Of a stretch of DNA of 64,000 nt, positions 1 through 64,000 are shown one piece after another. The notes below the pieces were generated by a model. It worked only from the letters and a program-made list of their open reading frames with translations. It did no database searches and was not told the DNA's origin. Made by a program: the position numbers and the translations under genes. How positions within the stretch are numbered: position 1 is the stretch's first letter; each line of letters begins with the position of its first letter. The stretch spans positions 1,054,001 to 1,118,000 of the forward strand of contig NC_014933.1 of NCBI RefSeq assembly GCF_000186225.1. The letters are read 5' to 3'. This stretch comes from Bacteroides helcogenes P 36-108 (lineage in GTDB: Bacteria; Bacteroidota; Bacteroidia; Bacteroidales; Bacteroidaceae).

Positions 1-786
1 ACGTTTGGCTATTTCTTCAGCAGGTATCTCGTCGGATATCTTGTCGGCAGCGTTTTCTACGGCAGAAGGATATACATACGGCAGACCGAATTCGGCCAGG
101 ATAGCGTGCATCTCGGTGGTATTGTCTCCGGTGCGTCCTAAGATGTCGATGACCTGCCCGATGGGGTTCTTTGCCTTGTCGGGCCATTCCACTACCTTCA
201 CGATGGCTTTGTCGCCCGTCTTTCCACCTTTCAGCTTCTCCTTGGGGATAAAGATGTCGTTGGCAAGTGTGCGGTTTTCCGTCACCAGGAAGGCGTATGA
301 CTCGGCTACTTCCAGTGTGCCCACAAAGGTATCGTTGGCTCGTTCCAGGATTTCGGTCACCTCTCCTTCAGCTTCGCGCCCGCGGCGTTTGGCGTAAAAG
401 GCAATGCGCACTTTGTCATTGTTCATGGCATGTGCCGAGTTGCGTTCGGCCACGAATATGGGGTCGCCGCCGCCTTCGGGGATGAAGGAGTTCTTGCCGT
501 TGCTCTTGCGCTGGAAAGTGCCCGTCATCTCGGTTCCGTGGCAGTTCAACTTGTATTTATGCTTATCCACTTCTGTGATGTAGTCGTCGTCCGACAGTTC
601 GGAAAGGATATCCATACACAGCATTTTCAGGGGATGTGTCGTGAGGCGCAGTTGCTCAAAAATGTATTTCAAGGACAGGACTTCGTCTTGTTTTGTGTGG
701 AAGAAGTCCAGCAATACTTTGACAAGCTCTTTTTTCTTCATCCGTTTGCCGGCTTTCTTTTCTTTTTTCTCTTTTGTCTTGGCCAT
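1..786 (-). CDS. rnr: Ribonuclease R (N-terminal part, cut by window edge)
   Basis: This is a processive 3'-to-5' exoribonuclease of the RNB family that degrades structured RNA in the cytoplasm. The window holds only the first 262 or so codons. The gene begins at the ATG on 786-784 with a lysine-rich start (MAKTKEKKEKKAGKR). A winged-helix-like region follows at about residues 17-80, then the two cold-shock (OB) domains at about 85-240. The catalytic RNB domain and the S1 domain lie outside the window. A Bacteroides-type -7 element (TTACTTTG, 824-817) sits about 30 bases upstream and supports this start. The gene is divergent from the cation transporter. The assignment rests on overall similarity remembered from the family, since the active site is not visible. 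Confidence 0.88.
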   Translation of the reverse strand, partial: MAKTKEKKEKKAGKRMKKKELVKVLLDFFHTKQDEVLSLKYIFEQLRLTTHPLKMLCMDILSELSDDDYITEVDKHKYKLNCHGTEMTGTFQRKSNGKNSFIPEGGGDPIFVAERNSAHAMNNDKVRIAFYAKRRGREAEGEVTEILERANDTFVGTLEVAESYAFLVTENRTLANDIFIPKEKLKGGKTGDKAIVKVVEWPDKAKNPIGQVIDILGRTGDNTTEMHAILAEFGLPYVYPSAVENAADKISDEIPAEEIAKR

Positions 787-920
787 AATATATACTCTTA
801 TCATTTATCTTCCTTGCAAAGTAAACAAATTATTGTTTTCGGTAGTTCAATCTCACTCTAAAATCTTGCTATCTTACTGAAAATAATGCAAGAACGGCTG
901 TTCGTAATGGATTTATGTGC

Positions 921-928
921 TATCTTTG
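921..928 (+). promoter_or_regulatory. Predicted -7 element for the cation transporter
   Basis: TATCTTTG matches the Bacteroides TAnnTTTG box and lies 21 bases before the ATG at 950. It is why I prefer that ATG to the upstream GTG at 917, which would sit inside or ahead of the promoter. I see no clear -33 TTTG. Confidence 0.5.
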
Positions 929-949
929 CAACGACTTAGCAATGAACGA

Positions 950-1888
950 ATGGAAAAACAATCTCAAAACAACGGTGATGCGTCACGCGAAAAAGGCATT
1001 TATCGTGTGACGATAACGGGAAGTATAGTGAACTTTTTATTGCTCGTCTTCAAGTTCTTTGCAGGCATTGCGGGGCATAGTGCCGCTATGCTGGCAGACG
1101 CAGTCCATTCATTGTCCGATTTCATTACGGATATCATAGTGATAGTTTTTGTCCGCATCTCTGCGAAGCCCGAAGACGAGGGACATGATTACGGTCATGG
1201 CAAATACGAGACACTGGCTACTGCCATTATCGGCATTTTTCTTTTGTTTGTGGGCTTCGGTATATTCTGGAATGGGGTCACGTCTATTTATGGTTTTCTC
1301 CGGGGAGGTACTTTGCAGGAGCCGGGGATGTTGGCGCTGGTTGCCGCCCTTGTATCCATTGTTTTTAAAGAAGTCTTGTATCAATATACGGTACTCGCAG
1401 GTAGAAAACTGAACTCACAGGCAGTGGTGGCCAACGCATGGCATCACCGCAGCGATGCACTTTCTTCCATAGGTACGGCCATCGGTATTGGTGGGGCCAT
1501 TCTTTTGGGGAGTCACTGGCGGGTACTCGATCCGGTTGCTGCTGTGATTGTCAGCTTTTTCATAATGAAGGTGGCTGTCAAGCTGCTGATACCTTGTGTG
1601 GATGAACTGTTGGAGAAATCATTACCTGCTGATGTAGAGAGCGAGATACAGAAAACCATTCTTTCGTTTTCCGGAGTGAGTTCCCCTCACCATCTCCGTA
1701 CCCGCCGTATCGGTAATTGCTATGCCATTGAGGTACATGTACGTATGAATGGGGATATTTCGTTGGAAGAAGCCCACCGCACGGCAACTGCCATAGAGGA
1801 GAAACTGAAAGGGCAGTTTGGGAAAGGCACTCATGTAGGTATTCATGTAGAGCCGGTAAAGAAGGAAGAGAACGGGAGTGCTATATAA
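950..1888 (+). CDS. Cation diffusion facilitator family transporter
   Basis: This is an inner-membrane divalent metal/proton antiporter of the CDF family, 312 residues from the ATG at 950. The first membrane helix region holds GSIVNFLLLVFKF, followed by the metal-site motif in ADAVHSLSDFITD. The second metal site is NAWHHRSDALSS, giving the paired D/H sites typical of zinc, iron or manganese efflux. About six membrane segments are followed by a soluble ferredoxin-like domain (from about residue 205), where HHLRTRRIGNCYAIEVHV is typical. The motifs do not tell the metal. A continuous frame extends back to a GTG at 917, but that start overlaps the promoter. The next gene starts 22 bases downstream, so the two may be co-transcribed. 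Confidence 0.9.
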   Translation: MEKQSQNNGDASREKGIYRVTITGSIVNFLLLVFKFFAGIAGHSAAMLADAVHSLSDFITDIIVIVFVRISAKPEDEGHDYGHGKYETLATAIIGIFLLFVGFGIFWNGVTSIYGFLRGGTLQEPGMLALVAALVSIVFKEVLYQYTVLAGRKLNSQAVVANAWHHRSDALSSIGTAIGIGGAILLGSHWRVLDPVAAVIVSFFIMKVAVKLLIPCVDELLEKSLPADVESEIQKTILSFSGVSSPHHLRTRRIGNCYAIEVHVRMNGDISLEEAHRTATAIEEKLKGQFGKGTHVGIHVEPVKKEENGSAI

Positions 1889-1910
1889 TAATTAAGAGAA
1901 CTTATTTAAA

Positions 1911-2918
1911 GTGGAATCGGTTTTAATTACAGGTGCAAGCGGATTTATCGGAAGTTTCATCGTGGAAGAGGCGTTGAAACGCGGGTTTGGTGTATGGGCA
2001 GGTATTCGTTCATCCAGCAGCCGTGAGTATTTGCAGGATCGTAAGATACATGTCCTCGAATTGGATTTTGCACATCCCAATGAATTACGGGCGCAGTTAT
2101 CCGGTCACAAGGGTACTTATAACAAGTTTGACTACATCATCCATTGTGCCGGTGTCACCAAGTGTGCAGACAAGAATGAGTTTGACCTGGTGAACTATCT
2201 CCAGACGAAATATTTTGTAGATGCGTTGAGAGAATTGAATATGATTCCCAAACAGTTTGTATTTATCAGTACGCTCAGTGTATTCGGCCCTATCCGTGAA
2301 AAGACTTACGAGCCGATCAAGGAAAATGATATTCCGGCTCCAAATACTGCCTACGGCCTTAGTAAACTGAAGGCTGAACTTTATTTGCAGAGCATTCCTG
2401 GCTTCCCCTACGTCATCTATCGTCCTACGGGTGTTTATGGTCCGCGTGAGAAAGATTATTTCCTTATGGCGAAGTCCATCCGGAAGCATACCGACTTCTC
2501 GGTGGGATTCCGTCGGCAGGATCTGACGTTTGTTTATGTCAAAGATATCGTGCAGGCGGTATTTCTTGGAATTAAAAAACAAGTATCTCGTCGCGCCTAT
2601 TTTCTGGCAGACGGAGAGGTGTACCGGAGCCGCGCGTTTTCGGATCTGATACGGAAAGAATTGGGCAATCCATTGGTTATTCGTCTGAAATGTCCGTTAA
2701 TTGTATTGAAAATAGTATCTTTGCTTGCTGAATTCTGGGCAAAGCGGCGCAAGACGGTCAGCACGCTCAATTCGGATAAATATAGAATCATGAAACAACG
2801 CAACTGGCAGTGTGACATTACCCCGGCAATTGAGGAACTGGGTTACAGTCCTGAATATAAACTGGAACAGGGGGTAAGAGAAACAATTGCTTGGTATAAA
2901 AATAAAGGATGGCTTTAG
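1911..2918 (+). CDS. NAD(P)-dependent epimerase/dehydratase (extended SDR)
   Basis: This is a cytoplasmic extended short-chain dehydrogenase of 335 residues. It has an N-terminal Rossmann glycine motif (ITGASGFIGSF, about residues 6-16) and a YGLSK catalytic Tyr-x-x-x-Lys around residue 147, preceded by a serine strand (FISTLSVFG). The nearest descriptive group is nucleoside-sugar epimerase or dehydratase-like; the substrate cannot be read from the sequence. The start is a GTG at 1911, since no ATG is available upstream in frame. Its last codons overlap the start of the next gene by 10 bases, so the two products are probably translationally coupled and work in one pathway, perhaps modification of a lipid headgroup (inference). 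Confidence 0.82.
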   Translation: MESVLITGASGFIGSFIVEEALKRGFGVWAGIRSSSSREYLQDRKIHVLELDFAHPNELRAQLSGHKGTYNKFDYIIHCAGVTKCADKNEFDLVNYLQTKYFVDALRELNMIPKQFVFISTLSVFGPIREKTYEPIKENDIPAPNTAYGLSKLKAELYLQSIPGFPYVIYRPTGVYGPREKDYFLMAKSIRKHTDFSVGFRRQDLTFVYVKDIVQAVFLGIKKQVSRRAYFLADGEVYRSRAFSDLIRKELGNPLVIRLKCPLIVLKIVSLLAEFWAKRRKTVSTLNSDKYRIMKQRNWQCDITPAIEELGYSPEYKLEQGVRETIAWYKNKGWL

Positions 2919-3874
2919 ACTTATTCAAGAAGGTAGAAACCCGTAAAGGGCTTTTTGCAGTAGAGAAGATCACACTGATATACACATTGCTGACTTCTAT
3001 TCTCATTCTGTTTCTTTTTCAGGAAATGGATCACCCGGTGCAAATGCTCGTTGACCGTGTCCTTATTGCAGGAATGACTTTCCTGTTGATGTATCTCTAT
3101 CGGCTTGCCCCCTGTAAGTTCTCTGCTTTTGTGCGCATAGCCATCCAGATGTCACTATTATCTTACTGGTATCCCGATACGTTTGAATTTAACCGCATAT
3201 TTCCCAACCTCGACCATGTGTTTGCTTCGGTGGAGCAGTGGATATTCGGAGGACAGCCTGCCGTGTGGTTCTGTGACTGTTTTCCGCAAATGTGGGTAAG
3301 CGAGCCGTTCAATATGGGATATTTCTCCTATTACCCGATGATACTGGTTGTGGTGCTGTGGTACTTCTTTTTCCGTTATGAGCTATTCGAGAAGGTATCG
3401 TTTGTCATTGTGGCCGCTTTTTTCATCTATTACCTTATATATATATTCGTGCCGGTTGCAGGGCCGCAGTTCTATTTTCCCGCTATCGGGGCTGATAATG
3501 TGGCGCGGGGTGTATATCCTTCCATCGGAGACTATTTTCACCATCATCAGGAGCTTTTGCCCGGTCCGGGCTATGAACATGGTTTCTTTTATAATTTGGT
3601 GGAAGGATCCCAGCAAGTGGGTGAACGTCCCACAGCTGCTTTTCCCAGTTCACATGTAGGTATGTCCACTATCTTGATGATTATGGCATGGCGTGGCAGC
3701 AAATATCTGTTTGCCTGCCTGTTTCCTTTCTATCTTCTGCTGTGCGGAGCCACTGTATATATACAGGCTCATTATCTGATTGACGCCATTGTCGGATTCA
3801 TCTCTGCTATCGGGCTCTACATAGCGGTGACATGGATGTTCAAGCGGTGGTTTGCACAGCCCATGTTCAAGTGA
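2909..3874 (+). CDS. Aur1-like PAP2-superfamily membrane phosphotransferase
   Basis: This is an integral membrane protein of 321 residues with roughly six to seven hydrophobic segments. It carries two of the PAP2 superfamily catalytic motifs: AAFPSSHVGMST (about residues 242-253) and AHYLIDAIVGF (about 285-295, His and Asp of the triad). The classic KxxxxxxRP motif is absent, as in the Aur1/inositol-phosphoceramide synthase-like branch, which has a VAGPQFYFP-type segment instead; that is seen here at about residue 178. It could therefore move a phospho-headgroup onto a lipid rather than simply dephosphorylate one. Bacteroides make sphingolipids, so a lipid headgroup role is reasonable but unproven. 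It overlaps the preceding dehydrogenase gene by 10 bases and the convergent dus gene by 8. Confidence 0.75.
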   Translation: MALDLFKKVETRKGLFAVEKITLIYTLLTSILILFLFQEMDHPVQMLVDRVLIAGMTFLLMYLYRLAPCKFSAFVRIAIQMSLLSYWYPDTFEFNRIFPNLDHVFASVEQWIFGGQPAVWFCDCFPQMWVSEPFNMGYFSYYPMILVVVLWYFFFRYELFEKVSFVIVAAFFIYYLIYIFVPVAGPQFYFPAIGADNVARGVYPSIGDYFHHHQELLPGPGYEHGFFYNLVEGSQQVGERPTAAFPSSHVGMSTILMIMAWRGSKYLFACLFPFYLLLCGATVYIQAHYLIDAIVGFISAIGLYIAVTWMFKRWFAQPMFK

Positions 3875-4865
3875 GGTTTTCTGCTGTGGCAAGCAATGGG
3901 CTGACGGCATCGAAGATGCGGTACAGTTCCTCTTTCGTCTCTGCCCGCAACATGGCTATTCTTGTGTCCCGGAAGTTGGGAATGCCTTTGAATAGAGGAC
4001 TCGCCGCTAAATGCCGACGTACGTGCAGGATACCTCTACGTTCGTCCAGCAGGTTGACGCTGTCTTCCACTTCCCGGCGAAGCACATTCAGCTTCCATTC
4101 GGGACTTAGGGGTGGCAGTTCTTCCCCGGTTTCCAGATAGTGCCTCACTTCCTTGAAGAACCACGGACGGCCGAAGCTGGCACGGCCTATCATGATGGCA
4201 TCTACGCCGTACAGGTCGAAGCATTCTTTGGCTCTTTCGGGGGTTGTGATGTCGCCATTACCGATGACGGGGATATGCATGCGTGGATTCTTTTTCACTT
4301 CACCGATCAGTGTCCAGTCTGCCTCGCCGGTGTACATTTGTGCACGGGTGCGGCCGTGGATGGTAAGTGCGGCAATGCCACAGTCTTGCAATTGTTCGGC
4401 CAGGTCAACAATGATTTTATGGTCGGCATCCCATCCGAGACGTGTTTTTACGGTGACGGGTATCTTCACAGCATCCACTACTGCTCGGGTAATCTCCAGC
4501 ATCAGTGGGATGTTTTGCAACATTCCGGCTCCGGCTCCTTTACCTGCTACGCGCTTCACCGGGCAGCCGAAGTTGATGTCCAATATGTCCGGGTGTGCCT
4601 GTTCCACAATCCGGGCGGCTTCTACCATAGTTTCTGTATCTTTCCCGTATATCTGTATGGCCACGGGGCGTTCTTCGGTGCTTATGTTCAGCTTCTGTTC
4701 GGTTTTGCTCACAGAACGTATCAGAGCATCGGCAGACACGAATTCTGTATATACCATGTCTGCGCCGAACTGCTTGCACATCAGGCGGAAAGCAGGGTCG
4801 GTGACATCTTCCATGGGAGCGAGAAGTACGGGATATTCGCCCAAGTCTATATTGGCTATCTTCAT
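3867..4865 (-). CDS. dusB: tRNA-dihydrouridine synthase (DusB type)
   Basis: This is an FMN-dependent enzyme that reduces uridines in the D-loop of tRNA. It has 332 residues, the normal length for the family. The TIM barrel begins with VLLAPMEDVTDPAFR, and the catalytic cysteine is in INFGCPVKRVAGKGAGAGML (about residue 100). FMN-phosphate contacts appear in VIGNGDI and GVDAIMIGRASFGRPW, and the C-terminal helical domain follows. The start ATG (4865-4863) lies just after a predicted -7 box TAACTTTG (892-885 of the 4.8 kb block, that is 4892-4885). The 3' end overlaps the convergent PAP2-like gene by 8 bases. Confidence 0.92.
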   Translation of the reverse strand: MKIANIDLGEYPVLLAPMEDVTDPAFRLMCKQFGADMVYTEFVSADALIRSVSKTEQKLNISTEERPVAIQIYGKDTETMVEAARIVEQAHPDILDINFGCPVKRVAGKGAGAGMLQNIPLMLEITRAVVDAVKIPVTVKTRLGWDADHKIIVDLAEQLQDCGIAALTIHGRTRAQMYTGEADWTLIGEVKKNPRMHIPVIGNGDITTPERAKECFDLYGVDAIMIGRASFGRPWFFKEVRHYLETGEELPPLSPEWKLNVLRREVEDSVNLLDERRGILHVRRHLAASPLFKGIPNFRDTRIAMLRAETKEELYRIFDAVSPLLATAENLT

Positions 4866-4915
4866 GTGAAATCTATTTTGTGGGCAAAGTTAATCATTCA
4901 TAAGATAAAAAAAAC

Positions 4916-4923
4916 TACCTTTG
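4916..4923 (+). promoter_or_regulatory. Predicted -7 element for the DUF2059 gene
   Basis: TACCTTTG matches TAnnTTTG and lies about 43 bases ahead of the start codon at 4966. It is divergent from the predicted dus promoter (TAACTTTG on the minus strand, 4892-4885). No convincing -33 element is visible. Confidence 0.4.
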
Positions 4924-4965
4924 GCGAGTTAAATGATAGAGTAATCACTAATAACTACAATTCGG

Positions 4966-5430
4966 ATGAGAAAACTTTTCTTCATGGCAGCGATGTGCAT
5001 AGCAATGTTGTCGATGCAGTCGGCCGGTGTTTATGCACAAGATGTGAACGGCAAGTACAAAGAGACTCTTTACAAGATGATGGATAAATCGGGTGGGCTG
5101 GAAGCCGTGAAACAGATGGTTCCGCAACTTGTAGGAATGATGAAGCAGCAGGCTGCATCGCAGCCCGATTCTTTTTGGGAAGATTTCACCAAGCGTTGGA
5201 CCAAGCAGTTCATCGACAAGATGGTGGAGAGATATGCCCCTATTTATCAGAAATATCTTACGCAGGGAGATTTGGAAGCCATCTTGGCTTTTTATGACAC
5301 TCCCGTGGGACAGAAGATGTCTGCCGCTACGCCTCCCATTACTAAAGAGGGCATGCAGATGGGGCAGCAGCTTGGCATGGAAATCGGTCAGCAGATGCAG
5401 AGCGAGATAGCCAATATGGTAAGTAAATAA
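4966..5430 (+). CDS. DUF2059 domain exported protein
   Basis: This is a small exported protein of 154 residues. It has a cleavable signal peptide (MRKLFFMAAMCIAMLSMQSAGVYAQ) with a predicted cut after about residue 25. The mature part is helical and fits DUF2059: a region around residues 75-145 with RYAPIYQKYLTQGDLEAI and a FYDTPVGQKM motif. The family has no established function and is found in the periplasm of many Gram-negative bacteria. The U32 peptidase gene starts 15 bases downstream, so the two are likely co-transcribed. Confidence 0.8.
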   Translation: MRKLFFMAAMCIAMLSMQSAGVYAQDVNGKYKETLYKMMDKSGGLEAVKQMVPQLVGMMKQQAASQPDSFWEDFTKRWTKQFIDKMVERYAPIYQKYLTQGDLEAILAFYDTPVGQKMSAATPPITKEGMQMGQQLGMEIGQQMQSEIANMVSK

Positions 5431-5445
5431 ACGTTTTCTTTCTCT

Positions 5446-6747
5446 ATGAGTTTTATGAATTCTTCTCGACTTTCTGATTTTGAAATCATGGCGCCTGTCG
5501 GCTCTCGCGAATCTCTTGCGGCAGCCATACAAGCAGGCGCTGATTCTATCTATTTCGGCATTGAGAACCTGAACATGCGTGCTCGTTCGGCAAACACCTT
5601 TACGATTGATGACTTGAGGGAGATAGCCCGAACCTGTGATGAGCATCGGATGAAAAGCTATCTCACCGTCAATACCATCATATACGACCATGATGTACCT
5701 TTGATGCGTACCATTGTGGATGCGGCAAAGGCGGCAGGCATTTCGGCTGTGATTGCAGCAGATGTGGCGGTGATGAGTTATGCTCGCAAGATAGGACAGG
5801 AAGTGCACCTCAGTACACAGTTGAATATCTCCAATGTGGAGGCACTCCGTTTCTATGCCCAATTTGCCGATGTCGTGGTACTGGCGCGTGAATTGAATCT
5901 GGAGCAGGTAGCGGAAATCTACCGCCATATCCGTGAGGAAAACATCTGTGGACCGGGTGGAGAACAGATACGCATCGAGATGTTCTGCCATGGTGCGCTT
6001 TGTATGGCCGTGTCCGGCAAATGTTACCTTTCATTGCACGAGATGAATCATTCCGCCAATCGGGGCGCCTGTATGCAGGTATGCCGCCGCAGCTATGTGG
6101 TGCGTGACAAGGAGACGGATGTGGAACTGGAAGTGGACAACCAATATATCATGTCGCCCAAGGATCTGAAGACCATCCACTTTATGAATAAAATGCTGGA
6201 TGCCGGTGTACGCGTCTTTAAGATTGAAGGCCGTGCGCGCGGTCCCGAATATGTTCGTACAGTAGTGGAATGTTATAAAGAGGCCATTCACGCCTATCTT
6301 GATGGCAGCTTTACCGACGAGAAGATTGCGATTTGGGACGAACGTCTGAAGACTGTTTTCAATCGGGGTTTTTGGGATGGTTACTATCTGGGACAGCGTC
6401 TGGGCGAATGGACAAGGAATTACGGTTCTGCTGCTACGGAGCGTAAGATTTATGTGGGTAAGGGTATCCGCTATTTCAGCAATATCGGAGTGGCTGAGTT
6501 TTTGGTGGAAGCTGCCGAGGTCAGTGCAGGTGACAAGTTGCTGATAACGGGCCCGACAACTGGAGCTGAGTTCCTGACTTTGGAGGAGCCTCGTGTGGAT
6601 CTGAAGCCTGTGCATACAGTGTGCAAAGGGCAGCATTTCTCGATGAAATCGCCTAAAATACGTCCCAGCGACAAGCTTTATAAGTTGGTTTCCGTGGAAG
6701 AACTGAAGAAGTTCAAGGGATTGGATGTAGAGAAACAACGGGGCTGA
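5446..6747 (+). CDS. U32 family peptidase-like protein (TrhP/RlhA group)
   Basis: This is a 433-residue U32-family protein. The family signature is clear in IEMFCHGALCMAVSGKC (about residues 186-203), and the N-terminus (EIMAPVGSRESLAAAIQAGADSIYFG) is the usual start of the TIM-barrel-like domain. Although named peptidases, characterised members of this branch act in tRNA or 23S rRNA hydroxylation (TrhP/YegQ and RlhA/YdcP), and the conserved cysteines here fit that. Which RNA this copy modifies cannot be told from the sequence. A C-terminal beta domain spans about residues 345-425. It lies directly behind the DUF2059 gene. Confidence 0.87.
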   Translation: MSFMNSSRLSDFEIMAPVGSRESLAAAIQAGADSIYFGIENLNMRARSANTFTIDDLREIARTCDEHRMKSYLTVNTIIYDHDVPLMRTIVDAAKAAGISAVIAADVAVMSYARKIGQEVHLSTQLNISNVEALRFYAQFADVVVLARELNLEQVAEIYRHIREENICGPGGEQIRIEMFCHGALCMAVSGKCYLSLHEMNHSANRGACMQVCRRSYVVRDKETDVELEVDNQYIMSPKDLKTIHFMNKMLDAGVRVFKIEGRARGPEYVRTVVECYKEAIHAYLDGSFTDEKIAIWDERLKTVFNRGFWDGYYLGQRLGEWTRNYGSAATERKIYVGKGIRYFSNIGVAEFLVEAAEVSAGDKLLITGPTTGAEFLTLEEPRVDLKPVHTVCKGQHFSMKSPKIRPSDKLYKLVSVEELKKFKGLDVEKQRG

Positions 6748-6834
6748 TCCCATAGGAAAATAATTGAGGAGCACTGTATAAAAGAGTATTATCACTGTAT
6801 TATTTTGATTTAGGTATTTTAAAGAGACAAGATT

Positions 6835-7245
6835 ATGGAGAAGTACATTTATGAATTGACAATGAAAGTACGCGATTATGAATGCGATCTGCAAGGTATT
6901 GTCAACAATGCCAATTATCAGCATTATCTGGAACATACGCGCCATGAATTTTTGATTTCCACGGGAGTCAGCTTCGCCAAGTTGCATGAAGATGGCATCG
7001 ATCCGGTGGTGGCACGCATCAATATGGCATTCAAGACCCCTCTGAAAAGCGGAGATGAGTTTGTCTCCAAACTTTACATGAAGAAAGAAGGCATCAAGTA
7101 CGTTTTCTATCAGGACATTTTCCGTAAAAGCGACGGTAAAGTTTCCTTGAAAGGTGTTGTAGAGACTGTCTGTGTGGTAAACGGCCGTCTTGGTGACAGT
7201 GAACTGTTTGACAAGCTCTTTGCTCCTTATCTGGGAAACGATTGA
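6835..7245 (+). CDS. Acyl-CoA thioesterase, hotdog fold
   Basis: This is a 136-residue single-domain hotdog thioesterase of the 4-hydroxybenzoyl-CoA thioesterase/YbgC-like group. The usual N-terminal active-site block is seen as VRDYECDLQGIVNNANYQHY followed by LEHTRHEFL (residues 12-39), with the candidate catalytic Asp at about 18 and the helix carrying E and R. It hydrolyses acyl-CoA thioesters in the cytoplasm; chain preference is unknown. It is 9 bases ahead of dprA and probably in the same transcript. Confidence 0.85.
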   Translation: MEKYIYELTMKVRDYECDLQGIVNNANYQHYLEHTRHEFLISTGVSFAKLHEDGIDPVVARINMAFKTPLKSGDEFVSKLYMKKEGIKYVFYQDIFRKSDGKVSLKGVVETVCVVNGRLGDSELFDKLFAPYLGND

Positions 7246-7254
7246 TTCTTTTCA

Positions 7255-8379
7255 ATGAACAACGACGAACGTATTTGCAGCATAGCCCTGACACTTTGTT
7301 CCGGTATTGGACGTATAGGGGCAAAGCGTCTGATAGATAGCATAGGCAGTGCCTCCGAAATATTCGGGCGGCGGAAAGAACTTCCCGAATTGCTACCCGG
7401 CATCAGCCCTGTCGTCATTGCTGCCCTTGATAACCCTGCCGCTTTCCTACGTGCCGAACGTGAGATGGAGTTTGTGGAGAAAAACCGCCTCACTTGTCTG
7501 ACCTTGAAGGACAAAGCCTATCCCAGTCGCTTGCGTGAGTGTGAGGATGCTCCTGTGGTGTTGTTTTTTAAGGGAAATGCCGATCTCAACCGACTGCACG
7601 TCATTGATATGGTAGGAACGCGGCAAGCAACGGACTATGGCAAACAGTTTTGCGCCGATTTTCTGCGCGATCTTTCCAATCTTTGTCCGGATGTGCTTGT
7701 AGTCAGTGGATTGGCCTATGGAATTGATATCCATGCCCATCGCGCCGCTTTGGCAAATCGCCTTTCCACCGTTGCCGTTCTTGCTCATGGGTTAGACCGG
7801 CTTTATCCTTATGTTCACAGGAAGACGGCTGTGGATATGCTGGCAAACGGTGGACTTCTTACCGAATTTCTTACGGAAACCAATCCGGACAAGCACAATT
7901 TTGTTGGTCGCAACCGTATTGTGGCAGGTATGAGTGATGCTACCATCGTGGTAGAATCGGCAGCTAAAGGTGGATCTCTCATTACGGCGGAACTGGCCGG
8001 AGGCTATCACAGAGATTGTTTTGCCGTTCCCGGTCGCATTACGGATACTGCTTCCGTGGGTTGCAATCGATTGATACGCGACAATAAGGCGGCGCTTGTG
8101 CAGAGTGCGGAGGAGTTTGTGCAAGCTATGGGATGGGCTTCACCACGAGAATCGTCTGGAGTGGAAGGCATTCAGCGTACCTTTTTCCCCGAACTGACGG
8201 AAGATGAGGAACGGGTGGTGCGTATCCTGATGCGTCAGGGAGACTTGCATGTCAACGCTTTGGTGGTGGAAGCCAATGTGCCTGTAAACCGTATGAGTGC
8301 CTTGCTGTTTGAATTGGAAATGAAAGGAGTGATAAAGGCGATGGTGGGTGGCGTCTATCATCTGTTGGGGGGGATCTGA
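7255..8379 (+). CDS. dprA: DNA-processing protein DprA
   Basis: DprA binds incoming single-stranded DNA and loads RecA during transformation; many non-competent bacteria keep it. The 374-residue protein has an N-terminal helix-hairpin-helix-like region (LTLCSGIGRIGAKRLIDSIG, about 8-30). A Rossmann-like core follows with VGTRQATDYG, VSGLAYGIDIHAHRAAL and the NRIVAGMSDATIVVESAAKGGSLITAELA block. The C-terminal winged-helix region is at about residues 310-370. The start is the ATG 9 bases after the thioesterase stop. Confidence 0.92.
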   Translation: MNNDERICSIALTLCSGIGRIGAKRLIDSIGSASEIFGRRKELPELLPGISPVVIAALDNPAAFLRAEREMEFVEKNRLTCLTLKDKAYPSRLRECEDAPVVLFFKGNADLNRLHVIDMVGTRQATDYGKQFCADFLRDLSNLCPDVLVVSGLAYGIDIHAHRAALANRLSTVAVLAHGLDRLYPYVHRKTAVDMLANGGLLTEFLTETNPDKHNFVGRNRIVAGMSDATIVVESAAKGGSLITAELAGGYHRDCFAVPGRITDTASVGCNRLIRDNKAALVQSAEEFVQAMGWASPRESSGVEGIQRTFFPELTEDEERVVRILMRQGDLHVNALVVEANVPVNRMSALLFELEMKGVIKAMVGGVYHLLGGI

Positions 8380-8393
8380 CAAACTTGTTCTTA

Positions 8394-9194
8394 CTATTTC
8401 CCGTTTCCGTATTTTGTGATAAATTGTTCCGGCCGGTCAGTCGCTACTATATCCACACCTAAATCCACAGCCTTTTGGTTCTGTTCCGTTTTGTCGTCCA
8501 GTCCCAATATCAGGGCGTTCACCAGTAAGCCTTGTTCGTGACATTGTTGCACAAACTCCGGTGTCAGCGAGTCAATCTGTATGGTGACAATGTTAGGTTT
8601 CAGTTCATTGATTACCCTTTTCAGTTCTCCTGGATTTCTTACATAGGCTTGCAGAGTCTTCACTTCGGGGGCGATGGCTCTGAAGCGTTTCGTGTCACTT
8701 TCTTCATAGAAAGAGAAATTACAATTTTCCAGCATGCCTTCCTGCCTGATCAATTGCAGCATCTTGTGCATATCTCCGTTTCGGAAGTCCACCGTGAGCT
8801 TCATCCCGTTGAGTCTGGCTTTGTGCAGTAGGTCGGCAAAGCGCGGTATGCGTTGACCGGCAAATTCGGGGGCAAACCAGGAGCCTGCATCCAATGTATC
8901 AATGTCGGCGGAGAGCCACTCTTTGATGTTGCCCGTTCCGTTGGTGGTGCGGTCTAACATAGAGTCGTGCAGCACGTAGAACACACTGTCCTTGCTGATG
9001 CAGATATCACATTCTATGTTTCCGGCTTCATATTTGATGCATGAGTCAGCCGATGCCATGGTATTCTCGGGAGCAATGGCAGTTGTGCCCCGGTGTCCGC
9101 TTGCAAGGGGGACTTTGGCGGATGGAGAAGTTCTCCGGGTGCATCCTGCGGCAAGCAGACCCATTACAAACAGTATGTATATCACATTCTTCAT
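8394..9194 (-). CDS. Glycerophosphodiester phosphodiesterase lipoprotein
   Basis: This enzyme cleaves glycerophosphodiesters to an alcohol and glycerol-3-phosphate. I start it at 9194, giving 266 residues with a lipoprotein signal (MKNVIYILFVMGLLAAGC, lipobox Cys at 18), rather than at the far upstream in-frame codon. The catalytic set is present: SGHRGTTAIAPENT (His, Arg, Glu) and ECDICISKDSVFYVLHD (Glu, Asp, His), followed by the TIM-barrel strands. The location is probably the periplasmic face of a membrane. It lies downstream of the flavodoxin gene on the same strand with a 176-base gap. Confidence 0.88.
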   Translation of the reverse strand: MKNVIYILFVMGLLAAGCTRRTSPSAKVPLASGHRGTTAIAPENTMASADSCIKYEAGNIECDICISKDSVFYVLHDSMLDRTTNGTGNIKEWLSADIDTLDAGSWFAPEFAGQRIPRFADLLHKARLNGMKLTVDFRNGDMHKMLQLIRQEGMLENCNFSFYEESDTKRFRAIAPEVKTLQAYVRNPGELKRVINELKPNIVTIQIDSLTPEFVQQCHEQGLLVNALILGLDDKTEQNQKAVDLGVDIVATDRPEQFITKYGNGK

Positions 9195-9370
9195 TCTATG
9201 AAAAGATAAATAGGAAAATTTTGCCGAAGATAATGCTTTTTTATCACTCGGCGAAATCTGAAGGGGCATCTTTTTGAAGGTGGTGTGCTTGCATGAAGGA
9301 TATTGCACCGAGCTTTTTGTCGATGTAGTGATAAAGTGCCTGTCGGTAATGGGTGAGATGGGACTGTGGT

Positions 9371-9877
9371 TTAGTTCATCAGTTTTCCGGTTTCCCACTT
9401 TATCTTCGGATAAGCTTTGCGCAGGTTCTTTTCGCTGTTTGAGATGCTGCTGCCTCCTGAAGTAGCGAAAGGTATGACCGTCTTTCCGCTGAAATCATAG
9501 CTTTCGAGGAAGGTGTTGATGATGGTTGGTGCAAGGTCCCACCAAATGGGGAATCCCACGAAAACGGTATCATACTGCTTCATATCGACTATTTTGCCGG
9601 AGATTGCAGGACGCGATGAGCTGTCTTTCATCTCTACCGAGCTGCGGCTGTTCCTGTTGTGCCAGTTCAGGTCGGCGGAAGTGTAAGGCTTCTGTGGTTT
9701 GATTTCGTAGAGGTCGGCTCCGATGTTTTTTGCCAGCTTTTGGGCGGCGCTTTTTGTAGTGCCCGTGCAAGAGAAGTAGGCAACCAGTGTCTTGTTTGTA
9801 CTCATTGTTTCTTTGCTTTGTGCCATTGCGCCTGTGGTATAGACCAGGGCGAGGAGGGCGATTAATAGATTCTTCAT
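9371..9877 (-). CDS. Exported flavodoxin-like protein
   Basis: This is a 168-residue flavodoxin-fold protein that should bind FMN. A signal-like N-terminus ([20 protein letters not shown]) precedes the fold. The phosphate loop is [15 protein letters not shown] (about residues 35-50), and the later FMN-contact loops are [17 protein letters not shown] and FATSGGSS. This architecture resembles the secreted flavodoxin/NAD(P)H-dependent oxidoreductase group common in Bacteroidota. The redox partner is unknown. Export is an inference from the signal peptide, and FMN-loaded proteins would normally need the Tat route or assembly after export, so localisation is uncertain. Confidence 0.78.
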
Positions 9878-10061
9878 GTTCAGTTCTTTTTAGTATCACT
9901 GCAAAAGTACGGCAATTATGGTATAAGGTTGTTATACAGATTACTGATTATTCAACCCTTTTTACTGGCTACATCTCTTTTGTTTTGATTCACAGTGTCT
10001 TATTTTACCAATAGCTTGATGGTATGCAAGATTAAGATAGGAACTTTTTTCATTGTTGGAC

Positions 10062-10130
10062 ATAAAAAAAGGAGTACCGCTGTACTCCAACCTTTGTTAA
10101 CCTTAAATCTAATACTATGAAAAAAATCAC
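10062..10130 (-). ncRNA. Candidate minus-strand small RNA with own promoter and terminator
   Basis: The stretch 9878-10444 has no convincing gene. On the minus strand it holds a compact transcription unit. A near-perfect Bacteroides promoter (TTTG at 10166-10163, 20-base spacer, TACATTTG at 10142-10135) is followed within 75 bases by a hairpin, GGAGTAC/GTACTCC (10088-10071), and a run of seven T (10070-10064). The predicted transcript is about 65-70 nucleotides with an unstructured 5' half. On the opposite strand a 22-codon frame (10118-10192, MKKIT...) overlaps it. I do not recognise an Rfam family with certainty. Confidence 0.45.
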
Positions 10131-10134
10131 GATA

Positions 10135-10166
10135 CAAATGTATGGCTTTTGTCCGTATGCTCCAAA
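10135..10166 (-). promoter_or_regulatory. Bacteroides-type promoter for the candidate small RNA
   Basis: On the minus strand TTTG (10166-10163) is separated by exactly 20 bases from TACATTTG (10142-10135), matching the TTTG-N19-21-TAnnTTTG consensus at all fixed positions. Confidence 0.6.
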
Positions 10167-10305
10167 TATAAGTCCGTATCTTGCCCGTTTTTAAAACTCT
10201 TTCACTTCTTTTTATTGTTCTCGTGCACGGAATGACGTTATGATTATCTTTTTTTACTTTGTTTGACGAAATGACAGCATCGTTCTCGGTGGAGAATGGG
10301 GGATA

Positions 10306-10340
10306 GAAAAACTCCTCTGCCGAGAAGCCGGCAGAGGAGT
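10306..10340 (-). terminator. Rho-independent terminator of the sdhCAB operon
   Basis: A perfect 12-base-pair stem (arms 10311-10322 and 10329-10340, loop of six) lies about 105 bases after the sdhB stop. Read on the minus strand it is followed by TTTTTC. Confidence 0.75.
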
Positions 10341-10444
10341 TTCCTGTGATATTAATCAAATATAGTGAAAGCTGAGTGATAAACTTGAGCCTGCTCAAAG
10401 GTTTATCCAAAGCGCTTCCTGTATTAAAATGTAGAAAGAGTCGA

Positions 10445-11200
10445 TTAATCTTTCAGTTTTGCAATGATAAAATCACGGTTCAAACGTGCGATGTTGCTGA
10501 TGGAGATGTTCTTCGGACATTCGGCCTCACAAGCGCGCGTGTTGGTACAGTTACCGAAACCGAGTTCGTCCATCTTGCTCAACATGGCCTTGGCACGGCG
10601 CAATGCTTCGGGTTTGCCTTGGGGAAGCAAGTTCAACTGGCTTACTTTGGCAGATACGAACAACATGGCAGAACCATTCTTGCAAGCAGCCACACAAGCA
10701 CCGCAACCTATGCAGGAAGCGGCATCCATGGCTTCGTCGGCAATCGGCTTCGGGATCAGGATAGCGTTGGCATCCTGAGGCGCACCCGTACGTACGCTGA
10801 CGTAGCCGCCGGCTTGCATAATCTTGTCGTATGCCGTGCGGTCAACCATCAGGTCCTTGATGACCGGGAAACCGGCAGAACGCCACGGCTCAACTGTAAT
10901 GGTGTCACCGTCATTAAAGCGGCGCATGTAAATCTGGCAAGTAGTGGCGCCTGTTGCGGGGCCGTGCGGGTGTCCGTTGATGTACAGGGAGCACATACCG
11001 CAGATACCTTCGCGGCAATCATGGTCGAATACAACCGGTTCTTTGCCTTCACTGATAAGCTGTTCGTTCAGAATATCCAGCATTTCGAGGAATGAAGTAT
11101 CGCCCGGAATATCTTTCATTTGGTATGTTTCAAAAGCGCCTTTTGCTTTCGGACCCTTCTGGCGCCATACCTTGAGCGTAAATGATATATTTTTATCCAT
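10445..11200 (-). CDS. sdhB: Succinate dehydrogenase/fumarate reductase iron-sulfur subunit
   Basis: This is the electron-transfer subunit of complex II on the cytoplasmic face of the inner membrane. It has 251 residues. The [2Fe-2S] motif is CREGICGMC with an upstream ferredoxin fold (residues about 60-68). The [4Fe-4S] motif is [11 protein letters not shown], and the [3Fe-4S] ligands are in [14 protein letters not shown]. It is the last gene of a three-gene operon (33 bases after sdhA) ended by the hairpin at 10311-10340. In anaerobic Bacteroides the complex works mainly as a menaquinol:fumarate reductase in succinate and propionate formation. Confidence 0.95.
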
Positions 11201-11233
11201 TTTCTTTAATTCTTTAAATGTTCAACTTCCCGA

Positions 11234-13180
11234 TTAGCTCTTGTAGTTACGAGTCTGTACTTTGATTGCCTCATAAACCAGCGGTTCTTTCAGCAACACC
11301 GGAGCCTTTTCGTCAGAGCCCTGGTATTCCCAGCAAGCAACGTAGAAGAAGTTTTCGTCGTCGCGTTTGGCTTCGCCTTCTTCGGTCTGGTATTCTTCAC
11401 GGAAGTGGCCACCGCAACTTTCATCACGGTTCAGGGCATCGTAAGCTATCAGCTCGCCCATGATGATGAAGTCATACAGGCGGATTGCTTTGTCAAGCTC
11501 TACGTTCATGCCCTCTTTTTCGCCGGGGATGAAGAGGTTGGTTTCGAATTCCTTGCGGACATCTTTCAGCTTCTTCAAGCCTTCCTTCAGACCTTCGGCG
11601 GTACGTCCCATTCCTACAAACTCCCACATGATGTGACCTAACTCTTTGTGGATGGAGTCAACGGACTTCTTGCCCTTGATGTTCATCATCCAGTCAATCT
11701 TTTCCTGAATGGCTTTTTCTGCGGCGGCAAATTCGGGCAGGTCGGTAGAGAAGCGGGGAACGGTAATCTGGTCTGCCAGATAGTTCTGGATAGTGTAGGG
11801 CAGTACGAAATAACCATCGGCCAAACCTTGCATCAGTGCGGAAGCGCCGAGGCGGTTTGCTCCGTGGTCGGAGAAGTTACATTCACCGATAGCGAACAAA
11901 CCTTTGACGGAAGTCATCAGTTCGTAGTCCACCCAGATGCCACCCATTGTGTAGTGGATAGCCGGATAAATCATCATCGGATTGTGTTCCGGATTTACAT
12001 CGGTGATTTCTTCATACATGTCGAAGAGGTTGCCGTAACGCTGGCGTACCACGTCAACACCCAAGCGGTTGATAGCATCGCTAAAGTCGAGGAATACGGC
12101 AAGGCCTGTGTTGTTTACGCCATAGCCTTTATCACAACGTTCTTTGGCTGCACGGCTGGCAACGTCACGCGGAACGAGGTTACCGAATGCCGGATAGCGG
12201 CGTTCCAAGTAATAGTCGCGGTCTTCTTCGGGAATGTCCTTGCCTTGCAGTGTGCCTTCTTGCAGCTTTTTGGCATCTTCCAGTTTCTTCGGAACCCAGA
12301 TACGCCCGTCGTTACGCAAAGATTCGGACATCAAAGTCAGCTTGGACTGCTTGTCACCGTGAACGGGGATGCAGGTCGGGTGAATCTGTACGTATGCGGG
12401 ATTTGCCATCCATGCACCCTTGCGGTAGCAGGAAATGGCTGCTGTGCAGTTGCAGGTCATGGCGTTGGTAGAGAGGAAGTATGCGTTTCCGTAACCGCCG
12501 GTAGCGATAACCACTGCATGGGCGGCGAAGCGTTCCAGCTTACCGGTTACGAGGTTTTTGGCGATGATGCCGCGGGCACGTCCTTCCACGAGCACAACGT
12601 CCTGCATTTCATAGCGTGTAAACAGCTTTACAGTGCCCACATTCACCTGGCGGCTCAATGCGGAGTATGCGCCTAACAACAACTGCTGTCCAGTCTGCCC
12701 TTTAGCGTAAAATGTACGTGACACCTGTGCGCCACCGAAAGAACGGTTGTCCAGCGTGCCGCCGTATTCGCGGGCGAAGGGAACGCCTTGTGCAACGCAC
12801 TGGTCGATGATATTGTTTGATACCTCTGCCAGACGATAAACATTGGCTTCGCGGGCACGGTAGTCACCACCCTTCACGGTATCGTAGAACAGACGGTAAA
12901 TGGAGTCGCCGTCGTTTTGGTAATTCTTTGCAGCATTGATACCCCCCTGTGCGGCGATGGAGTGCGCACGGCGCGGAGAATCCTGGATGCAGAAATTGAA
13001 TACTCTGAAACCCATTTCACCGAGAGAGGCCGCAGCACTGGCGCCGGCAAGTCCGGTTCCTACTACGATGATGTCCAAACGGCGTTTGTTGGCAGGGTTT
13101 ACTAATTTTTGATGAGCTTTATAATTGGTCCATTTCTCAGCTACCGGTCCTTCCGGTATTTTAGAATCTATCTTAGTCAT
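11234..13180 (-). CDS. sdhA: Succinate dehydrogenase/fumarate reductase flavoprotein subunit
   Basis: This is the catalytic flavoprotein of complex II (648 residues), with covalently bound FAD. The FAD Rossmann motif is [21 protein letters not shown] (about residues 34-54, shown here as separate strand and glycine loop). The His-linked flavin region is [20 protein letters not shown], and further substrate-site blocks are [14 protein letters not shown] and [14 protein letters not shown]. The C-terminal domain holds [22 protein letters not shown]. The length and Bacteroides/Epsilon-type long form fit a B-type complex II with one diheme cytochrome subunit. The gene lies between sdhC and sdhB with short gaps (37 and 33 bases). 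Confidence 0.95.
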
Positions 13181-13217
13181 AATGCTATTACAATTTAATC
13201 ATTTACAATTTACTTTC

Positions 13218-13922
13218 TTAGCAAGCGGCGCCGCACATCATTGATTTGATGAAGAATACGACAACTACCAGAGCGAAGCATACAACAACGATAGTGGAGT
13301 AGATGTTGGAGATGCATTTCCAACGGTTAATCCATACTTTGTTGTTCCAGCCCAAAGACTGCATAGAACTCCAGAAACCGTGAGTCAGGTGGAACCACAG
13401 TGCACCCAGCCAAACGAGATAAAGCACTACGAATACCGGGTTTGAGAAGGTGTTCTGGATGTGATAGACACCGTTGGCTGCATACGCCAAAGTGAGGGTG
13501 TCGGCATGCATACCCATGTTGTGCATCAACTCGGGAAATTGCATTTTTGCCCAGAAGTTTACCAAGTGCAAGCCTAAACCTACAATTACGATGATGCCCA
13601 GGACGAGCATGTTTTGGGAAGCCCATTCCACTGTTTTGGGTTTGTCCACTACGGCATAACGCTCGTTGCCGCGCGCTTTACGGTTTTGCATTGTCAGCCA
13701 GAAAGCGTAGATAATGTGGATGATAAACAAGGCAGCCAAACCTACCGTAGCTACCAGCGCATACCAGTTTGCTCCCAGGAACTCACAAACCATGTTATAG
13801 CCATCAGCCGAAACCAATGCAACAAGGTTCATCGCCATGTGAAATGTCAGAAACAGGACAAGGGCGATACCGGTAACGCTCATCACCACTTTCCTTCCTA
13901 CAGATGAATTACTTAACCACAT
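13218..13922 (-). CDS. sdhC: Succinate dehydrogenase cytochrome b subunit
   Basis: This is the membrane anchor of complex II, 234 residues with five hydrophobic helices, as expected of the single-subunit (B-type) diheme cytochrome b. Candidate heme-ligand histidines occur within the helices in FLTFHMAMNLV, FIIHIIYAFW, GLGLHLVNFW and WFHLTHGFW. It is the first gene of sdhCAB. A strong promoter lies about 70 bases upstream (14023-13993). It passes electrons between menaquinol and the iron-sulfur subunit. Confidence 0.93.
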   Translation of the reverse strand: MWLSNSSVGRKVVMSVTGIALVLFLTFHMAMNLVALVSADGYNMVCEFLGANWYALVATVGLAALFIIHIIYAFWLTMQNRKARGNERYAVVDKPKTVEWASQNMLVLGIIVIVGLGLHLVNFWAKMQFPELMHNMGMHADTLTLAYAANGVYHIQNTFSNPVFVVLYLVWLGALWFHLTHGFWSSMQSLGWNNKVWINRWKCISNIYSTIVVVCFALVVVVFFIKSMMCGAAC

Positions 13923-13992
13923 AAATGATTGAATTTAAATTATTTAATAGTTAGAAAATATTTCCTACAAAGAGACTTCTGTAAATGTTTCG

Positions 13993-14023
13993 CAAAAATA
14001 GGGGAAATCCATTGATTAAACAA
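13993..14023 (-). promoter_or_regulatory. Predicted promoter of sdhCAB
   Basis: On the minus strand TTG (14023-14021) is followed by a 20-base spacer and TATTTTTG (14000-13993), a good fit to the Bacteroides consensus. The sdhC ATG is 71 bases downstream of the box, leaving a leader of about 65 bases. Confidence 0.6.
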
Positions 14024-14062
14024 GGAATTAAAGAAATTATTCCGTAATAAGTCCGGGGAATT

Positions 14063-14120
14063 GCATCTATATATCTGACGCGTTGCATCTATATATCCCG
14101 TAAGCCAGGGATATAGATGC
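14063..14120. repeat. Repeated and inverted GCATCTATATAT motif at the end of the AraC gene
   Basis: GCATCTATATATC occurs twice in direct order (14063-14075 and 14085-14097). The complement of its core recurs at 14111-14120, so 14085-14099 and 14108-14120 can form a hairpin with a CCC/GGG top. The last arm overlaps the stop codon of the AraC gene. It may be a terminator or a binding site; nothing decides between them. Confidence 0.5.
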
Positions 14121-15034
14121 TACAAATCGGCGGATTCTGTGTCGTTGTTGTCTTCTCCGGCCTTCTCTTTGCAGATAATGGTGATTTTCTCTCCGTTGGC
14201 TGCACGCTTTCGCAGCGAACGGGGCGTATCGCCGAAAGAGTCTTTGCAGAAATGTGCGAAGTGTGACAGTGAATCAAAGCCGTAACGGGTGCTGATGGCT
14301 GATATGCGCTGCTTGGTATGTTGCAAGTCGTTCAGGATGCCTTCACGCTTTTTGTCCAGAATCCATTCATAGACCGGTACGTTATACATATTTTTAAACA
14401 GTCGGCGAAACGTGGCTGTCGTATATCCTCCCAAATGGGCGAATTCTTCCACATTCTTCACTTTGTCGTAATTCTGCATGACGAAGTAGTGGAAGCTTTC
14501 GGTATAAGTGCTGATGGGGTAGAAAAACGTGCTGATCTGGTGTAAAGGATAATAGCAGGTCAGAATATAGACCAATTCCTGACATTTGAGATTGATATAC
14601 TTGCCGCAGGTCGGTGTTTGTTCTTTGAGATAGTCGGAGAGGTCTTCCAATAAACTTCTCAATTTGGGTATGGCCACCAACGGACTGTATGTCAGCGGAA
14701 CTTCCGAACGGTTGAGTATCTCCTTATACCGATCTTCGCAAAGTACGGGAAGTTCGGTAAACCAATATACAATATATTCCACATCGGTCAGTGCTAATAA
14801 TTCCACTTTGGAGCCGATGGCTTGTAGGATGAACTGGTGGCTTTGCAGAGTGGTTCCGGGGTATTCCTCACTGTTGACAAGCAGTTCACCCTTCAGCATA
14901 AAAATCATGCAGTTCTGTGTGCACTTTTCGGCAGAGAAATGCTGTCCTTTGGAGAACTGGTTATAAACCAATGCTCCTTCTGAGATTTGGGGACATAGAG
15001 TGCAGTCACTTTGTCGGGTGCAGCAAGTATCCAT
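14120..15034 (-). CDS. AraC family transcriptional regulator
   Basis: This is a DNA-binding regulator of 304 residues. The C-terminal third (about 185-285) carries the two helix-turn-helix units of the AraC/XylS family: VEEFAHLGGYTTATFRRLFKNMYNVPVYEWI, given here as two adjacent segments, and then ISAISTRYGFDSLSHFAHFCKDSFGDTP. The N-terminal part is a cupin-like sensing region with several cysteines near the start (CCTRQSDCTLC), which could bind metal or respond to redox (inference). It is divergent from the PAP2 gene, and the two predicted -7 boxes lie within 48 bases, so it may control its neighbour. No ligand can be assigned. Confidence 0.85.
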   Translation of the reverse strand: MDTCCTRQSDCTLCPQISEGALVYNQFSKGQHFSAEKCTQNCMIFMLKGELLVNSEEYPGTTLQSHQFILQAIGSKVELLALTDVEYIVYWFTELPVLCEDRYKEILNRSEVPLTYSPLVAIPKLRSLLEDLSDYLKEQTPTCGKYINLKCQELVYILTCYYPLHQISTFFYPISTYTESFHYFVMQNYDKVKNVEEFAHLGGYTTATFRRLFKNMYNVPVYEWILDKKREGILNDLQHTKQRISAISTRYGFDSLSHFAHFCKDSFGDTPRSLRKRAANGEKITIICKEKAGEDNNDTESADL

Positions 15035-15088
15035 TGTTATGAAATAATAGGCAAATTATTAAAAATGTGGGAGCAAAGATAGAATATT

Positions 15089-15122
15089 TTTGTGGAAACT
15101 CTAACTATTTCAGCTATCTTTG
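15089..15122 (+). promoter_or_regulatory. Predicted promoter of the PAP2 phosphatase gene
   Basis: TTTG (15089-15092) and TATCTTTG (15115-15122) are separated by 22 bases. A second TATCTTTG in the opposite direction (15081-15074) would serve the AraC gene, so the two transcripts diverge from a shared region. Confidence 0.45.
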
Positions 15123-15145
15123 CGACCAATTAACACAAAGATTTT

Positions 15146-15748
15146 ATGAAGAAAAGTCTTTTTTTTGTATATTTTGTTTTCCTTGTTGTATCAAATTTAT
15201 CTGCCCAGAACTGGGATATCAATACTGTTCACCGGATAAACGGTTGGGACGGCAAGTTTATCCGCAATTATAATAAGGTGATTTCGCGTTCGGAACCATA
15301 CGTTGCTGTCGGCGTGCCGGTGGCGATGGCGGTAGCCGCCTGGATAAAACATGATAAAGACCTGCTGAAAGATGCCGTCTATGTGGGAACAAGTGTCGCC
15401 GGAGCGTTTGTGGTGACTTATGGTATGAAGTATCTGGTGGGCCGTGAGCGTCCTTACGAGAAATATCCTGACCGGGTGCATCCGTATAGCCATGAAAGCA
15501 GTCCTTCATTCCCTTCCGGACATACGGCAACGGCTTTTGCGCTTGCCACCTCCTTGAGTGTAAAGTATCCTAAGTGGTACGTCATTGCCCCGTCCGCGCT
15601 GTGGGCGTGTTCGGTAGGTGTATCGCGCATGAACGAGGGAGTGCACTATCCGTCGGACGTGCTGGCGGGCGCTGCCATTGGTGCAGGGTGTGCCGTGGCC
15701 AATATTTATATAAATAAGTGGCTGAACAAGTTGCTTTTCGGAGAATAG
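15146..15748 (+). CDS. PAP2 family phosphatase
   Basis: This is an exported or membrane phosphatase of 200 residues with a signal peptide (MKKSLFFVYFVFLVVSNLSAQ). All three PAP2 motifs are present: KYLVGRERPY (KxxxxxxRP), PSGH in SPSFPSGHTATA, and SRMNEGVHYPSDVLAG (SRxxxxxHxxxD). It probably dephosphorylates a lipid phosphate such as undecaprenyl pyrophosphate or phosphatidate on the periplasmic side. Unlike the PAP2-like protein near 3 kb, it keeps the classic first motif, so it is a conventional phosphatase. Confidence 0.88.
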   Translation: MKKSLFFVYFVFLVVSNLSAQNWDINTVHRINGWDGKFIRNYNKVISRSEPYVAVGVPVAMAVAAWIKHDKDLLKDAVYVGTSVAGAFVVTYGMKYLVGRERPYEKYPDRVHPYSHESSPSFPSGHTATAFALATSLSVKYPKWYVIAPSALWACSVGVSRMNEGVHYPSDVLAGAAIGAGCAVANIYINKWLNKLLFGE

Positions 15749-15811
15749 CGAAGCCTGTTAGGAAAACAGTACAGATTTAGTATATTGAGTTATAGTTGCG
15801 TTACCAATTAT

Positions 15812-17038
15812 CTATTTCCTTCCTTTCAATTTAAGTTTTACCACAACTGGATTACTATCTTCTGTCAAATCAGGGAAAGGAGATTTCGCACCCTCTTCAA
15901 AGAACTTAAAGGCATCTACCAATAGATAGAGATATCCATTCTTTTGAAAAGATGTCCCATGATATATAAGGTTAGAAAAATCAATAGAAGGACAATACTT
16001 GTCTACGTCATTCTTAAACAGTTGAGAGAAAGTATTGCCCCTTCCGTTAGCAGAGCAAAAGCCAATTCCTGATTTTTCCATATTTTGATAATAATAATAC
16101 AATAGGCCATTTTTCAAAGCGCATATGCCCAATAATCTCATTTTATTAAGGTATTCATTAGTGGAATAATTATCAGATCCTGCTTCAAATATAGTTTGCC
16201 AAGCATAGTCCGCTGCATTTTTCGGTTGTTTAATTATGTACAATGGACGTAAGTCTTTCCAGTCTGTTGTACAAAATACGGTATCTACATTTGACGGTTT
16301 AATCCATAATAATGAATCATTTATGACACCTCTATAAGCAGGGGCACATGGACTTATGGCATAACCACCAATAACTTTTCCTTTGATATCAAAATGATAA
16401 TTCCTTAGCTTTAGGATGACGGAATCTGAAGACAAATCACGGACAGTGAAGAAAAACAAACTATCCCGATTAATTTCCGAATAATGTTCATAAGGAGCGT
16501 TATTTATATATCTATAAAGTTCGGTATTTTTCCAAAAAGCAAATATATCTTTCGAAACTAAACCGGTACGTTTCCGTTCCATTCCTGTAAAAATGCCATC
16601 CAGTGTAAATTTACAATAGTCCACTTTCCCATAATCGTTGACTAATACATAATTTTTATCTATATTAAAAACAGAACGTCCTATCTTTTGGGCTACTTCA
16701 TCCGGCCCTTGTCCCTTTTTAAAGAGAGATTTTATATATGCTCCTGTTGAATCATATTTGTAAATATCACCTATGGCATCTACATATATATTTCCTTTGT
16801 TGTCTCCTGCCAAATATGTCGTGAAGATATCGGGAATCAAAGGTTCTTCGGAAAGCTTTATGTATTCAATGCTTTCCACAAAATCAGATAGTAGTTGTGG
16901 GCTTTCCGAGTATTCCACGTCACTCAAATCAATGATGTAGGGAAGTTGTGCCTCCGGAGTATCTTGACCGGATGGTTTCTGAGTGGAAGTACAACCGAAG
17001 CATGCTATGGCGATTAGAATCAGATAAGTGTATTTCAT
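15812..17038 (-). CDS. Six-bladed beta-propeller lipoprotein (copy A)
   Basis: This is a 408-residue lipoprotein (signal ILIAIACFGC, lipid-bearing Cys at 16) whose body fits the six-bladed beta-propeller (NHL-like) proteins common in Bacteroides. The repeat-like strand KGNIYVDAIGDIYKYDSTGAYIKS and the conserved FKKGQGPDEV are seen near residue 105. The function of these surface or periplasmic propellers is not established. It is paralogous to the gene at 20479-21693: the first 35 or so and last 45 or so residues are nearly the same, while the middle is strongly diverged. The upstream DNA is shared almost exactly with the other copy. A -7 box TATATTTG lies on the minus strand at 17148-17141. 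It is divergent from a broken C39 transporter gene. Confidence 0.78.
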   Translation of the reverse strand: MKYTYLILIAIACFGCTSTQKPSGQDTPEAQLPYIIDLSDVEYSESPQLLSDFVESIEYIKLSEEPLIPDIFTTYLAGDNKGNIYVDAIGDIYKYDSTGAYIKSLFKKGQGPDEVAQKIGRSVFNIDKNYVLVNDYGKVDYCKFTLDGIFTGMERKRTGLVSKDIFAFWKNTELYRYINNAPYEHYSEINRDSLFFFTVRDLSSDSVILKLRNYHFDIKGKVIGGYAISPCAPAYRGVINDSLLWIKPSNVDTVFCTTDWKDLRPLYIIKQPKNAADYAWQTIFEAGSDNYSTNEYLNKMRLLGICALKNGLLYYYYQNMEKSGIGFCSANGRGNTFSQLFKNDVDKYCPSIDFSNLIYHGTSFQKNGYLYLLVDAFKFFEEGAKSPFPDLTEDSNPVVVKLKLKGRK

Positions 17039-17379
17039 AATTTATCCGTGTTGAGTGATATTGCTATTTATCTGCATATAAAGTTTTCCCTGTATATTGC
17101 GCATAATGAAAGAGGAAGAATAAGTGAGAATGTTTTGTTACAAATATAGACTTTATAAAATGGGGAAAAGACTTTTTGTAGGGATAAAGTATCAAAACAT
17201 GTCATCAAACATATTTGTAATGCAAAATAATAACATTGAGGGTAGGATTACGAAAGAAAGTGATGGATGAATATCAAGTTTAACTAAAAAGTAGTACCTT
17301 GGCGCATCAAAACGGCCCTAATGAGGACATTTCCTCACTATCTTAAACTGGATGTCATGGACTGCGGTCCCACCTGTCT
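16941..17379. repeat. 439-base direct repeat, copy A
   Basis: This segment recurs at 21596-22034 in the same orientation with a constant offset of 4655 and no gaps; I count about six mismatches. It covers the signal-peptide codons of the propeller lipoprotein, its promoter, the divergent promoter region and the first 19 or so codons of a C39-peptidase transporter gene. Identity stops sharply at both ends. Confidence 0.9.
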
Positions 17380-17497
17380 GCGGATGATTGCCCGATGTTG
17401 GAGTCTTCGTTTCCCACCTGTCAGGTATCTATTGGAAACTTCCCGAAAAGCTAAGGAAAAAGCTTTTGATGTTAAGGCTAAAAAGTATCGAAGTTAA
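17321..17497 (+). pseudogene. Truncated C39 peptidase-ABC transporter gene (copy A fragment)
   Basis: The frame begins MRTFPHYLKLDVMDCGPTCL and continues RMIAR, the N-terminal active-site block of the C39 bacteriocin-processing peptidase fused to ABC exporters (catalytic Cys in DCGPTC). Only about 25 residues match the family. The rest of the 58-codon frame is unrelated and ends at TAA. The domain normally runs about 130 residues before the membrane domain, so this is a remnant. Its first codons are nearly the same as the fragment at 21976. Confidence 0.75.
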
Positions 17498-17663
17498 ACG
17501 AAATCTCTGTTCGCAGCGTGCGAACGGATATTCACAGGCTGCGAACGGATATTCAAAGCTTGCGAACGGATATTCACAGGCTTTGAATAAAGTTTAATAA
17601 AAAATTCCGCCAACGGGTGATGAAGAATATAAATACGTAGAATCTCCAATAAATAGATACCTG
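17422..17663. repeat. 12-base inverted repeat enclosing 21-base tandem repeats
   Basis: CAGGTATCTATT (17422-17433) recurs inverted and perfect at 17652-17663. Inside lie three copies of a 21-base unit starting GCGAACGGATATTC (17520-17540, 17541-17561, 17562-17582). The rest of 17498-17838 contains no gene that I can support. The inverted ends could mark a small inserted element, but I see no target duplication. Confidence 0.5.
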
Positions 17664-17809
17664 GCAATAAATTGTTAGTCAAATATTAAAAGTCGTTCCT
17701 GAAAAGTATTGATAAGTTATGGATTCAGAGCATAATTGCACGGCGGTGAAAATAGTGTTAATGCCTTTCTTTTCTCTGTAGGAAGTCGAGTGATTCCGTT
17801 TTTTTAATT

Positions 17810-17817
17810 TATATTTG
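17810..17817 (+). promoter_or_regulatory. Predicted -7 element ahead of the short peptide and TlpA gene
   Basis: TATATTTG matches TAnnTTTG. It lies 21 bases before the ATG of the 23-codon frame at 17839 and 168 bases before the TlpA-like gene, so one transcript could carry both. Confidence 0.45.
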
Positions 17818-17838
17818 CGCCATGTATCTATAATAATT

Positions 17839-17910
17839 ATGAAAAATGGGGGCACTAATTGTTCAATGAAGCGTACGGGTTCAACTGTAACTTGCTATTG
17901 TTCTGCTTGA
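17839..17910 (+). CDS. Candidate short cysteine-containing peptide (possible GG-type export substrate)
   Basis: This 23-codon frame has a glycine-glycine pair near the start followed by a cysteine-, serine- and threonine-rich tail (GGTNCS then TVTCYCSA). Such tails follow the double-glycine cleavage site in Bacteroides peptides exported by C39-ABC transporters, whose remnants lie on both sides. A normal precursor has a leader of 20-40 residues before GG; here it is almost missing, which suggests either a leader deletion or a chance frame. A promoter box lies 21 bases upstream. The evidence is context and composition only. Confidence 0.35.
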   Translation: MKNGGTNCSMKRTGSTVTCYCSA

Positions 17911-17985
17911 TGTAAGTGCTAAGTAGAGACCTGTTGATTTAGTATATTGAAGTTGCTATTTAAACCAATTAAACAAAATGTCGTT

Positions 17986-19143
17986 ATGAAAAAATTAGTT
18001 TTTTTGATGCTTTCTCTTGTTATGCTTGCTTCCTCGTATACCTCTGTTCCCGACGGAGCCTTGAAAGGTGTGCTGTCCGGCACGGTGAGTGGCGTAGATA
18101 GCGCTTATATTGTTCTCAAGATGTGGGATATAGAAGTGCACGGTGCTCTGAAGACTATCGACTCAATTCCCGTTGTTGGTGGAAAATTTGAATATAACTA
18201 TTACGAACCTAATGGCTCACAAATGGTCAAGGTGTTTTTGCAGAGAAATGACAGTACACAACAGGTGGTGTTTTTTGTGAACCCTTTTGTAAAAAAGAAC
18301 TATACGTTCCATTGTGGCGATATATATCTTGATAATTCCCGGACTACTATATACCTTGATTCTCTATGTACGAAAGGAACTATGGCCGGGGAGATTTCGG
18401 CTCGGATTGAAGGCTCTGTAGAGACGGATATAATGTATAGAAAAGTAAATGATGAGATTTTCGTGAACCACTATTTTGATAAGGAAGGTGTCTTGACTAA
18501 TCCGGACTTCATACGTGAAAATCCCAAAAGCTACTCTTTATTGAATTCAGTTTATGAATCTAAAGGCCAATATAAATCTTTTGTTACTTTAAAAAGTCAC
18601 TTCAATCTATTTGATGTCTCCCTAAAAGAATCTCCGTTGGGAAAAGAAATGCAGGAGTATTTAGCGAGAGAAGAAGCGTTGGCTAAAAGTGGAATAGCCA
18701 GGGATTTCAGCTTTTATGATTTAGACGGAAACAACTACCACTTTAAGGACTTCATTGGAGACCGGAAATTGGGGCTGATTGTCTTCTGGGCAAGTTGGTG
18801 CGGCCCTTGCAAAGCCGAACTTCCTGAACTGAAAGACTTGTATCGTCATTATCAGGATCGCGTCTCTTTTGTCAGTATGAGTATCGATAAGAAGTTTGAA
18901 GATTGGTCAAGGGCTGTTCGTGCCGATAATGTGGATTGGCCCAGTCTGTCCGGACATCCGGAGTCTGCAACCAAGGTCGTCGATGTGTTTCATACATCTG
19001 CCGTTCCTACTTTCATCTTGGTTGATGACAGGGGAAATATATTGTTCAGCAATGTCGGGGGCAGAGCAGAGATAGATGGCGTCAACCGCTTTGTTCAACT
19101 GAAAGATATAGCTAATCTGATGGATAAATACTTGATGCGATGA
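17986..19143 (+). CDS. TlpA-like thioredoxin-family exported protein
   Basis: This is a 385-residue exported protein whose C-terminal 140 residues form a TlpA/ResA-type thioredoxin domain with the WCGPC redox motif (in VFWASWCGPCKAELPEL) and a cis-proline strand (TSAVPTFILVDD). The N-terminal 230 residues are a beta-rich DUF4369-like region usual in Bacteroides. I start at 17986 (MKKLVFLMLSLVMLASS), not at the in-frame codon at 17947. The signal lacks a lipobox cysteine (ASSYTS), so it may be free in the periplasm. It probably reduces or reshuffles disulfides. Its place in the peptide-export locus suggests thiol control of an exported cysteine peptide (inference). Confidence 0.85.
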   Translation: MKKLVFLMLSLVMLASSYTSVPDGALKGVLSGTVSGVDSAYIVLKMWDIEVHGALKTIDSIPVVGGKFEYNYYEPNGSQMVKVFLQRNDSTQQVVFFVNPFVKKNYTFHCGDIYLDNSRTTIYLDSLCTKGTMAGEISARIEGSVETDIMYRKVNDEIFVNHYFDKEGVLTNPDFIRENPKSYSLLNSVYESKGQYKSFVTLKSHFNLFDVSLKESPLGKEMQEYLAREEALAKSGIARDFSFYDLDGNNYHFKDFIGDRKLGLIVFWASWCGPCKAELPELKDLYRHYQDRVSFVSMSIDKKFEDWSRAVRADNVDWPSLSGHPESATKVVDVFHTSAVPTFILVDDRGNILFSNVGGRAEIDGVNRFVQLKDIANLMDKYLMR

Positions 19144-19173
19144 GACTGTAACTTTTTCATTTACTTGTTTATC

Positions 19174-20403
19174 TCAATCCCCTTGTATCTCGCTTTTGTT
19201 GACTACCACTTTTATTCTTAAGGGCTTCCCTTTGCGGACAATATCATACATTAGTGTATCTTGTTTTTCAAAGTCATCCTGTTCCTTATAAGTGAAATTT
19301 TTGTAATGCTTTCCATTGAGCGCCTTTACTTCATCACCTTCCTTCAACCCTGCGTTTTTATAATAGTTTCCTTTACTATCAGCCATTTTGGTAATAATCC
19401 ATTTTTTCTGCGAGTTCATTTCAACTGAGAGGTGAAATCTCCTATGTAGTGGATTTATGATGCGACGAAAGTTTGATACAGGTTGCAAGCCTAATTGTCG
19501 GTGTTTCATATCGAAAAAAACGTTGAATCTTTTTAGAAAATTTTGTCCAATCAAGTAATGGGAAGGTCCTATATTAATATTGTCGAAAGTGTAAATACGT
19601 AGTGAATCTATATCGAAAGAGTCTGATAATGTAGCATCTACCGTGCAATATCTGTGATAGCTTCTTAGATATTTAGTCCATACAGTGTTTTCCTGCTTAT
19701 TGAAGAAAGCAAATTCTTCGGCTTTAGACATCAATACCATATCCCATGCCATTCCTGTATCTATCATAAACAGACGTTTCATAGTCATTGTTGTATTATC
19801 AGAGCTTTTTACTTTGATAGGTAACTTTACATAAAGCAGGCTTGGGTATTCTTTTTTCTTAACCAAAGGGAATATGAAGCTATTCTGAGGTATCTTAAAA
19901 TCATACGCTGTATGAATTTCCATATAGCCATGTTCAAAGTTAAGCTCCCATACGTATGTGCTGTCATTATAGGGGATATTAATTATGCCTTCCGAATTAG
20001 TCGTATTCATATATTTCTTCCAATTGTAAATTTTTACGCCGTCATACATCATCTTTTTATCGCCAATCTTGACTGTTGGCGCATTGTTGTATATAAATGA
20101 AGAAACAGTGGATTTTGTCCAACCTGATCCGCTTTGTAGAATAGTATCAGGTATTAGATTATGCATAACGTCAGGATGCGTAGCACAAAATGAAGAATCT
20201 AATATAAGATATCCTCCTGTATCAAAACCTAAGCGAGCCTTTATACTGTCATTCAGTGATACAGATAAAACAATTTGTCGGTCTTTGGGGTCTATGTTGA
20301 AATATGATTTGTTTTCGTTTATTTCTACTTTTTGTTGGCAAGCGTAAATTGAGTATATACTTATACTCAATAGAATGGGAATGAAATGAAGTGTGTTTTT
20401 CAT
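19174..20403 (-). CDS. Aspartyl protease-like lipoprotein with C-terminal PDZ domain
   Basis: This is a 409-residue lipoprotein (Cys at about 22 in SIYACQQ). It has two Asp-Thr-Gly motifs, LGFDTGGYLILDSS (about residue 60) and LFMIDTGMAWDMVLMS (about residue 208), as in proteins with two retropepsin-like halves. A PDZ-like segment lies near the C-terminus (NAGLKEGDEVKALNGKHYKN, about 350-370). Such proteins in Bacteroidota are annotated as retropepsin-like or aspartyl proteases; activity is rarely shown. It is convergent with the TlpA gene (30 bases apart) and 75 bases downstream of propeller copy B on the same strand. Confidence 0.75.
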   Translation of the reverse strand: MKNTLHFIPILLSISIYSIYACQQKVEINENKSYFNIDPKDRQIVLSVSLNDSIKARLGFDTGGYLILDSSFCATHPDVMHNLIPDTILQSGSGWTKSTVSSFIYNNAPTVKIGDKKMMYDGVKIYNWKKYMNTTNSEGIINIPYNDSTYVWELNFEHGYMEIHTAYDFKIPQNSFIFPLVKKKEYPSLLYVKLPIKVKSSDNTTMTMKRLFMIDTGMAWDMVLMSKAEEFAFFNKQENTVWTKYLRSYHRYCTVDATLSDSFDIDSLRIYTFDNINIGPSHYLIGQNFLKRFNVFFDMKHRQLGLQPVSNFRRIINPLHRRFHLSVEMNSQKKWIITKMADSKGNYYKNAGLKEGDEVKALNGKHYKNFTYKEQDDFEKQDTLMYDIVRKGKPLRIKVVVNKSEIQGD

Positions 20404-20478
20404 ATATTTATTCTTGATGCAGGTGTGCCAAAACAGTTTCTGAGCAGCTTTAGTCTTTTTTTAAAGCTGTACAATTGT

Positions 20479-21693
20479 CTATTGTTCATAGGCTTCTTTC
20501 AATTTAATTTTCACCAATACCGGATTGCTTTCTTCTGTCAAATCCGGAAAAGGAGATTTCGCTCCTTCTTTAAAGAATTCAAATGCATCGACCAATACGT
20601 ATAGATATCCATTCTTTTGAAAATGCGGCTGCGACAATATGTCTAATGAGGTCAAACAATCATCCAAATCGTTCTTAAAGGATTTAGTGGAGCAAGTTAA
20701 TGCTTTTTCTCCATGTTTGCAGAAACCTGTTTTCTTAGAAGTGCTATTCAGTTCGCTATATAAAAAGAGTACACCAGATGGCAGTGGATATACTTCATGT
20801 ACCCGATATTTACCATTTATCTCACTTATTGAGACATCGAAAACTCTAAATCTTATGAGCATGGAGTAATTTGCATCTCTCTCATGGTGTTTTATGACGT
20901 ACCACGGTTCCCATTTCAAAGCATCAGTTGTTCTAAACAGAGTGTCTTGGTGAACATGACGAATACATAATACGGAATCTATAGTCTGAAGATACAAGGG
21001 GTAGGCTCCTTCTTGCATCAGCCCGTACCCCATCTCTGCTTTTATATGAAACAGGGAATTCTTCATTTTATAAACAATGCTGTCTTTAGAGAGGTCTTTG
21101 ACATACCATAAGTAAGCCCCGTCGTAATTCACTTTATCTCCACGATTGGGGTGAACGGGTATAGAATAAAATATTTCTTTATCACCAATACTGGCAACTA
21201 TTTGTTTATAGAAGCCCGGGCCTTCCTCTTTAGAAATATCATCTAAGAAATCCCCGTTCAGAGAATATTTCCTGAAGCTTTCTGAACCATAATTATTAAC
21301 TAAAACAGATTCTTCCTCCGAGTTATAAATGCCAGATCCTAACTTTTGTATTACTTCTTCCGGCCCTTGTCCGAACCTAAAAAGAGACTTCACGAATTCT
21401 CCCTTAGGAGTGTATTTGTAAATGAGGCGATCGTCTATATAAATATTATTATTGCGGTCTAAATAGAGAGTGGTCAAACCAAGATCTCGTAATAATGGCT
21501 CTTCTGACAGACGAATATAACTGATGCTATCGGCAAATTCTGACAGACATTGCGGTGTATCCGAGAATTCCAGTTCAGACAGATCAATAATGTGGGGAAG
21601 TTGTGCCTCCGGAGTATCTTGACCGGATGGTTTCTGAGTGGAAGTACAACCGAAGCATGCTATGGCGATTAGAATCAGATAAGTGTATTTCAT
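20479..21693 (-). CDS. Six-bladed beta-propeller lipoprotein (copy B)
   Basis: This is a 404-residue paralog of the gene at 15812-17038. It has the same signal peptide, lipid Cys at 16 and linker (CTSTQKPSGQDTPEAQLP), and a very similar C-terminus (FQKNGYLYVLVDAFEFF then GAKSPFPDLTEESNPV). The propeller body between them differs widely, though the FRFGQGPEEV block is kept. The promoter and signal-peptide DNA lie within the duplicated 439-base segment. The predicted -7 box is TATATTTG on the minus strand at 21803-21796. Function unknown; probably attached to the outer membrane or exposed on the surface. Confidence 0.78.
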   Translation of the reverse strand: MKYTYLILIAIACFGCTSTQKPSGQDTPEAQLPHIIDLSELEFSDTPQCLSEFADSISYIRLSEEPLLRDLGLTTLYLDRNNNIYIDDRLIYKYTPKGEFVKSLFRFGQGPEEVIQKLGSGIYNSEEESVLVNNYGSESFRKYSLNGDFLDDISKEEGPGFYKQIVASIGDKEIFYSIPVHPNRGDKVNYDGAYLWYVKDLSKDSIVYKMKNSLFHIKAEMGYGLMQEGAYPLYLQTIDSVLCIRHVHQDTLFRTTDALKWEPWYVIKHHERDANYSMLIRFRVFDVSISEINGKYRVHEVYPLPSGVLFLYSELNSTSKKTGFCKHGEKALTCSTKSFKNDLDDCLTSLDILSQPHFQKNGYLYVLVDAFEFFKEGAKSPFPDLTEESNPVLVKIKLKEAYEQ

Positions 21694-22034
21694 AATTTAT
21701 CCGTGTTGAGTGATATTGCTATTTATCTGCATATAAAGTTTTCCCTGTATATTGCGCATAATGAAAGAGGAAGAATAAGTGAGAATGTTTTGTTACAAAT
21801 ATAGACTTTATAAAGTGGGGAAAAGACTTTTTGTAGGGATAAAGTATCAAAACATGTCATCAAACATATTTGTAATGCAAAATAATAACATTGAAGGTAG
21901 TATTACGAAAGAAAGTGATGGATGAATATCAAGTTTAACTAAAAAGTAGTACCTTGGCGCATCAAAACGGCCCTAATGAGAACATTTCCTCACTATCTTC
22001 AACTGGATGCCATGGACTGCGGTCCCACCTGTCT
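21596..22034. repeat. 439-base direct repeat, copy B
   Basis: Second copy of the segment at 16941-17379, colinear without gaps. It ends at the point where the C39 domain of the downstream transporter gene is broken. Confidence 0.9.
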
Positions 22035-22936
22035 CCTTACAAGAAGCAGGTGATACAACTCATGTTGGGAATGCTGTGTGTAAGCTTGCTTCAACTGATA
22101 TTCCCGTTCCTGACGCAATCACTTGTGGATGTGGGCATTCGCGACGGAAACCTTGGCTTCATCACACTGATTCTTGTGGCTCAACTGGTTATCTCTGTTT
22201 CGCAGCTATCGGTAGATTTTATCCGAAGTTGGATATTGCTTCACATGAACACCCGTATCAATATCTCTCTGATTTCGGATTTCCTTTCTAAGCTGATGAG
22301 GCTTCCTTTGCGCTTCTTCGACACCAAAATGATAGGCGACATCATGCAGCGTATCGGCGACCATAACCGCATCGAGACTTTCCTTACCGGATCATCGATC
22401 AGTACACTGTTTTCATTCGTCAATTTCTTCATCTTCGGCTTTATTCTGGCTTATTACAACTGGACGATATTGGGCATCTTCCTCTTGGGAAACGCATTCT
22501 ATATAGGCTGGGTGCTATGCTTCATGAAGTACCGCCGCGAACTGGACATCCGGCGCTTTGCACAGGCATCCAATGAACAAAGTAGCCTGATACAGTTGGT
22601 TACCGGTATGCAAGAAATAAAGCTGAACAACTGTGAAAAGCAAAAACGCTGGCAGTGGGAGCGTATTCAGGTGAAGCTGTTCAAAATAAGTGTAAGAGGC
22701 TTGGCTTTGGGGCAGTGATGCAAGAGGGCTTTATCTTTTCAGACACCATAGCCAATAATATTGCCGTGGGCAGAAGCAGCGGTTGCTGATAGCACGCGCC
22801 GTATATAAGAATCCGGAGTTTCTGTTCTTTGACGAAGCCACCAACGCGCTCGACGCTAATAATGAAAAAGAAATTATGGAGCATCTGCATGAGTTCTATC
22901 GTGGAAAAACGGTCGTGGTAGTGGCTCATCGCCTGC
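21976..22936 (+). pseudogene. Decayed C39 peptidase-ABC exporter (several internal deletions)
   Basis: Pieces of one exporter of bacteriocin-type peptides follow in the right order but in different frames. The C39 start (DCGPTCL) is at 21976-22035. The membrane domain follows directly in another frame, from about 22036 to 22718 (LSPYKKQVIQLMLGM through FDTKMIGDIMQRIGDHNRIE to the first five helices). A nucleotide-binding-domain piece MQEGFIFSDTIANNIAVGRSS is at about 22718-22785. The Walker B/D-loop piece RAVYKNPEFLFFDEATNALD to AHRL is at about 22786-22936. Most of the peptidase, the Walker A segment and the ABC signature are missing. The remaining pieces still look like good family matches, which points to recent deletions rather than slow decay. 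Confidence 0.8.
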
Positions 22937-23708
22937 TTATATCATCCCTAAGACGTCCGGAAGAATAGAGCAGCTATATGTGGAGAACAAACAACCCGTT
23001 CGTGAAGGGGAACTTATAGGTGTGATACAAAATACTGCCAACACGGAAGATATTTTTTATTTGCGCGAGAAATTGAAAGAATGGAAAAACTCAGGTTCAT
23101 TGGTAGAACGGATAGACATGTTGTTTTTTCATCGGATTCCTGAACTTGGATCTATTCAGACAGCCTATTCTTCCTGCTTGCTGGCCTGGAGCAACTACCT
23201 GCAGCATATGCAGGAAAACCGAATTTATGAAACAGAAGTTATAAATGCCGTGGCATCTATGCAGGTGGCCTTGGCTGAATGGGAAATGAATTATCTGTTG
23301 ATGAGTCCCGTGGATGGTACGATAGCGTTTATGCAGCTATGGAAGCTGAATCAGAATGTGGAAGTCGGCGAAACGATGTTTGTTGTCATTCCGCAGAATG
23401 CAGTACAACCTATGGGAAAAGCGCTGTTGCCGATGGAGGGAATAGGCAAGGTAAAAACTGGGCAACGGGTCATCATACGCTTGCCGGCTTTTCCGGAACA
23501 GGAGTTCGGATTCATTGAAGGACGAATTATGTCCATATCGCCCGTTCCCGATTCCGAAGGCTGTTATGTATTAGAAATTATACTTCCTTTGGGAATGGAA
23601 ACAAGCTATGGAAGGAAACTTCCGCTGATAAAGACAATAGAGGGTACAGCCTCTATTGTAACCAAAGAGAAGAGTCTGCTGGAGAGGCTGCTTAATCTGA
23701 AGTTCTGA
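22937..23708 (+). pseudogene. HlyD-type membrane fusion protein, truncated
   Basis: Starting directly after the transporter fragment, the frame reads YIIPKTSGRIEQLY then GELIGVIQNTA, the first lipoyl half of a HlyD-like adaptor, without its N-terminal membrane helix or a start codon of its own. The second half is intact: MSPVDGTIAFMQLW, then NVEVGETMFVVIPQ and GKVKTGQRVIIRLPAFPEQEFG. The long coiled-coil hairpin that normally separates them is shortened. A GTG at 22980 gives a 242-codon frame, but without the membrane anchor it would not work as an adaptor. Confidence 0.75.
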
Positions 23709-23771
23709 CAAGATAGTCGATTCTGTTGTCTCTGCCTGCAACCGGGATCAATAAATGATATATTATCGTTG

Positions 23772-25385
23772 TTATCGGATGATTGTGCTGTAAATGTTCT
23801 TATTCAGTATCTCTAATGCCTGTTGCACACTCTTGTTCGTACCGTTCATCACCCGGAAGTATTCGTTCATGTCCCATAGGTCACGGGCAATAAGAGCTTT
23901 AAGCTGCGTTTTGATTAACGGCAGCGATTGGTTGTACTGCTTCTCATCGAACTTGATTTTCTCTTTATCGGCAAGGGTGTGTATTTCGGTGAGGAAAGTG
24001 TTGTCTATCTCAAATTTGTCATTGAAGGTCTCAAACTTTTTGTATCTGTTTTGAAGCTCTTTCCTGTGCTTTTCAATGTAACCGGTAGTTGCCCTGATTA
24101 TTACACCCTTGGCTACAAGGTTGCGGTGGTAATCCGTATATTGGGTGGTATCTATCGGAACGAAGAAATCGGGCATAATACCGCCACCGCCATAAACGGT
24201 GCGCTTCAGACGTTTAGTCAGAACTTTCAGTGAGTCGGCAAAGTGGATGCTGTCCGCATGGATCATTTCTCCGTGGTTAAAGCGGTTTGCCAGTTCCGAA
24301 TTGTACCTTTCCTGACCGTCCACATTTCCAGGAGTGCCGTCAAGGTTGGCGGTGTTGTCGTAGGGCTTTTGGATGCAGCGCCCTGCAGGAGTATAATATC
24401 GGGCGATGGTCAGGCGTATCATCGAGCCGTCCGGCAAGTCGATGGGACGCTGTACCAATCCCTTGCCGAAAGTGCGTCGTCCCACGACTACGCCTCTGTC
24501 CCAATCCTGTATTGCTCCTGTCACAATTTCACTGGCAGAAGCTGAATATTCATCTACCAGTACAATGAGACGCCCGTTCTTGAAGTTTCCGTTTCCTTTC
24601 GCAAAGAAGTCACTGCGATGGGAGGTACGCCCTTCGGTATATACAATCAGTTCTTTTTGTCCGAGAAACTCGTTGGCGAGGTCTATGGCCGCATTCAGAT
24701 AGCCACCGCCGTTTCCTTGCAGGTCAAGAATCAAGTCTGTCATACCCTTCTTCTGGAGCTCCTTCAAGGCCTTTGTAAATTCTTCGGCAGTGGTTGCGGC
24801 AAAGCGATTGATGCGTATATAGCCTGTCTGGGGCTGTATCATATAGGCCGCATCCAAGCTGAAGATAGGTATTTTGTCACGTTTTACGGTGAAATATAGC
24901 GTATCGTCCACTCCGCGGCGTACTACGGTAAGTTTCACTTCTGAGTTTTTGGGGCCGCGCAAGCGTGACATAATATCTTCCGTACTCATTTTCACACCGG
25001 CAATGGCGCTGTCATTGACAGATACGATACGGTCGCCGGCAAGAATACCTACTCTCTCGGATGGTCCGCCCGTTACGGGTTGTATGACGAGCAGTGTGTC
25101 TTCTATCATTTGGAACTGTACTCCGATACCTTCAAAATTACCTTGCAGTGGTTCGTTCATTTTCTTCACTTCTTCTGCGTTATTGTATGTGGAATGAGGG
25201 TCAAGTTGTGCCAGCATTTTGATGATGGCTTCTTCCACTAACTTGTTCTCGTCCACCTTATCTACATATAAGTTGGTTATGAAAAACTCTGCCATCTGTA
25301 ACTTGCGCAGGGCTTCGTTATTCTGTTTCTGAGCCTGCACCGTCACTGCGCATATACAAATTATAATAAATAGGATTCTTCTCAT
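23772..25385 (-). CDS. S41 family C-terminal processing peptidase
   Basis: This is an exported serine protease of the tail-specific/Ctp group, 537 residues with a signal peptide ending VTVQAQ. A PDZ domain lies at about 75-165 (ERVGILAGDRIVSVND), followed by the S41 catalytic core. The nucleophile serine is in VDEYSASASEIVTGA (about residue 283) and the general-base lysine in RRTFGKGLVQ (about residue 308). It cleaves C-terminal tails of periplasmic proteins. It is downstream of coaD on the same strand, separated by 107 bases that contain a strong hairpin. Confidence 0.92.
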   Translation of the reverse strand: MRRILFIIICICAVTVQAQKQNNEALRKLQMAEFFITNLYVDKVDENKLVEEAIIKMLAQLDPHSTYNNAEEVKKMNEPLQGNFEGIGVQFQMIEDTLLVIQPVTGGPSERVGILAGDRIVSVNDSAIAGVKMSTEDIMSRLRGPKNSEVKLTVVRRGVDDTLYFTVKRDKIPIFSLDAAYMIQPQTGYIRINRFAATTAEEFTKALKELQKKGMTDLILDLQGNGGGYLNAAIDLANEFLGQKELIVYTEGRTSHRSDFFAKGNGNFKNGRLIVLVDEYSASASEIVTGAIQDWDRGVVVGRRTFGKGLVQRPIDLPDGSMIRLTIARYYTPAGRCIQKPYDNTANLDGTPGNVDGQERYNSELANRFNHGEMIHADSIHFADSLKVLTKRLKRTVYGGGGIMPDFFVPIDTTQYTDYHRNLVAKGVIIRATTGYIEKHRKELQNRYKKFETFNDKFEIDNTFLTEIHTLADKEKIKFDEKQYNQSLPLIKTQLKALIARDLWDMNEYFRVMNGTNKSVQQALEILNKNIYSTIIR

Positions 25386-25413
25386 AAATATAGGTAATTA
25401 ATTGTCTTGGTAC

Positions 25414-25455
25414 TATCTCAATTCTCCTCCTCCGGGGGGGAGGAGAGTTGAGATA
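25414..25455. terminator. Strong hairpin between coaD and the S41 protease gene
   Basis: Arms 25414-25430 and 25439-25455 pair over 17 positions with one G-T pair, loop of eight. No T-run follows on the minus strand, so a classical Rho-independent terminator is doubtful; it may be a processing site or attenuating hairpin between coaD and the protease gene. Confidence 0.5.
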
Positions 25456-25492
25456 CTATTGCGATATAAATTGGTTACTGATTATTGTTTCT

Positions 25493-25945
25493 TCATAACT
25501 CCATCCCTTTCGGTATGAACATGCTGATGTCCTTGCCGTATTGCAGCAACTCGCGCACGGTGGTCGAGCTGACACAAGTCAGTTCGGGCTCGGTAAACAG
25601 AAGAATGGTTTCGATTCCGGTCAGCTTGCGGTTAATGTCGGCAATGGTTTCCTCGTACTCGAAGTCCTTTACGGTGCGGATGCCACGTATGATCAAGTTG
25701 GCGTTCATCTGCTTGGCAAAGTCGATGGTCAGGCAGTCATACGATTGTACGATGACGTGTGGCTCATTCCAGTAGAGGTTCCGTATCATCTCTTCGCGCT
25801 TCTCGGTGGGGAAGTACGTGTTTTTGTTCTCGTTGATACCGATTCCTATGACAATTTCGTCTATAAAAGTCAGTGCACGGTTCACTACCGAGTAATGTCC
25901 GATGGTAAAGGGGTCGAATGTTCCCGGAAAGATAGCCCTTCTCAT
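25493..25945 (-). CDS. coaD: Pantetheine-phosphate adenylyltransferase
   Basis: This enzyme transfers AMP from ATP to 4'-phosphopantetheine in coenzyme A synthesis. It has 150 residues, close to the usual 155-165. The nucleotidyltransferase start is [22 protein letters not shown] with the TFDPFTxGH motif, and the later ISSTxxR-type motif is [16 protein letters not shown]. The gene overlaps parE by 4 bases, so translation is coupled. Confidence 0.94.
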
Positions 25946-27819
25946 GATGCTAAATCTTCTTCTATAACCAGATTGTTGATAATAAAGTTTTGCCGTTCCA
26001 TGGTATTCTTGCCCATATAGAATTCCAGCAGTTCTTTTACAAGGTCTGTCTTGCGCAGAGACACTTGTTCAAGGCGCATATCCTTACCGATGAAATGCTT
26101 GAACTCATCGGGAGAGATTTCTCCCAACCCTTTGAATCGTGTGATTTCAGGGTTCGGCCCCAGTTCTTCGATAGACTTGATGCGTTCGTCTTCCGTGTAA
26201 CAGTAGTTGGTTTTCTTCTTGTTGCGTACACGGAAAAGTGGAGTTTGCAGGATATATACGTGACCTTTCTTTATCAGGTCAGGGAAGAATTGCAAGAAAA
26301 AGGTGATGATAAGCAGGCGGATATGCATGCCGTCCACGTCGGCATCGGTAGCTACAATCACCTTGTTATAGCGCAGGCCTTCAATGCCGTCTTCAATGTT
26401 CAACGCTGCTTGCAACAGGTTGAATTCTTCATTTTCGTAAACCACTTTCTTGGTCAGCCCGTAAGAGTTGAGTGGCTTGCCTCGCAGGCTGAATACTGCT
26501 TGGGTATTGACATCACGGCTTTTGGTGATGGAACCGCTGGCAGAGTCTCCCTCGGTGATAAAGATGCACGATTCGGTTTCTTTGTCCTTTCCTTTTCCAT
26601 CGTTCAGGTGGAAGCGGCAGTCACGCAGTTTGCGGTTGTGCAGATTGGCTTTTTTGGCACGTTCGCGTGCCAGTTTAGTGACGCCCGCAATGGCTTTGCG
26701 CTCTTTTTCGGAGTCCTGAATTTTTTGCAGCATTACTTCGCTGACCAACGGATTCTTGTGCAGGTAGTTGTCCACTTCTGTTTTGATGAAGTCACCTACA
26801 TATTTGTTGACACTGACACCACCCGGCTCCATAGAGGGAGAGCCTAACTTTGTCTTGGTCTGCCCTTCGAACTGCGGTTCTTCCACATTGATGGCAATGG
26901 CGGCCACAATACCATTCCGAATATCGGAGTATTCTTGGTTTTTATTGTAGAATTCCTTGATGGTCTTTGCAATATGCTCTTTCAAAGCACTCTGATGAGT
27001 ACCTCCTTGGGTAGTATGCTGACCGTTTACAAAGGAATAATATTCTTCACCGTATTGGTTGGTGTGCGTAAAGGCTATTTCAATATCTTCCCCTTTCAGG
27101 TGTATGATGTCATACAGGCCTTCGGCAGTCATGTTGTCTTTCAGTAGGTCTTCCAGTCCGTGACGGGAGAGGATGCGTTGACCGTTGTATATAATGGCAA
27201 GCCCTGTGTTCAGGTATGTATAATTGCGTAGCAGATTTTCTACAAACGTATTTTGGAAAAGATAGTTCAGGAAAAGCGTGCTATCCGGTTCGAAGAAAAT
27301 AAAAGTTCCGCTTTCTTCCTCGCTGCTTCGGGTTTCATCACTTTGAAGCACGCCTTTCTCAAAAATGGCGGTGCGCACTTTGCCGTCACGGTAACTGCGT
27401 ACTTCAAAACGACTGCTGAGGGCATTGACGGCTTTGATACCTACACCGTTCAGACCGACGCTTTTTTTAAAGGCTTTACTGTCGTATTTGCCACCGGTAT
27501 TGAGTTTGCTGACTGCTTCGATCAGTTTGCCTTGAGGAATACCCCGCCCGTAGTCGCGTACACTCACGCGGAGATTTTCTTCGATAGTGACTTCTATTCG
27601 TTTGCCGGCTCCCATTTTAAATTCGTCGATGCTGTTGTCCATTACTTCTTTCAACAGCACATAGATACCGTCGTCGTTTTGTGAGCCGTCGCCAAGACGG
27701 CCGATGTACATACCGGAACGGACACGGATATGCTCCATATCGTCCAGATGACGGATATTTTCTTCCGTATAGTCCACCGATTGTCCGTTTGATTGCAAGC
27801 CGTTTTCTACTTCTTCCAT
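25942..27819 (-). CDS. parE: DNA topoisomerase IV subunit B
   Basis: This is the ATPase subunit of a type IIA topoisomerase, 625 residues. The GHKL ATP site is shown by [10 protein letters not shown] and YGRGIPQG, with the loop [13 protein letters not shown]. The transducer has [14 protein letters not shown]. The TOPRIM metal-binding motifs are [11 protein letters not shown] and [12 protein letters not shown]. The length without a long insert, and the neighbourhood coupled to coaD, fit the ParE of Bacteroides rather than GyrB, whose motifs are similar but whose proteins are slightly longer. The gene follows the GNAT-like gene by 24 bases. Confidence 0.9.
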
Positions 27820-27843
27820 AATTCTTTGAATGTACTGTCCTCT

Positions 27844-28980
27844 TTATTCTATTTTTTTTGTGAACGCCCTGCGCCGTTTATGTTGTTCGGTCTTGAAGTA
27901 TTCCCATTGGGCTTGTACTTTACCGTTCATTTCCAGCTCTGGGTTGCTCTCTGCAAATATAAAACCTAATTTTTGATAAACCGGAATTAAATCGGAAAAT
28001 AACAAAGCGTTAACACCTTTGTTCTGGTATTCGGGTTTCACGGCTACCAACAACAAATCCAGCATTTTGGCACGGCGCTTCATGAACAATGCTTTCAGCA
28101 AGTAATACCATCCCAAGGGCAGCAGACGTCCGTGAGATTTCTGTAATGCTTCTGATAATGATGGCATTGAAATTCCTACGGCAATCAATTTGTCTTCTGC
28201 ATCGGTAATGAGCGTTACCATGCGTAAGTCCACGATGGGGAGATACATTTTTACGTATTGGTCGATCTGACGTTGCGATAAGGCGGAATATCCGTACAGA
28301 GGGCTGTATGCTTCGTTCATTAGTTCAAAGATGGCTTGTCCGTAGTCGCGGGCAAGTTTTCTTGCCGATGTGTACTTTTTGATTTTGAGGTTATACTTGC
28401 GTTGGATGAGGTCTGAGATTCGTTGATGTTTTTCGGGTATGGCATCTGGTATGTAGATTTTATATTCCACCCAGTCGGCATCCTTTTCAAATCCCATACG
28501 TTCCATGTGCTGCGGATAGTAAGGATAGTTGTAAGTGGTTGCCATAGTGCTCAGTTGGTCAAAACCTTCGATAAGCATGCCTTCCGCATCAAAATCGGTG
28601 AAGCCCAGTGGCCCTTGCAAATGAGTCATTCCACGGTCTTTGCCCCATTTTTCCACAGTGCGTATCAAGGCGTCGGAAACTTCCGGATCGTCGATGAAAT
28701 CTATCCAGCCGAAACGCACTTCCTTCTTGTTCCAGGTCTGGTTGGCTTTTTGGTTGATGATGGCAGCTACACGTCCCGCAATCTTATCGTCTTTGTAAGC
28801 GAGGAAATATTCAGCTTCACAGAATTCAAATGCTGCATTCTTTTTTTTGTTGAATGTGTTGAGCATGTCGTCATAAAGGTCGGGAACCGAATAAGGATTG
28901 TTCTTGTATAGCTTGTAGTTGAAGCGAATGAACTGTTTCAGTTCTTTCTTTGTAGAAACTTTTTTAATTGTAATTGCCAT
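27844..28980 (-). CDS. GNAT-like acyltransferase family protein
   Basis: This is a 378-residue cytoplasmic protein with two GNAT-like regions. The N-terminal region runs to about residue 150 (EYFLAYKDDKIAGRVAAIIN and MTHLQGPLGFTDFDAEGML). The C-terminal region has the acyl-CoA-site-like stretch LLLVAVKPEYQNKGVNALLF (about 312-331). The family is widespread in Bacteroidota and annotated as N-acetyltransferase or unknown; related proteins have been linked to lipid acylation in other bacteria, but I cannot assign a substrate. It is first in a minus-strand series with parE, coaD and the S41 gene. Confidence 0.65.
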   Translation of the reverse strand: MAITIKKVSTKKELKQFIRFNYKLYKNNPYSVPDLYDDMLNTFNKKKNAAFEFCEAEYFLAYKDDKIAGRVAAIINQKANQTWNKKEVRFGWIDFIDDPEVSDALIRTVEKWGKDRGMTHLQGPLGFTDFDAEGMLIEGFDQLSTMATTYNYPYYPQHMERMGFEKDADWVEYKIYIPDAIPEKHQRISDLIQRKYNLKIKKYTSARKLARDYGQAIFELMNEAYSPLYGYSALSQRQIDQYVKMYLPIVDLRMVTLITDAEDKLIAVGISMPSLSEALQKSHGRLLPLGWYYLLKALFMKRRAKMLDLLLVAVKPEYQNKGVNALLFSDLIPVYQKLGFIFAESNPELEMNGKVQAQWEYFKTEQHKRRRAFTKKIE

Positions 28981-29085
28981 AATTGTATATCGTTATGAGC
29001 CGGCAAAGATACACGATAATGTTTAAAATACCTCACCGAGTTATTAAAAAACGATCATTCCGTGAATATGTGTGCTGTCGTTATG

Positions 29086-30048
29086 TCACAGGTTGTAAAT
29101 CAATGCTGCCGTGTAGGCTATGTAGCAAAGTATCAGGATGCTTCCTTCTATCCGGGTAATGGTACGTTTCCCGAAAAAGCTCCCGAATATCCAGAGCAGA
29201 ATGCTTGAGCCGACCAGTACCGATAGATCCATGTTATTGATGCCTGCCAGATGCAGAGGCGTAATGGAGGCCGAGCTGCCCAAAACGAAGAACACATTGA
29301 AGAGGTTGCTGCCTATCACGTTGCCGATGGCTATTTCCGGGTTCTTTTTCAAGGCGGCCACAATGGAGGTGGCAAGTTCGGGCAGGGATGTTCCGCCTGC
29401 CACAAGGGTAAGCCCGATGACGGACTCGCTGACGCCCAAGCTGCGTGCGATGCCGCTGGCGCCGTCCACGAAGAAACTTCCACCTGCGATGAGTGCACCA
29501 AGGCCGCCGAGGATATACAGGACGGATTTCCACATCGGGAACTTCTTGATATCTTCTGTTTCCTCCTCTTTCTCTTTCGGATTATTTTGGGCGATGGCAA
29601 AGGTATAGCTCATGAAGATGGCGAAGAAGCAGAGCAGTAACAGTCCGTCGGTAATGCTGAGGATGTTCTCCTTGCTGCCGTCCAGTAGTATGTCATTGGC
29701 GCAAATCAGTAGGGTGAAAGAAGACAGGATACAAAGGGGAATCTCCCTTTGCAGAGTATTTCGGGTAACAACGATGGGAGCAAAAAGAGCAGTACATCCC
29801 ACAATCATCAGGGTATTGAAAATATTACTCCCCACTACGTTTCCGATAGCGATGTCTGCGCTTCCCTTCAGGGCAGAAGATATGCTGACGGTGAGTTCGG
29901 GGGCAGATGTGCCGAAAGCTACGATAGTCAACCCGATGACGATAGACGGTATGCGGAAATGCTTGGCAACGGATGCGGCTCCGTCTGTCAGTCCGTTAGC
30001 ACCCAAGAGTATAAGGAGCAATCCTCCGATAAGAAACAGTATATTCAT
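29086..30048 (-). CDS. Calcium/sodium antiporter (CaCA family, YrbG-like)
   Basis: This is an inner-membrane cation exchanger of 320 residues with about ten helices in two inverted halves. Each half has its alpha repeat: VAFGTSAPELTVSISSAL with GNVVGSNIFN in the first, and VAGGTSLPELATSIVAAL with GNVIGSNLFN in the second. The acidic ion-binding residues are in the PEL motifs. A short charged loop separates the halves (NNPKEKEEETEDIKKFP). It stands alone between divergent neighbours. Confidence 0.92.
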   Translation of the reverse strand: MNILFLIGGLLLILLGANGLTDGAASVAKHFRIPSIVIGLTIVAFGTSAPELTVSISSALKGSADIAIGNVVGSNIFNTLMIVGCTALFAPIVVTRNTLQREIPLCILSSFTLLICANDILLDGSKENILSITDGLLLLCFFAIFMSYTFAIAQNNPKEKEEETEDIKKFPMWKSVLYILGGLGALIAGGSFFVDGASGIARSLGVSESVIGLTLVAGGTSLPELATSIVAALKKNPEIAIGNVIGSNLFNVFFVLGSSASITPLHLAGINNMDLSVLVGSSILLWIFGSFFGKRTITRIEGSILILCYIAYTAALIYNL

Positions 30049-30203
30049 AGAAATATAAATTTGTGCACAAAGATAATGGTTTGTTTTCTGTACTCATGAT
30101 ACTTTGCACTGAAATTAAGCCGGAAAGTCAAAAACATTCCGTATGTTTGAAGCATTTATTTTAGATAAATGTTTGAAAAATCAACCAAGTAGTAGATTAA
30201 GAT

Positions 30204-32012
30204 ATGGTAATTATTCGCATTCTGTGCTTTTGTTTGTTGCTGATGCCGTTCAATGACGTTTCGGCACAATTGGTGGATAAAGTCATCAATATATTCAATG
30301 AAGACAGTTTACGTGCAGCTTCGGTTGCAAAATCAGATTCCGACTCCGTTAAATTATCGTTGGTCAGGCAAGAATTGGCGACGGCGAAGTTGAATGAGGC
30401 AAATCTGCGTATGGAGATGGAGCAGATGAAGCTGGAGAGTTATGCGGTGGACTCTGTGAAGTTGGCGCGCCAGAAGCAACGCATCGACTCGTTGCGCAGA
30501 GTGACTCCCGGCATACCGGTGACAGTGGAGAATGACACTCTTTTCTTTTTATATGCCAAACGTGGCGGGCATACTCCCCGGCAGCGTGCGGAGTCCATTT
30601 CGAAAAATATCACCGATTTGGGAAAACGCTTTAACCTCCGCCCCGATTCGGTTTACATAGAAAACAGTGACATAGTGACCGATTTGATGTATGGCGATAA
30701 AGTTATCGTATCCTTTACCGACCAGGATGGATTGTGGGAGAATTGTACGAGGCAGCAACTGGCTGCCGGCAAGCGGCACATTATTGTTGAGAAGCTGAGA
30801 ATAATGAAAGAAGAGCATGGCCTGATACAGTTGGGTAAGCGAATCTTTTATTTCCTCTTGGTGATTGTCGGTCAGTTTCTATTGTTTAAGCTCACCATCT
30901 GGCTGTTCAAGAAGCTCAAGGTTTGCATTGAAAAGTTGAAAGATACCAGGCTGAAACCAATTTCCATCCAAGAATATGAATTGCTGGATACGCAGAAGCA
31001 GGTAAACCTATTGGTCCTTTTGGCAAGCTTGTTGCGCTATGCCTTTATGTTTCTGCAATTGTTGTTGACGGTTCCATTACTCTTTTCCTTATTTCCCCAG
31101 ACGGAAAGCCTTGCATACCGGTTATTATCCTATATTTGGAATCCTGTCAAGAGCATCTTGAACGGGGTGGTAGATTATATACCTAACCTGTTCACTATTT
31201 TTGTGATATGCTTTGCGGTGAAGTATCTGGTGAGGCTGTTCCATTATCTTGCCAATGAAGTTCAATCGGAACGGTTGAAGTTGAGAGGATTTTATCCCGA
31301 CTGGGCAATTCCAACTTTTCACATTATTCGCTTTCTGCTTTGCGCCTTTATGATTGCGATGATTTATCCTTATCTTCCGGGCTCCAAATCGGGCGTGTTT
31401 CAAGGCATATCTGTATTTGTGGGGTTGATAGTGTCACTCGGTTCCAGTACGGTGATTGGAAATATCATAGCGGGACTGGTTATCACGTATATGCGTCCGT
31501 TTAAGATAGGTGACCGCATCAAGTTGAATGATACGACGGGAAATGTGATTGAGAAGACGCCGCTCGTGACCCGCATCCGCACCCCGAAGAACGAGGTGGT
31601 CACCATCCCCAATTCCTTCATCATGTCTTCGCATACGGTGAATTACAGTGCTTCGGCGCGCGAGTACGGCTTGATTATCCATTCGGAGGTCACCATCGGC
31701 TATGACGCTCCGTGGCGCAAGGTGCATCAGATGTTGATAGAGGCTGCGCTGAACACGCCCGGCGTGGTGGACGACCCCCGCCCGTTCGTGTTGGAGACTT
31801 CGCTCAGCGATTGGTATCCGGTGTATCAGGTGAATGCGTATATCCGTGAGGCCGACAAGCTGGCGCAGATATACTCCGATCTTCATCAGAACATCCAGGA
31901 CAAGTTCAATGAGGAAGGGATTGAGATTATGTCGCCCCACTACATGGCTACGCGCGATGGTAGTGAGACGACTATTCCGAAGGATGACTTGCGGGAGAAA
32001 GGGAAGAAGTGA
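30204..32012 (+). CDS. Mechanosensitive ion channel family protein (MscS type)
   Basis: This is a 602-residue membrane channel that opens under osmotic shock. It has a signal peptide (to about residue 22) and a periplasmic coiled-coil region (about 30-100) with DSVKLARQKQRIDSLRR. Four to five membrane helices lie at about 215-420. The MscS pore and beta domain follow, with SLGSSTVIGNIIAGLVITYMRPF split as pore-lining glycine/alanine helix and strand start, then GDRIKLNDTTGNVIEKTPLVTRIRTPKNE. The C-terminal domain extends to about 585. It is larger than E. coli MscS, like other long MscS homologs. Confidence 0.9.
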   Translation: MVIIRILCFCLLLMPFNDVSAQLVDKVINIFNEDSLRAASVAKSDSDSVKLSLVRQELATAKLNEANLRMEMEQMKLESYAVDSVKLARQKQRIDSLRRVTPGIPVTVENDTLFFLYAKRGGHTPRQRAESISKNITDLGKRFNLRPDSVYIENSDIVTDLMYGDKVIVSFTDQDGLWENCTRQQLAAGKRHIIVEKLRIMKEEHGLIQLGKRIFYFLLVIVGQFLLFKLTIWLFKKLKVCIEKLKDTRLKPISIQEYELLDTQKQVNLLVLLASLLRYAFMFLQLLLTVPLLFSLFPQTESLAYRLLSYIWNPVKSILNGVVDYIPNLFTIFVICFAVKYLVRLFHYLANEVQSERLKLRGFYPDWAIPTFHIIRFLLCAFMIAMIYPYLPGSKSGVFQGISVFVGLIVSLGSSTVIGNIIAGLVITYMRPFKIGDRIKLNDTTGNVIEKTPLVTRIRTPKNEVVTIPNSFIMSSHTVNYSASAREYGLIIHSEVTIGYDAPWRKVHQMLIEAALNTPGVVDDPRPFVLETSLSDWYPVYQVNAYIREADKLAQIYSDLHQNIQDKFNEEGIEIMSPHYMATRDGSETTIPKDDLREKGKK

Positions 32013-32043
32013 TTCCCCGTATACCCCAAGACTTCAGGCAGGC

Positions 32044-32988
32044 TTACTTGCTGCGCGTCACCGTGTGCAGCACATTCCCGTGCTTGTCTATCATGCGCAG
32101 TTGCAGCGTCTTCTTGTCGGCAGAGACGATGGAGAAGCCGGGCTCGGGGCTGCAAAACTGCGTGCCCTCGATGGGGCTCACCTTGCGGGCCAGCGAGCCG
32201 GCAGAGTTGGTGATGTAGTCCGTATCGCTGCCCTTCACCCGTACATGCTGGAAGTTGTGGATGTGTCCGCAGATGTACATATCCACTTTGTGACGGCGCA
32301 GGATGGGGTCGAGGCGTGCCTGCATGTCGGCGCGTTCGCTTTCGTCCTTGGGCGTTTCGGCATAGATGGGGTGGTGTCCGGCCACGATCACCCAATCTTC
32401 CTTGGCGGCGGTGAGCACGGAGTCTATCCACGCCAGTTGTGCCCGGTAGTCTTGGCGGCAGGCATCGGGATAGGTGTCGCTCTCGTTGCGGTACTTGTCG
32501 ATGAGCGGGGCGGTGTCTATCCAGAGGACGCGGAGGGTCATGCCTTTTTTCTCGAAGACTTTGGTGTAGTAGCGGGCGGGCATGTTCCATCGGCGGGAGA
32601 CGTTGCTATAATCCATCACGGCCTGCGTGTTGCCGCGATACTCGTGGTTGCCCAAGAGGGGGAACCAGTTGATCATCAGTTCGGGATGGGAGTAGATGAG
32701 TTCGTAGTTGGTCATCCACAGGGGGTCGCTTACGCTCTGCACGCCCTCGAAGTGGTGGATGTCTCCGGTGGCGAGGACAAACTCGGGGTCGGCTCCGTTC
32801 TCGGCCATTGTGCCCATCAGTTCGGCAATGGGTTTCTGGTCGTAGTAACCGTTGCGACCCAGGTCGTTGGCCACGTAGAAGTTCAGCTTCTTGTCGAAGA
32901 CGGAGTAGTCGGTGATTTGGGCGATTGCCGCGTTGCCCAACAGGGCGACGAGCAGCAGGAGGAATAGTTTCTTCATTGTTGTTTTCAT
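32044..32988 (-). CDS. Exported metallophosphoesterase (purple acid phosphatase-like)
   Basis: This is an exported calcineurin-like phosphoesterase of 314 residues, with a signal peptide ending about AIAQ. The metal ligands are LATGDIHHFEG, PLLGNHEYRGN, IVAGHHPIYAE and CGHIHNFQHV; the first block is FYVANDLGRNGYY where the family usually has GDWG. The order and spacing resemble tartrate-resistant/purple acid phosphatases. It probably releases phosphate from phosphomonoesters in the periplasm. An alternative start, MKKLFLL, lies at 32976. It is downstream of a TonB receptor on the same strand, so a phosphorylated-substrate uptake pair is possible. Confidence 0.8.
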   Translation of the reverse strand: MKTTMKKLFLLLLVALLGNAAIAQITDYSVFDKKLNFYVANDLGRNGYYDQKPIAELMGTMAENGADPEFVLATGDIHHFEGVQSVSDPLWMTNYELIYSHPELMINWFPLLGNHEYRGNTQAVMDYSNVSRRWNMPARYYTKVFEKKGMTLRVLWIDTAPLIDKYRNESDTYPDACRQDYRAQLAWIDSVLTAAKEDWVIVAGHHPIYAETPKDESERADMQARLDPILRRHKVDMYICGHIHNFQHVRVKGSDTDYITNSAGSLARKVSPIEGTQFCSPEPGFSIVSADKKTLQLRMIDKHGNVLHTVTRSK

Positions 32989-33636
32989 TACTTGTTATTT
33001 TGAAGGAGTTAAAGGGAGTTACCGTTCGCTTTGCTCACTCAGGGAGTTATCGCCCGCAGGCGGGCTGAGGAGTTAAAGGCCGATACTCCGCAAACTGAGA
33101 GTTCATTGTTTATTGCTTATCGTTCATTGTTTATTGTTCATCGTTTATTGTTCATAATTCAGGTGCATCGGTTTCTCCGTATTCAGTTTTCCGCTGCGGG
33201 GGGGATGCCGAAGCTTGTTTAATGATTTCTTTTCAGGCACGGAATTCACGGATTTCACGGATTTGCTTTTTCTTTTTCTGCGTTAATCTGCGGTTTCCGT
33301 GCCTAAAAGGATTTCGCTCACTCAGGGCGTTAGAGGCCGATAGTGCTACGAAGTTCATTATTCATAATTCAAAAGGCGCTTCTGCTGAAAACTCTTTACG
33401 TTCCTGCCGCCTGCCGTTTCCGCCGCTTTGGAGAGTGCGGATGCCGGAAGAGTCTCCGTACCCCCGTCAGAAGTGCTTCTGGAGGGGGCGAAAAATGGAA
33501 GCGCAAGGAGTGAAAAATGGAAGCGCATGCAGTTGAAAATGGAAGCGCATGCAGTTTCAACTCCTTGCGCTTCCATTTTCTGCTCCGTGCGCATGTATTT
33601 CCGGGTCTGTGCGGAGGGACTGATAATTCTTTACAA
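32989..33636. repeat. Intergenic region made of several short repeat families
   Basis: No gene is supported here. Contents: repeated GGAGTTA blocks at 33003-33090 and a related block at 33310-33345; tandem 21-base units beginning GTTCATTG (33101-33121, 33122-33142, partial to 33160); an inverted repeat with 14-base arms AGGCACGGAA-type (33230-33244 and 33295-33308) around CACGGATTT direct repeats; and three tandem copies of a 22-base unit containing ATGGAAGCGCA (33490-33557) followed by an inverted copy whose 20-base arm (33560-33579) perfectly matches 33492-33511. The mix resembles dispersed intergenic repeats of Bacteroides. Confidence 0.75.
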
Positions 33637-36471
33637 TCAGAAGTTTATCTTTACGCCCGCGTTTACCCGCACGCCGTAGTGTTCGCTCTGCATGGTGCGA
33701 TCCTTGCTGCCTTGATAGTAGCGCAGGGGTTGGTTCAGCAGGTTGGTGGCTTCGGCGTAGAAGGTGGTCTTGAGCTTGCGGCCGAAGGTGTAGCTGGCGT
33801 TCACGTCCATGTAGTTGACGGCATCGTAGTAGCGGTCGTAGAACTTCTCGCTGCCCATCTCGTCGATGAAGGCGGAGGCGTAGTTGTAGCTCCAGCGGAT
33901 GTTGAGCCCGTACTTCTCGAAGAAGAGGGAGGCGTTGGCGGTGTGCTCGGGCGAACCGGGCAGGCGCAGTCCGCTTTCGTTCTCGCGGCCTTCAAAGTTG
34001 AAGTTGTTCACACGGCTATAAGAATAGGTGTACGTGCCGTAGAAGCCGATGCACTTCAGGGCGGGGGCGATGAAGCCGAAGTCGCGCTGGTAGGCGAGTT
34101 CCACGCCAAGCAGGTCGGCGTCGCCCGAGTTGCGGGGTTGGCTGAACTTGGTGTAGGAGTTGCCGTTCCACTGGTAGTTGCGCAGGGTCTGGTCTACGAT
34201 GAAGTCGTTTATCTTCTTGTAGAACACGCCGGCGCTGACCAGCCCGATGCTCTTGAAGTAGTATTCGCCGTTGAGGTCGAAGTTGTAGCTGATGGTGGGG
34301 CTCAGCTCGGGATTGCCCACGGAGATGGAGTTGTCGCTGCGCTTGATGCTGATGTTGGGCGCAAGGGCGGCGTACTTGGGGCGCGAGATGGTGTTGGTGA
34401 AGGAGGCGCGGAGCTTGAAGTCGTCGTTCACGTCATGCTTCACCAGGACGGAGGGCAGCACGTTGAGGTACGTGTGGCTCTCGTAGGGGGTGCGGGTGGT
34501 TTCGTCACTGTCGGCGTCGTACTGGCTGCCGCTGTACTTCACGTGGGTGTTCTCCAGGCGGAGTCCCAACATCAGGTCCCACTTCTTGCCGAACTTCTGG
34601 TCGTAGCGCAGGTAGCCTGCCGTCACGGTCTCTTTGGCGTTGAAGTTGGTGGCGAGTTCTGCGGGCACTTGTGCTTTCTCAAAGAGGGTGCTGTTGTTCA
34701 AGTCCAGGTTGCCTAAGTATTCCTTGCTGATGAAGTTGCCTGCCGCGTACTGGCTGCCGGGCATGTATCCGCTGCGTGTCTGGTTGGTGAGGGCGGCCAT
34801 GTTAGCTTGGTCAAATCCGGTCTCGTCCAGCGGGGTGTATTCGTAGAAGTCCACGGTCTTGTCTTTGGTCTTGTGCACCATCTTGGCGCCGAAGCGCAGG
34901 GCGTTGGCATAGAAGCCTTTCTTCAGGGGCAGCTTGAAGTCGAACTTCGCTTTGAGGTCTTTCTCCTGAATGTCTTCCTGCTGCTCGGTCACTTCCTTCA
35001 GACTGAAGTTCTTGTTGCCCAGCAGGTCGGCGGTCATCGTCATGGACGAGCCGTCTTGCGGGGTGAAGAGCGGCCGGCGTTCGTCCGTGAGGTCGAGGTC
35101 GAACTTCTGCTTTTTCAGTTGATAGTCAATGTATCGTTCGTTGGGGCGTTCCTCGCTCGCTTTGGCGTAGTTCAGGCTCCAGTCCATGCTCAGCTTGCCG
35201 AAGAGGTGCTCGCCGCCTAAGGTGAAGTCCATCGTGCGTTGGCGTTCCAGGCGGGCGTTGCGGTTGTCGGGGCTGCCGCCTTTGGTCTGGAAGCGCACGG
35301 TTCCCTTGTCATTGATGGAGCAGTAGTCGTTGCCGTTGTCGTCTTTCTCAAGGTTGATGCCCTTGATGGTCGTGCGGTAGCGGTTCTCCCAGTCGTTGCG
35401 GTTGTTGAAGATGCCCTTGAAGGTCAGCTTGTGGTTGGCGTTGAACACGTAGTCCAGCGCGGCGGAGTAGCTCTGGCGTTCGCGGGTCAGGTAGTATTGG
35501 CGTATCTGATAGTCGGTCAGGGTCACTTCGCCGGAGTTCGCGTCCTTGTCCCATACAAACTCCACGTCGTCGCTTCCGCTGGGGGAGTTCTGATAGGAGG
35601 CGGAGAGCATCACGCCCAACTTGTCATTGAAGAAGCGGTCACCATAGGTGAAGCCGAGGTTCAGTTGCGCCTTCTCGCTCACCCGGTTGTAGCCCGTCCC
35701 TGCCGTGGCGCTGATGAAGCGCTTGTAGGGCGAGTTCTTCGTCACTAAGTTGATGCTGCCGCCGATGGCATCGGCATCCATGTCCGGTGTCACCACCTTG
35801 TTCACCTCGATGGTCTGAATCATGTCCGAGGGGATGAGGTCGAGCTGCACGTTGCGTGTGTCGCCTTCGGCAGAGGGGATGCGGTTGCCGTTGATGGTGA
35901 CGGAGCTGAGGTCGGCGCTCGTGCCGCGCACTTGTCCGAAGCGGGCTTCGCCTTGGTCATATTGCACGTTGATGCCGGAGATGCGCTTCAGCGCGTCGCC
36001 GATGTTGGAGTCGGGGAACTTGCCCACTTGGTCGGCGGACACCACGTTGCTGATGCCCAGGCTGCTCTTCTGCGAGTTGATGGCACGGCGTTGACCCTGG
36101 AAGGCTCCGCCCACTACCACTTCTTGCAGCTCCACGCCTTCATTCAGCGTCACGTCCTTCTCCAAGGTATGTCCTGCGGGGATGGTGATTTTCAGTTCCA
36201 CAGGCGAGTAGCCCACGTAGCTCACCTTCACTGTATAAGTTCCCGGGTCCAGGTTGGAGAATGTGTAGAAGCCGTTGACGTCGCTCGTCACACCAGTGTG
36301 TAGTTTCTCGATATAGATGGAGGCGCCCGGGAGAGTTTGTTTGGTGGCGTCGATAATACGTCCGCGCACTGTTCCTTGTTTGGTTACATTTGCTTTTTCG
36401 TCGGCCATTGTCGCGTTGGCCGTTCCGAAGAGTAATAGCAAGCATAGACATGCTTTTAAGATTTGTTTCAT
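33637..36471 (-). CDS. TonB-dependent outer-membrane receptor
   Basis: This is an outer-membrane active transporter of 944 residues from the MKQILK start (an in-frame ATG four codons earlier at 36483 is also possible). A signal peptide is followed by a carboxypeptidase-regulatory-like beta domain (GRIIDATKQTLPGASIYIEK, about 38-110). The plug domain has VSADQVGKFPDSNIGDALKR, RGTSADLSSVTINGNRIPS and ADAIGGSINLVTK. The 22-strand barrel ends in a typical aromatic C-terminus (VNAGVKINF). The plug sequence resembles the TonB-Xanth-Caul group rather than SusC, and no SusD partner is next to it. The substrate is unknown; neighbours suggest a phosphoester or a glycan. Confidence 0.88.
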   Translation of the reverse strand: MKQILKACLCLLLLFGTANATMADEKANVTKQGTVRGRIIDATKQTLPGASIYIEKLHTGVTSDVNGFYTFSNLDPGTYTVKVSYVGYSPVELKITIPAGHTLEKDVTLNEGVELQEVVVGGAFQGQRRAINSQKSSLGISNVVSADQVGKFPDSNIGDALKRISGINVQYDQGEARFGQVRGTSADLSSVTINGNRIPSAEGDTRNVQLDLIPSDMIQTIEVNKVVTPDMDADAIGGSINLVTKNSPYKRFISATAGTGYNRVSEKAQLNLGFTYGDRFFNDKLGVMLSASYQNSPSGSDDVEFVWDKDANSGEVTLTDYQIRQYYLTRERQSYSAALDYVFNANHKLTFKGIFNNRNDWENRYRTTIKGINLEKDDNGNDYCSINDKGTVRFQTKGGSPDNRNARLERQRTMDFTLGGEHLFGKLSMDWSLNYAKASEERPNERYIDYQLKKQKFDLDLTDERRPLFTPQDGSSMTMTADLLGNKNFSLKEVTEQQEDIQEKDLKAKFDFKLPLKKGFYANALRFGAKMVHKTKDKTVDFYEYTPLDETGFDQANMAALTNQTRSGYMPGSQYAAGNFISKEYLGNLDLNNSTLFEKAQVPAELATNFNAKETVTAGYLRYDQKFGKKWDLMLGLRLENTHVKYSGSQYDADSDETTRTPYESHTYLNVLPSVLVKHDVNDDFKLRASFTNTISRPKYAALAPNISIKRSDNSISVGNPELSPTISYNFDLNGEYYFKSIGLVSAGVFYKKINDFIVDQTLRNYQWNGNSYTKFSQPRNSGDADLLGVELAYQRDFGFIAPALKCIGFYGTYTYSYSRVNNFNFEGRENESGLRLPGSPEHTANASLFFEKYGLNIRWSYNYASAFIDEMGSEKFYDRYYDAVNYMDVNASYTFGRKLKTTFYAEATNLLNQPLRYYQGSKDRTMQSEHYGVRVNAGVKINF

Positions 36472-36500
36472 ACTTGTTGTCATCTGTTAATAATCTGCCG

Positions 36501-36508
36501 CAAAAGTA
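36501..36508 (-). promoter_or_regulatory. Predicted -7 element for the TonB receptor gene
   Basis: TACTTTTG on the minus strand matches TAnnTTTG, 17-29 bases ahead of the two possible start codons. The sulfatase operon diverges from the same intergenic region, with its own box TACCTTTG at 36651-36658. Confidence 0.45.
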
Positions 36509-36650
36509 CGGGTATGCCGTTACGTGCATTTTACGGGAGGTTGAAGAACGGGTGACAATGAGGTTACAATGCGGTTACATCCTCCTTGCCATGTTAGTTC
36601 CGCCTTTTTATTAATATAGCCCGTATTGATGGATGCTAAGGAAATAATGT

Positions 36651-36658
36651 TACCTTTG
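36651..36658 (+). promoter_or_regulatory. Predicted -7 element for the sulfatase-fucosidase operon
   Basis: TACCTTTG lies 36 bases before the ATG at 36695. Because it falls inside the longer in-frame ORF (from 36626), it favours the ATG at 36695 as the real start. Confidence 0.5.
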
Positions 36659-36694
36659 CAGAAATTCTTACATACTTTTAACCGTCTGAATAAC

Positions 36695-38128
36695 ATGAAA
36701 AGTACTCCGTTACAATTACTGGGTGTTCTTCCGCTTTGTATCAGTGGGCAGTTATATGCTCAGGACTCTCCCAATCTTGTCTTTATCATGGCCGACCAAT
36801 GGCGTGGAGATGCCATGGGATGCATCGGCAAAGAACCTGTGAAAACTCCGTATGTAGATGCTTTGGCCGCCGAAGGTGTTAACTTCACCAATGCCATTAG
36901 TAGCTGCCCCGTTTCTTCACCTGCACGCGGCATGCTGATGAGTGGCATGTATCCTCATAAAAGCGGCGTGCCGGGAAACTGCAACTCTGCCAATGCCCCG
37001 TACGGTGTGGAACTGCCCCAAGACGTGCGTGCTTGGAGTGATGTGCTGAAAGATGGCGGCTACCAGACGGGATATATCGGCAAGTGGCACTTGGATGCTC
37101 CTTATCAGCCTTATGTAGATACTTACAACAACCGTGGAAAAGTGGCTTGGAACGAATGGTGTCCCAAGGAACGCCGTCATGGATTTGATTATTGGGAAGC
37201 ATACGGCACTTATGACAATCATCTGAACCCCATGTACTGGAGTACGGATGCTCCGCGTGACAGTTTCCATTACGTCAGCCAATGGGGGCCCGAGTACGAG
37301 GCAACCAAAGCCGTGAAGTATTTGAATGCAATAGACAGAAAGAAGCCTTTTGCCTTAGTGGTGTCCATGAACCCGCCTCACACTGGTTATGAACTTGTCC
37401 CCGACCGCTATAAAGAGATGTATGATAACCTCGATGTGGAAGCTCTCTGTCTCAATCGCCCCGATATTCCGGCCAAGGGTACGGAGATGGGTGACTACTT
37501 TCGTGACAATCTCCGCAATTATTATGCCTGTATCACCGGAGTGGACGAGAACATAGGCCGCATCGTCAATGAACTGAAGCGGCTCGGATTGTTTCACAAT
37601 ACCATTGTGGTGGTCACCTCTGATCATGGTATCTGCATGGGGGCGCATCAATTGGCCGGCAAGGACATCTTCTATGAGGAGGCCATGCGCATTCCGATGA
37701 TTGTCTCCTGCCCCAGACTGATGAAGCCGCGCACGGATAATGTCACTCCGCTGGCCTTTGCCGACCTTTATCCTACGCTGCTTTCGATGATGGGATTCAA
37801 GAAACAGATTCCGCCGACGGTGCAGACATTGGATTTCTCTGCTGCTCTGCTCTCCGGTGAAGAAAAAAGAGACGTGGTGCAGCCTTACTACTATATCCTG
37901 CCTTCGAATCATAGTACCGGCTATCGCGGATTGCGCACGCCTACACATACTTTTGTACTGCATGCCACGGACGGAAAGGTGGACGATGTACTCCTTTTTG
38001 ACCGCACGCTCGATCCATACGAGATGAAAAATATTGCCGGAGAACGGCAAAGGCTGGTAAAGAAACTGAAAGCTCAGCTCAAACAGTGGTTGAGAGAGAA
38101 AGACGATCCTTTTTATTCTTTCTTATAG
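36695..38128 (+). CDS. Secreted sulfatase (S1 family)
   Basis: This is an exported sulfatase of 477 residues with a signal peptide (to about residue 22, GQLYAQ). The formylglycine motif is in SCPVSSPARGMLMSGMYP, with serine at the converted position (S-x-P-x-R), matured by the anaerobic radical-SAM enzyme rather than the oxygen-dependent one. Metal ligands are MADQWRGD near the start and VVVTSDHG in the C-terminal half; KWHLDAP is the lysine/histidine site. It removes sulfate from glycans in the periplasm. It begins a three-gene run with a fucosidase 38 bases downstream, so the sulfated target is probably fucosylated. Confidence 0.9.
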   Translation: MKSTPLQLLGVLPLCISGQLYAQDSPNLVFIMADQWRGDAMGCIGKEPVKTPYVDALAAEGVNFTNAISSCPVSSPARGMLMSGMYPHKSGVPGNCNSANAPYGVELPQDVRAWSDVLKDGGYQTGYIGKWHLDAPYQPYVDTYNNRGKVAWNEWCPKERRHGFDYWEAYGTYDNHLNPMYWSTDAPRDSFHYVSQWGPEYEATKAVKYLNAIDRKKPFALVVSMNPPHTGYELVPDRYKEMYDNLDVEALCLNRPDIPAKGTEMGDYFRDNLRNYYACITGVDENIGRIVNELKRLGLFHNTIVVVTSDHGICMGAHQLAGKDIFYEEAMRIPMIVSCPRLMKPRTDNVTPLAFADLYPTLLSMMGFKKQIPPTVQTLDFSAALLSGEEKRDVVQPYYYILPSNHSTGYRGLRTPTHTFVLHATDGKVDDVLLFDRTLDPYEMKNIAGERQRLVKKLKAQLKQWLREKDDPFYSFL

Positions 38129-38166
38129 GAGAAATCCTGTATATCTACAAAATTTGAATATCTGTT

Positions 38167-39537
38167 ATGAAGAAACTATATGTATTGGTGATACTCTTTA
38201 TGAGTTGCTTCTTATGTTCTGCACAGTCAGACATTACTGTCCCTAAGCCCCATCAACTGAAGTGGCATGAGGCCGAAATGGGAGCTGTGTTTCATTATGA
38301 CCTGCATGTCTTCGATGGCATCCGTTACGGACAAGGCAACAACCGTATTAATCCGATAGAAGACTATAATATTTTCAACCCTACGCAGTTGGATACCGAC
38401 CAGTGGGTGCTGGCTGCAAAAGCTGCCGGATGCAAGTTCGCCGTGCTGACGGCTACCCATGAAACCGGCTTTGGGCTTTGGCAGAGTGATGTGAATCCCT
38501 ACTGCCTGAAAGCCGTGAAATGGCGTGACGGAAAGGGTGATATTGTGCGTGATTTCGTTAATTCGTGCCGCAAGTATGGTTTGCAACCGGGTATCTATAT
38601 CGGTATCCGTTGGAACTCTTTGCTGGGCATCCATAACTTCAAGGCGGAAGGTGACGGAGAGTTTGCCAAGAACCGCCAGGCTTGGTACAAACGTTTGTGC
38701 GAGAAGATGGTGGAAGAACTCTGCACCCGCTATGGCGATCTGTTCATGATATGGTTCGATGGCGGTGCGGATGATCCGCGAGGTGACGGGCCTGATGTAG
38801 AGCCTATCGTCAATAAGTATCAGCCCAACTGCTTGTTCTATCATAATATAGATCGTGCGGACTTCCGTTGGGGTGGTTCGGAAACAGGTACGGTGAAGTA
38901 TCCTTGCTGGTCAACCTTTCCTGTGCCTTGCTCGCACCACAAGCGTTTGGAAGCAGATACTGATTTGCTGGAACTGTTGAAACATGGAGATCCCGCTGGA
39001 AAATACTGGGTTCCTGCTATGGCCGACAGTCCCCTGCGCGGAGCCAATGGCCGGCATGAATGGTTCTGGGAGCCGGATGATGAGAATAATGTCTATTCTT
39101 TGGAGGCATTGATGGATATATACGAGAAATCGGTGGGAAGGAATGCTACCCTGATTATGGGACTGACTCCCGATCCTGACGGACTGATTCCGGCAGGTGA
39201 CCGGCAACGTCTGAAGGAATGGGGTGAAGAAATAAACCGCCGTTTCGGTATGCCTGTGGCTAAGACTACCGGACAGAAGAAAAGCCTGGCGCTGAATCTC
39301 GGAAAGAAGCAGGTGATAAGCTCTTGCGTCATTCAGGAGAATATTGCCAAAGGCGAGAGAATCCGTCGCTATCAAGTGGAGGTAAAGGTGAATGGGAAGT
39401 GGCAGGCAGTCTGTGACGGTGAGGCTGTGGGGCATAAGCGTATTGAAACCTTTGAACCGGTAGAGACTACCGGGGTCAGGCTGAAAGTTGTTGAGGCGGT
39501 TGCCTTGCCGGATATCATCAATTTCAGCATCTATTGA
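38167..39537 (+). CDS. Alpha-L-fucosidase (GH29)
   Basis: This is an exported exo-fucosidase of 456 residues with a signal peptide ending CSAQ. The GH29 TIM barrel occupies about residues 28-350: MGAVFHYDLHVFDG, AGCKFAVLTATHETGFGLW, and the nucleophile aspartate in FMIWFDGGADDP (about residue 200). The C-terminal 90 residues (ALNLGKKQVISSCVIQENI to the end) look like a small beta-sandwich often attached to GH29 enzymes. It sits between two sulfatases with gaps of 38 and 43 bases, consistent with step-wise removal of sulfate and fucose from mucin-type or algal glycans. Confidence 0.88.
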   Translation: MKKLYVLVILFMSCFLCSAQSDITVPKPHQLKWHEAEMGAVFHYDLHVFDGIRYGQGNNRINPIEDYNIFNPTQLDTDQWVLAAKAAGCKFAVLTATHETGFGLWQSDVNPYCLKAVKWRDGKGDIVRDFVNSCRKYGLQPGIYIGIRWNSLLGIHNFKAEGDGEFAKNRQAWYKRLCEKMVEELCTRYGDLFMIWFDGGADDPRGDGPDVEPIVNKYQPNCLFYHNIDRADFRWGGSETGTVKYPCWSTFPVPCSHHKRLEADTDLLELLKHGDPAGKYWVPAMADSPLRGANGRHEWFWEPDDENNVYSLEALMDIYEKSVGRNATLIMGLTPDPDGLIPAGDRQRLKEWGEEINRRFGMPVAKTTGQKKSLALNLGKKQVISSCVIQENIAKGERIRRYQVEVKVNGKWQAVCDGEAVGHKRIETFEPVETTGVRLKVVEAVALPDIINFSIY

Positions 39538-39580
39538 CAGTCTGTTGAAGATCTATTAATAATCTATATAAAAACTACTG

Positions 39581-41143
39581 ATGAACAAATATCTTTTATA
39601 TTCCTTAGCATTGACTTCTACTGCTGCTACGTTGCTTACGGTACAAGCACAGAAGACACCCACAGAGAAACCTCTGTCATCCCGTCCCAATATCATCCTT
39701 TTCATGGTGGACGACATGGGATGGCAAGATACTTCACTGCCTTTCTGGACACAGAAGACGCACTATAATGAAGTTTACGAGACACCCAATATGGAACGTC
39801 TGGCGCGGCAGGGCATGATGTTTACTCAGGCCTATGCTTGCAACATCAGTTCGGCCACCCGTTGCAGTCTGCTGACTGGAGCCAACATGAGTCGGCATCG
39901 CGTCACCAACTGGACGCTGCAGCGTGATAAACAGACCGATCGCAAGAGCCAGACCATAGACCTGCCCGACTGGAACTACAATGGTATCAGTCAGGTGGAG
40001 GGCATCAACAATACCTTTGTCGGCACTTCTTTCGTGGAGTTGCTGCGTCGTAGCGGCTATCACACCATTCATTGCGGTAAGGCGCATTTCGGCTCTATCG
40101 ACACTCCGGGAGAGAATCCCACGCACTGGGGCTTTGAAGTAAATATTGCCGGACATGCTGCGGGAGGGCTTGCCACATATCTTAGCGAAAAGAACTATGG
40201 ACATACTCGTGACGGGAAGCCCACTTCACTGATGTCTATCCCCGGTTTGGAGAACTATTGGGGGACGGGAGTATTTGCCACTGAAGCCCTGACGCGTGAG
40301 GCGGTAAAGGCATTGGATAAGGCCAAGAAGTACAACCAGCCTTTTTATCTTTACATGGCTCATTACGCTATCCATGTGCCGGTGGACAAGGATATGCGTT
40401 TCTTCCCCAAATATGTAAGGAAAGGATTGAGCGACAAGGAAGCGGCCTATGCCTCACTGATAGAGGGTATGGATAAAAGTCTGGGTGATCTGATGGATTG
40501 GCTGGAGGAGAATGGTGAGGCAGACAACACTATCATCCTATTTATGAGCGATAACGGCGGCTTGGCATCCGAACCCGGATGGCGTGATGGAAAGATTCAT
40601 ACTCAGAATGCACCGTTGAACAGTGGAAAAGGTTCTCTGTATGAGGGTGGCATCCGTGAACCGATGATTGTCAGTTGGCCCGGTACGGTGAAACCCGGAA
40701 CGCGATGCAACGACTATCTGATGATAGAAGACTTTTATCCTACGATTCTTGATATGGCGGGAGTCAAGAACTATACTACGGTTTCGCCTGTGGACGGCAT
40801 CAGCTTTCTGCCTTTGCTCAAGGGTACGGGAAATCCTTCCAAGGGACGCTCCTTGGTATGGAACTGCCCTAATATCTGGGGGAATGACGGTCCCGGTATC
40901 AACCTGAACTGTGCCATCCGGAAGGATGACTGGAAGCTGGTCTATTATTATGAGACGGGCGCGAAAGAACTTTTTTGTATCCCGGAGGACATCGGAGAGA
41001 AGGACAATGTAGCTTCCCGTCATCCCGATATCGTGAAACGTCTGTCCAAAGAGTTGGGCGAGTATCTGCGCAAAGTGGGCGGACAGCGCCCGTCATTCAA
41101 GGCAAGCGGACAACCTTGCCCGTGGCCGGACGAGGTAAGATAA
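39581..41143 (+). CDS. Secreted sulfatase (S1 family)
   Basis: This is an exported sulfatase of 520 residues with a signal peptide (to about residue 23). The formylglycine motif is in NISSATRCSLLTGANMSRHR, serine type (S-x-A-x-R). Metal-site motifs are FMVDDMGWQDTS and FMSDNGGLAS; the lysine/histidine pair is in HCGKAHFGS and HYAIHVPVDK. It is not closely similar to the other sulfatase in the operon, so it probably removes a sulfate from a different position or sugar. It is the last gene of the run. Confidence 0.9.
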   Translation: MNKYLLYSLALTSTAATLLTVQAQKTPTEKPLSSRPNIILFMVDDMGWQDTSLPFWTQKTHYNEVYETPNMERLARQGMMFTQAYACNISSATRCSLLTGANMSRHRVTNWTLQRDKQTDRKSQTIDLPDWNYNGISQVEGINNTFVGTSFVELLRRSGYHTIHCGKAHFGSIDTPGENPTHWGFEVNIAGHAAGGLATYLSEKNYGHTRDGKPTSLMSIPGLENYWGTGVFATEALTREAVKALDKAKKYNQPFYLYMAHYAIHVPVDKDMRFFPKYVRKGLSDKEAAYASLIEGMDKSLGDLMDWLEENGEADNTIILFMSDNGGLASEPGWRDGKIHTQNAPLNSGKGSLYEGGIREPMIVSWPGTVKPGTRCNDYLMIEDFYPTILDMAGVKNYTTVSPVDGISFLPLLKGTGNPSKGRSLVWNCPNIWGNDGPGINLNCAIRKDDWKLVYYYETGAKELFCIPEDIGEKDNVASRHPDIVKRLSKELGEYLRKVGGQRPSFKASGQPCPWPDEVR

Positions 41144-41168
41144 CCGTTGCCTCCGATTGAATATGTGC

Positions 41169-42416
41169 TTACTTCTCTGAAACGTTCCGGCAGCGTATCA
41201 GCACTTTCTTTTCGTCACCCAGGGTGGTGGCGAAAAGATACGTTTCTCCTCCTTCTGCCAGTTTCATCCGCTTCCGTAGTTCGGCTACGGTGGCGGGGAA
41301 GTTGCGTACAGTGAGATTCGCTTTCTTTTCTGCTCCCACCATTTCCTTTACTTCTTTCTTGTTGAAGCCGCAACTGCCGGTTATCTTAAACTTCCGTCCG
41401 GGGAAGTGGGCAAGGTATTGATCCGAAGTATAGAGGTGGCTGTTGGGGTGCAACTTCTCTACCTTATAGGAGGCACAAATGCTGCGGAAAGCACCGGCTT
41501 TCAAGATAGAAGCATTCGGTTCGTAAAGATAGGCTTTGAGTGCAGTGGTGTGCGGCACTGCCTGCTCTTTCTCTTTCCTGCGGGTGAAGACGAGGGCAGG
41601 GGGATTGATGCCTTGTCCGGCATCAGTGCCGTGTCCGAGATTGATGCAGTGGATGGGTACTTCGTCTGCCGACAGACTTTCGCCGTGCCCCAGTACAAGC
41701 AGCAGCTCTTTACATTCATTGTTCACCGACACGATGTGGGCTTCCTGCACATGCTTCAGGTCATTTAATGCCAGTGTCAGATCCAGCATGGGCGATAGTT
41801 TGACGAATACATGCCGTGCCTTTTCGAGCAGCAAGTCTTCCAGCACCGATACATCCGGTTCGCAATCACCGATGGCAACGGCCTTTCCGCCATGACTATC
41901 CCGGCGGGCGGGGTCAATGAATATCCAGTCCACAGGTTGCATCTGTTGCAGATGGCTGATGCCGTCATCGTGGCAGACAGAGATTTGCGTCAATCCCAGT
42001 AACGGAAAGTTATGTGAAGCTATTTGGCACAACTGTTCTTGTCTTTCCACGTAGGTCACCTGCTTGAAGCAGGAGGAAAGGAAGGCACAGTCTATGCCGA
42101 AGCCGCCGGTCAGGTCGGTGAGGTTGTCATAGACAGTCGCATTCTCTTTCCGGGCGATGGTACAGATCATTTCTGCCTTGTGTCGTGCCGTCGTTTCCGA
42201 GGAGCACTGCTCCAAAGATAAATGTGCCGGATAGAGTATGTTCTCAACGTCTGCCCAAGTAGGTATTTTCCCTTTCGCAGCCTGGTGTCCGGCTATTTGC
42301 GTGATGGCGGCGGGCATATCTACCATGGGGTATCGGTGGGTTTGCAGGGCAAGGCTGCGTACATCGTCATTGCGGTGTTCCCGGATAAAGCGGAGAGTTT
42401 CTTCGGTCAGTGTCAT
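41169..42416 (-). CDS. THUMP-like class I SAM-dependent methyltransferase
   Basis: This is a 415-residue cytoplasmic protein. The middle part is a Rossmann methyltransferase: the SAM loop is LTDLTGGFGIDCAFLSS (about residues 100-116), followed by VTYVERQEQLCQIA and the catalytic-site-like DWIFIDPARRD. The C-terminal third (about 280-410) matches the THUMP-like domain annotated in this Bacteroidota family (ITGSCGFNKKEVKEMVG, TVRNFPATVAELRKRMK). The target is probably RNA, but no member known to me has a proven function. It is convergent with the sulfatase operon. Confidence 0.8.
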   Translation of the reverse strand: MTLTEETLRFIREHRNDDVRSLALQTHRYPMVDMPAAITQIAGHQAAKGKIPTWADVENILYPAHLSLEQCSSETTARHKAEMICTIARKENATVYDNLTDLTGGFGIDCAFLSSCFKQVTYVERQEQLCQIASHNFPLLGLTQISVCHDDGISHLQQMQPVDWIFIDPARRDSHGGKAVAIGDCEPDVSVLEDLLLEKARHVFVKLSPMLDLTLALNDLKHVQEAHIVSVNNECKELLLVLGHGESLSADEVPIHCINLGHGTDAGQGINPPALVFTRRKEKEQAVPHTTALKAYLYEPNASILKAGAFRSICASYKVEKLHPNSHLYTSDQYLAHFPGRKFKITGSCGFNKKEVKEMVGAEKKANLTVRNFPATVAELRKRMKLAEGGETYLFATTLGDEKKVLIRCRNVSEK

Positions 42417-42531
42417 GGGTCTTTATAAAACAGAGAACAAAGATAGTGCAAACCGAAGACAAAATACTTCAAGCTTGTTTGAAAAGTTTTTGTTGAGGTT
42501 GCAGCCTACCTTATTTAAAGATAGCGATAAT

Positions 42532-43269
42532 CTATGGAATTATTTGGTATTTCTCTTTGGCAGCCTGTCTGCTGTAACGATTGAAGTGCCACCACTCACT
42601 GGGCAATGGGCGGAAACCGGCCTTTTTCATCACTTGTCGCAGCAGTAAGCGGTTGTTACGTTCCTGGGCGGTGAGCTTTCCGTTTTTTACTAATTGCTCT
42701 TCTTGCGTGATATGTGCTTCTCTGCCTAAATAATCTACCGGTGTCCCCATGGATAGAGGAGTGCCTTGTTCGTCAAGGATGCTGATATCTACCGCCAGCC
42801 CGTAGTTGTGTAAACCGCCTCCACGGGCGGGATTGGATACATAGATCTGTCTGGAAGTTCCTTTAACTACATTCCACATCTTTTGCTGTATGTGCATGGG
42901 GCGTGCGGCGTCATATACGATGAGGCTATAGTCCGGATGCAGTTCTTTTAAAAGGCGTTGTGCTTCGGATAAGCTTTTCATGGCATCGGGATGTAAATAG
43001 GCTTCGTGGAGGTCTTTATAAAGCACTTCTCCCGTGAAGTTATCTGCACGGGCATACATTAGTTCTATGGCGATGCTGGTGTCTGCTTCGGCAATGTTGA
43101 CGAAACCCAGAGAATCCAGATAGCAGGCTGTGTGGCTTTTGGCGGGAACAGGCTGTGCGGAGCAGATGGAATCTTCCGGAGCGCCGATATGTCGTGAAGG
43201 TTCTTTCTGTCCGTTGCCGCAACTGCATAGTATGCACAGCATGTAAAGGTAAAAGAGGATGTATTTCAT
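42532..43269 (-). CDS. D-alanyl-D-alanine dipeptidase (M15D, VanX/DdpX-like) lipoprotein
   Basis: This is a zinc dipeptidase of 245 residues with a lipoprotein signal (MLCILCSC, Cys about 17). Conserved blocks are VIYDAARP-type SLIVYDAARPMHIQQKMW (Arg that stabilises the transition state), the zinc ligands in GGGLHNYGLAVDISI (His, Asp) and EWWHFNRY (Glu, His). It would cleave D-Ala-D-Ala released from cell-wall turnover in the periplasm. Association with vancomycin resistance is not implied, since no vanHA genes are present. A predicted -7 box TACCTTTG lies on the minus strand at 43329-43322. Confidence 0.88.
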   Translation of the reverse strand: MKYILFYLYMLCILCSCGNGQKEPSRHIGAPEDSICSAQPVPAKSHTACYLDSLGFVNIAEADTSIAIELMYARADNFTGEVLYKDLHEAYLHPDAMKSLSEAQRLLKELHPDYSLIVYDAARPMHIQQKMWNVVKGTSRQIYVSNPARGGGLHNYGLAVDISILDEQGTPLSMGTPVDYLGREAHITQEEQLVKNGKLTAQERNNRLLLRQVMKKAGFRPLPSEWWHFNRYSRQAAKEKYQIIP

Positions 43270-43582
43270 ATCATAACATATTTCTTCATATCATGTTTTT
43301 GTAAGCAGTCATTTCTGTCGGCAAAGGTAAAGGATTAATTTGAAATACACCATCTTGTCCTATATTCATGGGCACTCTCTATGAGGCTGAGTTCGTGTAT
43401 GTGCTGTGTTGAATTCCTGTTTCTGTTCTTTCATGTATTGATACGAAAATTGCAGATCTGCCTCTTGCAGATCGAATGAAGAAGTGTTAAATAGAAGCAG
43501 TTGTTTTGTGTGTATAAGCCAAATACCTATATTTGATTCATATATCTAATATATAGTGTAAGGACACTACTTCAATTTGCCT
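43270..43582. promoter_or_regulatory. Divergent intergenic region with nfeD-flotillin promoter
   Basis: No gene in these 313 bases. On the plus strand TTTG (43505-43508), a 19-base spacer and TATATTTG (43528-43535) form a full-consensus promoter about 48 bases ahead of nfeD. A small hairpin GATCTGC/GCAGATC lies at 43455-43473. The minus-strand box TACCTTTG (43329-43322) serves the dipeptidase gene. Confidence 0.6.
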
Positions 43583-44080
43583 ATGAGCAGTAATATTTTC
43601 CTTATCATTGCGCTGGTCACGACTGGAATTTTTGTGATACAGTTTATTCTTTCTATCTTTTTCGGAGATATTGACGCGGATGTGGACATAGATGCCGACC
43701 TCAGCAGTGTGGTCTCTTTTAAAGGTCTTACCCATTTTGGTATCGGCTTTGGGTGGTATATGTATCTGATTGGGAACGCTGATCCCCAGAGTTATATTAT
43801 TGCTATTCTGATCGGCCTGTTCTTTGTGCTTGCCGTGTGGTTTCTTTATAAGAAGGCCTATCAGTTGCAGCAAGTGAATCGCTCCGAGAAGCCTGAACAG
43901 CTTATAGGACGCGGTTGCACCCTGTATTTCGGTCAAGGGGATGGCAAATATACCGTGCAAATCAAGAAAGACGGCGCCATGCGTGAAGTCGATGTGGTGT
44001 CTGAGGCAGGCAAGGTTTATCAGACCGGAGATAAGGTGATTATCACGGCTTACCGGGATGGAATATTGTATATACAATAG
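43583..44080 (+). CDS. NfeD-like membrane protein
   Basis: This is a membrane protein of 165 residues, from the ATG at 43583. Two to three hydrophobic segments (about 6-26, 50-60, 68-88) flank an acidic loop with the alternating aspartates GDIDADVDIDAD. The C-terminal 70 residues form the OB-fold NfeD domain (LIGRGCTLYFGQGDGKYTVQI to YRDGILYIQ). NfeD proteins partner with flotillin/SPFH proteins, and the flotillin gene follows 24 bases downstream under the same promoter. Confidence 0.82.
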   Translation: MSSNIFLIIALVTTGIFVIQFILSIFFGDIDADVDIDADLSSVVSFKGLTHFGIGFGWYMYLIGNADPQSYIIAILIGLFFVLAVWFLYKKAYQLQQVNRSEKPEQLIGRGCTLYFGQGDGKYTVQIKKDGAMREVDVVSEAGKVYQTGDKVIITAYRDGILYIQ

Positions 44081-44104
44081 AAATAAAACTAAATAAACAA
44101 TCTT

Positions 44105-45748
44105 ATGACACAGGAAATGATGATTATGACCGCCATTCTCATAGCGGTTGTTCTGCTTACTTTTGTCGGTATCCTTTCTCGTTACCGCAAATGTAAGAGT
44201 GACGAGGTTTTGGTAGTATATGGTAAGACGGGTGGCGATAAGAAATCGGCCAAGTTATACCATGGTGGGGCTGCCTTTGTATGGCCCATCGTTCAGGGAT
44301 ATGAGTTCCTTTCGATGAAGCCGATGCAGATAGACTGCAAGTTGACCGGTGCTTTGTCTGCCCAAAATATTCGTGTGGATGTTCCGACGACTATTACTGT
44401 AGCCATCAGTACAGATCCCGAAGTAATGCAGAATGCTGCCGAACGTATGTTGGGACTGACGATGGATGACAAGCAGAATCTGATTACCGATGTGGTTTAC
44501 GGTCAGATGCGTCTGGTTATTGCCGATATGACGATTGAGGAGTTGAACTCCGACCGTGATAAGTTCTTGTCTAAAGTAAAAGACAATATCGACACGGAAC
44601 TCCGTAAGTTCGGTTTGTATCTGATGAACATCAATATCAGCGACATCCGCGATGCCGCCAACTATATTGTCAATCTGGGTAAGGAGGCCGAGAGTAAGGC
44701 GCAGAACGAGGCTCAGGCAAATATCGAAGAGCAGGAGAAACTTGGAGCCATCAAAATTGCCACTCAGATAAAAGAGCGCGAAACCAAGGTTGCCGAAACC
44801 CGTAAGGATCAAGACATCGCCATTGCAGAAACCAAGAAGCTGCAGGAAATCTCCGTAGCCAATGCCGACAAGGATCGTATCTCGCAAGTGGCCGTGGCCA
44901 ACGCCGAGAAGGAATCGCAGGTGGCTAAGGCCGAGGCCGAGAAAAACATACGCATTGAGCAGGCCAATACGGAAAAGGAGAGCCGCATTGCCGAATTGAA
45001 TTCTGACATGGAAATCAAACAGGCCGAAGCTGCCAAAAAAGCTGCAATTGGCCGAAACGAAGCGCAGAAAGCCATTGCACAGTCGGATGCAGAACTTGCC
45101 GTGACGCAAGCCACTGCCGACAAACAAGCCGGTGAGGCCGCTGCCCGTTCGGAAGCATCCGTACAAACAGCTCGTGAAATAGCCCAGAAAGAGGTGGAAG
45201 AAGCTAAAGCCCGAAAAGTGGAATCTTCTTTGAAGGCCGAAAAGATAGTTCCTGCAGAGATAGCCCGTCAGGAAGCTATTCTTCAGGCGAATGCAGTTGC
45301 GGAGAAAGTGACCCGTGAGGCTGAGGCACGTGCCAAGGCATTGCTTGCCCAGGCTCAGGCTGAGGCCGAAGCCATCCGACTGAAACTGGAAGCTGAGGCC
45401 GAAGGTAAGAAGAGGTCATTGCTTGCCGAGGCCGAAGGTTTCGAGGCTATGGTGAAAGCTGCTGAATCAAATCCGGCTATCGCTATCCAGTACAAGATGG
45501 TAGACCAATGGAAGGAAATTGCCGGCGAACAAGTGAAGGCATTCGAACATATCAATTTAGGAAATATCACAGTATTCGATGGTGGAAACGGTGGTACAAG
45601 CAATTTCTTGAGTTCGCTGGTAAAGACTGTCGCTCCGAGCCTTGGAGTTTTGGATAAGTTGCCTATCGGAGAGACGGTAAAGAGCATCATACATCCGGAA
45701 GACAAGGGGGAGAAGAAGACAGAGGAGAAACAGGGAAATAAAAAGTAA
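44105..45748 (+). CDS. Flotillin family protein
   Basis: This is a 547-residue membrane-associated scaffold protein. An N-terminal membrane anchor (about 5-25) is followed by the SPFH/band-7 domain (about 30-200; VVYGKTGGDKKSAKLYHGGAAFVW and FGLYLMNINISDIRDAANYI). A very long alanine/glutamate-rich coiled coil (about 200-450) has many EA-rich repeats, and a C-terminal region follows with EDKGEKKTEEK near the end. Flotillins organise membrane microdomains. The gene is paired with nfeD, like yuaF-floT. Confidence 0.9.
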   Translation: MTQEMMIMTAILIAVVLLTFVGILSRYRKCKSDEVLVVYGKTGGDKKSAKLYHGGAAFVWPIVQGYEFLSMKPMQIDCKLTGALSAQNIRVDVPTTITVAISTDPEVMQNAAERMLGLTMDDKQNLITDVVYGQMRLVIADMTIEELNSDRDKFLSKVKDNIDTELRKFGLYLMNINISDIRDAANYIVNLGKEAESKAQNEAQANIEEQEKLGAIKIATQIKERETKVAETRKDQDIAIAETKKLQEISVANADKDRISQVAVANAEKESQVAKAEAEKNIRIEQANTEKESRIAELNSDMEIKQAEAAKKAAIGRNEAQKAIAQSDAELAVTQATADKQAGEAAARSEASVQTAREIAQKEVEEAKARKVESSLKAEKIVPAEIARQEAILQANAVAEKVTREAEARAKALLAQAQAEAEAIRLKLEAEAEGKKRSLLAEAEGFEAMVKAAESNPAIAIQYKMVDQWKEIAGEQVKAFEHINLGNITVFDGGNGGTSNFLSSLVKTVAPSLGVLDKLPIGETVKSIIHPEDKGEKKTEEKQGNKK

Positions 45749-45819
45749 TGAGTGAGGGGAGCCGCTTCGGTGGATGTCCCCTCATTTTGTATTCCTATGT
45801 CTGTGAGTTTGTACGGTCT

Positions 45820-46242
45820 TCAGACCTTTTTGTTTTTCCACCAATACTTGATGAAACGTATTCCTGTACCGATAAGGGCCAAAGACAGTCCGGTGTAGAA
45901 TACTGCGATGAAAGAGTCGGGCAACAGGCGGTATATCCGTGTGACTATTCCGATTGTGATCATGAATACCATGATAATCCATCCTTTGGCGTCGAAGAAG
46001 GAAAAAGGACAATGCCTCCCCTCTTTTTGTGAGATGCGGAAAGTATGTTTTTTGTATAGCTTGTGAAAGACAACGCCGAAGAATAGAAGGAAAATTAAGC
46101 TTGCTTCGCATACTTTGAACAGCCAGTATTGAGCATCGGCTATCCAGCAGGTCAAACCGATACGCAGGATGTTCATGCCGGCCAGCAACCATATTGTTCC
46201 GGCAGTGATAAGCAATGTATGTCGGGTTACTCCATATTTCAT
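45820..46242 (-). CDS. Small integral membrane protein of unknown function
   Basis: A 140-residue protein from the ATG at 46242 with four hydrophobic segments (about 7-27, 38-58, 84-102, 108-126) and a basic C-terminus (KYWWKNKKV). I do not recognise a family. It is the last chromosomal gene before the island; its stop is about 70 bases from the flotillin gene, convergent. Confidence 0.65.
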   Translation of the reverse strand: MKYGVTRHTLLITAGTIWLLAGMNILRIGLTCWIADAQYWLFKVCEASLIFLLFFGVVFHKLYKKHTFRISQKEGRHCPFSFFDAKGWIIMVFMITIGIVTRIYRLLPDSFIAVFYTGLSLALIGTGIRFIKYWWKNKKV

Positions 46243-46306
46243 GATAAGAGTTTTCTTGCGGTGCAAAGATAGATATTATCTTGGCGATGGTTGAGACTAT
46301 AATAAG

Positions 46307-46340
46307 AAAAGGCTCTATTCCGTTAGGAATGAGCCTTTTC
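46307..46340 (-). terminator. Original tRNA-Met terminator, now separated from the gene
   Basis: The hairpin AAAAGGCTC/GAGCCTTTT (46307-46339), followed on the minus strand by T-rich sequence, directly follows the displaced tRNA 3' half. A similar but not identical hairpin follows the intact tRNA at 60350-60380, so each att copy has its own terminator. Confidence 0.65.
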
Positions 46341-46386
46341 TTTGTGGACCAGCCTGGGCTTGAACCAGGGACCTCCAGATTATGAG
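46341..46386 (-). other. Island end (att repeat): displaced 3' half of tRNA-Met
   Basis: These 46 bases match 60384-60429 exactly. They hold the T arm, acceptor 3' strand and anticodon-loop edge of the tRNA on the minus strand but no 5' half, so this is the chromosomal 3' end displaced by integration. Confidence 0.9.
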
Positions 46387-46452
46387 GCTCTAAATTTCAT
46401 CCTATTAAATTGCAATATGTCAACGTATTAATAATCTCATTGGAAGTTTATC

Positions 46453-46471
46453 AGTCAACAATTAGTCAACA
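46453..46471. repeat. Putative integrase arm-type site (left)
   Basis: AGTCAACAATTAGTCAACA occurs here, about 70 bases inside the left end, and again in the same orientation at 60265-60283 near the right end. Each copy contains two AGTCAAC units 11 bases apart, as expected of arm sites bound by the integrase N-terminal domain. The remaining bases of 46387-46620 hold nothing else that I can name. Confidence 0.6.
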
Positions 46472-46620
46472 GCTAAACCTACGGTACAAAGTTAAATATT
46501 AGTTTCCTATATTCCAAAGAATTGGGTTGTTAGTATGTAACATTCGTAGTGCTTATATAAAAAAGAAAACAGCATAAGAGTTTCCTCAAATGCTGCCTAC
46601 TTTTAGTATGAATAAGTTCT

Positions 46621-47829
46621 TTATTCCACTCTCTGATAAGAGTACTTCTGACCTGTGGGTGTAACTCCGTCTGCTTCCAATTCCTGCACTGATAAGGTCA
46701 TTGAATTAAGTAACAGAATATCACTGATAATCCATTCATCTTCATCACTAAACATTTCATAGAGTTTGTTACCGTCTATCTTGTACTTGCCCACTTCATT
46801 ATATAAAGGATTCTCGGTACTTGTATATTCAAATGTGCCATCATTCTTATAAGTAACATGGGTAGCAACAGCATTACCACTTGTCATCTTCCATTTGCCT
46901 ATAATGAGAGAAGCATAATCATCCTGTCCTTTGATTGTACCATTATCAGTATCTACTTCAAATGTTACATTCTTCTTAGTTCCATCATAATGTATAATAT
47001 TGACATTAAACTTCCAAACTGGCGTAGATTTATCTTCTACACTGACTTCAATCTTGGCATCAGCAGGTTCATCGTTAAGCTGTGGTACTTGGATATGCCA
47101 TAAATCCTCTCCCAATTTAAAACTTCTTTTACCCACGAAGAAGCCTTTATTATCTCTATGACTATAGATTGCTTCTTCATAAGATAAAAGTTCAGAAGTA
47201 TAGAGAACTCCTACATTGGAATATCCAAAACCTTTCTCTGCTATATAGATAGTATCTCCAGACAACGAATAACAGCATTTACCATTTATGATAGAGTTTT
47301 CGTACCATGCACCTATGCCAAATCCACTATCTTTGAGTTGCACTTCTTTTGTTTGCGAACTTTGCTTAAACAGTAAGGCGTGGTAGCTATAATCTTTCCC
47401 AAAGCTGTAACTTAATGATGCTACAAAATCTTGATTGAATGGCATTGCTTGCAATAGAGTTATCTGTTGAATTGTAACATCTTCATATTCTCCATAGCCT
47501 TTGTAAATTCTACGATTTCTATTAAATGGTAACTCGTCAGTCCAATTTATAATCGGAGATTTATCCTCTATATTGAATGATGCAAGCCATAGCTTATTAT
47601 CCCTTAATCCAGAGAAATTAGCTTGTCCTATATTTATAGCAGTGTTATCTCCATGCTTAAACAGACTTAGTAATTCAATATTCTGATAGTCTGCAATTCC
47701 ATATTCCAAGCACATTTGTTCTACATTGTTTAAAGGTGGACTTACCTCTAATTCATCATCCCCACAAGAGCTAATTCCCATGCCTAATGCAACCAATAAT
47801 GAGGTCGCTAATAATCTAAATGTTTTCAT
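46621..47829 (-). CDS. Lipoprotein of unknown function with lipocalin-like C-terminus
   Basis: A 402-residue lipoprotein: signal MKTFRLLATSLLVALGMGISSC (lipid Cys at 22) followed by acidic DDELE, which resembles the surface-export signals of Bacteroides lipoproteins. No domain is recognised in the first 290 residues. The last 100 (LIIGKWKMTSGNAVATHVTYKNDG, split by the GKW start and the FEYTSTENPLYNEVGKYKIDG strand) resemble the lipocalin-like/DUF5004 beta-barrel. It lies 20 bases downstream of the next gene upstream and shares its leader. In an island it could be a surface-exposed accessory factor. Confidence 0.6.
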   Translation of the reverse strand: MKTFRLLATSLLVALGMGISSCGDDELEVSPPLNNVEQMCLEYGIADYQNIELLSLFKHGDNTAINIGQANFSGLRDNKLWLASFNIEDKSPIINWTDELPFNRNRRIYKGYGEYEDVTIQQITLLQAMPFNQDFVASLSYSFGKDYSYHALLFKQSSQTKEVQLKDSGFGIGAWYENSIINGKCCYSLSGDTIYIAEKGFGYSNVGVLYTSELLSYEEAIYSHRDNKGFFVGKRSFKLGEDLWHIQVPQLNDEPADAKIEVSVEDKSTPVWKFNVNIIHYDGTKKNVTFEVDTDNGTIKGQDDYASLIIGKWKMTSGNAVATHVTYKNDGTFEYTSTENPLYNEVGKYKIDGNKLYEMFSDEDEWIISDILLLNSMTLSVQELEADGVTPTGQKYSYQRVE

Positions 47830-47849
47830 TATTCTGTATGTTTAAGTTT

Positions 47850-48425
47850 TTAAAATTCATCATTGTTTGTGGTTGCAGTTCTATATGTAACTGTCAATAT
47901 ACCGTCAAAATGTACTCCCAGTTCATCTTGTGAATTATTAAGGGTGACATTTAGAGTTATAGAATTAGAATTTGTATCTCTCCATATTGCATTACCTTCA
48001 GAAGAAACTGCTGGATTACCATATTTAGAACAAAATGCATTACCCAAACTATTAAATGTTTGTGTGAACCTATTTGCAATCTGATTCTGCTTTGATTTGG
48101 CTTCGTTAAGTAAAGTTGCTCTATCCTTAAAAGGGTTGTCAGCTACAGATACAAAATCAGAGAGTGTAAATTTTGCTTCCACAAGCTTTTCATTTTTAAA
48201 GGTTATAGTCAAATTGTCAAATCTTGTATCAATAAATGTGACATTATCCAAATGAATGCAAGGAAATTTCCATTCTACATTAGAGTATCTTTTTTTTAAC
48301 TTATCTATGGCTACATAAGGCTTGTCTTCCAATTTAATTCCTAAGAAGCCTGTAATTTCATTTTGAGCATTGATATAAGTGGTTATAAACAGCATTGATA
48401 AGAACAGTAATAATCTGTGCTTCAT
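47850..48425 (-). CDS. Exported protein of unknown function
   Basis: A 191-residue exported protein with a clear signal peptide (MKHRLLLFLSMLFITTYINAQ). The mature part starts ITGFLGIKLEDKPYVAIDKLKKRY, an arrangement seen in small Bacteroides periplasmic proteins, and has a beta-rich C-terminus (GILTVTYRTAT). I do not recognise the family. It is the first gene of a two-gene operon with the lipoprotein; upstream lies the long structured leader at 48471-48742. Confidence 0.6.
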   Translation of the reverse strand: MKHRLLLFLSMLFITTYINAQNEITGFLGIKLEDKPYVAIDKLKKRYSNVEWKFPCIHLDNVTFIDTRFDNLTITFKNEKLVEAKFTLSDFVSVADNPFKDRATLLNEAKSKQNQIANRFTQTFNSLGNAFCSKYGNPAVSSEGNAIWRDTNSNSITLNVTLNNSQDELGVHFDGILTVTYRTATTNNDEF

Positions 48426-48470
48426 AATTAAAATGTTATGCTCATCTGCTTCCTACGATGAATTATAAAT

Positions 48471-48742
48471 AAAAAAGGTGTGGAAGCTATATTTGTTCTA
48501 TCCTACATTCAGGTCTTCGCATTACCTTTGGCACGGATAAAACAATAGCCCCACACCAAAGGGTATATAGTTCACCTAAGCGATGAATATATATCAAATG
48601 TGTGGGTGCTATTGCTATCATCTTCGTGCCAATATCAAAGTTGCGAAGTTTGAATGTAGAAGATAATTTCAATAACACCTTTCGTTAAATATGTCCTTCC
48701 AACTCCCTATCTCATTAGTTCGTTGGAATTGGTGCAAAGGTA
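48471..48742 (-). ncRNA. Candidate structured leader or non-coding RNA with switch-like pairing
   Basis: On the minus strand a -7 box TACCTTTG (48742-48735) is followed by a TTCCAAC/GTTGGAA hairpin. Then comes a very long imperfect inverted repeat with arms 48496-48578 and 48585-48662, matching blocks CTACATTCA, CTTCGCA, TTGGCACG, AATAGC and CCACAC in order. The strand GGTGTGGGGCTAT (48557-48545) can pair inside this stem or with ATAGCTTCCACACC (48490-48477), which is directly followed by six T. That is the layout of a terminator/antiterminator switch ahead of the operon at 48425-46621, or of a terminated structured RNA of about 260 nucleotides. A 63-codon frame runs through it, but its sequence looks like a by-product of the repeat. 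Confidence 0.5.
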
Positions 48743-48769
48743 ACAAAAGGTTTTAAATCATTAGGTATG

Positions 48770-49163
48770 AAGTGTGGATTAATAGTAAATTCTATGCTCT
48801 CAAACATAGTCTGAATGAGATATTTAATCAGAGTTGCATCTAACTCCCTAAATCCATATGGGCATCAAATTCACTTCTCCCCATATAAGGACTAAATTCT
48901 GAATATTCTTACCCACCTTGAATAATCATCTTTAAGTCAGCATATTATTGGATATTCAAGAAGTGCTACCTGTAACATGGCTTATAAGAGTTGAAATAGT
49001 TATAAACTCTGTAAACTTATGGAATTGAACTACTTCTATAAGGCTGAAATGCCAAACTGCCAAGATTGGACTTTAGATGTATCTAAGCTCAATATTCTAT
49101 TGATTTGGGACAGAATCATTCAGACCACTATAAAGATGAATCTTAATAATCCTGTCCCAATTA
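48770..49163. other. Gene-free AT-rich stretch with one hairpin
   Basis: I see no supported gene here. Close to the small recombinase gene, TTGGGACAG (49105-49113) and CTGTCCCAA (49152-49160) form a perfect nine-base stem on either side of 38 bases. It is just after the recombinase stop on the minus strand but lacks a T-run. It may be a terminator or a recombination site. Confidence 0.4.
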
Positions 49164-49751
49164 TTAGAAGCTCAAACAGTCATAAGTCTGTAGAATCTCT
49201 TCCTGCCTTAATCCCAAGTATCTTTTAGTAATGGCAACAGAACTATGGTTGAACAGTTCCATCAGCTTTACTAAAGCAAGTTCAGCATTATCACTGTTCA
49301 TGTTATAGACCTGTCTGCCAAATGTCTTTCTAAGAGAATGGCAGCTAAAGTTCTTAATCTTTAACCTGTACTTCTTCTTCACCTCTTTAAGAATGATATT
49401 AATTCTCTGAACTGTGAAGATAGTGCCTTTCTGACTTATAAGAATTGGTGCATTGATTCCAACTGGATTTATATGCTCGTAGCACTCTTTAATATGATGT
49501 TGTAATTGTGGGTTTAGTCTGATAGTTCTTACCTTGCCTGTCTTTTGCTCAATTACTGTAAACTCGTCAGTACCTAATATCTGCTTCCACCTTAGAGATA
49601 GAATATCAGATATTCTTAATCCTGTGAAGCATCCCAAAGCTATAAGAAGAGAGATTTTATAATTCTCGTCTTTCGTCAACTTCCTTATGAGGTTCATAGC
49701 GTCAGACCAAACAAGATAGTCCGCTGTTGTCGTTGAATATTTGAGTGACAT
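49164..49751 (-). CDS. Small tyrosine recombinase (catalytic domain only)
   Basis: A 195-residue tyrosine recombinase consisting essentially of the catalytic domain. Active-site residues are visible: Arg in CFTGLRISDILSLRW, Lys in the beta-hairpin EQKTGKVRTIRL, His-x-x-Arg in CHSLRKTFGRQV, His in FNHSSVAITKRYLG, with Tyr as nucleophile in the same block. The N-terminal core-binding domain of phage integrases is absent. This size is seen in DNA invertases of the FimB/FimE kind and in small recombinases of Bacteroides islands. Its substrate is unknown. It is divergent from the restriction endonuclease gene (87-base gap). Confidence 0.85.
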   Translation of the reverse strand: MSLKYSTTTADYLVWSDAMNLIRKLTKDENYKISLLIALGCFTGLRISDILSLRWKQILGTDEFTVIEQKTGKVRTIRLNPQLQHHIKECYEHINPVGINAPILISQKGTIFTVQRINIILKEVKKKYRLKIKNFSCHSLRKTFGRQVYNMNSDNAELALVKLMELFNHSSVAITKRYLGLRQEEILQTYDCLSF

Positions 49752-49838
49752 AATGTTCTGTTTTATAATGAAACGAATAAAAGTGAATATTTTTATTGGT
49801 ATATCATATATTTTTTGTTCCTTTGAAAAAAAACAACT

Positions 49839-50429
49839 ATGAGTTCACCTTATAACGGATTAAATGTAGAAGATTGGAAGAGTAAAACGGAGGAATTAAT
49901 TAAGGCACATCCTCTTAAAGAAAAAATCGTACCTATCGTTCTTAAGGCATGGGATGATATTTTTAATTCTCAAATGGGGTCTTTCAAAATAGGAAAAGAC
50001 ATTTTCCCTTCTCCACAAATAATGAGCTTTTTTCTTCATGAATTAGTTGCACACTATTTATCTCTTGAATATCCTAAAGAGTATAAAGTTGGGGAAGCAA
50101 AAAAAGAAAAGGATGTACATAATATTATTAATCCTCAAATGGGAATTGAAATTAAAGCATCTTCACATCCTACGCAAATTTTTGCTAATCGGAGTTACGC
50201 ACAACCGTCATCTTCTTCTGAAGAGAAAGATAAAAATGGATATTATATTGGAATTAACTTTGAGAAGTTCTCAGAGTCTAATCCCAAGCCCCAAATATTA
50301 CAGATAAGATTTGGATATTTGGAGCACAGTGATTGGATTGCCCAAAAAGCAGCTACTGGACAACAAGCAAGATTATCAACTAATGCAGATAAGAATAAAT
50401 TAATTACTATATATAAAAAATGCGATTAA
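49839..50429 (+). CDS. Type II restriction endonuclease, ScaI-like
   Basis: A 196-residue nuclease. The PD-(D/E)xK-like core is suggested by NPQMGIEIKASSHPT (E-x-K, about residues 103-113) followed by IFANRSYAQPSSS and YYIGINFEKF. The segment IRFGYLEHSDWIAQKAATGQ then QARLS is what I remember as the mark of the ScaI family, whose members cut AGTACT. The gene is convergent with a methylase of the matching kind and overlaps its last 4 bases, which supports a restriction-modification pair. The exact recognition site is inferred from the family only. Confidence 0.75.
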   Translation: MSSPYNGLNVEDWKSKTEELIKAHPLKEKIVPIVLKAWDDIFNSQMGSFKIGKDIFPSPQIMSFFLHELVAHYLSLEYPKEYKVGEAKKEKDVHNIINPQMGIEIKASSHPTQIFANRSYAQPSSSSEEKDKNGYYIGINFEKFSESNPKPQILQIRFGYLEHSDWIAQKAATGQQARLSTNADKNKLITIYKKCD

Positions 50430-50448
50430 AATAATCGCATTTTTTTTT
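50414..50448. terminator. Bidirectional terminator overlapping both stop codons of the R-M pair
   Basis: ATGCGATT/AATCGCAT (50420-50427 and 50433-50440) forms an eight-base-pair stem with A-run before and T-run after (50441-50448), so it works in both directions. It contains the stop codons of both convergent genes. Confidence 0.8.
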
Positions 50449-51259
50449 CATCATATTTTGTTTGTATCCTTTTTGGGGCTATTTCACAATAGTCAGAATT
50501 TATCTCAAAACCGATAAATTTTCGTCCTAATTCTATAGCAACAGCTCCAACAGTGCCAGACCCCATAAATGGGTCTAATATTATATCATTCTTATTAGTA
50601 AAACCTAAAATTAATCTTTTAATTAAATCCTCTGGGAACTGGGCTGGATGAGCAGTTCTTTCTTCGGAAGCTCTGTTTGTTCCTGAAGTAACTTTAGCTA
50701 TTTGCCAAACATCAGATGGATTTTTTCCAATAGAATTACATCTTAATTTTCCATTCTTCTTTTGATTAGGATATTTTACATCTGGGTCTCTAATTTCGTC
50801 TAAATTAAAAGTGTAATTTTTTTCATTTTTGATGTACCATAATATTTTCTCATTTCTTGGAGATAAAAAACGTTTAGCTGAAACTCCTGCCCCATAATTC
50901 CAAACGATTTCTTGTTGTAAAAAGAAAGGTATTTTATCCCATAATAAATAGGGTATAGGGACAGCCTTTCCTTTATTGGGGAAATTTAAATAACCGACAT
51001 TTAACAGAAAACTTCCTGTAGGTACAGTTAATTTATGAATTAATTTAATAATATCGGTAAGCCAGTCTATATAGTCACCGATAGGCATTACAGTTTCATA
51101 TTCTTTCCCAATGTTATAGGGAGGACTGGTTATTGTTGAATTAAAGCAGGTATCGTTTAATAGCTTTAATCCTTTTCTACAATCCATATTATAAAGTAAT
51201 CCGAACTCATTTTCATAATATGGACTACCTATTTTAGTTTTAATTTCTTCTATTCTCAT
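50426..51259 (-). CDS. Type II DNA methyltransferase (N4-cytosine/N6-adenine type)
   Basis: A 277-residue beta-class DNA methyltransferase. The catalytic motif IV is ITSPPYNIGKEYE (SPPY, which favours N4-cytosine methylation) near residue 43; the SAM-binding motif I is ILDPFMGSGTVGAVAIELG near residue 228. The order catalytic motif first, SAM motif last is the beta arrangement. The region between holds the target-recognition part. Paired with the ScaI-like nuclease, it would protect AGTACT by m4C, as M.ScaI does (inference). It ends in the shared bidirectional terminator. Confidence 0.85.
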   Translation of the reverse strand: MRIEEIKTKIGSPYYENEFGLLYNMDCRKGLKLLNDTCFNSTITSPPYNIGKEYETVMPIGDYIDWLTDIIKLIHKLTVPTGSFLLNVGYLNFPNKGKAVPIPYLLWDKIPFFLQQEIVWNYGAGVSAKRFLSPRNEKILWYIKNEKNYTFNLDEIRDPDVKYPNQKKNGKLRCNSIGKNPSDVWQIAKVTSGTNRASEERTAHPAQFPEDLIKRLILGFTNKNDIILDPFMGSGTVGAVAIELGRKFIGFEINSDYCEIAPKRIQTKYDEKKMRLF

Positions 51260-51321
51260 AATGCAAAGGTAGTATAATTTATATTAGCTCTATTAATATA
51301 ATAGCAATGTTTTTTATCATT

Positions 51322-52344
51322 CTAATCAATGAACCATTTGTAACGCTCGTCCCCATGTAAAGCCGCATTGATTCCCAAAGCCATTTCAGTAGCATTTAAT
51401 GAACGGTCTAAGAATGAATCAATATAGCTTGACTTATTAGCTCCTGTAAGCAGGTTATAGAACTTCCACATATTAAGCTCGCTCCCAAAGCCGCCAAAGT
51501 TATTGTCATTGATGTATGCCTTTGCCACAGAATTAATCTGCGTGTCAGTAAGCAACATTCTTGGCAATGCCTTTTGGTAGCCTGTTGGCAGGCATTGGTA
51601 AAGTCGCATCTTGCCCAATATCTGTGCGAACTGGTGTTCACTCATGGAAGTGTCGCCTAATTGCTGCATCAGATAAAGATGCTTGGCAGGGTTGTAGTTC
51701 CCAAACAGTTCCAACGCTGCACGATAGAGTTCTGTTGTGTTGCTTACTCTCAAATCATCCTTGTAACCATTGGTAAAGATGCACATGTTACAACAGACTT
51801 GGTTTTTAAAGCCTATTGCAAGTCTAAACAACTCTGGAACTTTCTTTGAATAAAGATTCATCTGATTGTATGCCCTTACGCCTACGATGGAAAGATTCAG
51901 CTTGTTTCCTCCAACAGTTTCATAAATGGTTGGAATGTCAATGCTGAAAGCCGCCCTTTCATAGTAGATAGTCTTGTCAGATTCCAACAGTTGGTTGGCT
52001 GGCTTATGGATAGCTTCAGGGATTCTTCCTTTAATAATGTGGCTCACACGAATATCTGCCTGTTCCACTCTCTCACCGTTAAAGAATGATTGTGCTGCAT
52101 CCTGTATGGTTTCCACAAATGCAGCATGATTAATGGTCAGTTCATTGTCTTTAGAGAACACAGGAGTAATGCAGTCATGTTTCAGATGATGCAAGGTTAC
52201 TTCCTGCGTGTTTGCTTCAATGAAATGGTTTACTCTCTTGGGTGCTGCTACTTCTTCCACAATGATTGCTTCTTCTGCAAACTCACCCATGTTTAATGAT
52301 TCTCTACGCTGTGCCATAGCTGGCATAATTACTAAATCTCTCAT
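51322..52344 (-). CDS. DUF3871 family protein
   Basis: A 340-residue cytoplasmic protein that I recognise as the DUF3871 family of Bacteroides mobile elements: NHFIEANTQEVTLHHLKHDCITPVFSKDNE at about 40-70 (leading block before the conserved core), then SIVGVRAYNQMNLY and FKNQVCCNMCIFTNGYKDDL, ending with a helical part and FYNLLTGANKSSYIDSFLDR. The family resembles phage/plasmid DUF932-like proteins in layout, but no activity is established. It is preceded by a 5' region with a strong hairpin (52386-52440). Confidence 0.75.
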   Translation of the reverse strand: MRDLVIMPAMAQRRESLNMGEFAEEAIIVEEVAAPKRVNHFIEANTQEVTLHHLKHDCITPVFSKDNELTINHAAFVETIQDAAQSFFNGERVEQADIRVSHIIKGRIPEAIHKPANQLLESDKTIYYERAAFSIDIPTIYETVGGNKLNLSIVGVRAYNQMNLYSKKVPELFRLAIGFKNQVCCNMCIFTNGYKDDLRVSNTTELYRAALELFGNYNPAKHLYLMQQLGDTSMSEHQFAQILGKMRLYQCLPTGYQKALPRMLLTDTQINSVAKAYINDNNFGGFGSELNMWKFYNLLTGANKSSYIDSFLDRSLNATEMALGINAALHGDERYKWFID

Positions 52345-52642
52345 AATGAAATTGAATTAAATGGTTATTGATTGAATGGATTTAATAGGAACAGACCTAA
52401 AACACAAGTGATTTCTTCGCTTGTATCTTAGGCTGTCCTATGTCTTTCCCTAAAGATTCTTTCAAAGGAAATGAGGAGCATTAGTAAATTATTGATAGGC
52501 TGTGGCAATAGTGCATCGTGCCTGTTCTTGGATTAATAAGAATGCTTATTCCTGTCAGCTATCAGACTGCATTTCTAAAGCATTCTTTTTATTTAAGAGC
52601 CATGAGGGGGGGATAAAATAGTAGTATGGTTGTCCGCTTATA
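52345..52642. promoter_or_regulatory. Gene-free region with two hairpins upstream of the DUF3871 gene
   Basis: Hairpin 1: arms 52386-52408 and 52420-52440 pair over about 19 positions (TAGGA, CAG, CCTAA, ACAAG blocks), close to the DUF3871 start, so it would lie in the 5' leader. Hairpin 2: AGAATGCTT (52539-52547) and AAGCATTCT (52578-52586) pair perfectly; on the plus strand it is followed by a short T-run. The second may end the zinc-ribbon gene transcript. A -7-like TTCCTTTG occurs on the minus strand at about 52468-52461. Confidence 0.45.
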
Positions 52643-54940
52643 TTATATTCTTCTTTTGTAGTTAGCAATTTTCCACTTATAATGGCATGAAGGGCACTCT
52701 GTATGCGTATCGTCAAACTCTGTTCCACATTTTGGACAAAACAATGTATGTAGGTCTTTATGTCCTTTTCCTAACCTATTATTAATCCATTGAGGAACAA
52801 GTCTATTAGAGGATAGGTATTTATTAGCCATTCTGTCAAAAAAATCATTAGAGCAGCAGGTTAAACATTCTGGGCAAATGCACAATCCATTGGGACATCT
52901 TTTACTTTCTCTGGAATCAATAATTCCATTTTTGCAATTAAAGCAATGATTAATGTAGATTTCTTGATGGTATTCCTTACATTGTGCATTTTCACAATAA
53001 TAATATGTGTATTCATTGGAATCGTTTCCTGTACTACGTTTGACTGGGAATAGAATATGACCACATTCTTTGCATTGGAGTTTATCTACAACTTTCTGGG
53101 CTTTAAGCACTACATCAACAAACCTATTATATTCTCCGTCTGCAATGAAACCGCATCCCTTATCCTCTGTGATATTATGCCCTAAGATGTTAAGCATATC
53201 TGTTAGCTTATAATCCTGCCATGATTGTTTATATTCAATAGCGGTTCTAAAACATGGTTGATGTTTACACCAGACAAAACTTTTATTGGTAATATGATGT
53301 CTCTTGTCAGATAAATTCCCGTAGCAAATATCGGTAGGTCTGGGTAAGTTGCTTTTAAGGTTCTTGTAAATGTCTCTCCAATCTATGTAAAATGGTGGAT
53401 GGGTTTCACCTGTATTTTGGATGTAAAAGCCCTTCATGATTCTATTGATAAGCTCCTTGTTCTGAACAGGGATAACCCATTCATCCTTACAGTCGCTTTC
53501 AGTCCATTCGTTTAGAATATTGATGATATTAGCCTTTATTTCCTCCTTATTAGAGAATGTATCAATGGAAGGGCTTAAAGTGAATCTTGCCTTGTTTATG
53601 GTTAGAAGTTCTGGCATAAGGCATTTACTTATTTTATCTGCACCTTTCGTATTCCAAGTATTATCTGGGTATTTATTTTTTAAAAGCGATAGAAGTTTGG
53701 GTAAGTCATCCATGCAGTCATTCAATTCATTAATTAGTGATTCCACATAGTCAATATCGTCATAAGATAAGTCTTTTAAATTTCTTATCCTGCTGATAAC
53801 TGTAGCCGTATGTTCCCTAAAATTATCTAAAGCCAATGTGCTATTGGGGGTCATTTGGTATTCAACAAGAAGAAAGCCATTAAACTTTGGATTTATCCGT
53901 AGTCCACCATTGCAGATGTCAAATAATCGCTGGGAATTTAAGTTTATCTTTACTTTCTTACTTCCAGACTGCTGTATAGCTATGTCAATAACTCCATTAA
54001 GGGTTAGGAATGTCTTTTTATCTGTATAGTTTTTAATGGCATCTATGAGTATTTCCAATGAGGGATTTACTTCTGTTTTTAAACCGAACAATGCGGCTTG
54101 ATAGTCAGCCAATAGTTTACGCTTGGAGTTTAATAAGGTTTCCAAGAAGCCTATGTTTATTGAGTAGTTCTTATTCCTATGTTCTTCAAATAGCTTTCTT
54201 ATTATAAGTGTTCTGATATTCATTCCTAAATAGTAGAAGTATTTCTCAATAACGCTTATATCTACCATTCTATGCAAATCATTAAGCCATAGCATTAGTT
54301 GAATGATTTCATTGTGTGCTTTAGATGTAATATGCTCTAAATGATAGTCTGATTTCTCTTTCTTCCATTGCTGAATTCTGTTGAATATAAGTCTGAATTG
54401 ATTGAATATTCCTAATCCTCTATAAATAAGGAAATCTCCAATGAAGTCTATTGCATCAGTGAGTAATTGTGGCTCTATCACTTTAAAATCATAGCCAAAC
54501 TCGTTTAATATGGGCAAGATAAGCTCTTGCCTATTAAGAGATGCGAATGAAATGTATTTATATAAGTCTTTTATGAACCATGCCTGTATGGTAGGGTAGT
54601 CAGTTATCTGTTTGTGAATAGCTTTTTTAAATGCTTCTGGCTGGAATTTGGATGTGTTGATTGCATATAGTATTCTTAAAATGTATAAGTAGTAAAACTT
54701 ATTTGTAATCTTATCATGGAATATATATTCTTGAAACAAGACATTCCAATCTTGTTCGCTGTAGTTGAAGAATCTGAATCGCTGAGTTTGTTCATTATAA
54801 AATCCTGTAGCTGTCTTCCCTCTGGATTCTAATATAACTTCTGGCAAGTGTTTAACTCGTAATCCCTTATCTGTAGCCCAATAACCTTCTTGGGTTTTAT
54901 GATTAAGAAGCTCAAAGTGTATGTAGCAGAGTTGTTCCAT
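52643..54940 (-). CDS. Large zinc-ribbon protein of unknown function
   Basis: A 765-residue protein that I cannot place in a family. The first 560 residues are helical, without Walker, nuclease or membrane motifs that I can see. The C-terminal 180 residues carry many CxxC pairs: LQCKECGHILFP, YYYCENAQCKEYH, NHCFNCKNG, RCPNGLCICPECLTCCS, LFCPKCGTEF and CPSCHYKW, fitting several zinc ribbons. No signal peptide, so cytoplasmic. It has its own full-consensus promoter (TTTG 54993-54990, 19 bases, TACATTTG 54970-54963) with a leader of only about 17 bases. Position next to the restriction-modification genes suggests a defence or DNA-binding cargo role, but this is a guess from neighbours. Confidence 0.7.
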   Translation of the reverse strand: MEQLCYIHFELLNHKTQEGYWATDKGLRVKHLPEVILESRGKTATGFYNEQTQRFRFFNYSEQDWNVLFQEYIFHDKITNKFYYLYILRILYAINTSKFQPEAFKKAIHKQITDYPTIQAWFIKDLYKYISFASLNRQELILPILNEFGYDFKVIEPQLLTDAIDFIGDFLIYRGLGIFNQFRLIFNRIQQWKKEKSDYHLEHITSKAHNEIIQLMLWLNDLHRMVDISVIEKYFYYLGMNIRTLIIRKLFEEHRNKNYSINIGFLETLLNSKRKLLADYQAALFGLKTEVNPSLEILIDAIKNYTDKKTFLTLNGVIDIAIQQSGSKKVKINLNSQRLFDICNGGLRINPKFNGFLLVEYQMTPNSTLALDNFREHTATVISRIRNLKDLSYDDIDYVESLINELNDCMDDLPKLLSLLKNKYPDNTWNTKGADKISKCLMPELLTINKARFTLSPSIDTFSNKEEIKANIINILNEWTESDCKDEWVIPVQNKELINRIMKGFYIQNTGETHPPFYIDWRDIYKNLKSNLPRPTDICYGNLSDKRHHITNKSFVWCKHQPCFRTAIEYKQSWQDYKLTDMLNILGHNITEDKGCGFIADGEYNRFVDVVLKAQKVVDKLQCKECGHILFPVKRSTGNDSNEYTYYYCENAQCKEYHQEIYINHCFNCKNGIIDSRESKRCPNGLCICPECLTCCSNDFFDRMANKYLSSNRLVPQWINNRLGKGHKDLHTLFCPKCGTEFDDTHTECPSCHYKWKIANYKRRI

Positions 54941-54962
54941 GAATATTCTTTTTATGTATCTA

Positions 54963-54993
54963 CAAATGTAGGGCTAAATAAAGAAAAAACAAA
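54963..54993 (-). promoter_or_regulatory. Full-consensus promoter of the zinc-ribbon gene
   Basis: TTTG (54993-54990), 19-base spacer, TACATTTG (54970-54963) on the minus strand, 22 bases ahead of the ATG at 54940. It is among the best promoter matches in the window. Confidence 0.65.
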
Positions 54994-55145
54994 TTGATTA
55001 TCCAACATCTATTCTCTTAATATGCTTCTTGCTATTAAAGAATTTGGGCATTAGGTGCTTGTCAAGTGGATTTGAGGTTAGTTGGGGATTATTCGTACCA
55101 TCTCTTAATATATTAATAAACAGTACGAAAAATCCTGCTTGCCTG

Positions 55146-55802
55146 TTATTTGGACTTGAAAGCTATCTTAACCACGTTTTTTGAGTTGATTGGATTCCAC
55201 TCCTTACGTTGTTTGGCTATATCATTGTTTAATAATAGTTCCTTTGGAGTAAGTTCTATCCCTTTGGGTATGAATTTTAACAGACCTGCACTATATAAAT
55301 CCAGATTGTAACTTTCTACATTTTTCTTACCCATTCCCAATTTGTCAGCCAACTTATTAAGAGAAAGCAATATCTTGTTATCTTCTGCTATCAATAAGAG
55401 CTTGATATAATATCCTTTCACTTTAATATCCAAATCCACTTTCATAAAGAGGTGGGACAGTGTTATAAAGTTGGGGTGGTCTATGGGTGGGATGCAGTAA
55501 AGACATCTCATTGTAAAGTCATATATGGGATGGTTGATTGGTACACAATATTTCTTTCTAACCAACACAGCTTCTATATCCTTATTGAAATTCTTTAGTG
55601 CAGTTTCTTCCTCTCCAGTCCGCTTAGCTAAATCCTTAATTCTCCATCTGACTTTATAATAGTCATTTCTATATAAGGACAGACAGAAGAATCTGTATAG
55701 ATTGGGTGGATTGAGCTTATCTACAATAGACTTGTTAATAGTGGCATAGTCCTGCCTAATGCTGCTTGTCCTGTTTTGCAGGTATCTTTGAGGTATCTTC
55801 AT
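55146..55802 (-). CDS. Unknown protein with winged-helix-like layout
   Basis: A 218-residue basic protein (from MKIPQRYLQN at 55802; an in-frame start at 55826 is also possible). Two segments look like helix-turn-helix regions: RWRIKDLAKRTGEEETALKNF (about residues 54-74, split by charged turn) and LSLNKLADKLGMGKKNVESYN (about 148-168). Small plasmid and island replication or partition proteins often show this pattern, but no family is recognised. It overlaps the 3' end of the preceding small gene by about 47 bases, so the two are coupled. A hairpin TTCGTAC/GTACGAA lies just downstream at about 55088-55128. Confidence 0.5.
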   Translation of the reverse strand: MKIPQRYLQNRTSSIRQDYATINKSIVDKLNPPNLYRFFCLSLYRNDYYKVRWRIKDLAKRTGEEETALKNFNKDIEAVLVRKKYCVPINHPIYDFTMRCLYCIPPIDHPNFITLSHLFMKVDLDIKVKGYYIKLLLIAEDNKILLSLNKLADKLGMGKKNVESYNLDLYSAGLLKFIPKGIELTPKELLLNNDIAKQRKEWNPINSKNVVKIAFKSK

Positions 55803-55947
55803 ATTCATTAGTAGCTGATTGAACATTATTGATAAACACTAAATCTTTCTTCTCCCGTTCCATCTTATAATAGTAGGCAGTTCCAAAATATATCTTAGCT
55901 TCCTTTCTGTTATGGAACTTCTTTCCTGTTGGTAGATGAATTATCAT
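55756..55947 (-). CDS. Small protein of unknown function (63 residues)
   Basis: A short frame beginning MIIHLPTGKKFHNRKEAKIYFG, which looks like a compact DNA- or RNA-associated helical unit often seen in small genes of Bacteroides islands; the tail is polar. It overlaps the next gene, which fits an operon. There is no recognised family, and the coding status rests on operon position and a plausible composition. Confidence 0.45.
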   Translation of the reverse strand: MIIHLPTGKKFHNRKEAKIYFGTAYYYKMEREKKDLVFINNVQSATNEYEDTSKIPAKQDKQH

Positions 55948-55968
55948 GTCAGTTTAAATTTCAGTGAA

Positions 55969-56142
55969 TTAATAAGATAGTTTCTGCAATGAAATATAAT
56001 AGGTAGTAACCTTTCCATTCTTCTTTCTCCTTGTCTTTAGATAGTTATTAAGATTAGCCCACAATCCAATGTGAACCTTGTTATCTTTTACTCCCTGTTT
56101 AAGAGCCTTAACCCTTATCTGTTCATAAGTAAATTCTTCCAT
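55969..56142 (-). CDS. Small basic protein of unknown function (57 residues)
   Basis: A 57-residue frame (starts MEEFTYEQIRVKALKQGVKD, ends in a lysine-rich stretch KTRRKKNGKVTTYYISLQ). It sits 21 bases upstream of the 63-residue gene on the same strand, in the same operon-like run. The regular alternation of charged and hydrophobic residues and the position support a real gene; function unknown. Confidence 0.45.
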   Translation of the reverse strand: MEEFTYEQIRVKALKQGVKDNKVHIGLWANLNNYLKTRRKKNGKVTTYYISLQKLSY

Positions 56143-56306
56143 TTTAGATATTCTGAATAGTTTGTAAGTCCGTCAATCTGTGTGGTGGGATTATCTGTCT
56201 GTGGTACTGTAAAGATAGTAATTTCATGAGTGGGGAACTAATGGTAAGACCACAATTCAGAAGTATTAAGTAGGCAGGGAAACCTCTCACATTTCCCTGC
56301 TTCTTG

Positions 56307-56624
56307 TCAATCCTCCTTGTCATGTTCAAAACATAGGACTAAGTGTATAATTCCATTCTCATTCTTGAAAGCTATTCTTGGATTATCAACTTCTTTATAT
56401 GTAATGGAAGTTATAATAATGGGGAACAGTTCATTCTCATTATAAAGTTTGAGGCTATTTGCAATATATTCATTAGAACTATATTCTGGGAGAATGAAAC
56501 TGAACAGATAGAGCTTGACATCATTGTATTGCTGCATTTTAGCTCTTAGTATTTCTTGCTTAGCAATTATTGCTTCGTAGATAGTGCTTAGATATAAGCT
56601 GGATTGTATGATATATGGATTCAT
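56307..56624 (-). CDS. Small protein of unknown function (105 residues)
   Basis: A 105-residue frame from the ATG at 56624 (MNPYIIQSSLYLSTIYEAI). Helical start, then a beta-like segment with YLFSFILPEYSS and IIITSITYKEVDNPR, ending acidic (FEHDKED). No family recognised. It lies between the DGQHR gene and the run of small genes, all on the minus strand. The 164 bases after it (56143-56306) contain only a doubtful 61-codon frame. Confidence 0.45.
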   Translation of the reverse strand: MNPYIIQSSLYLSTIYEAIIAKQEILRAKMQQYNDVKLYLFSFILPEYSSNEYIANSLKLYNENELFPIIITSITYKEVDNPRIAFKNENGIIHLVLCFEHDKED

Positions 56625-56688
56625 TGTTTTATTATTTAATTGGTTAAGAATTAAGCCCACCTGTCACATGGGCTTTATAGTTGGTGTT

Positions 56689-57780
56689 TTATGCTTCCAG
56701 AGCTTCTTTCAATATCTTAATGAAATCATTCTCTGATTTAACCCCTTTCCACTTATCTTCTTTGTAGTTCTTGTATTTTAGATTGTCAAGAGCTTTAAAT
56801 GCCTGTTCTTCACTTATAGATATGGCATGACTGTTGAAGCCTTTGATAAAGTAACGCTTAGTGATGAAAGAAACATCCATCTTAGCTGCTTTGCATAAGT
56901 TGATGAACTTGTTTCCTCTTTCAATGTCAACCTTTGCATCTTTGGGAAGTATAAATTCTTCTCCTTGTAACACATTGTTTACCTGTTTGTCAGATAGACT
57001 TTTACCTGTGTAAATCAACATAGCTGTGGTTGGATTGAACCCTTCGTTTAGTAATTTTGCTACATTTTGGAACAGTTCATCATTAGAAGTCAAAGAAGCT
57101 ACAACCAATCTGTCCTTTTTATCCCAACTGCTTCCTACATTGTTAATGTCAACCAAGTATTCACCAACATTCTCAATATCCCTTATGTGAACATTGGGAA
57201 TCATATTCTGATATTTCCCTGTTGCAATCAGTTTGGCGAATGCCGTACTTCTGTGTTGCCCATCAAGGATAACGAAGTAGTCTTTGGCTTCTTCCTTAGT
57301 CAGTTCCTTTCCATTGATGTCCGTTACAGTATAACCTGCTTCAATCAGTTTGGACGCTTCCATTACGATAATGGGGAAAGCCTTGTCATATTTATTGGCG
57401 GCTATCAAGGCTATAAAACCATCCACTTTCTTAGAGTTTACAGGTCTGTTGTTCTTTACAAATGCTATCTTCTTCTGTTGTTCCGTTCTTGCACGTGTTT
57501 CTTCATCCACTACAGAGAATGTGAAAGAACTGTTGACAGCTTTCTCCTTAGAGATTCTTTCAAACTCCTTTGCCTGTTCCATTTGGGCTTTGGCTTCATC
57601 AACGACTTTCTGTTGTGCTGCTATTACAGCTTCGTTTCTGTTGCCTTTTACAAGGCGGTTCAATTCTTTCTCTTCTTTCTCAAAGACCTTGGTCAGTTCT
57701 TCTATGTTACCCATAGTTGCGTTGTTTGATTCTACACTATTATTTACCATCTCTACTGAATTAACATTTGAAGTTGTCAT
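56689..57780 (-). CDS. DGQHR/ParB-like domain protein
   Basis: A 363-residue protein from MTTSNVNS (57780). The first 100 residues are a charged coiled coil (EELTKVFEKEEKELNRLV, then QQKVVDEAKAQMEQAKEF). The middle part has the ParB/DGQHR-type motif DYFVILDGQHRSTAFAKLIA (about residue 175), known from ParB-like nucleotide-binding folds and DndB-like proteins. A helical tail follows. Such proteins in Bacteroides islands usually sit near DUF3871-type genes; the role may be DNA partition or regulation, but is not established. It appears to have a leader of about 60 bases. Confidence 0.65.
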   Translation of the reverse strand: MTTSNVNSVEMVNNSVESNNATMGNIEELTKVFEKEEKELNRLVKGNRNEAVIAAQQKVVDEAKAQMEQAKEFERISKEKAVNSSFTFSVVDEETRARTEQQKKIAFVKNNRPVNSKKVDGFIALIAANKYDKAFPIIVMEASKLIEAGYTVTDINGKELTKEEAKDYFVILDGQHRSTAFAKLIATGKYQNMIPNVHIRDIENVGEYLVDINNVGSSWDKKDRLVVASLTSNDELFQNVAKLLNEGFNPTTAMLIYTGKSLSDKQVNNVLQGEEFILPKDAKVDIERGNKFINLCKAAKMDVSFITKRYFIKGFNSHAISISEEQAFKALDNLKYKNYKEDKWKGVKSENDFIKILKEALEA

Positions 57781-57994
57781 AATTATTTCTTTTAAATTGT
57801 GATTAATAATGTTCTGTGCAACCGTCAAACCTATGTACACTTAGTTATCTGATTACGCTGCAAAACTACTTGCTTCTGGGCTGATTAAAAGAGAGAAATT
57901 AATGAGTAGTTTTACTTCCCCTCTTAATTGGTTGCTCGTCCGCTATCGTTTTGACGATGCAAAGATGGGATATAATGGCAGGATTAAAAGAGAG

Positions 57995-58041
57995 AAAAAA
58001 AGTCCTGCTTTCATGTACCCTCTTAATGGTGTGAAGCAGGA
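57995..58041 (-). terminator. Terminator after the 281-residue gene
   Basis: On the minus strand TCCTGCTT (complement of 58041-58034) pairs with AAGCAGGA (complement of 58010-58003), followed by CTTTTTTT. The surrounding 57841-58064 holds no gene; it contains two copies of GATTAAAAGAGAGAAA (57884 region and 57973 region). Confidence 0.7.
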
Positions 58042-58064
58042 TTGTATTAATTATCAGATATTTA

Positions 58065-58907
58065 TTAGAAATATATGCTGTTCGCAGTATCAATTCTTTT
58101 GTCTTTATATTGCTTGATGTAACCTTTTAAAACATCTTCATCTTCTGAGAATTTACTATGTTTAGATAGTTTAGTAAAGTAGATAAGCCTTGATATGAGC
58201 AATGTCTTACTAAGTGATATGGTGCTTCCTTTCTTCTGTCTGACATTAAACCGCTTGTTATATGGCTCTAAATTGAAGAAGTCATTGAACATCTTATAGA
58301 ACAGCCATATCTGAACGGATTCCTTTTCTTCTGCATGGGTGCTTATGCTGACTTGTTGGCTCTGCATCCAAGGGTGTTCCTCTATCTCTTTTAGGTTATT
58401 GGCGATGGTAGTAGCTAAGTAACCTATTGCATTGGCATTATCAATTACTATCTGATGCTTACCCTCTACCTTTACAGATATAGTGATAGGTTTCTTAAAA
58501 CTTACTCCAAATTGGTTAATCTCCTTATGGTTGTCAGCTATGGCTTTGGTGAATTTGGTGAGCTGTTCTATTCCAATGCCTGTAGCTTTCATTCCGTCCA
58601 AGCACGTGCCACAAGTATAGTCAAAGATGAACAGAAGTAGAAACCAGAACTTGTCTATATCAACTCCCAAACCTTTTAAAGTATTTTGTATGTCCTCATT
58701 GGCTATATAATCTCCGTATGTGAAGTTGCCATATAGTTTATTCTGATTGTATCTTCTTATGAATAGAGGTAAGGCGGTAGTGCCACAGACGTATCTTTCT
58801 CCTGTGGCTGGGTCTATATCTACGTCTGGAACATATTTAACGGCTATGGCTTCCATGTATTCCAAACGGGTGTCAATGTTTATATAATCTTCCTTTAGCT
58901 TCTCCAT
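58065..58907 (-). CDS. Unknown protein, first gene after the integrase
   Basis: A 280-residue cytoplasmic protein from MEKLKEDYIN (58907). The first part contains GERYVCGTTALPLFIRRYN and a hydrophobic, cysteine-containing segment WFLLLFIFDYTCGTCLDGM (about 90-108). The middle has a beta strand pair (ITISVKVEGKHQIVI). The end is basic and helical. I do not recognise the family. It lies 70 bases downstream of the integrase on the same strand and ends in its own terminator. Confidence 0.55.
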   Translation of the reverse strand: MEKLKEDYINIDTRLEYMEAIAVKYVPDVDIDPATGERYVCGTTALPLFIRRYNQNKLYGNFTYGDYIANEDIQNTLKGLGVDIDKFWFLLLFIFDYTCGTCLDGMKATGIGIEQLTKFTKAIADNHKEINQFGVSFKKPITISVKVEGKHQIVIDNANAIGYLATTIANNLKEIEEHPWMQSQQVSISTHAEEKESVQIWLFYKMFNDFFNLEPYNKRFNVRQKKGSTISLSKTLLISRLIYFTKLSKHSKFSEDEDVLKGYIKQYKDKRIDTANSIYF

Positions 58908-58977
58908 AATCATTAGTTTAAGGCAAAGTTAAAAAAATAATCCTCACCTGCATTGCTACAAGTGAGGAATTATTAGC

Positions 58978-60246
58978 TTACTTACCAAACACGTATTTCA
59001 CAACCTTGGTATTAGCCTTGTTTTCATTTACGAAGTCGCGTTCAATATAAATGTCTGTCACCTTCATAGAGTCATCAATATGGTTGAGGGCTGCATGGAC
59101 TGTATATTTGTCTATGCCTACTTTGTTGAGAGCGATAGTAGCCCAACTATGCCTTGCTGCATAGTACTCCAAATCATCTACTTCTAATATTGAACCAATC
59201 TCTTTCAATCCAGAATTGATAGCCTTGTTAAAAGTCTTTTCATCCCCATAGAATTGATGGAAGTTAAACAGACGTTTGCCTGTGCTATCTTTGTACTTAT
59301 CAATAAGAGGTTGCACTATCTTAGGAATATCTACCATCATTTTTGCACCATCCAATCTGCGAGCTTTGGTCTTAGTTCTGTTATAGATAATAGTGTTCCC
59401 TCTCATTTCAGTAGCATTGTAAAGGTCTGCTGAATTGATTCCCATAAGGCAGAATGAGAGAATGAAACAATCTTTAGCCAAGTTATAACGGCAGGTGGAC
59501 TTATATCCTTTCTTCATGTCTTTATAAGGCAGCTTCCACACCTTTTTAATGATGTCTGCTGGAATGGCTCTCTTACGTGTAGCTTCCTGTTTAGGTATCT
59601 TGAAGTCTTCAAAGGGTGAGTTAGGAATAAGAATAAGGTTCTTGTCCTTCTTATTGAACTTACGTTTGGCTTCATTGAACAGCTTCTTGATGCTTACCAA
59701 GTAGAGGGAAAGAGTGCGGTTAGAGGTCACACGTTTACCTTGCTGCATCAGTTTCTTGGTACGTGCATCACGTTCTCCAATTAAAAATGCTTTGAACTGT
59801 TCCAAGAAGTCTAAGGTGATAAGATTTATATCCAATTCCTCTTTACCAACAAACCGTACCAAAGCATTGATGGCAGTTGTATAATTGGGTGCTCCTTTTA
59901 TGGTAGTAGAAGCTATCCACTCACGACTGAACTTTATAAAGTCAATGGTTTGTTGCTTCTCTTGCTCTCCGTTTAGGAACTCAATTATCTCATCCAATGA
60001 ATAATGATTTTGGTCTAATTGCAGTTTTAAACACTGTTCCCTATAATAGAGAACAAGCCTATCTATCTCTCTCTTAATGGAAGTGTCCTCTTTGAATTTG
60101 AGGGATTTAGTTAGGTCTTGTTGAGTTACAAACAGGTTGGTGGATAAGCGTTTTACCTTGCGGTCTAATGTGAATCTAATCTTGACGTTATAAGTTCCGT
60201 CAACTTTTAGTTCACTCCTTTTAATCTCAGCTTTAATAGTCAGCAT
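58978..60246 (-). CDS. int: Island integrase, tyrosine recombinase of the Bacteroides type
   Basis: A 422-residue integrase for the island. N-terminal arm-binding domain (about 1-95), SAM-like core-binding domain (about 100-205; FIKFSREWIAS and LSLYLVSIKKLFNEA) and catalytic domain (about 225-415). Visible catalytic residues are YYAARHSWATIA, ALNHIDDSMKVTDIYIE with the nucleophile Tyr. The first arginine of the usual set is replaced in FCLMGINSADLYNA, as in a subgroup of Bacteroides integrases. The gene points away from the tRNA, starting 138 bases from the att repeat, with the arm-type repeat at 60265-60283 between. Confidence 0.92.
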   Translation of the reverse strand: MLTIKAEIKRSELKVDGTYNVKIRFTLDRKVKRLSTNLFVTQQDLTKSLKFKEDTSIKREIDRLVLYYREQCLKLQLDQNHYSLDEIIEFLNGEQEKQQTIDFIKFSREWIASTTIKGAPNYTTAINALVRFVGKEELDINLITLDFLEQFKAFLIGERDARTKKLMQQGKRVTSNRTLSLYLVSIKKLFNEAKRKFNKKDKNLILIPNSPFEDFKIPKQEATRKRAIPADIIKKVWKLPYKDMKKGYKSTCRYNLAKDCFILSFCLMGINSADLYNATEMRGNTIIYNRTKTKARRLDGAKMMVDIPKIVQPLIDKYKDSTGKRLFNFHQFYGDEKTFNKAINSGLKEIGSILEVDDLEYYAARHSWATIALNKVGIDKYTVHAALNHIDDSMKVTDIYIERDFVNENKANTKVVKYVFGK

Positions 60247-60264
60247 ATTAGCTCTATTTTAATT

Positions 60265-60283
60265 AGTCAACAATTAGTCAACA
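60265..60283. repeat. Putative integrase arm-type site (right)
   Basis: Identical to 46453-46471 over 19 bases, same orientation. Here it is extended by two bases into a clean tandem repeat of AATTAGTCAAC, 18 bases ahead of the integrase start. Confidence 0.6.
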
Positions 60284-60349
60284 TCTGCTTAAAATAGGAG
60301 TAAATCAACCAAGAGCAACAGATTTATATCTGGAGGGTCTGCAAACAAA

Positions 60350-60380
60350 AAAGGCTCCATTCTGTTAAGAATGAGCCTTT
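60350..60380 (-). terminator. tRNA-Met terminator supplied by the island
   Basis: AAAGGCTC and GAGCCTTT arms with inner ATTC/GAAT, directly after the tRNA on the minus strand and followed by T-rich sequence. It differs at several positions from the left copy at 46307-46339, so the island brought its own version. Confidence 0.65.
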
Positions 60381-60383
60381 CAG

Positions 60384-60429
60384 TTTGTGGACCAGCCTGG
60401 GCTTGAACCAGGGACCTCCAGATTATGAG
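60384..60429 (-). other. Island end (att repeat) inside tRNA-Met
   Basis: The 46 bases match 46341-46386 exactly. They form the 3' part of the intact tRNA gene up to the anticodon loop (ATTATGAG edge), so integration rebuilt the tRNA with island-borne sequence. Confidence 0.9.
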
Positions 60430-60461
60430 TCTGTTGCTCTAACCAACTGAGCTACAAGTCC
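60388..60461 (-). tRNA. tRNA-Met (CAT)
   Basis: A 74-base tRNA on the minus strand: acceptor GGACTTG, D arm GCTC/GAGC, anticodon stem CAGA/TCTG with loop CTCATAA (anticodon CAT), T arm CCTGG-TTCAAGC-CCAGG, acceptor 3' strand CTGGTCC and discriminator A. CCA is not encoded. The acceptor stem has one T-T mismatch at 6-67. A CAT anticodon could also mean tRNA-Ile2 if lysidine-modified, but the body looks like elongator Met. Its promoter (TTG 60519-60517, 20 bases, TACTTTTG 60496-60489) lies on the chromosomal side. Confidence 0.88.
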
Positions 60462-60488
60462 GGCGTATCCTTGCTCGGATAGCGAGGA

Positions 60489-60519
60489 CAAAAGTAGTAT
60501 TTTCTATTGGAATATGCAA
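60489..60519 (-). promoter_or_regulatory. Promoter of the tRNA-Met gene
   Basis: TTG (60519-60517), 20-base spacer and TACTTTTG (60496-60489) on the minus strand, 28 bases ahead of the tRNA 5' end. It remains outside the island. Confidence 0.6.
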
Positions 60520-60553
60520 GACTTTCAATTAAAAAATACTTGTAACTTTATCT

Positions 60554-60865
60554 TTAAAACTTATAAGTACGCTTTGGATTCTTTGGAAACCAACCCTTTT
60601 TGACCCGTTCTTCCTGTTCAAAGATCTCTTTTATCGTCCAGAATGAGGAAAAGGCAAATACTCCCAATAAGGAAGCCAACATGATGTTTTCCGTGTAAAG
60701 GGAAGCAATGATGCCGCCGATGCCCAACACTAAGAAAATCCACCAGCATTTAGTACCCCAATAATATTCGGCCTTTACAACCACAGGATGAAACAAGCCG
60801 ATAATGAGGAATGTGCAAATGCCGATGACAAGTCCTGACAAATGATATTCGTTTAAGAAATCCAT
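60554..60865 (-). CDS. DUF4491 family membrane protein
   Basis: A 103-residue inner-membrane protein that I recognise as DUF4491 (start MDFLNEYHLSGLVIGICTFL, then GLFHPVVVKAEYYWGTKCWW). Three hydrophobic segments at about 9-27, 39-59 and 62-80, and a basic cytoplasmic tail (FPKNPKRTYKF). The family is common in Bacteroidota and has no known function. It lies 32 bases downstream of the Lrp gene and may share its transcript. Confidence 0.8.
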   Translation of the reverse strand: MDFLNEYHLSGLVIGICTFLIIGLFHPVVVKAEYYWGTKCWWIFLVLGIGGIIASLYTENIMLASLLGVFAFSSFWTIKEIFEQEERVKKGWFPKNPKRTYKF

Positions 60866-60897
60866 TATTGTTATGAGTGTTGTTGCAGCTCCCGCCT

Positions 60898-61362
60898 CTA
60901 TTTTTCCGGACAGATAGGTATCTCTTTCTTGATGCTCTGCTCCAGGGATATCAATGTCTCGGTGGCGGTGACACCCGGAATTTCCTGCATTTTATTGTTC
61001 AGCAAATCCATCAGATGTTCGTTGTCGCGGGCATATACTTTAGTCAGCATGGTATATGGGCCGGTAGTGAAATGGCACTCTACAATTTCGGGTATTTTCT
61101 GCATTTCGGCAACGACGGCCTTGTACATGGAACCTTTTTCGAGCTTGATTCCTACATACGTACAGGTTCTGTAACCCAAGGATTTGGGATTGACATGATA
61201 ACCGGAGCCGATGATGACTCCTAAGTCAATCAGGCGTTGTACGCGTTGGTGAATGGCAGCACGTGATACGCCGCATTCGGCAGCTACATCCTTAAAAGGA
61301 ATACGGGCATTTTGCGAAATGATTTCCAGAATTTGCCGGTCAAGATTGTCTATTTTTTCCAT
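60898..61362 (-). CDS. Lrp/AsnC family transcriptional regulator
   Basis: A 154-residue regulator with an N-terminal winged helix-turn-helix (LDRQILEIISQNARIPFKDV, then ECGVSRAAIHQRVQRLIDLGVI) and a C-terminal RAM/ligand domain (about 70-145; VECHFTTGPYTMLTKVYARD and the ETLISLEQSIKKEI end). Such proteins sense amino acids and control metabolism genes. A -7 box TATATTTG lies on the minus strand at 61412-61405. Direct target not evident. Confidence 0.9.
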   Translation of the reverse strand: MEKIDNLDRQILEIISQNARIPFKDVAAECGVSRAAIHQRVQRLIDLGVIIGSGYHVNPKSLGYRTCTYVGIKLEKGSMYKAVVAEMQKIPEIVECHFTTGPYTMLTKVYARDNEHLMDLLNNKMQEIPGVTATETLISLEQSIKKEIPICPEK

Positions 61363-61502
61363 AATGGTAAATATGTAAAGTTCTTATTCTTATCAAATAG
61401 TAAGCAAATATAGGACTTTATTTTAATTTATCTATGAAAAGGGAATAAAAAATGAATAAAAGAGAAGGGAGATTAAGTAGATGGAAGGTGGAAGGGATAA
61501 GA

Positions 61503-61549
61503 AACAACAAAGTGGCAGGAACGCCGAAGCGCTCTGTCACTCTGTTGTT
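61503..61549. terminator. Bidirectional-looking terminator after the FKBP lipoprotein gene
   Basis: AACAACA...TGTTGTT outer arms with inner AGTG/CACT and CAG/CTG pairs, GC-rich loop, followed on the plus strand by T-run and on the minus strand by TTTC. It ends the minus-strand FKBP gene 21 bases after its stop. Confidence 0.65.
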
Positions 61550-61569
61550 TTTAGCTTGTTGCGTTTATC

Positions 61570-62439
61570 TTATTTTTCGATGCCCAGCAATTCTACTTCG
61601 AATATCAAAGCAGAGAACGGTTTGATTTGGCCGCCACCGGATTCTCTTGTACCGTATGCCAAGTCGTAAGGGATGTAAAGTTCCCACTTGGAGCCTACGG
61701 GCATCATGGTCAGAGCTTCTGTCCAGCCTTTGATAACCTGATTGGCACGGAAAGTTGCGGGTTCGTTACGCTTGTAAGAGCTGTCGAATTCCGTTCCGTC
61801 AATCAATGTTCCTTTATAGTTTACTTTTACCTTGCAAGTGTCTGCGGGAATAGCACCAGTGCCCTTGGTCAGAACTTTGTATTGCAAACCGCTGGGAGTT
61901 GTTACAACGCCTTCTTTACCTTTGTTTTCAGTCAGGAATTTTTCTCCTGCGGCTTTGTTGTCGGCATATTTCTCTGCAGTGGCTTTTTCTTTGATGGCGT
62001 CCATTGCAGTCTGTGTGTAGGCGCGGGCATCTTCTTTGTTCATAAGGCCGCCTTTATTGATTACACCTGCAACGAAACCTGCCAGCAGATTTTCGCGGCT
62101 GACGGTTTTGGTAGAGTCTTCACCGAAGATTTGTTGGTTAAGACCTTCTACCCAACGTTTGCTTACCATTTGTCCGAGTTGGAGGCCTGCCATGTAGGCA
62201 GCGTCTTTCTTGTCAATCTTGGTAGCGCCTTCGTTGAAGCCTTTCAGGAAGTCTGCCATTTGGGTTGAGTCAATGCCTTGTTGGGCGAAGTACTGGTCGA
62301 TACCTTCTGTTTGTGACATACCGAAAGCGTAAGACAATGAATCGATGTCTGTTTTCAGATTACCTTTCGGGCTTTGTGCAGTACAAGATGCCAGACCGGC
62401 AGCTACTGCGAGAGTCATAAGAAATGTTACTTTTTTCAT
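61570..62439 (-). CDS. FKBP-type peptidyl-prolyl isomerase lipoprotein
   Basis: A 289-residue envelope isomerase and chaperone. I start at 62439 (MKKVTFLMTLAVAAGLASC, lipid Cys at 19) rather than the far upstream codon of the longer frame. An N-terminal helical dimerisation domain (about 30-180; SLSYAFGMSQTEGIDQYF) is followed by the FKBP domain (about 190-289; VKVNYKGTLIDGTEFDSSYK, then GWTEALTMMPVGSKWELYIP and LIFEVELLGIEK). It is 17 bases downstream of a second FKBP gene, so the two form an operon. Confidence 0.9.
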   Translation of the reverse strand: MKKVTFLMTLAVAAGLASCTAQSPKGNLKTDIDSLSYAFGMSQTEGIDQYFAQQGIDSTQMADFLKGFNEGATKIDKKDAAYMAGLQLGQMVSKRWVEGLNQQIFGEDSTKTVSRENLLAGFVAGVINKGGLMNKEDARAYTQTAMDAIKEKATAEKYADNKAAGEKFLTENKGKEGVVTTPSGLQYKVLTKGTGAIPADTCKVKVNYKGTLIDGTEFDSSYKRNEPATFRANQVIKGWTEALTMMPVGSKWELYIPYDLAYGTRESGGGQIKPFSALIFEVELLGIEK

Positions 62440-62456
62440 TTTGCTTTTACTTGTTT

Positions 62457-63050
62457 TTATTTGGATAAAATTTTCATCAGTTCTACTTCGAAAACGAGCG
62501 TGCTGTGCGGGGGAATCATTTCGCCGGCGCCTTGTGCGCCGTATGCCAGGTCGCTGGGGATATAGAGTTTCCATTTGGCTCCTTCGGGCATCAGTTGCAG
62601 CGCTTCTACCCAGCCCGGTATCACCTGGCTTACGCCGAAAGTGGCAGGTTGTCCGCGTTTGATGGAGCTGTCGAACAGTGTTCCGTCTATCAGCGTGCCT
62701 TCGTAATGACATTGTACCTGATCGCTGGCCTGTGCGTAATGTCCTACGTTTCCTTCGTTGATAACCTCATATTGAAGTCCGCTTGGCAATGTGATGACAC
62801 CCGGACGTTTTTTGTTTTCTTCAAGGAAGTTTTTACCTGCTTCGATGTTGGCGGAGTTCATCTTCTCCTCCAGTTCGGCGAAGTATTTATTTACTATCTC
62901 ACGGGCTTCTGTGTGGCTGATTGCCGTCTGGTTACCTTCCAACACGTCCTTGATAGCTTGTGCGAAGTCATTTACCTCGATGCCTTTAGCACCCATGCTT
63001 AAAAGATTCTGACCTATTCCGAGGCCGATTGCGTAACTGAATTTGTCCAT
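62457..63050 (-). CDS. FKBP-type peptidyl-prolyl isomerase (FklB-like)
   Basis: A 197-residue isomerase without signal peptide. N-terminal domain (MDKFSYAIGLGIGQNLLSMG, about 1-85) and C-terminal FKBP fold (VQCHYEGTLIDGTLFDSS, GWVEALQLMPEGAKWKLYIP, STLVFEVELMKI). It is closely related in layout to the lipoprotein encoded just downstream; one is likely cytoplasmic and one exported. A -7 box TACTTTTG lies on the minus strand at 63144-63137. Confidence 0.9.
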   Translation of the reverse strand: MDKFSYAIGLGIGQNLLSMGAKGIEVNDFAQAIKDVLEGNQTAISHTEAREIVNKYFAELEEKMNSANIEAGKNFLEENKKRPGVITLPSGLQYEVINEGNVGHYAQASDQVQCHYEGTLIDGTLFDSSIKRGQPATFGVSQVIPGWVEALQLMPEGAKWKLYIPSDLAYGAQGAGEMIPPHSTLVFEVELMKILSK

Positions 63051-63220
63051 AAAATGATTTTGTTGGCGACCGGAGCGATTCTTTTTCCATCTACTCGGAG
63101 TGATTCTTTTCCAATCTACTGTAAATTAACGAGTGGCAAAAGTACGTCTTTTATTTGAATGATGGAGGGCTTCGTTATTTAAATTTTCTTATTTATGTAT
63201 CAACTTGGGCTATCTTTATG

Positions 63221-63228
63221 TATTTTTG
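63221..63228 (+). promoter_or_regulatory. Predicted -7 element for the sirtuin gene
   Basis: TATTTTTG lies 22 bases ahead of the ATG at 63251. It falls inside the longer in-frame ORF from 63155, which is one reason to prefer the ATG at 63251. Confidence 0.5.
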
Positions 63229-63250
63229 TAAGAAACAAAAACAAAAGGCT

Positions 63251-63949
63251 ATGAAGAATCTTGTTGTTTTATCCGGCGCCGGAATGAGTGCCGAAAGCGG
63301 TATCAGTACGTTTCGCGATGCGGGAGGATTGTGGGACAGGTATCCGGTGGAACAGGTGGCTACTCCCGAAGGGTATGCGCGTGATCCGGAGCTGGTCATC
63401 AACTTCTATAACGAGCGCCGCAGACAACTGCTGGACGTGAAGCCGAATGCCGGGCATGCCGGGCTGGCAGAGCTGGAAAGGGATTTCAATGTGACGGTGG
63501 TGACGCAGAATGTAGATAACTTGCACGAACGGGCGGGCAGCACGCACGTCATCCATCTGCATGGTGAACTGACGAAAGTGTGCTCCAGCCGTGACCCCTA
63601 CAATCCGCATTTTATAAAGGAACTGAAGCCGGGAGAATATGAAGTGAAGATGGGCGACAAGGCGGGTGACGGAACGCAGCTTCGCCCCTTTATTGTGTGG
63701 TTCGGCGAAGCCGTGCCCCAAATTGAGACTGCCATTCGCTATGTGGAAAAGGCGGACATCTTTGTCATCATAGGTACTTCGATGAACGTATATCCCGCTG
63801 CCGGGCTGCTGAACTATGTACCCCGTGAGGCGGACGTCTATCTGATAGACCCCAAGCCGGTGGACGCGCACACGCTGCGACAGATACATGTAATCAGGAA
63901 AGGAGCTTCGGACGGTGTGGAAGAATTGATCTCTTTGTTGCGTAGTTGA
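63251..63949 (+). CDS. cobB: NAD-dependent protein deacylase (sirtuin), zinc-free form
   Basis: A 232-residue sirtuin that removes acyl groups from lysines using NAD. NAD-binding GAGMSAESGISTFRDAGGLW (about 10-29) and TQNVDNLHERAG are intact, and the catalytic His is in VIHLHGEL. A Tyr-x-x-Arg pair in INFYNERRRQL is the mark of class III (succinyl/malonyl-preferring) members. The zinc ribbon normally has four cysteines; here one Cys remains (KVCSSRD) and the rest are missing, so the domain probably folds without zinc, as in some Bacteroidota sirtuins. The last 50 bases of the window hold nothing further. Confidence 0.88.
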   Translation: MKNLVVLSGAGMSAESGISTFRDAGGLWDRYPVEQVATPEGYARDPELVINFYNERRRQLLDVKPNAGHAGLAELERDFNVTVVTQNVDNLHERAGSTHVIHLHGELTKVCSSRDPYNPHFIKELKPGEYEVKMGDKAGDGTQLRPFIVWFGEAVPQIETAIRYVEKADIFVIIGTSMNVYPAAGLLNYVPREADVYLIDPKPVDAHTLRQIHVIRKGASDGVEELISLLRS

Positions 63950-64000
63950 GGAACAAGCGACTGATTTACATTCTCTTATTTTGCCAACCTTTGTCATGCT

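Follow-up and report, generated by a model that had tools for sequence, protein, structure and literature searches.

Just upstream of a two-gene operon in Bacteroides helcogenes P 36-108, on the minus strand of the window (the whole 64,000-nucleotide stretch of DNA that we analyzed), lies what is very likely a leader RNA that attenuates transcription by switching between two states and that represents a new family in the Bacteroidales. This leader probably decides whether the downstream genes are switched on. As there are no transcript data, we infer rather than observe that transcription terminates in vivo, that the efficiency of termination is regulated, and that the two hairpins correspond to the off state and a long form to the on state. 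If this reading is correct, then one uncatalogued RNA switch is common to at least a dozen genes in a single gut Bacteroides, and the genes under its control would be those for surface proteins, secreted proteins, small regulators, and the cargo of mobile islands. We know of few cis-acting RNA regulators in Bacteroides. The leader would also be a test bed for co-transcriptional strand exchange, with two independently covarying folds and many natural toehold variants, and it would give a handle on the switching of variable surface genes and of horizontally acquired cargo in the gut.

Anatomy and folding of the leader

We established the anatomy of the locus as follows:

48742-48735, minus strand: promoter -7 box TACCTTTG, of the Bacteroides type TAnnTTTG (from the sequence)
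48729-48697, minus strand: leading hairpin P0, at the transcript start (from the fold; its sequence differs among homologs)
48679-48605, minus strand: hairpin A as a whole (from the fold and pair counts)
48679-48670 with 48614-48605, minus strand: helix P1 of hairpin A
48667-48659 with 48625-48617, minus strand: helix P2 of hairpin A
48653-48649 with 48639-48635, minus strand: helix P3 of hairpin A
48648-48640, minus strand: loop A, which pairs with loop B (48523-48515) in the long form
48659-48652, minus strand: private strand S1, with its partner S1' (48510-48503) in the long form only (from the top unsupervised covariation and the partner swap)
48632-48626, minus strand: private strand S2, the toehold, with its partner S2' (48534-48528) in the long form only (from the top unsupervised covariation and the partner swap)
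48595-48564, minus strand: variable apical hairpin that separates A and B (from the fold)
48557-48477, minus strand: hairpin B, the terminator stem (from the fold and pair counts)
48557-48549 region with 48486-48477, minus strand: base helix of hairpin B
48543-48535 with 48503-48495, minus strand: helix P5 of hairpin B
48527-48524 with 48514-48511, minus strand: helix P6 of hairpin B
48523-48515, minus strand: loop B
48557-48543, minus strand: switching strand B5', whose partner is 48490-48477 in the terminator and 48614-48600 in the antiterminator
48476-48471, minus strand: U6 tract, the predicted termination site (from the sequence)
48454-48448, minus strand: post-terminator strand AGGAAGC (P7), which could pair with the 3' strand of the terminator (GCTTCC) after read-through (weak)
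48425-47850, minus strand: first gene of the operon, for a 191-aa predicted secreted protein with no Pfam family
47829-46621, minus strand: second gene, for a predicted lipoprotein of 402 aa whose C-terminus is weakly lipocalin-like/DUF5640 (below curated cut-offs)

A preliminary description of this DNA had proposed a promoter box, a small hairpin, two arms that match in ordered blocks, and an alternative pairing that is followed by six T. The box and the hairpin are where it had placed them, and the blocks and the alternative pairing held up when checked letter by letter. Specifically, CAATAGC (48614-48608) and CCCACAC (48606-48600) match GTGTGGGGCTATTG (48556-48543), while GGTGTGGGGCTAT (48557-48545) has an alternative partner in ATAGCTTCCACACC (48490-48477), directly before TTTTTT (48476-48471). 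The description also had two secreted proteins of unknown function follow. The first gene starts about 45-50 nt past U6. By eye, the 191-aa protein (47850-48425) resembles the product of the gene behind L266, a very diverged leader in genome G013 (ITGFLGIKLEDK / VTTFLGIPVDGTK), and it is possible that this protein is a recurring partner of the leader.

Hairpin B is almost a copy of hairpin A, so their strands are able to swap. The preliminary description had overlooked this resemblance, and also that the element belongs to a large family with many copies. In the long form, A3' pairs with B5' and is joined by S1:S1', the loop:loop pairing, and S2:S2', which gives a single hairpin (an inverted repeat) with the terminator dismantled. 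S1 overlaps the helices of hairpin A, with its first base in P2 and its last base in P3. The basal helix of the long form (AAGGUG:CACCUU) likewise adjoins the U tract, and this form might terminate too. The statistics for P7 are weak (mean z of -1.4 against shuffles and -0.4 in the partner swap), and a role for P7 after the terminator is suggestive only. We also considered an antisense promoter at the 3' end; TATATTTG on the opposite strand is suggestive, but it is not retained in many homologs, and we rejected this candidate.

The earlier proposal of a long structured RNA was borne out by folding: the minus strand from 48742 to 48448 folds at -99.8 kcal/mol, versus -56.8 +/- 5.0 for shuffled sequences (z = -8.7; 0/200 dinucleotide shuffles were as good). 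In this minimum-energy fold of the full strand, promoter DNA pairs with the leader; the transcript from the likely start site (around 48729) folds at -93.5 kcal/mol. The terminated product is predicted to be about 258 nt long, with its 3' end at the U tract and with long double-stranded arms. The long form is more stable than the two hairpins by a median of 12.5 kcal/mol across 125 copies, and it is ahead by a median of 10.3 kcal/mol at a further 40 loci from the genus. In minimum-free-energy folds of growing transcripts, the A3':A5' pairing is held until B5' emerges in 119 of the 125 copies, and A3':B5' is favored once S2' has emerged in 124 of them. These calculations leave out tertiary structure, kinetics, and the polymerase, but they do demonstrate the greater calculated stability of the long fold and the point in the transcript where it becomes favored.

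Conservation and covariation of both folds

The preliminary description had named covarying pairs in the arms as support for its reading, and our alignments of homologs demonstrate compensatory changes in both folds. In alignment A4 (80 copies, aligned by MAFFT), the two-hairpin fold has 94.3% of cells paired and both-side changes in 27 of its 42 pairs, and 0/500 shuffles were as good. The terminator stem alone is 100% paired, with both-side changes in 4/7 pairs. In the same alignment, the long fold is 81.9% paired and has both-side changes in 29 of 42 pairs (539 cells with both-side changes, versus 161 in shuffles). If either structure is slid by 1-3 columns, then pairing falls to 38.8-50.3%. 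MAFFT puts some columns wrong between loop types, and the pair counts are inflated by related sequences.

We also ranked covarying columns in 125 copies without assuming any structure. The top seven APC-corrected pairs are all standard base pairs within S1:S1' or S2:S2', which are present solely in the long fold. These two helices account for 9 of the 11 strongest pairs, and the remainder are a loop:loop column pair and its neighbor. (The ranking excepts shared-column signals, and the effective number of sequences is around 32.) The S1 helix is found in 116/121 copies and the S2 helix in 117/121, but when partners are exchanged between copies the pairing is lost, with only 16% for S1 and 34% for S2. 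In diverged copies, whole loops have been replaced and are still complementary, as in AUCGCCAA:UUGGCGAU and CUUCGAC:GUCGAAG, and other replaced sets are CCUAGGAAA:UUUCCUAGG and UCUGGACAA:UUGUCCAGA. Orthogonality of S1 and S2 among the copies within a genome is not supported: cross-pairing was 4.9% and 3.7% within genomes versus 3.9% and 9.0% between genomes (permutation fractions of 0.75 and 0.09, not significant).

Positions 10, 80, 132, and 208 (in the numbering of copy L001) switch between U-A and C-G in step, and all four alternative pairings are satisfied at 98-99%. This is the pattern that is expected if every strand serves two partners. Double pairing also explains why the sequence is conserved in strands that have two partners, whereas strands with one partner (S1, S2, and the loops) vary freely but jointly. 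The complementarity of A5' and B3' is a necessary consequence of the other three pairings. We considered whether the two sets of helices might coexist in an interlocked (paranemic) structure. This is not excluded, but P3 shares 1-3 nt with S1 and the loop pairing, which is more in keeping with folds that exclude each other. Given the covariation and the energies together, a terminator fold and a competing fold that share B5' and exclude each other are the better fit.

Distribution and genomic context

BLASTN finds matches in 89 of 399 genomes from the family, although part of these are short, and judging from the sequences the element is conserved by descent. A covariance model for hairpin A (R1) gives matches in 21 of 393 genomes from the order, spread over about eleven families. 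A model for the whole RNA (R2) recovers six sense copies from the genome of the window, of which two are weak; among 41 relatives, 23 carry copies, with a maximum of 17 per genome. In a phylum-wide sample, searched with Infernal and stricter filters, matches occur in the Bacteroidales only. Plasmids gave a single match, in one Phocaeicola record, and no phage record matched the element. The E-values from the covariance models rest on short calibrations, and the script-derived sets of loci may hold a few false or truncated ones (L326 appears to be such a case).

The element has no match above the gathering cut-off for any family in Rfam 15, either in the window or in 32 homologous loci, which agrees with the preliminary description, where no known family was recognized. 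The sole Rfam matches were to rRNA, tRNA, and DUF805b, and to FopS elsewhere in the window (a FopS-family small RNA, RF04319, at 10061-10130 on the minus strand). A match to MIR821 was rejected: it is far below the cut-off and is a mere reflection of the long hairpin.

A TAnn(n)TTTG box is found upstream of 118 of 123 copies (29.8 expected by shuffling), mostly 82-104 nt ahead of loop A. In 59 of about 85 loci, by manual count, the first downstream frame begins 44-63 nt past the fixed point of the terminator. The leader is located, then, between a promoter motif and the first gene on the same strand, at a near-fixed spacing.

The genes downstream do not share a pathway. They encode BspA-type leucine-rich proteins (8/79), fimbrillin-like proteins, lipoproteins, small HTH proteins, and many proteins of unknown function. 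Some of them recur. Eight leaders (L300, L301, L302, L304, L310, L315, L323, and L324) precede paralogous proteins of around 145-165 aa that start like MPKWISVEEAAVKYGINKEVIWLW; paralogs of this type lie 140-148 nt downstream of the leaders, in two or three genomes, and the single one shown has no confident Pfam family. Behind L303, L312, L318, L327, and L328, the first gene encodes a 75-aa Cro/C1-type HTH protein (with Pfam HTH_26 in three members of the group), and lipoprotein genes are often next. In another genome, G1193, L305 and L308 lie ahead of near-identical 115-aa genes, and in L305 an rRNA operon is next on the same strand.

In the window, a 46-bp direct repeat of the 3' part of tRNA-Met (46341-46386 and 60384-60429) flanks a 14-kb integrated island that carries the leader and cargo, with integrases at 58978-60246 and 49164-49751. 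Also on the island is a complete-looking restriction-modification pair, in which a restriction endonuclease of the ScaI type (49839-50429; Pfam RE_ScaI, 6e-103) faces a DNA methylase (50426-51259). The element is not limited to mobile islands, as copies also precede chromosomal fimbrillin-type operons and, at L305, the 115-aa gene ahead of an rRNA operon.

Proposed mechanism, alternatives, and known systems

We propose that transcription would start just below the TAnnTTTG box and that hairpin A would form as it emerges, which would conceal the strand CAAUAGCACC. The emergence of B5' (GGUGUGGGGCUAUUG) would then open two outcomes. If hairpin A is kept, then B5' would pair with B3', and the terminator ahead of U6 would halt the polymerase after about 258 nt. 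Alternatively, B5' may invade hairpin A, initiated by the copy-specific toehold S2:S2' and by the loop:loop and S1:S1' contacts, in which case A and B would merge into the long hairpin, no terminator would form, and the polymerase would enter the operon. From the folds of growing transcripts and the stability of the long form, we infer a race, in which quick closure of hairpin B would lead to termination and invasion via S2, the loop, and S1 would lead to read-through. The balance might be tipped by the speed or pausing of the polymerase or by an RNA-binding or NusG-type protein, or there may be no signal and the decision may be stochastic. Each copy has toeholds of its own and we recognized no aptamer-like core, so a generic input or a stochastic decision seems likelier than a metabolite.

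Could a protein read the leader in trans? A NusG paralog similar to UpxY or LoaP might bind the hairpins, or else an RNA-binding protein might, and this is a possibility that we would not dismiss, although we doubt it. A promoter-proximal leader ahead of diverse operons is generally known for LoaP or UpxY, and the conserved strands could serve as binding sites. But double pairing already accounts for their conservation, and no NusG-type domain was found among the top-ranked families of the downstream genes (the best 25 of 38-59, for neighbors of the loci only). Such a protein is in any case compatible with two-state attenuation, as the missing signal. A small-molecule aptamer within hairpin A or the long form that picks the fold, as in a ligand riboswitch, seems unlikely. 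The preliminary description had left the choice among an attenuator, a riboswitch, and a terminated RNA of about 260 nt; the attenuator is strongly supported, because both folds covary and because of the position between promoter and gene, but the ligand riboswitch is not, as we saw no conserved unpaired core. A platform of terminator and antiterminator is the usual one for riboswitches, and there are conserved internal-loop residues (AAA opposite GCC/ACC), but P3 and P6 account for the conserved AAA and GG/CC. Also, the loops and the inner helices S1 and S2 vary freely save for pairing, which is all that the variable parts retain in the homologs, and the downstream genes have no common pathway.

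The predicted product of about 258 nt, with its long double-stranded arms and its end at a U tract, could be a small RNA or a source of double-stranded RNA that acts in trans, but we give this little credence: a pure small RNA would have no use for the antiterminator fold, which is kept, or for the near-fixed spacing to a gene on the same strand. That the element acts as DNA (a recombination or attachment site, or an inverted repeat) is very improbable. In its favor, a gene for a 195-aa integrase is nearby on the mobile island that carries the element, and the long form amounts to an inverted repeat. However, G-U cells outnumber A-C cells on the transcribed strand (292 versus 75, and 234 versus 116), which supports a function in the RNA of that strand rather than in DNA; furthermore, the promoter motif is attached in 118/123 copies, and copies before chromosomal fimbrillin-type operons have no recombinase in the stretch analyzed around them. 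We give least credit to a leader peptide gene, whether for translational attenuation or for a plain small protein. The window does contain a 63-codon open frame with a GTG start (48678-48487), and its conservation as protein without covarying pairs would have refuted the structured RNA. The outcome was the opposite. GTG is present in just 56 of 80 homologs (the other 24 have GCG, ACG, GCA, or CGT), the open stretch has a median length of 18 codons and reaches 60 codons or more in 14/80, and the changes track base pairing. We therefore rejected a protein-coding frame.

To return to two-state attenuation, we would suggest, only tentatively, a broader reading: a Bacteroidales-wide class of leaders in which two tandem hairpins, almost identical to each other, race to fold and thereby determine the output, with copy-specific toeholds to start the race and no dedicated ligand. 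Such a leader may be a built-in timer or stochastic switch that diversifies the cells of one population in their surface, secreted, and regulator proteins.

Among known systems, the antitermination leaders of UpxY and LoaP are also promoter-proximal RNAs ahead of operons of surface or variable genes. In contrast to these, the Bacteroidales leader has its terminator and antiterminator built in, and no NusG paralog was seen at the locus. In strand-exchange riboswitches such as the yxjA purine riboswitch (PMC9756952), co-transcriptional strand invasion likewise picks the terminator or the antiterminator, but in our leader no conserved aptamer core was seen, the genes are unrelated, and each copy has its own toeholds. 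Palindromic candidate RNAs from Bacteroidetes (HMP_4078, HMP2_1065, and HMP2_1032) were reported by Fremin and Bhatt (2021; PMC8040213). In the portion of their report available to us, these are 80-132 bp and are described as terminators or REP-like, some have predicted terminators, and one is near phage integrases. No two-state leader is described for them in that portion, and they may include fragments of our element. Nor is such a leader described in the available parts of PMC7366714, PMC10994844, PMC8040213, PMC2864571, or the literature that we searched (supplements excluded).

Attenuators of the trp type (1:2, 2:3, and 3:4) share with our leader the four strands, a first hairpin, an antiterminator 2:3, and a terminator 3:4 before a U tract. 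Unlike those attenuators, the leader has no conserved leader peptide, and its hairpin 3:4 nearly repeats its hairpin 1:2. It also has the additional private pairings (S1, S2, and loop:loop) that join 1:4 and 2:3 into one long hairpin.
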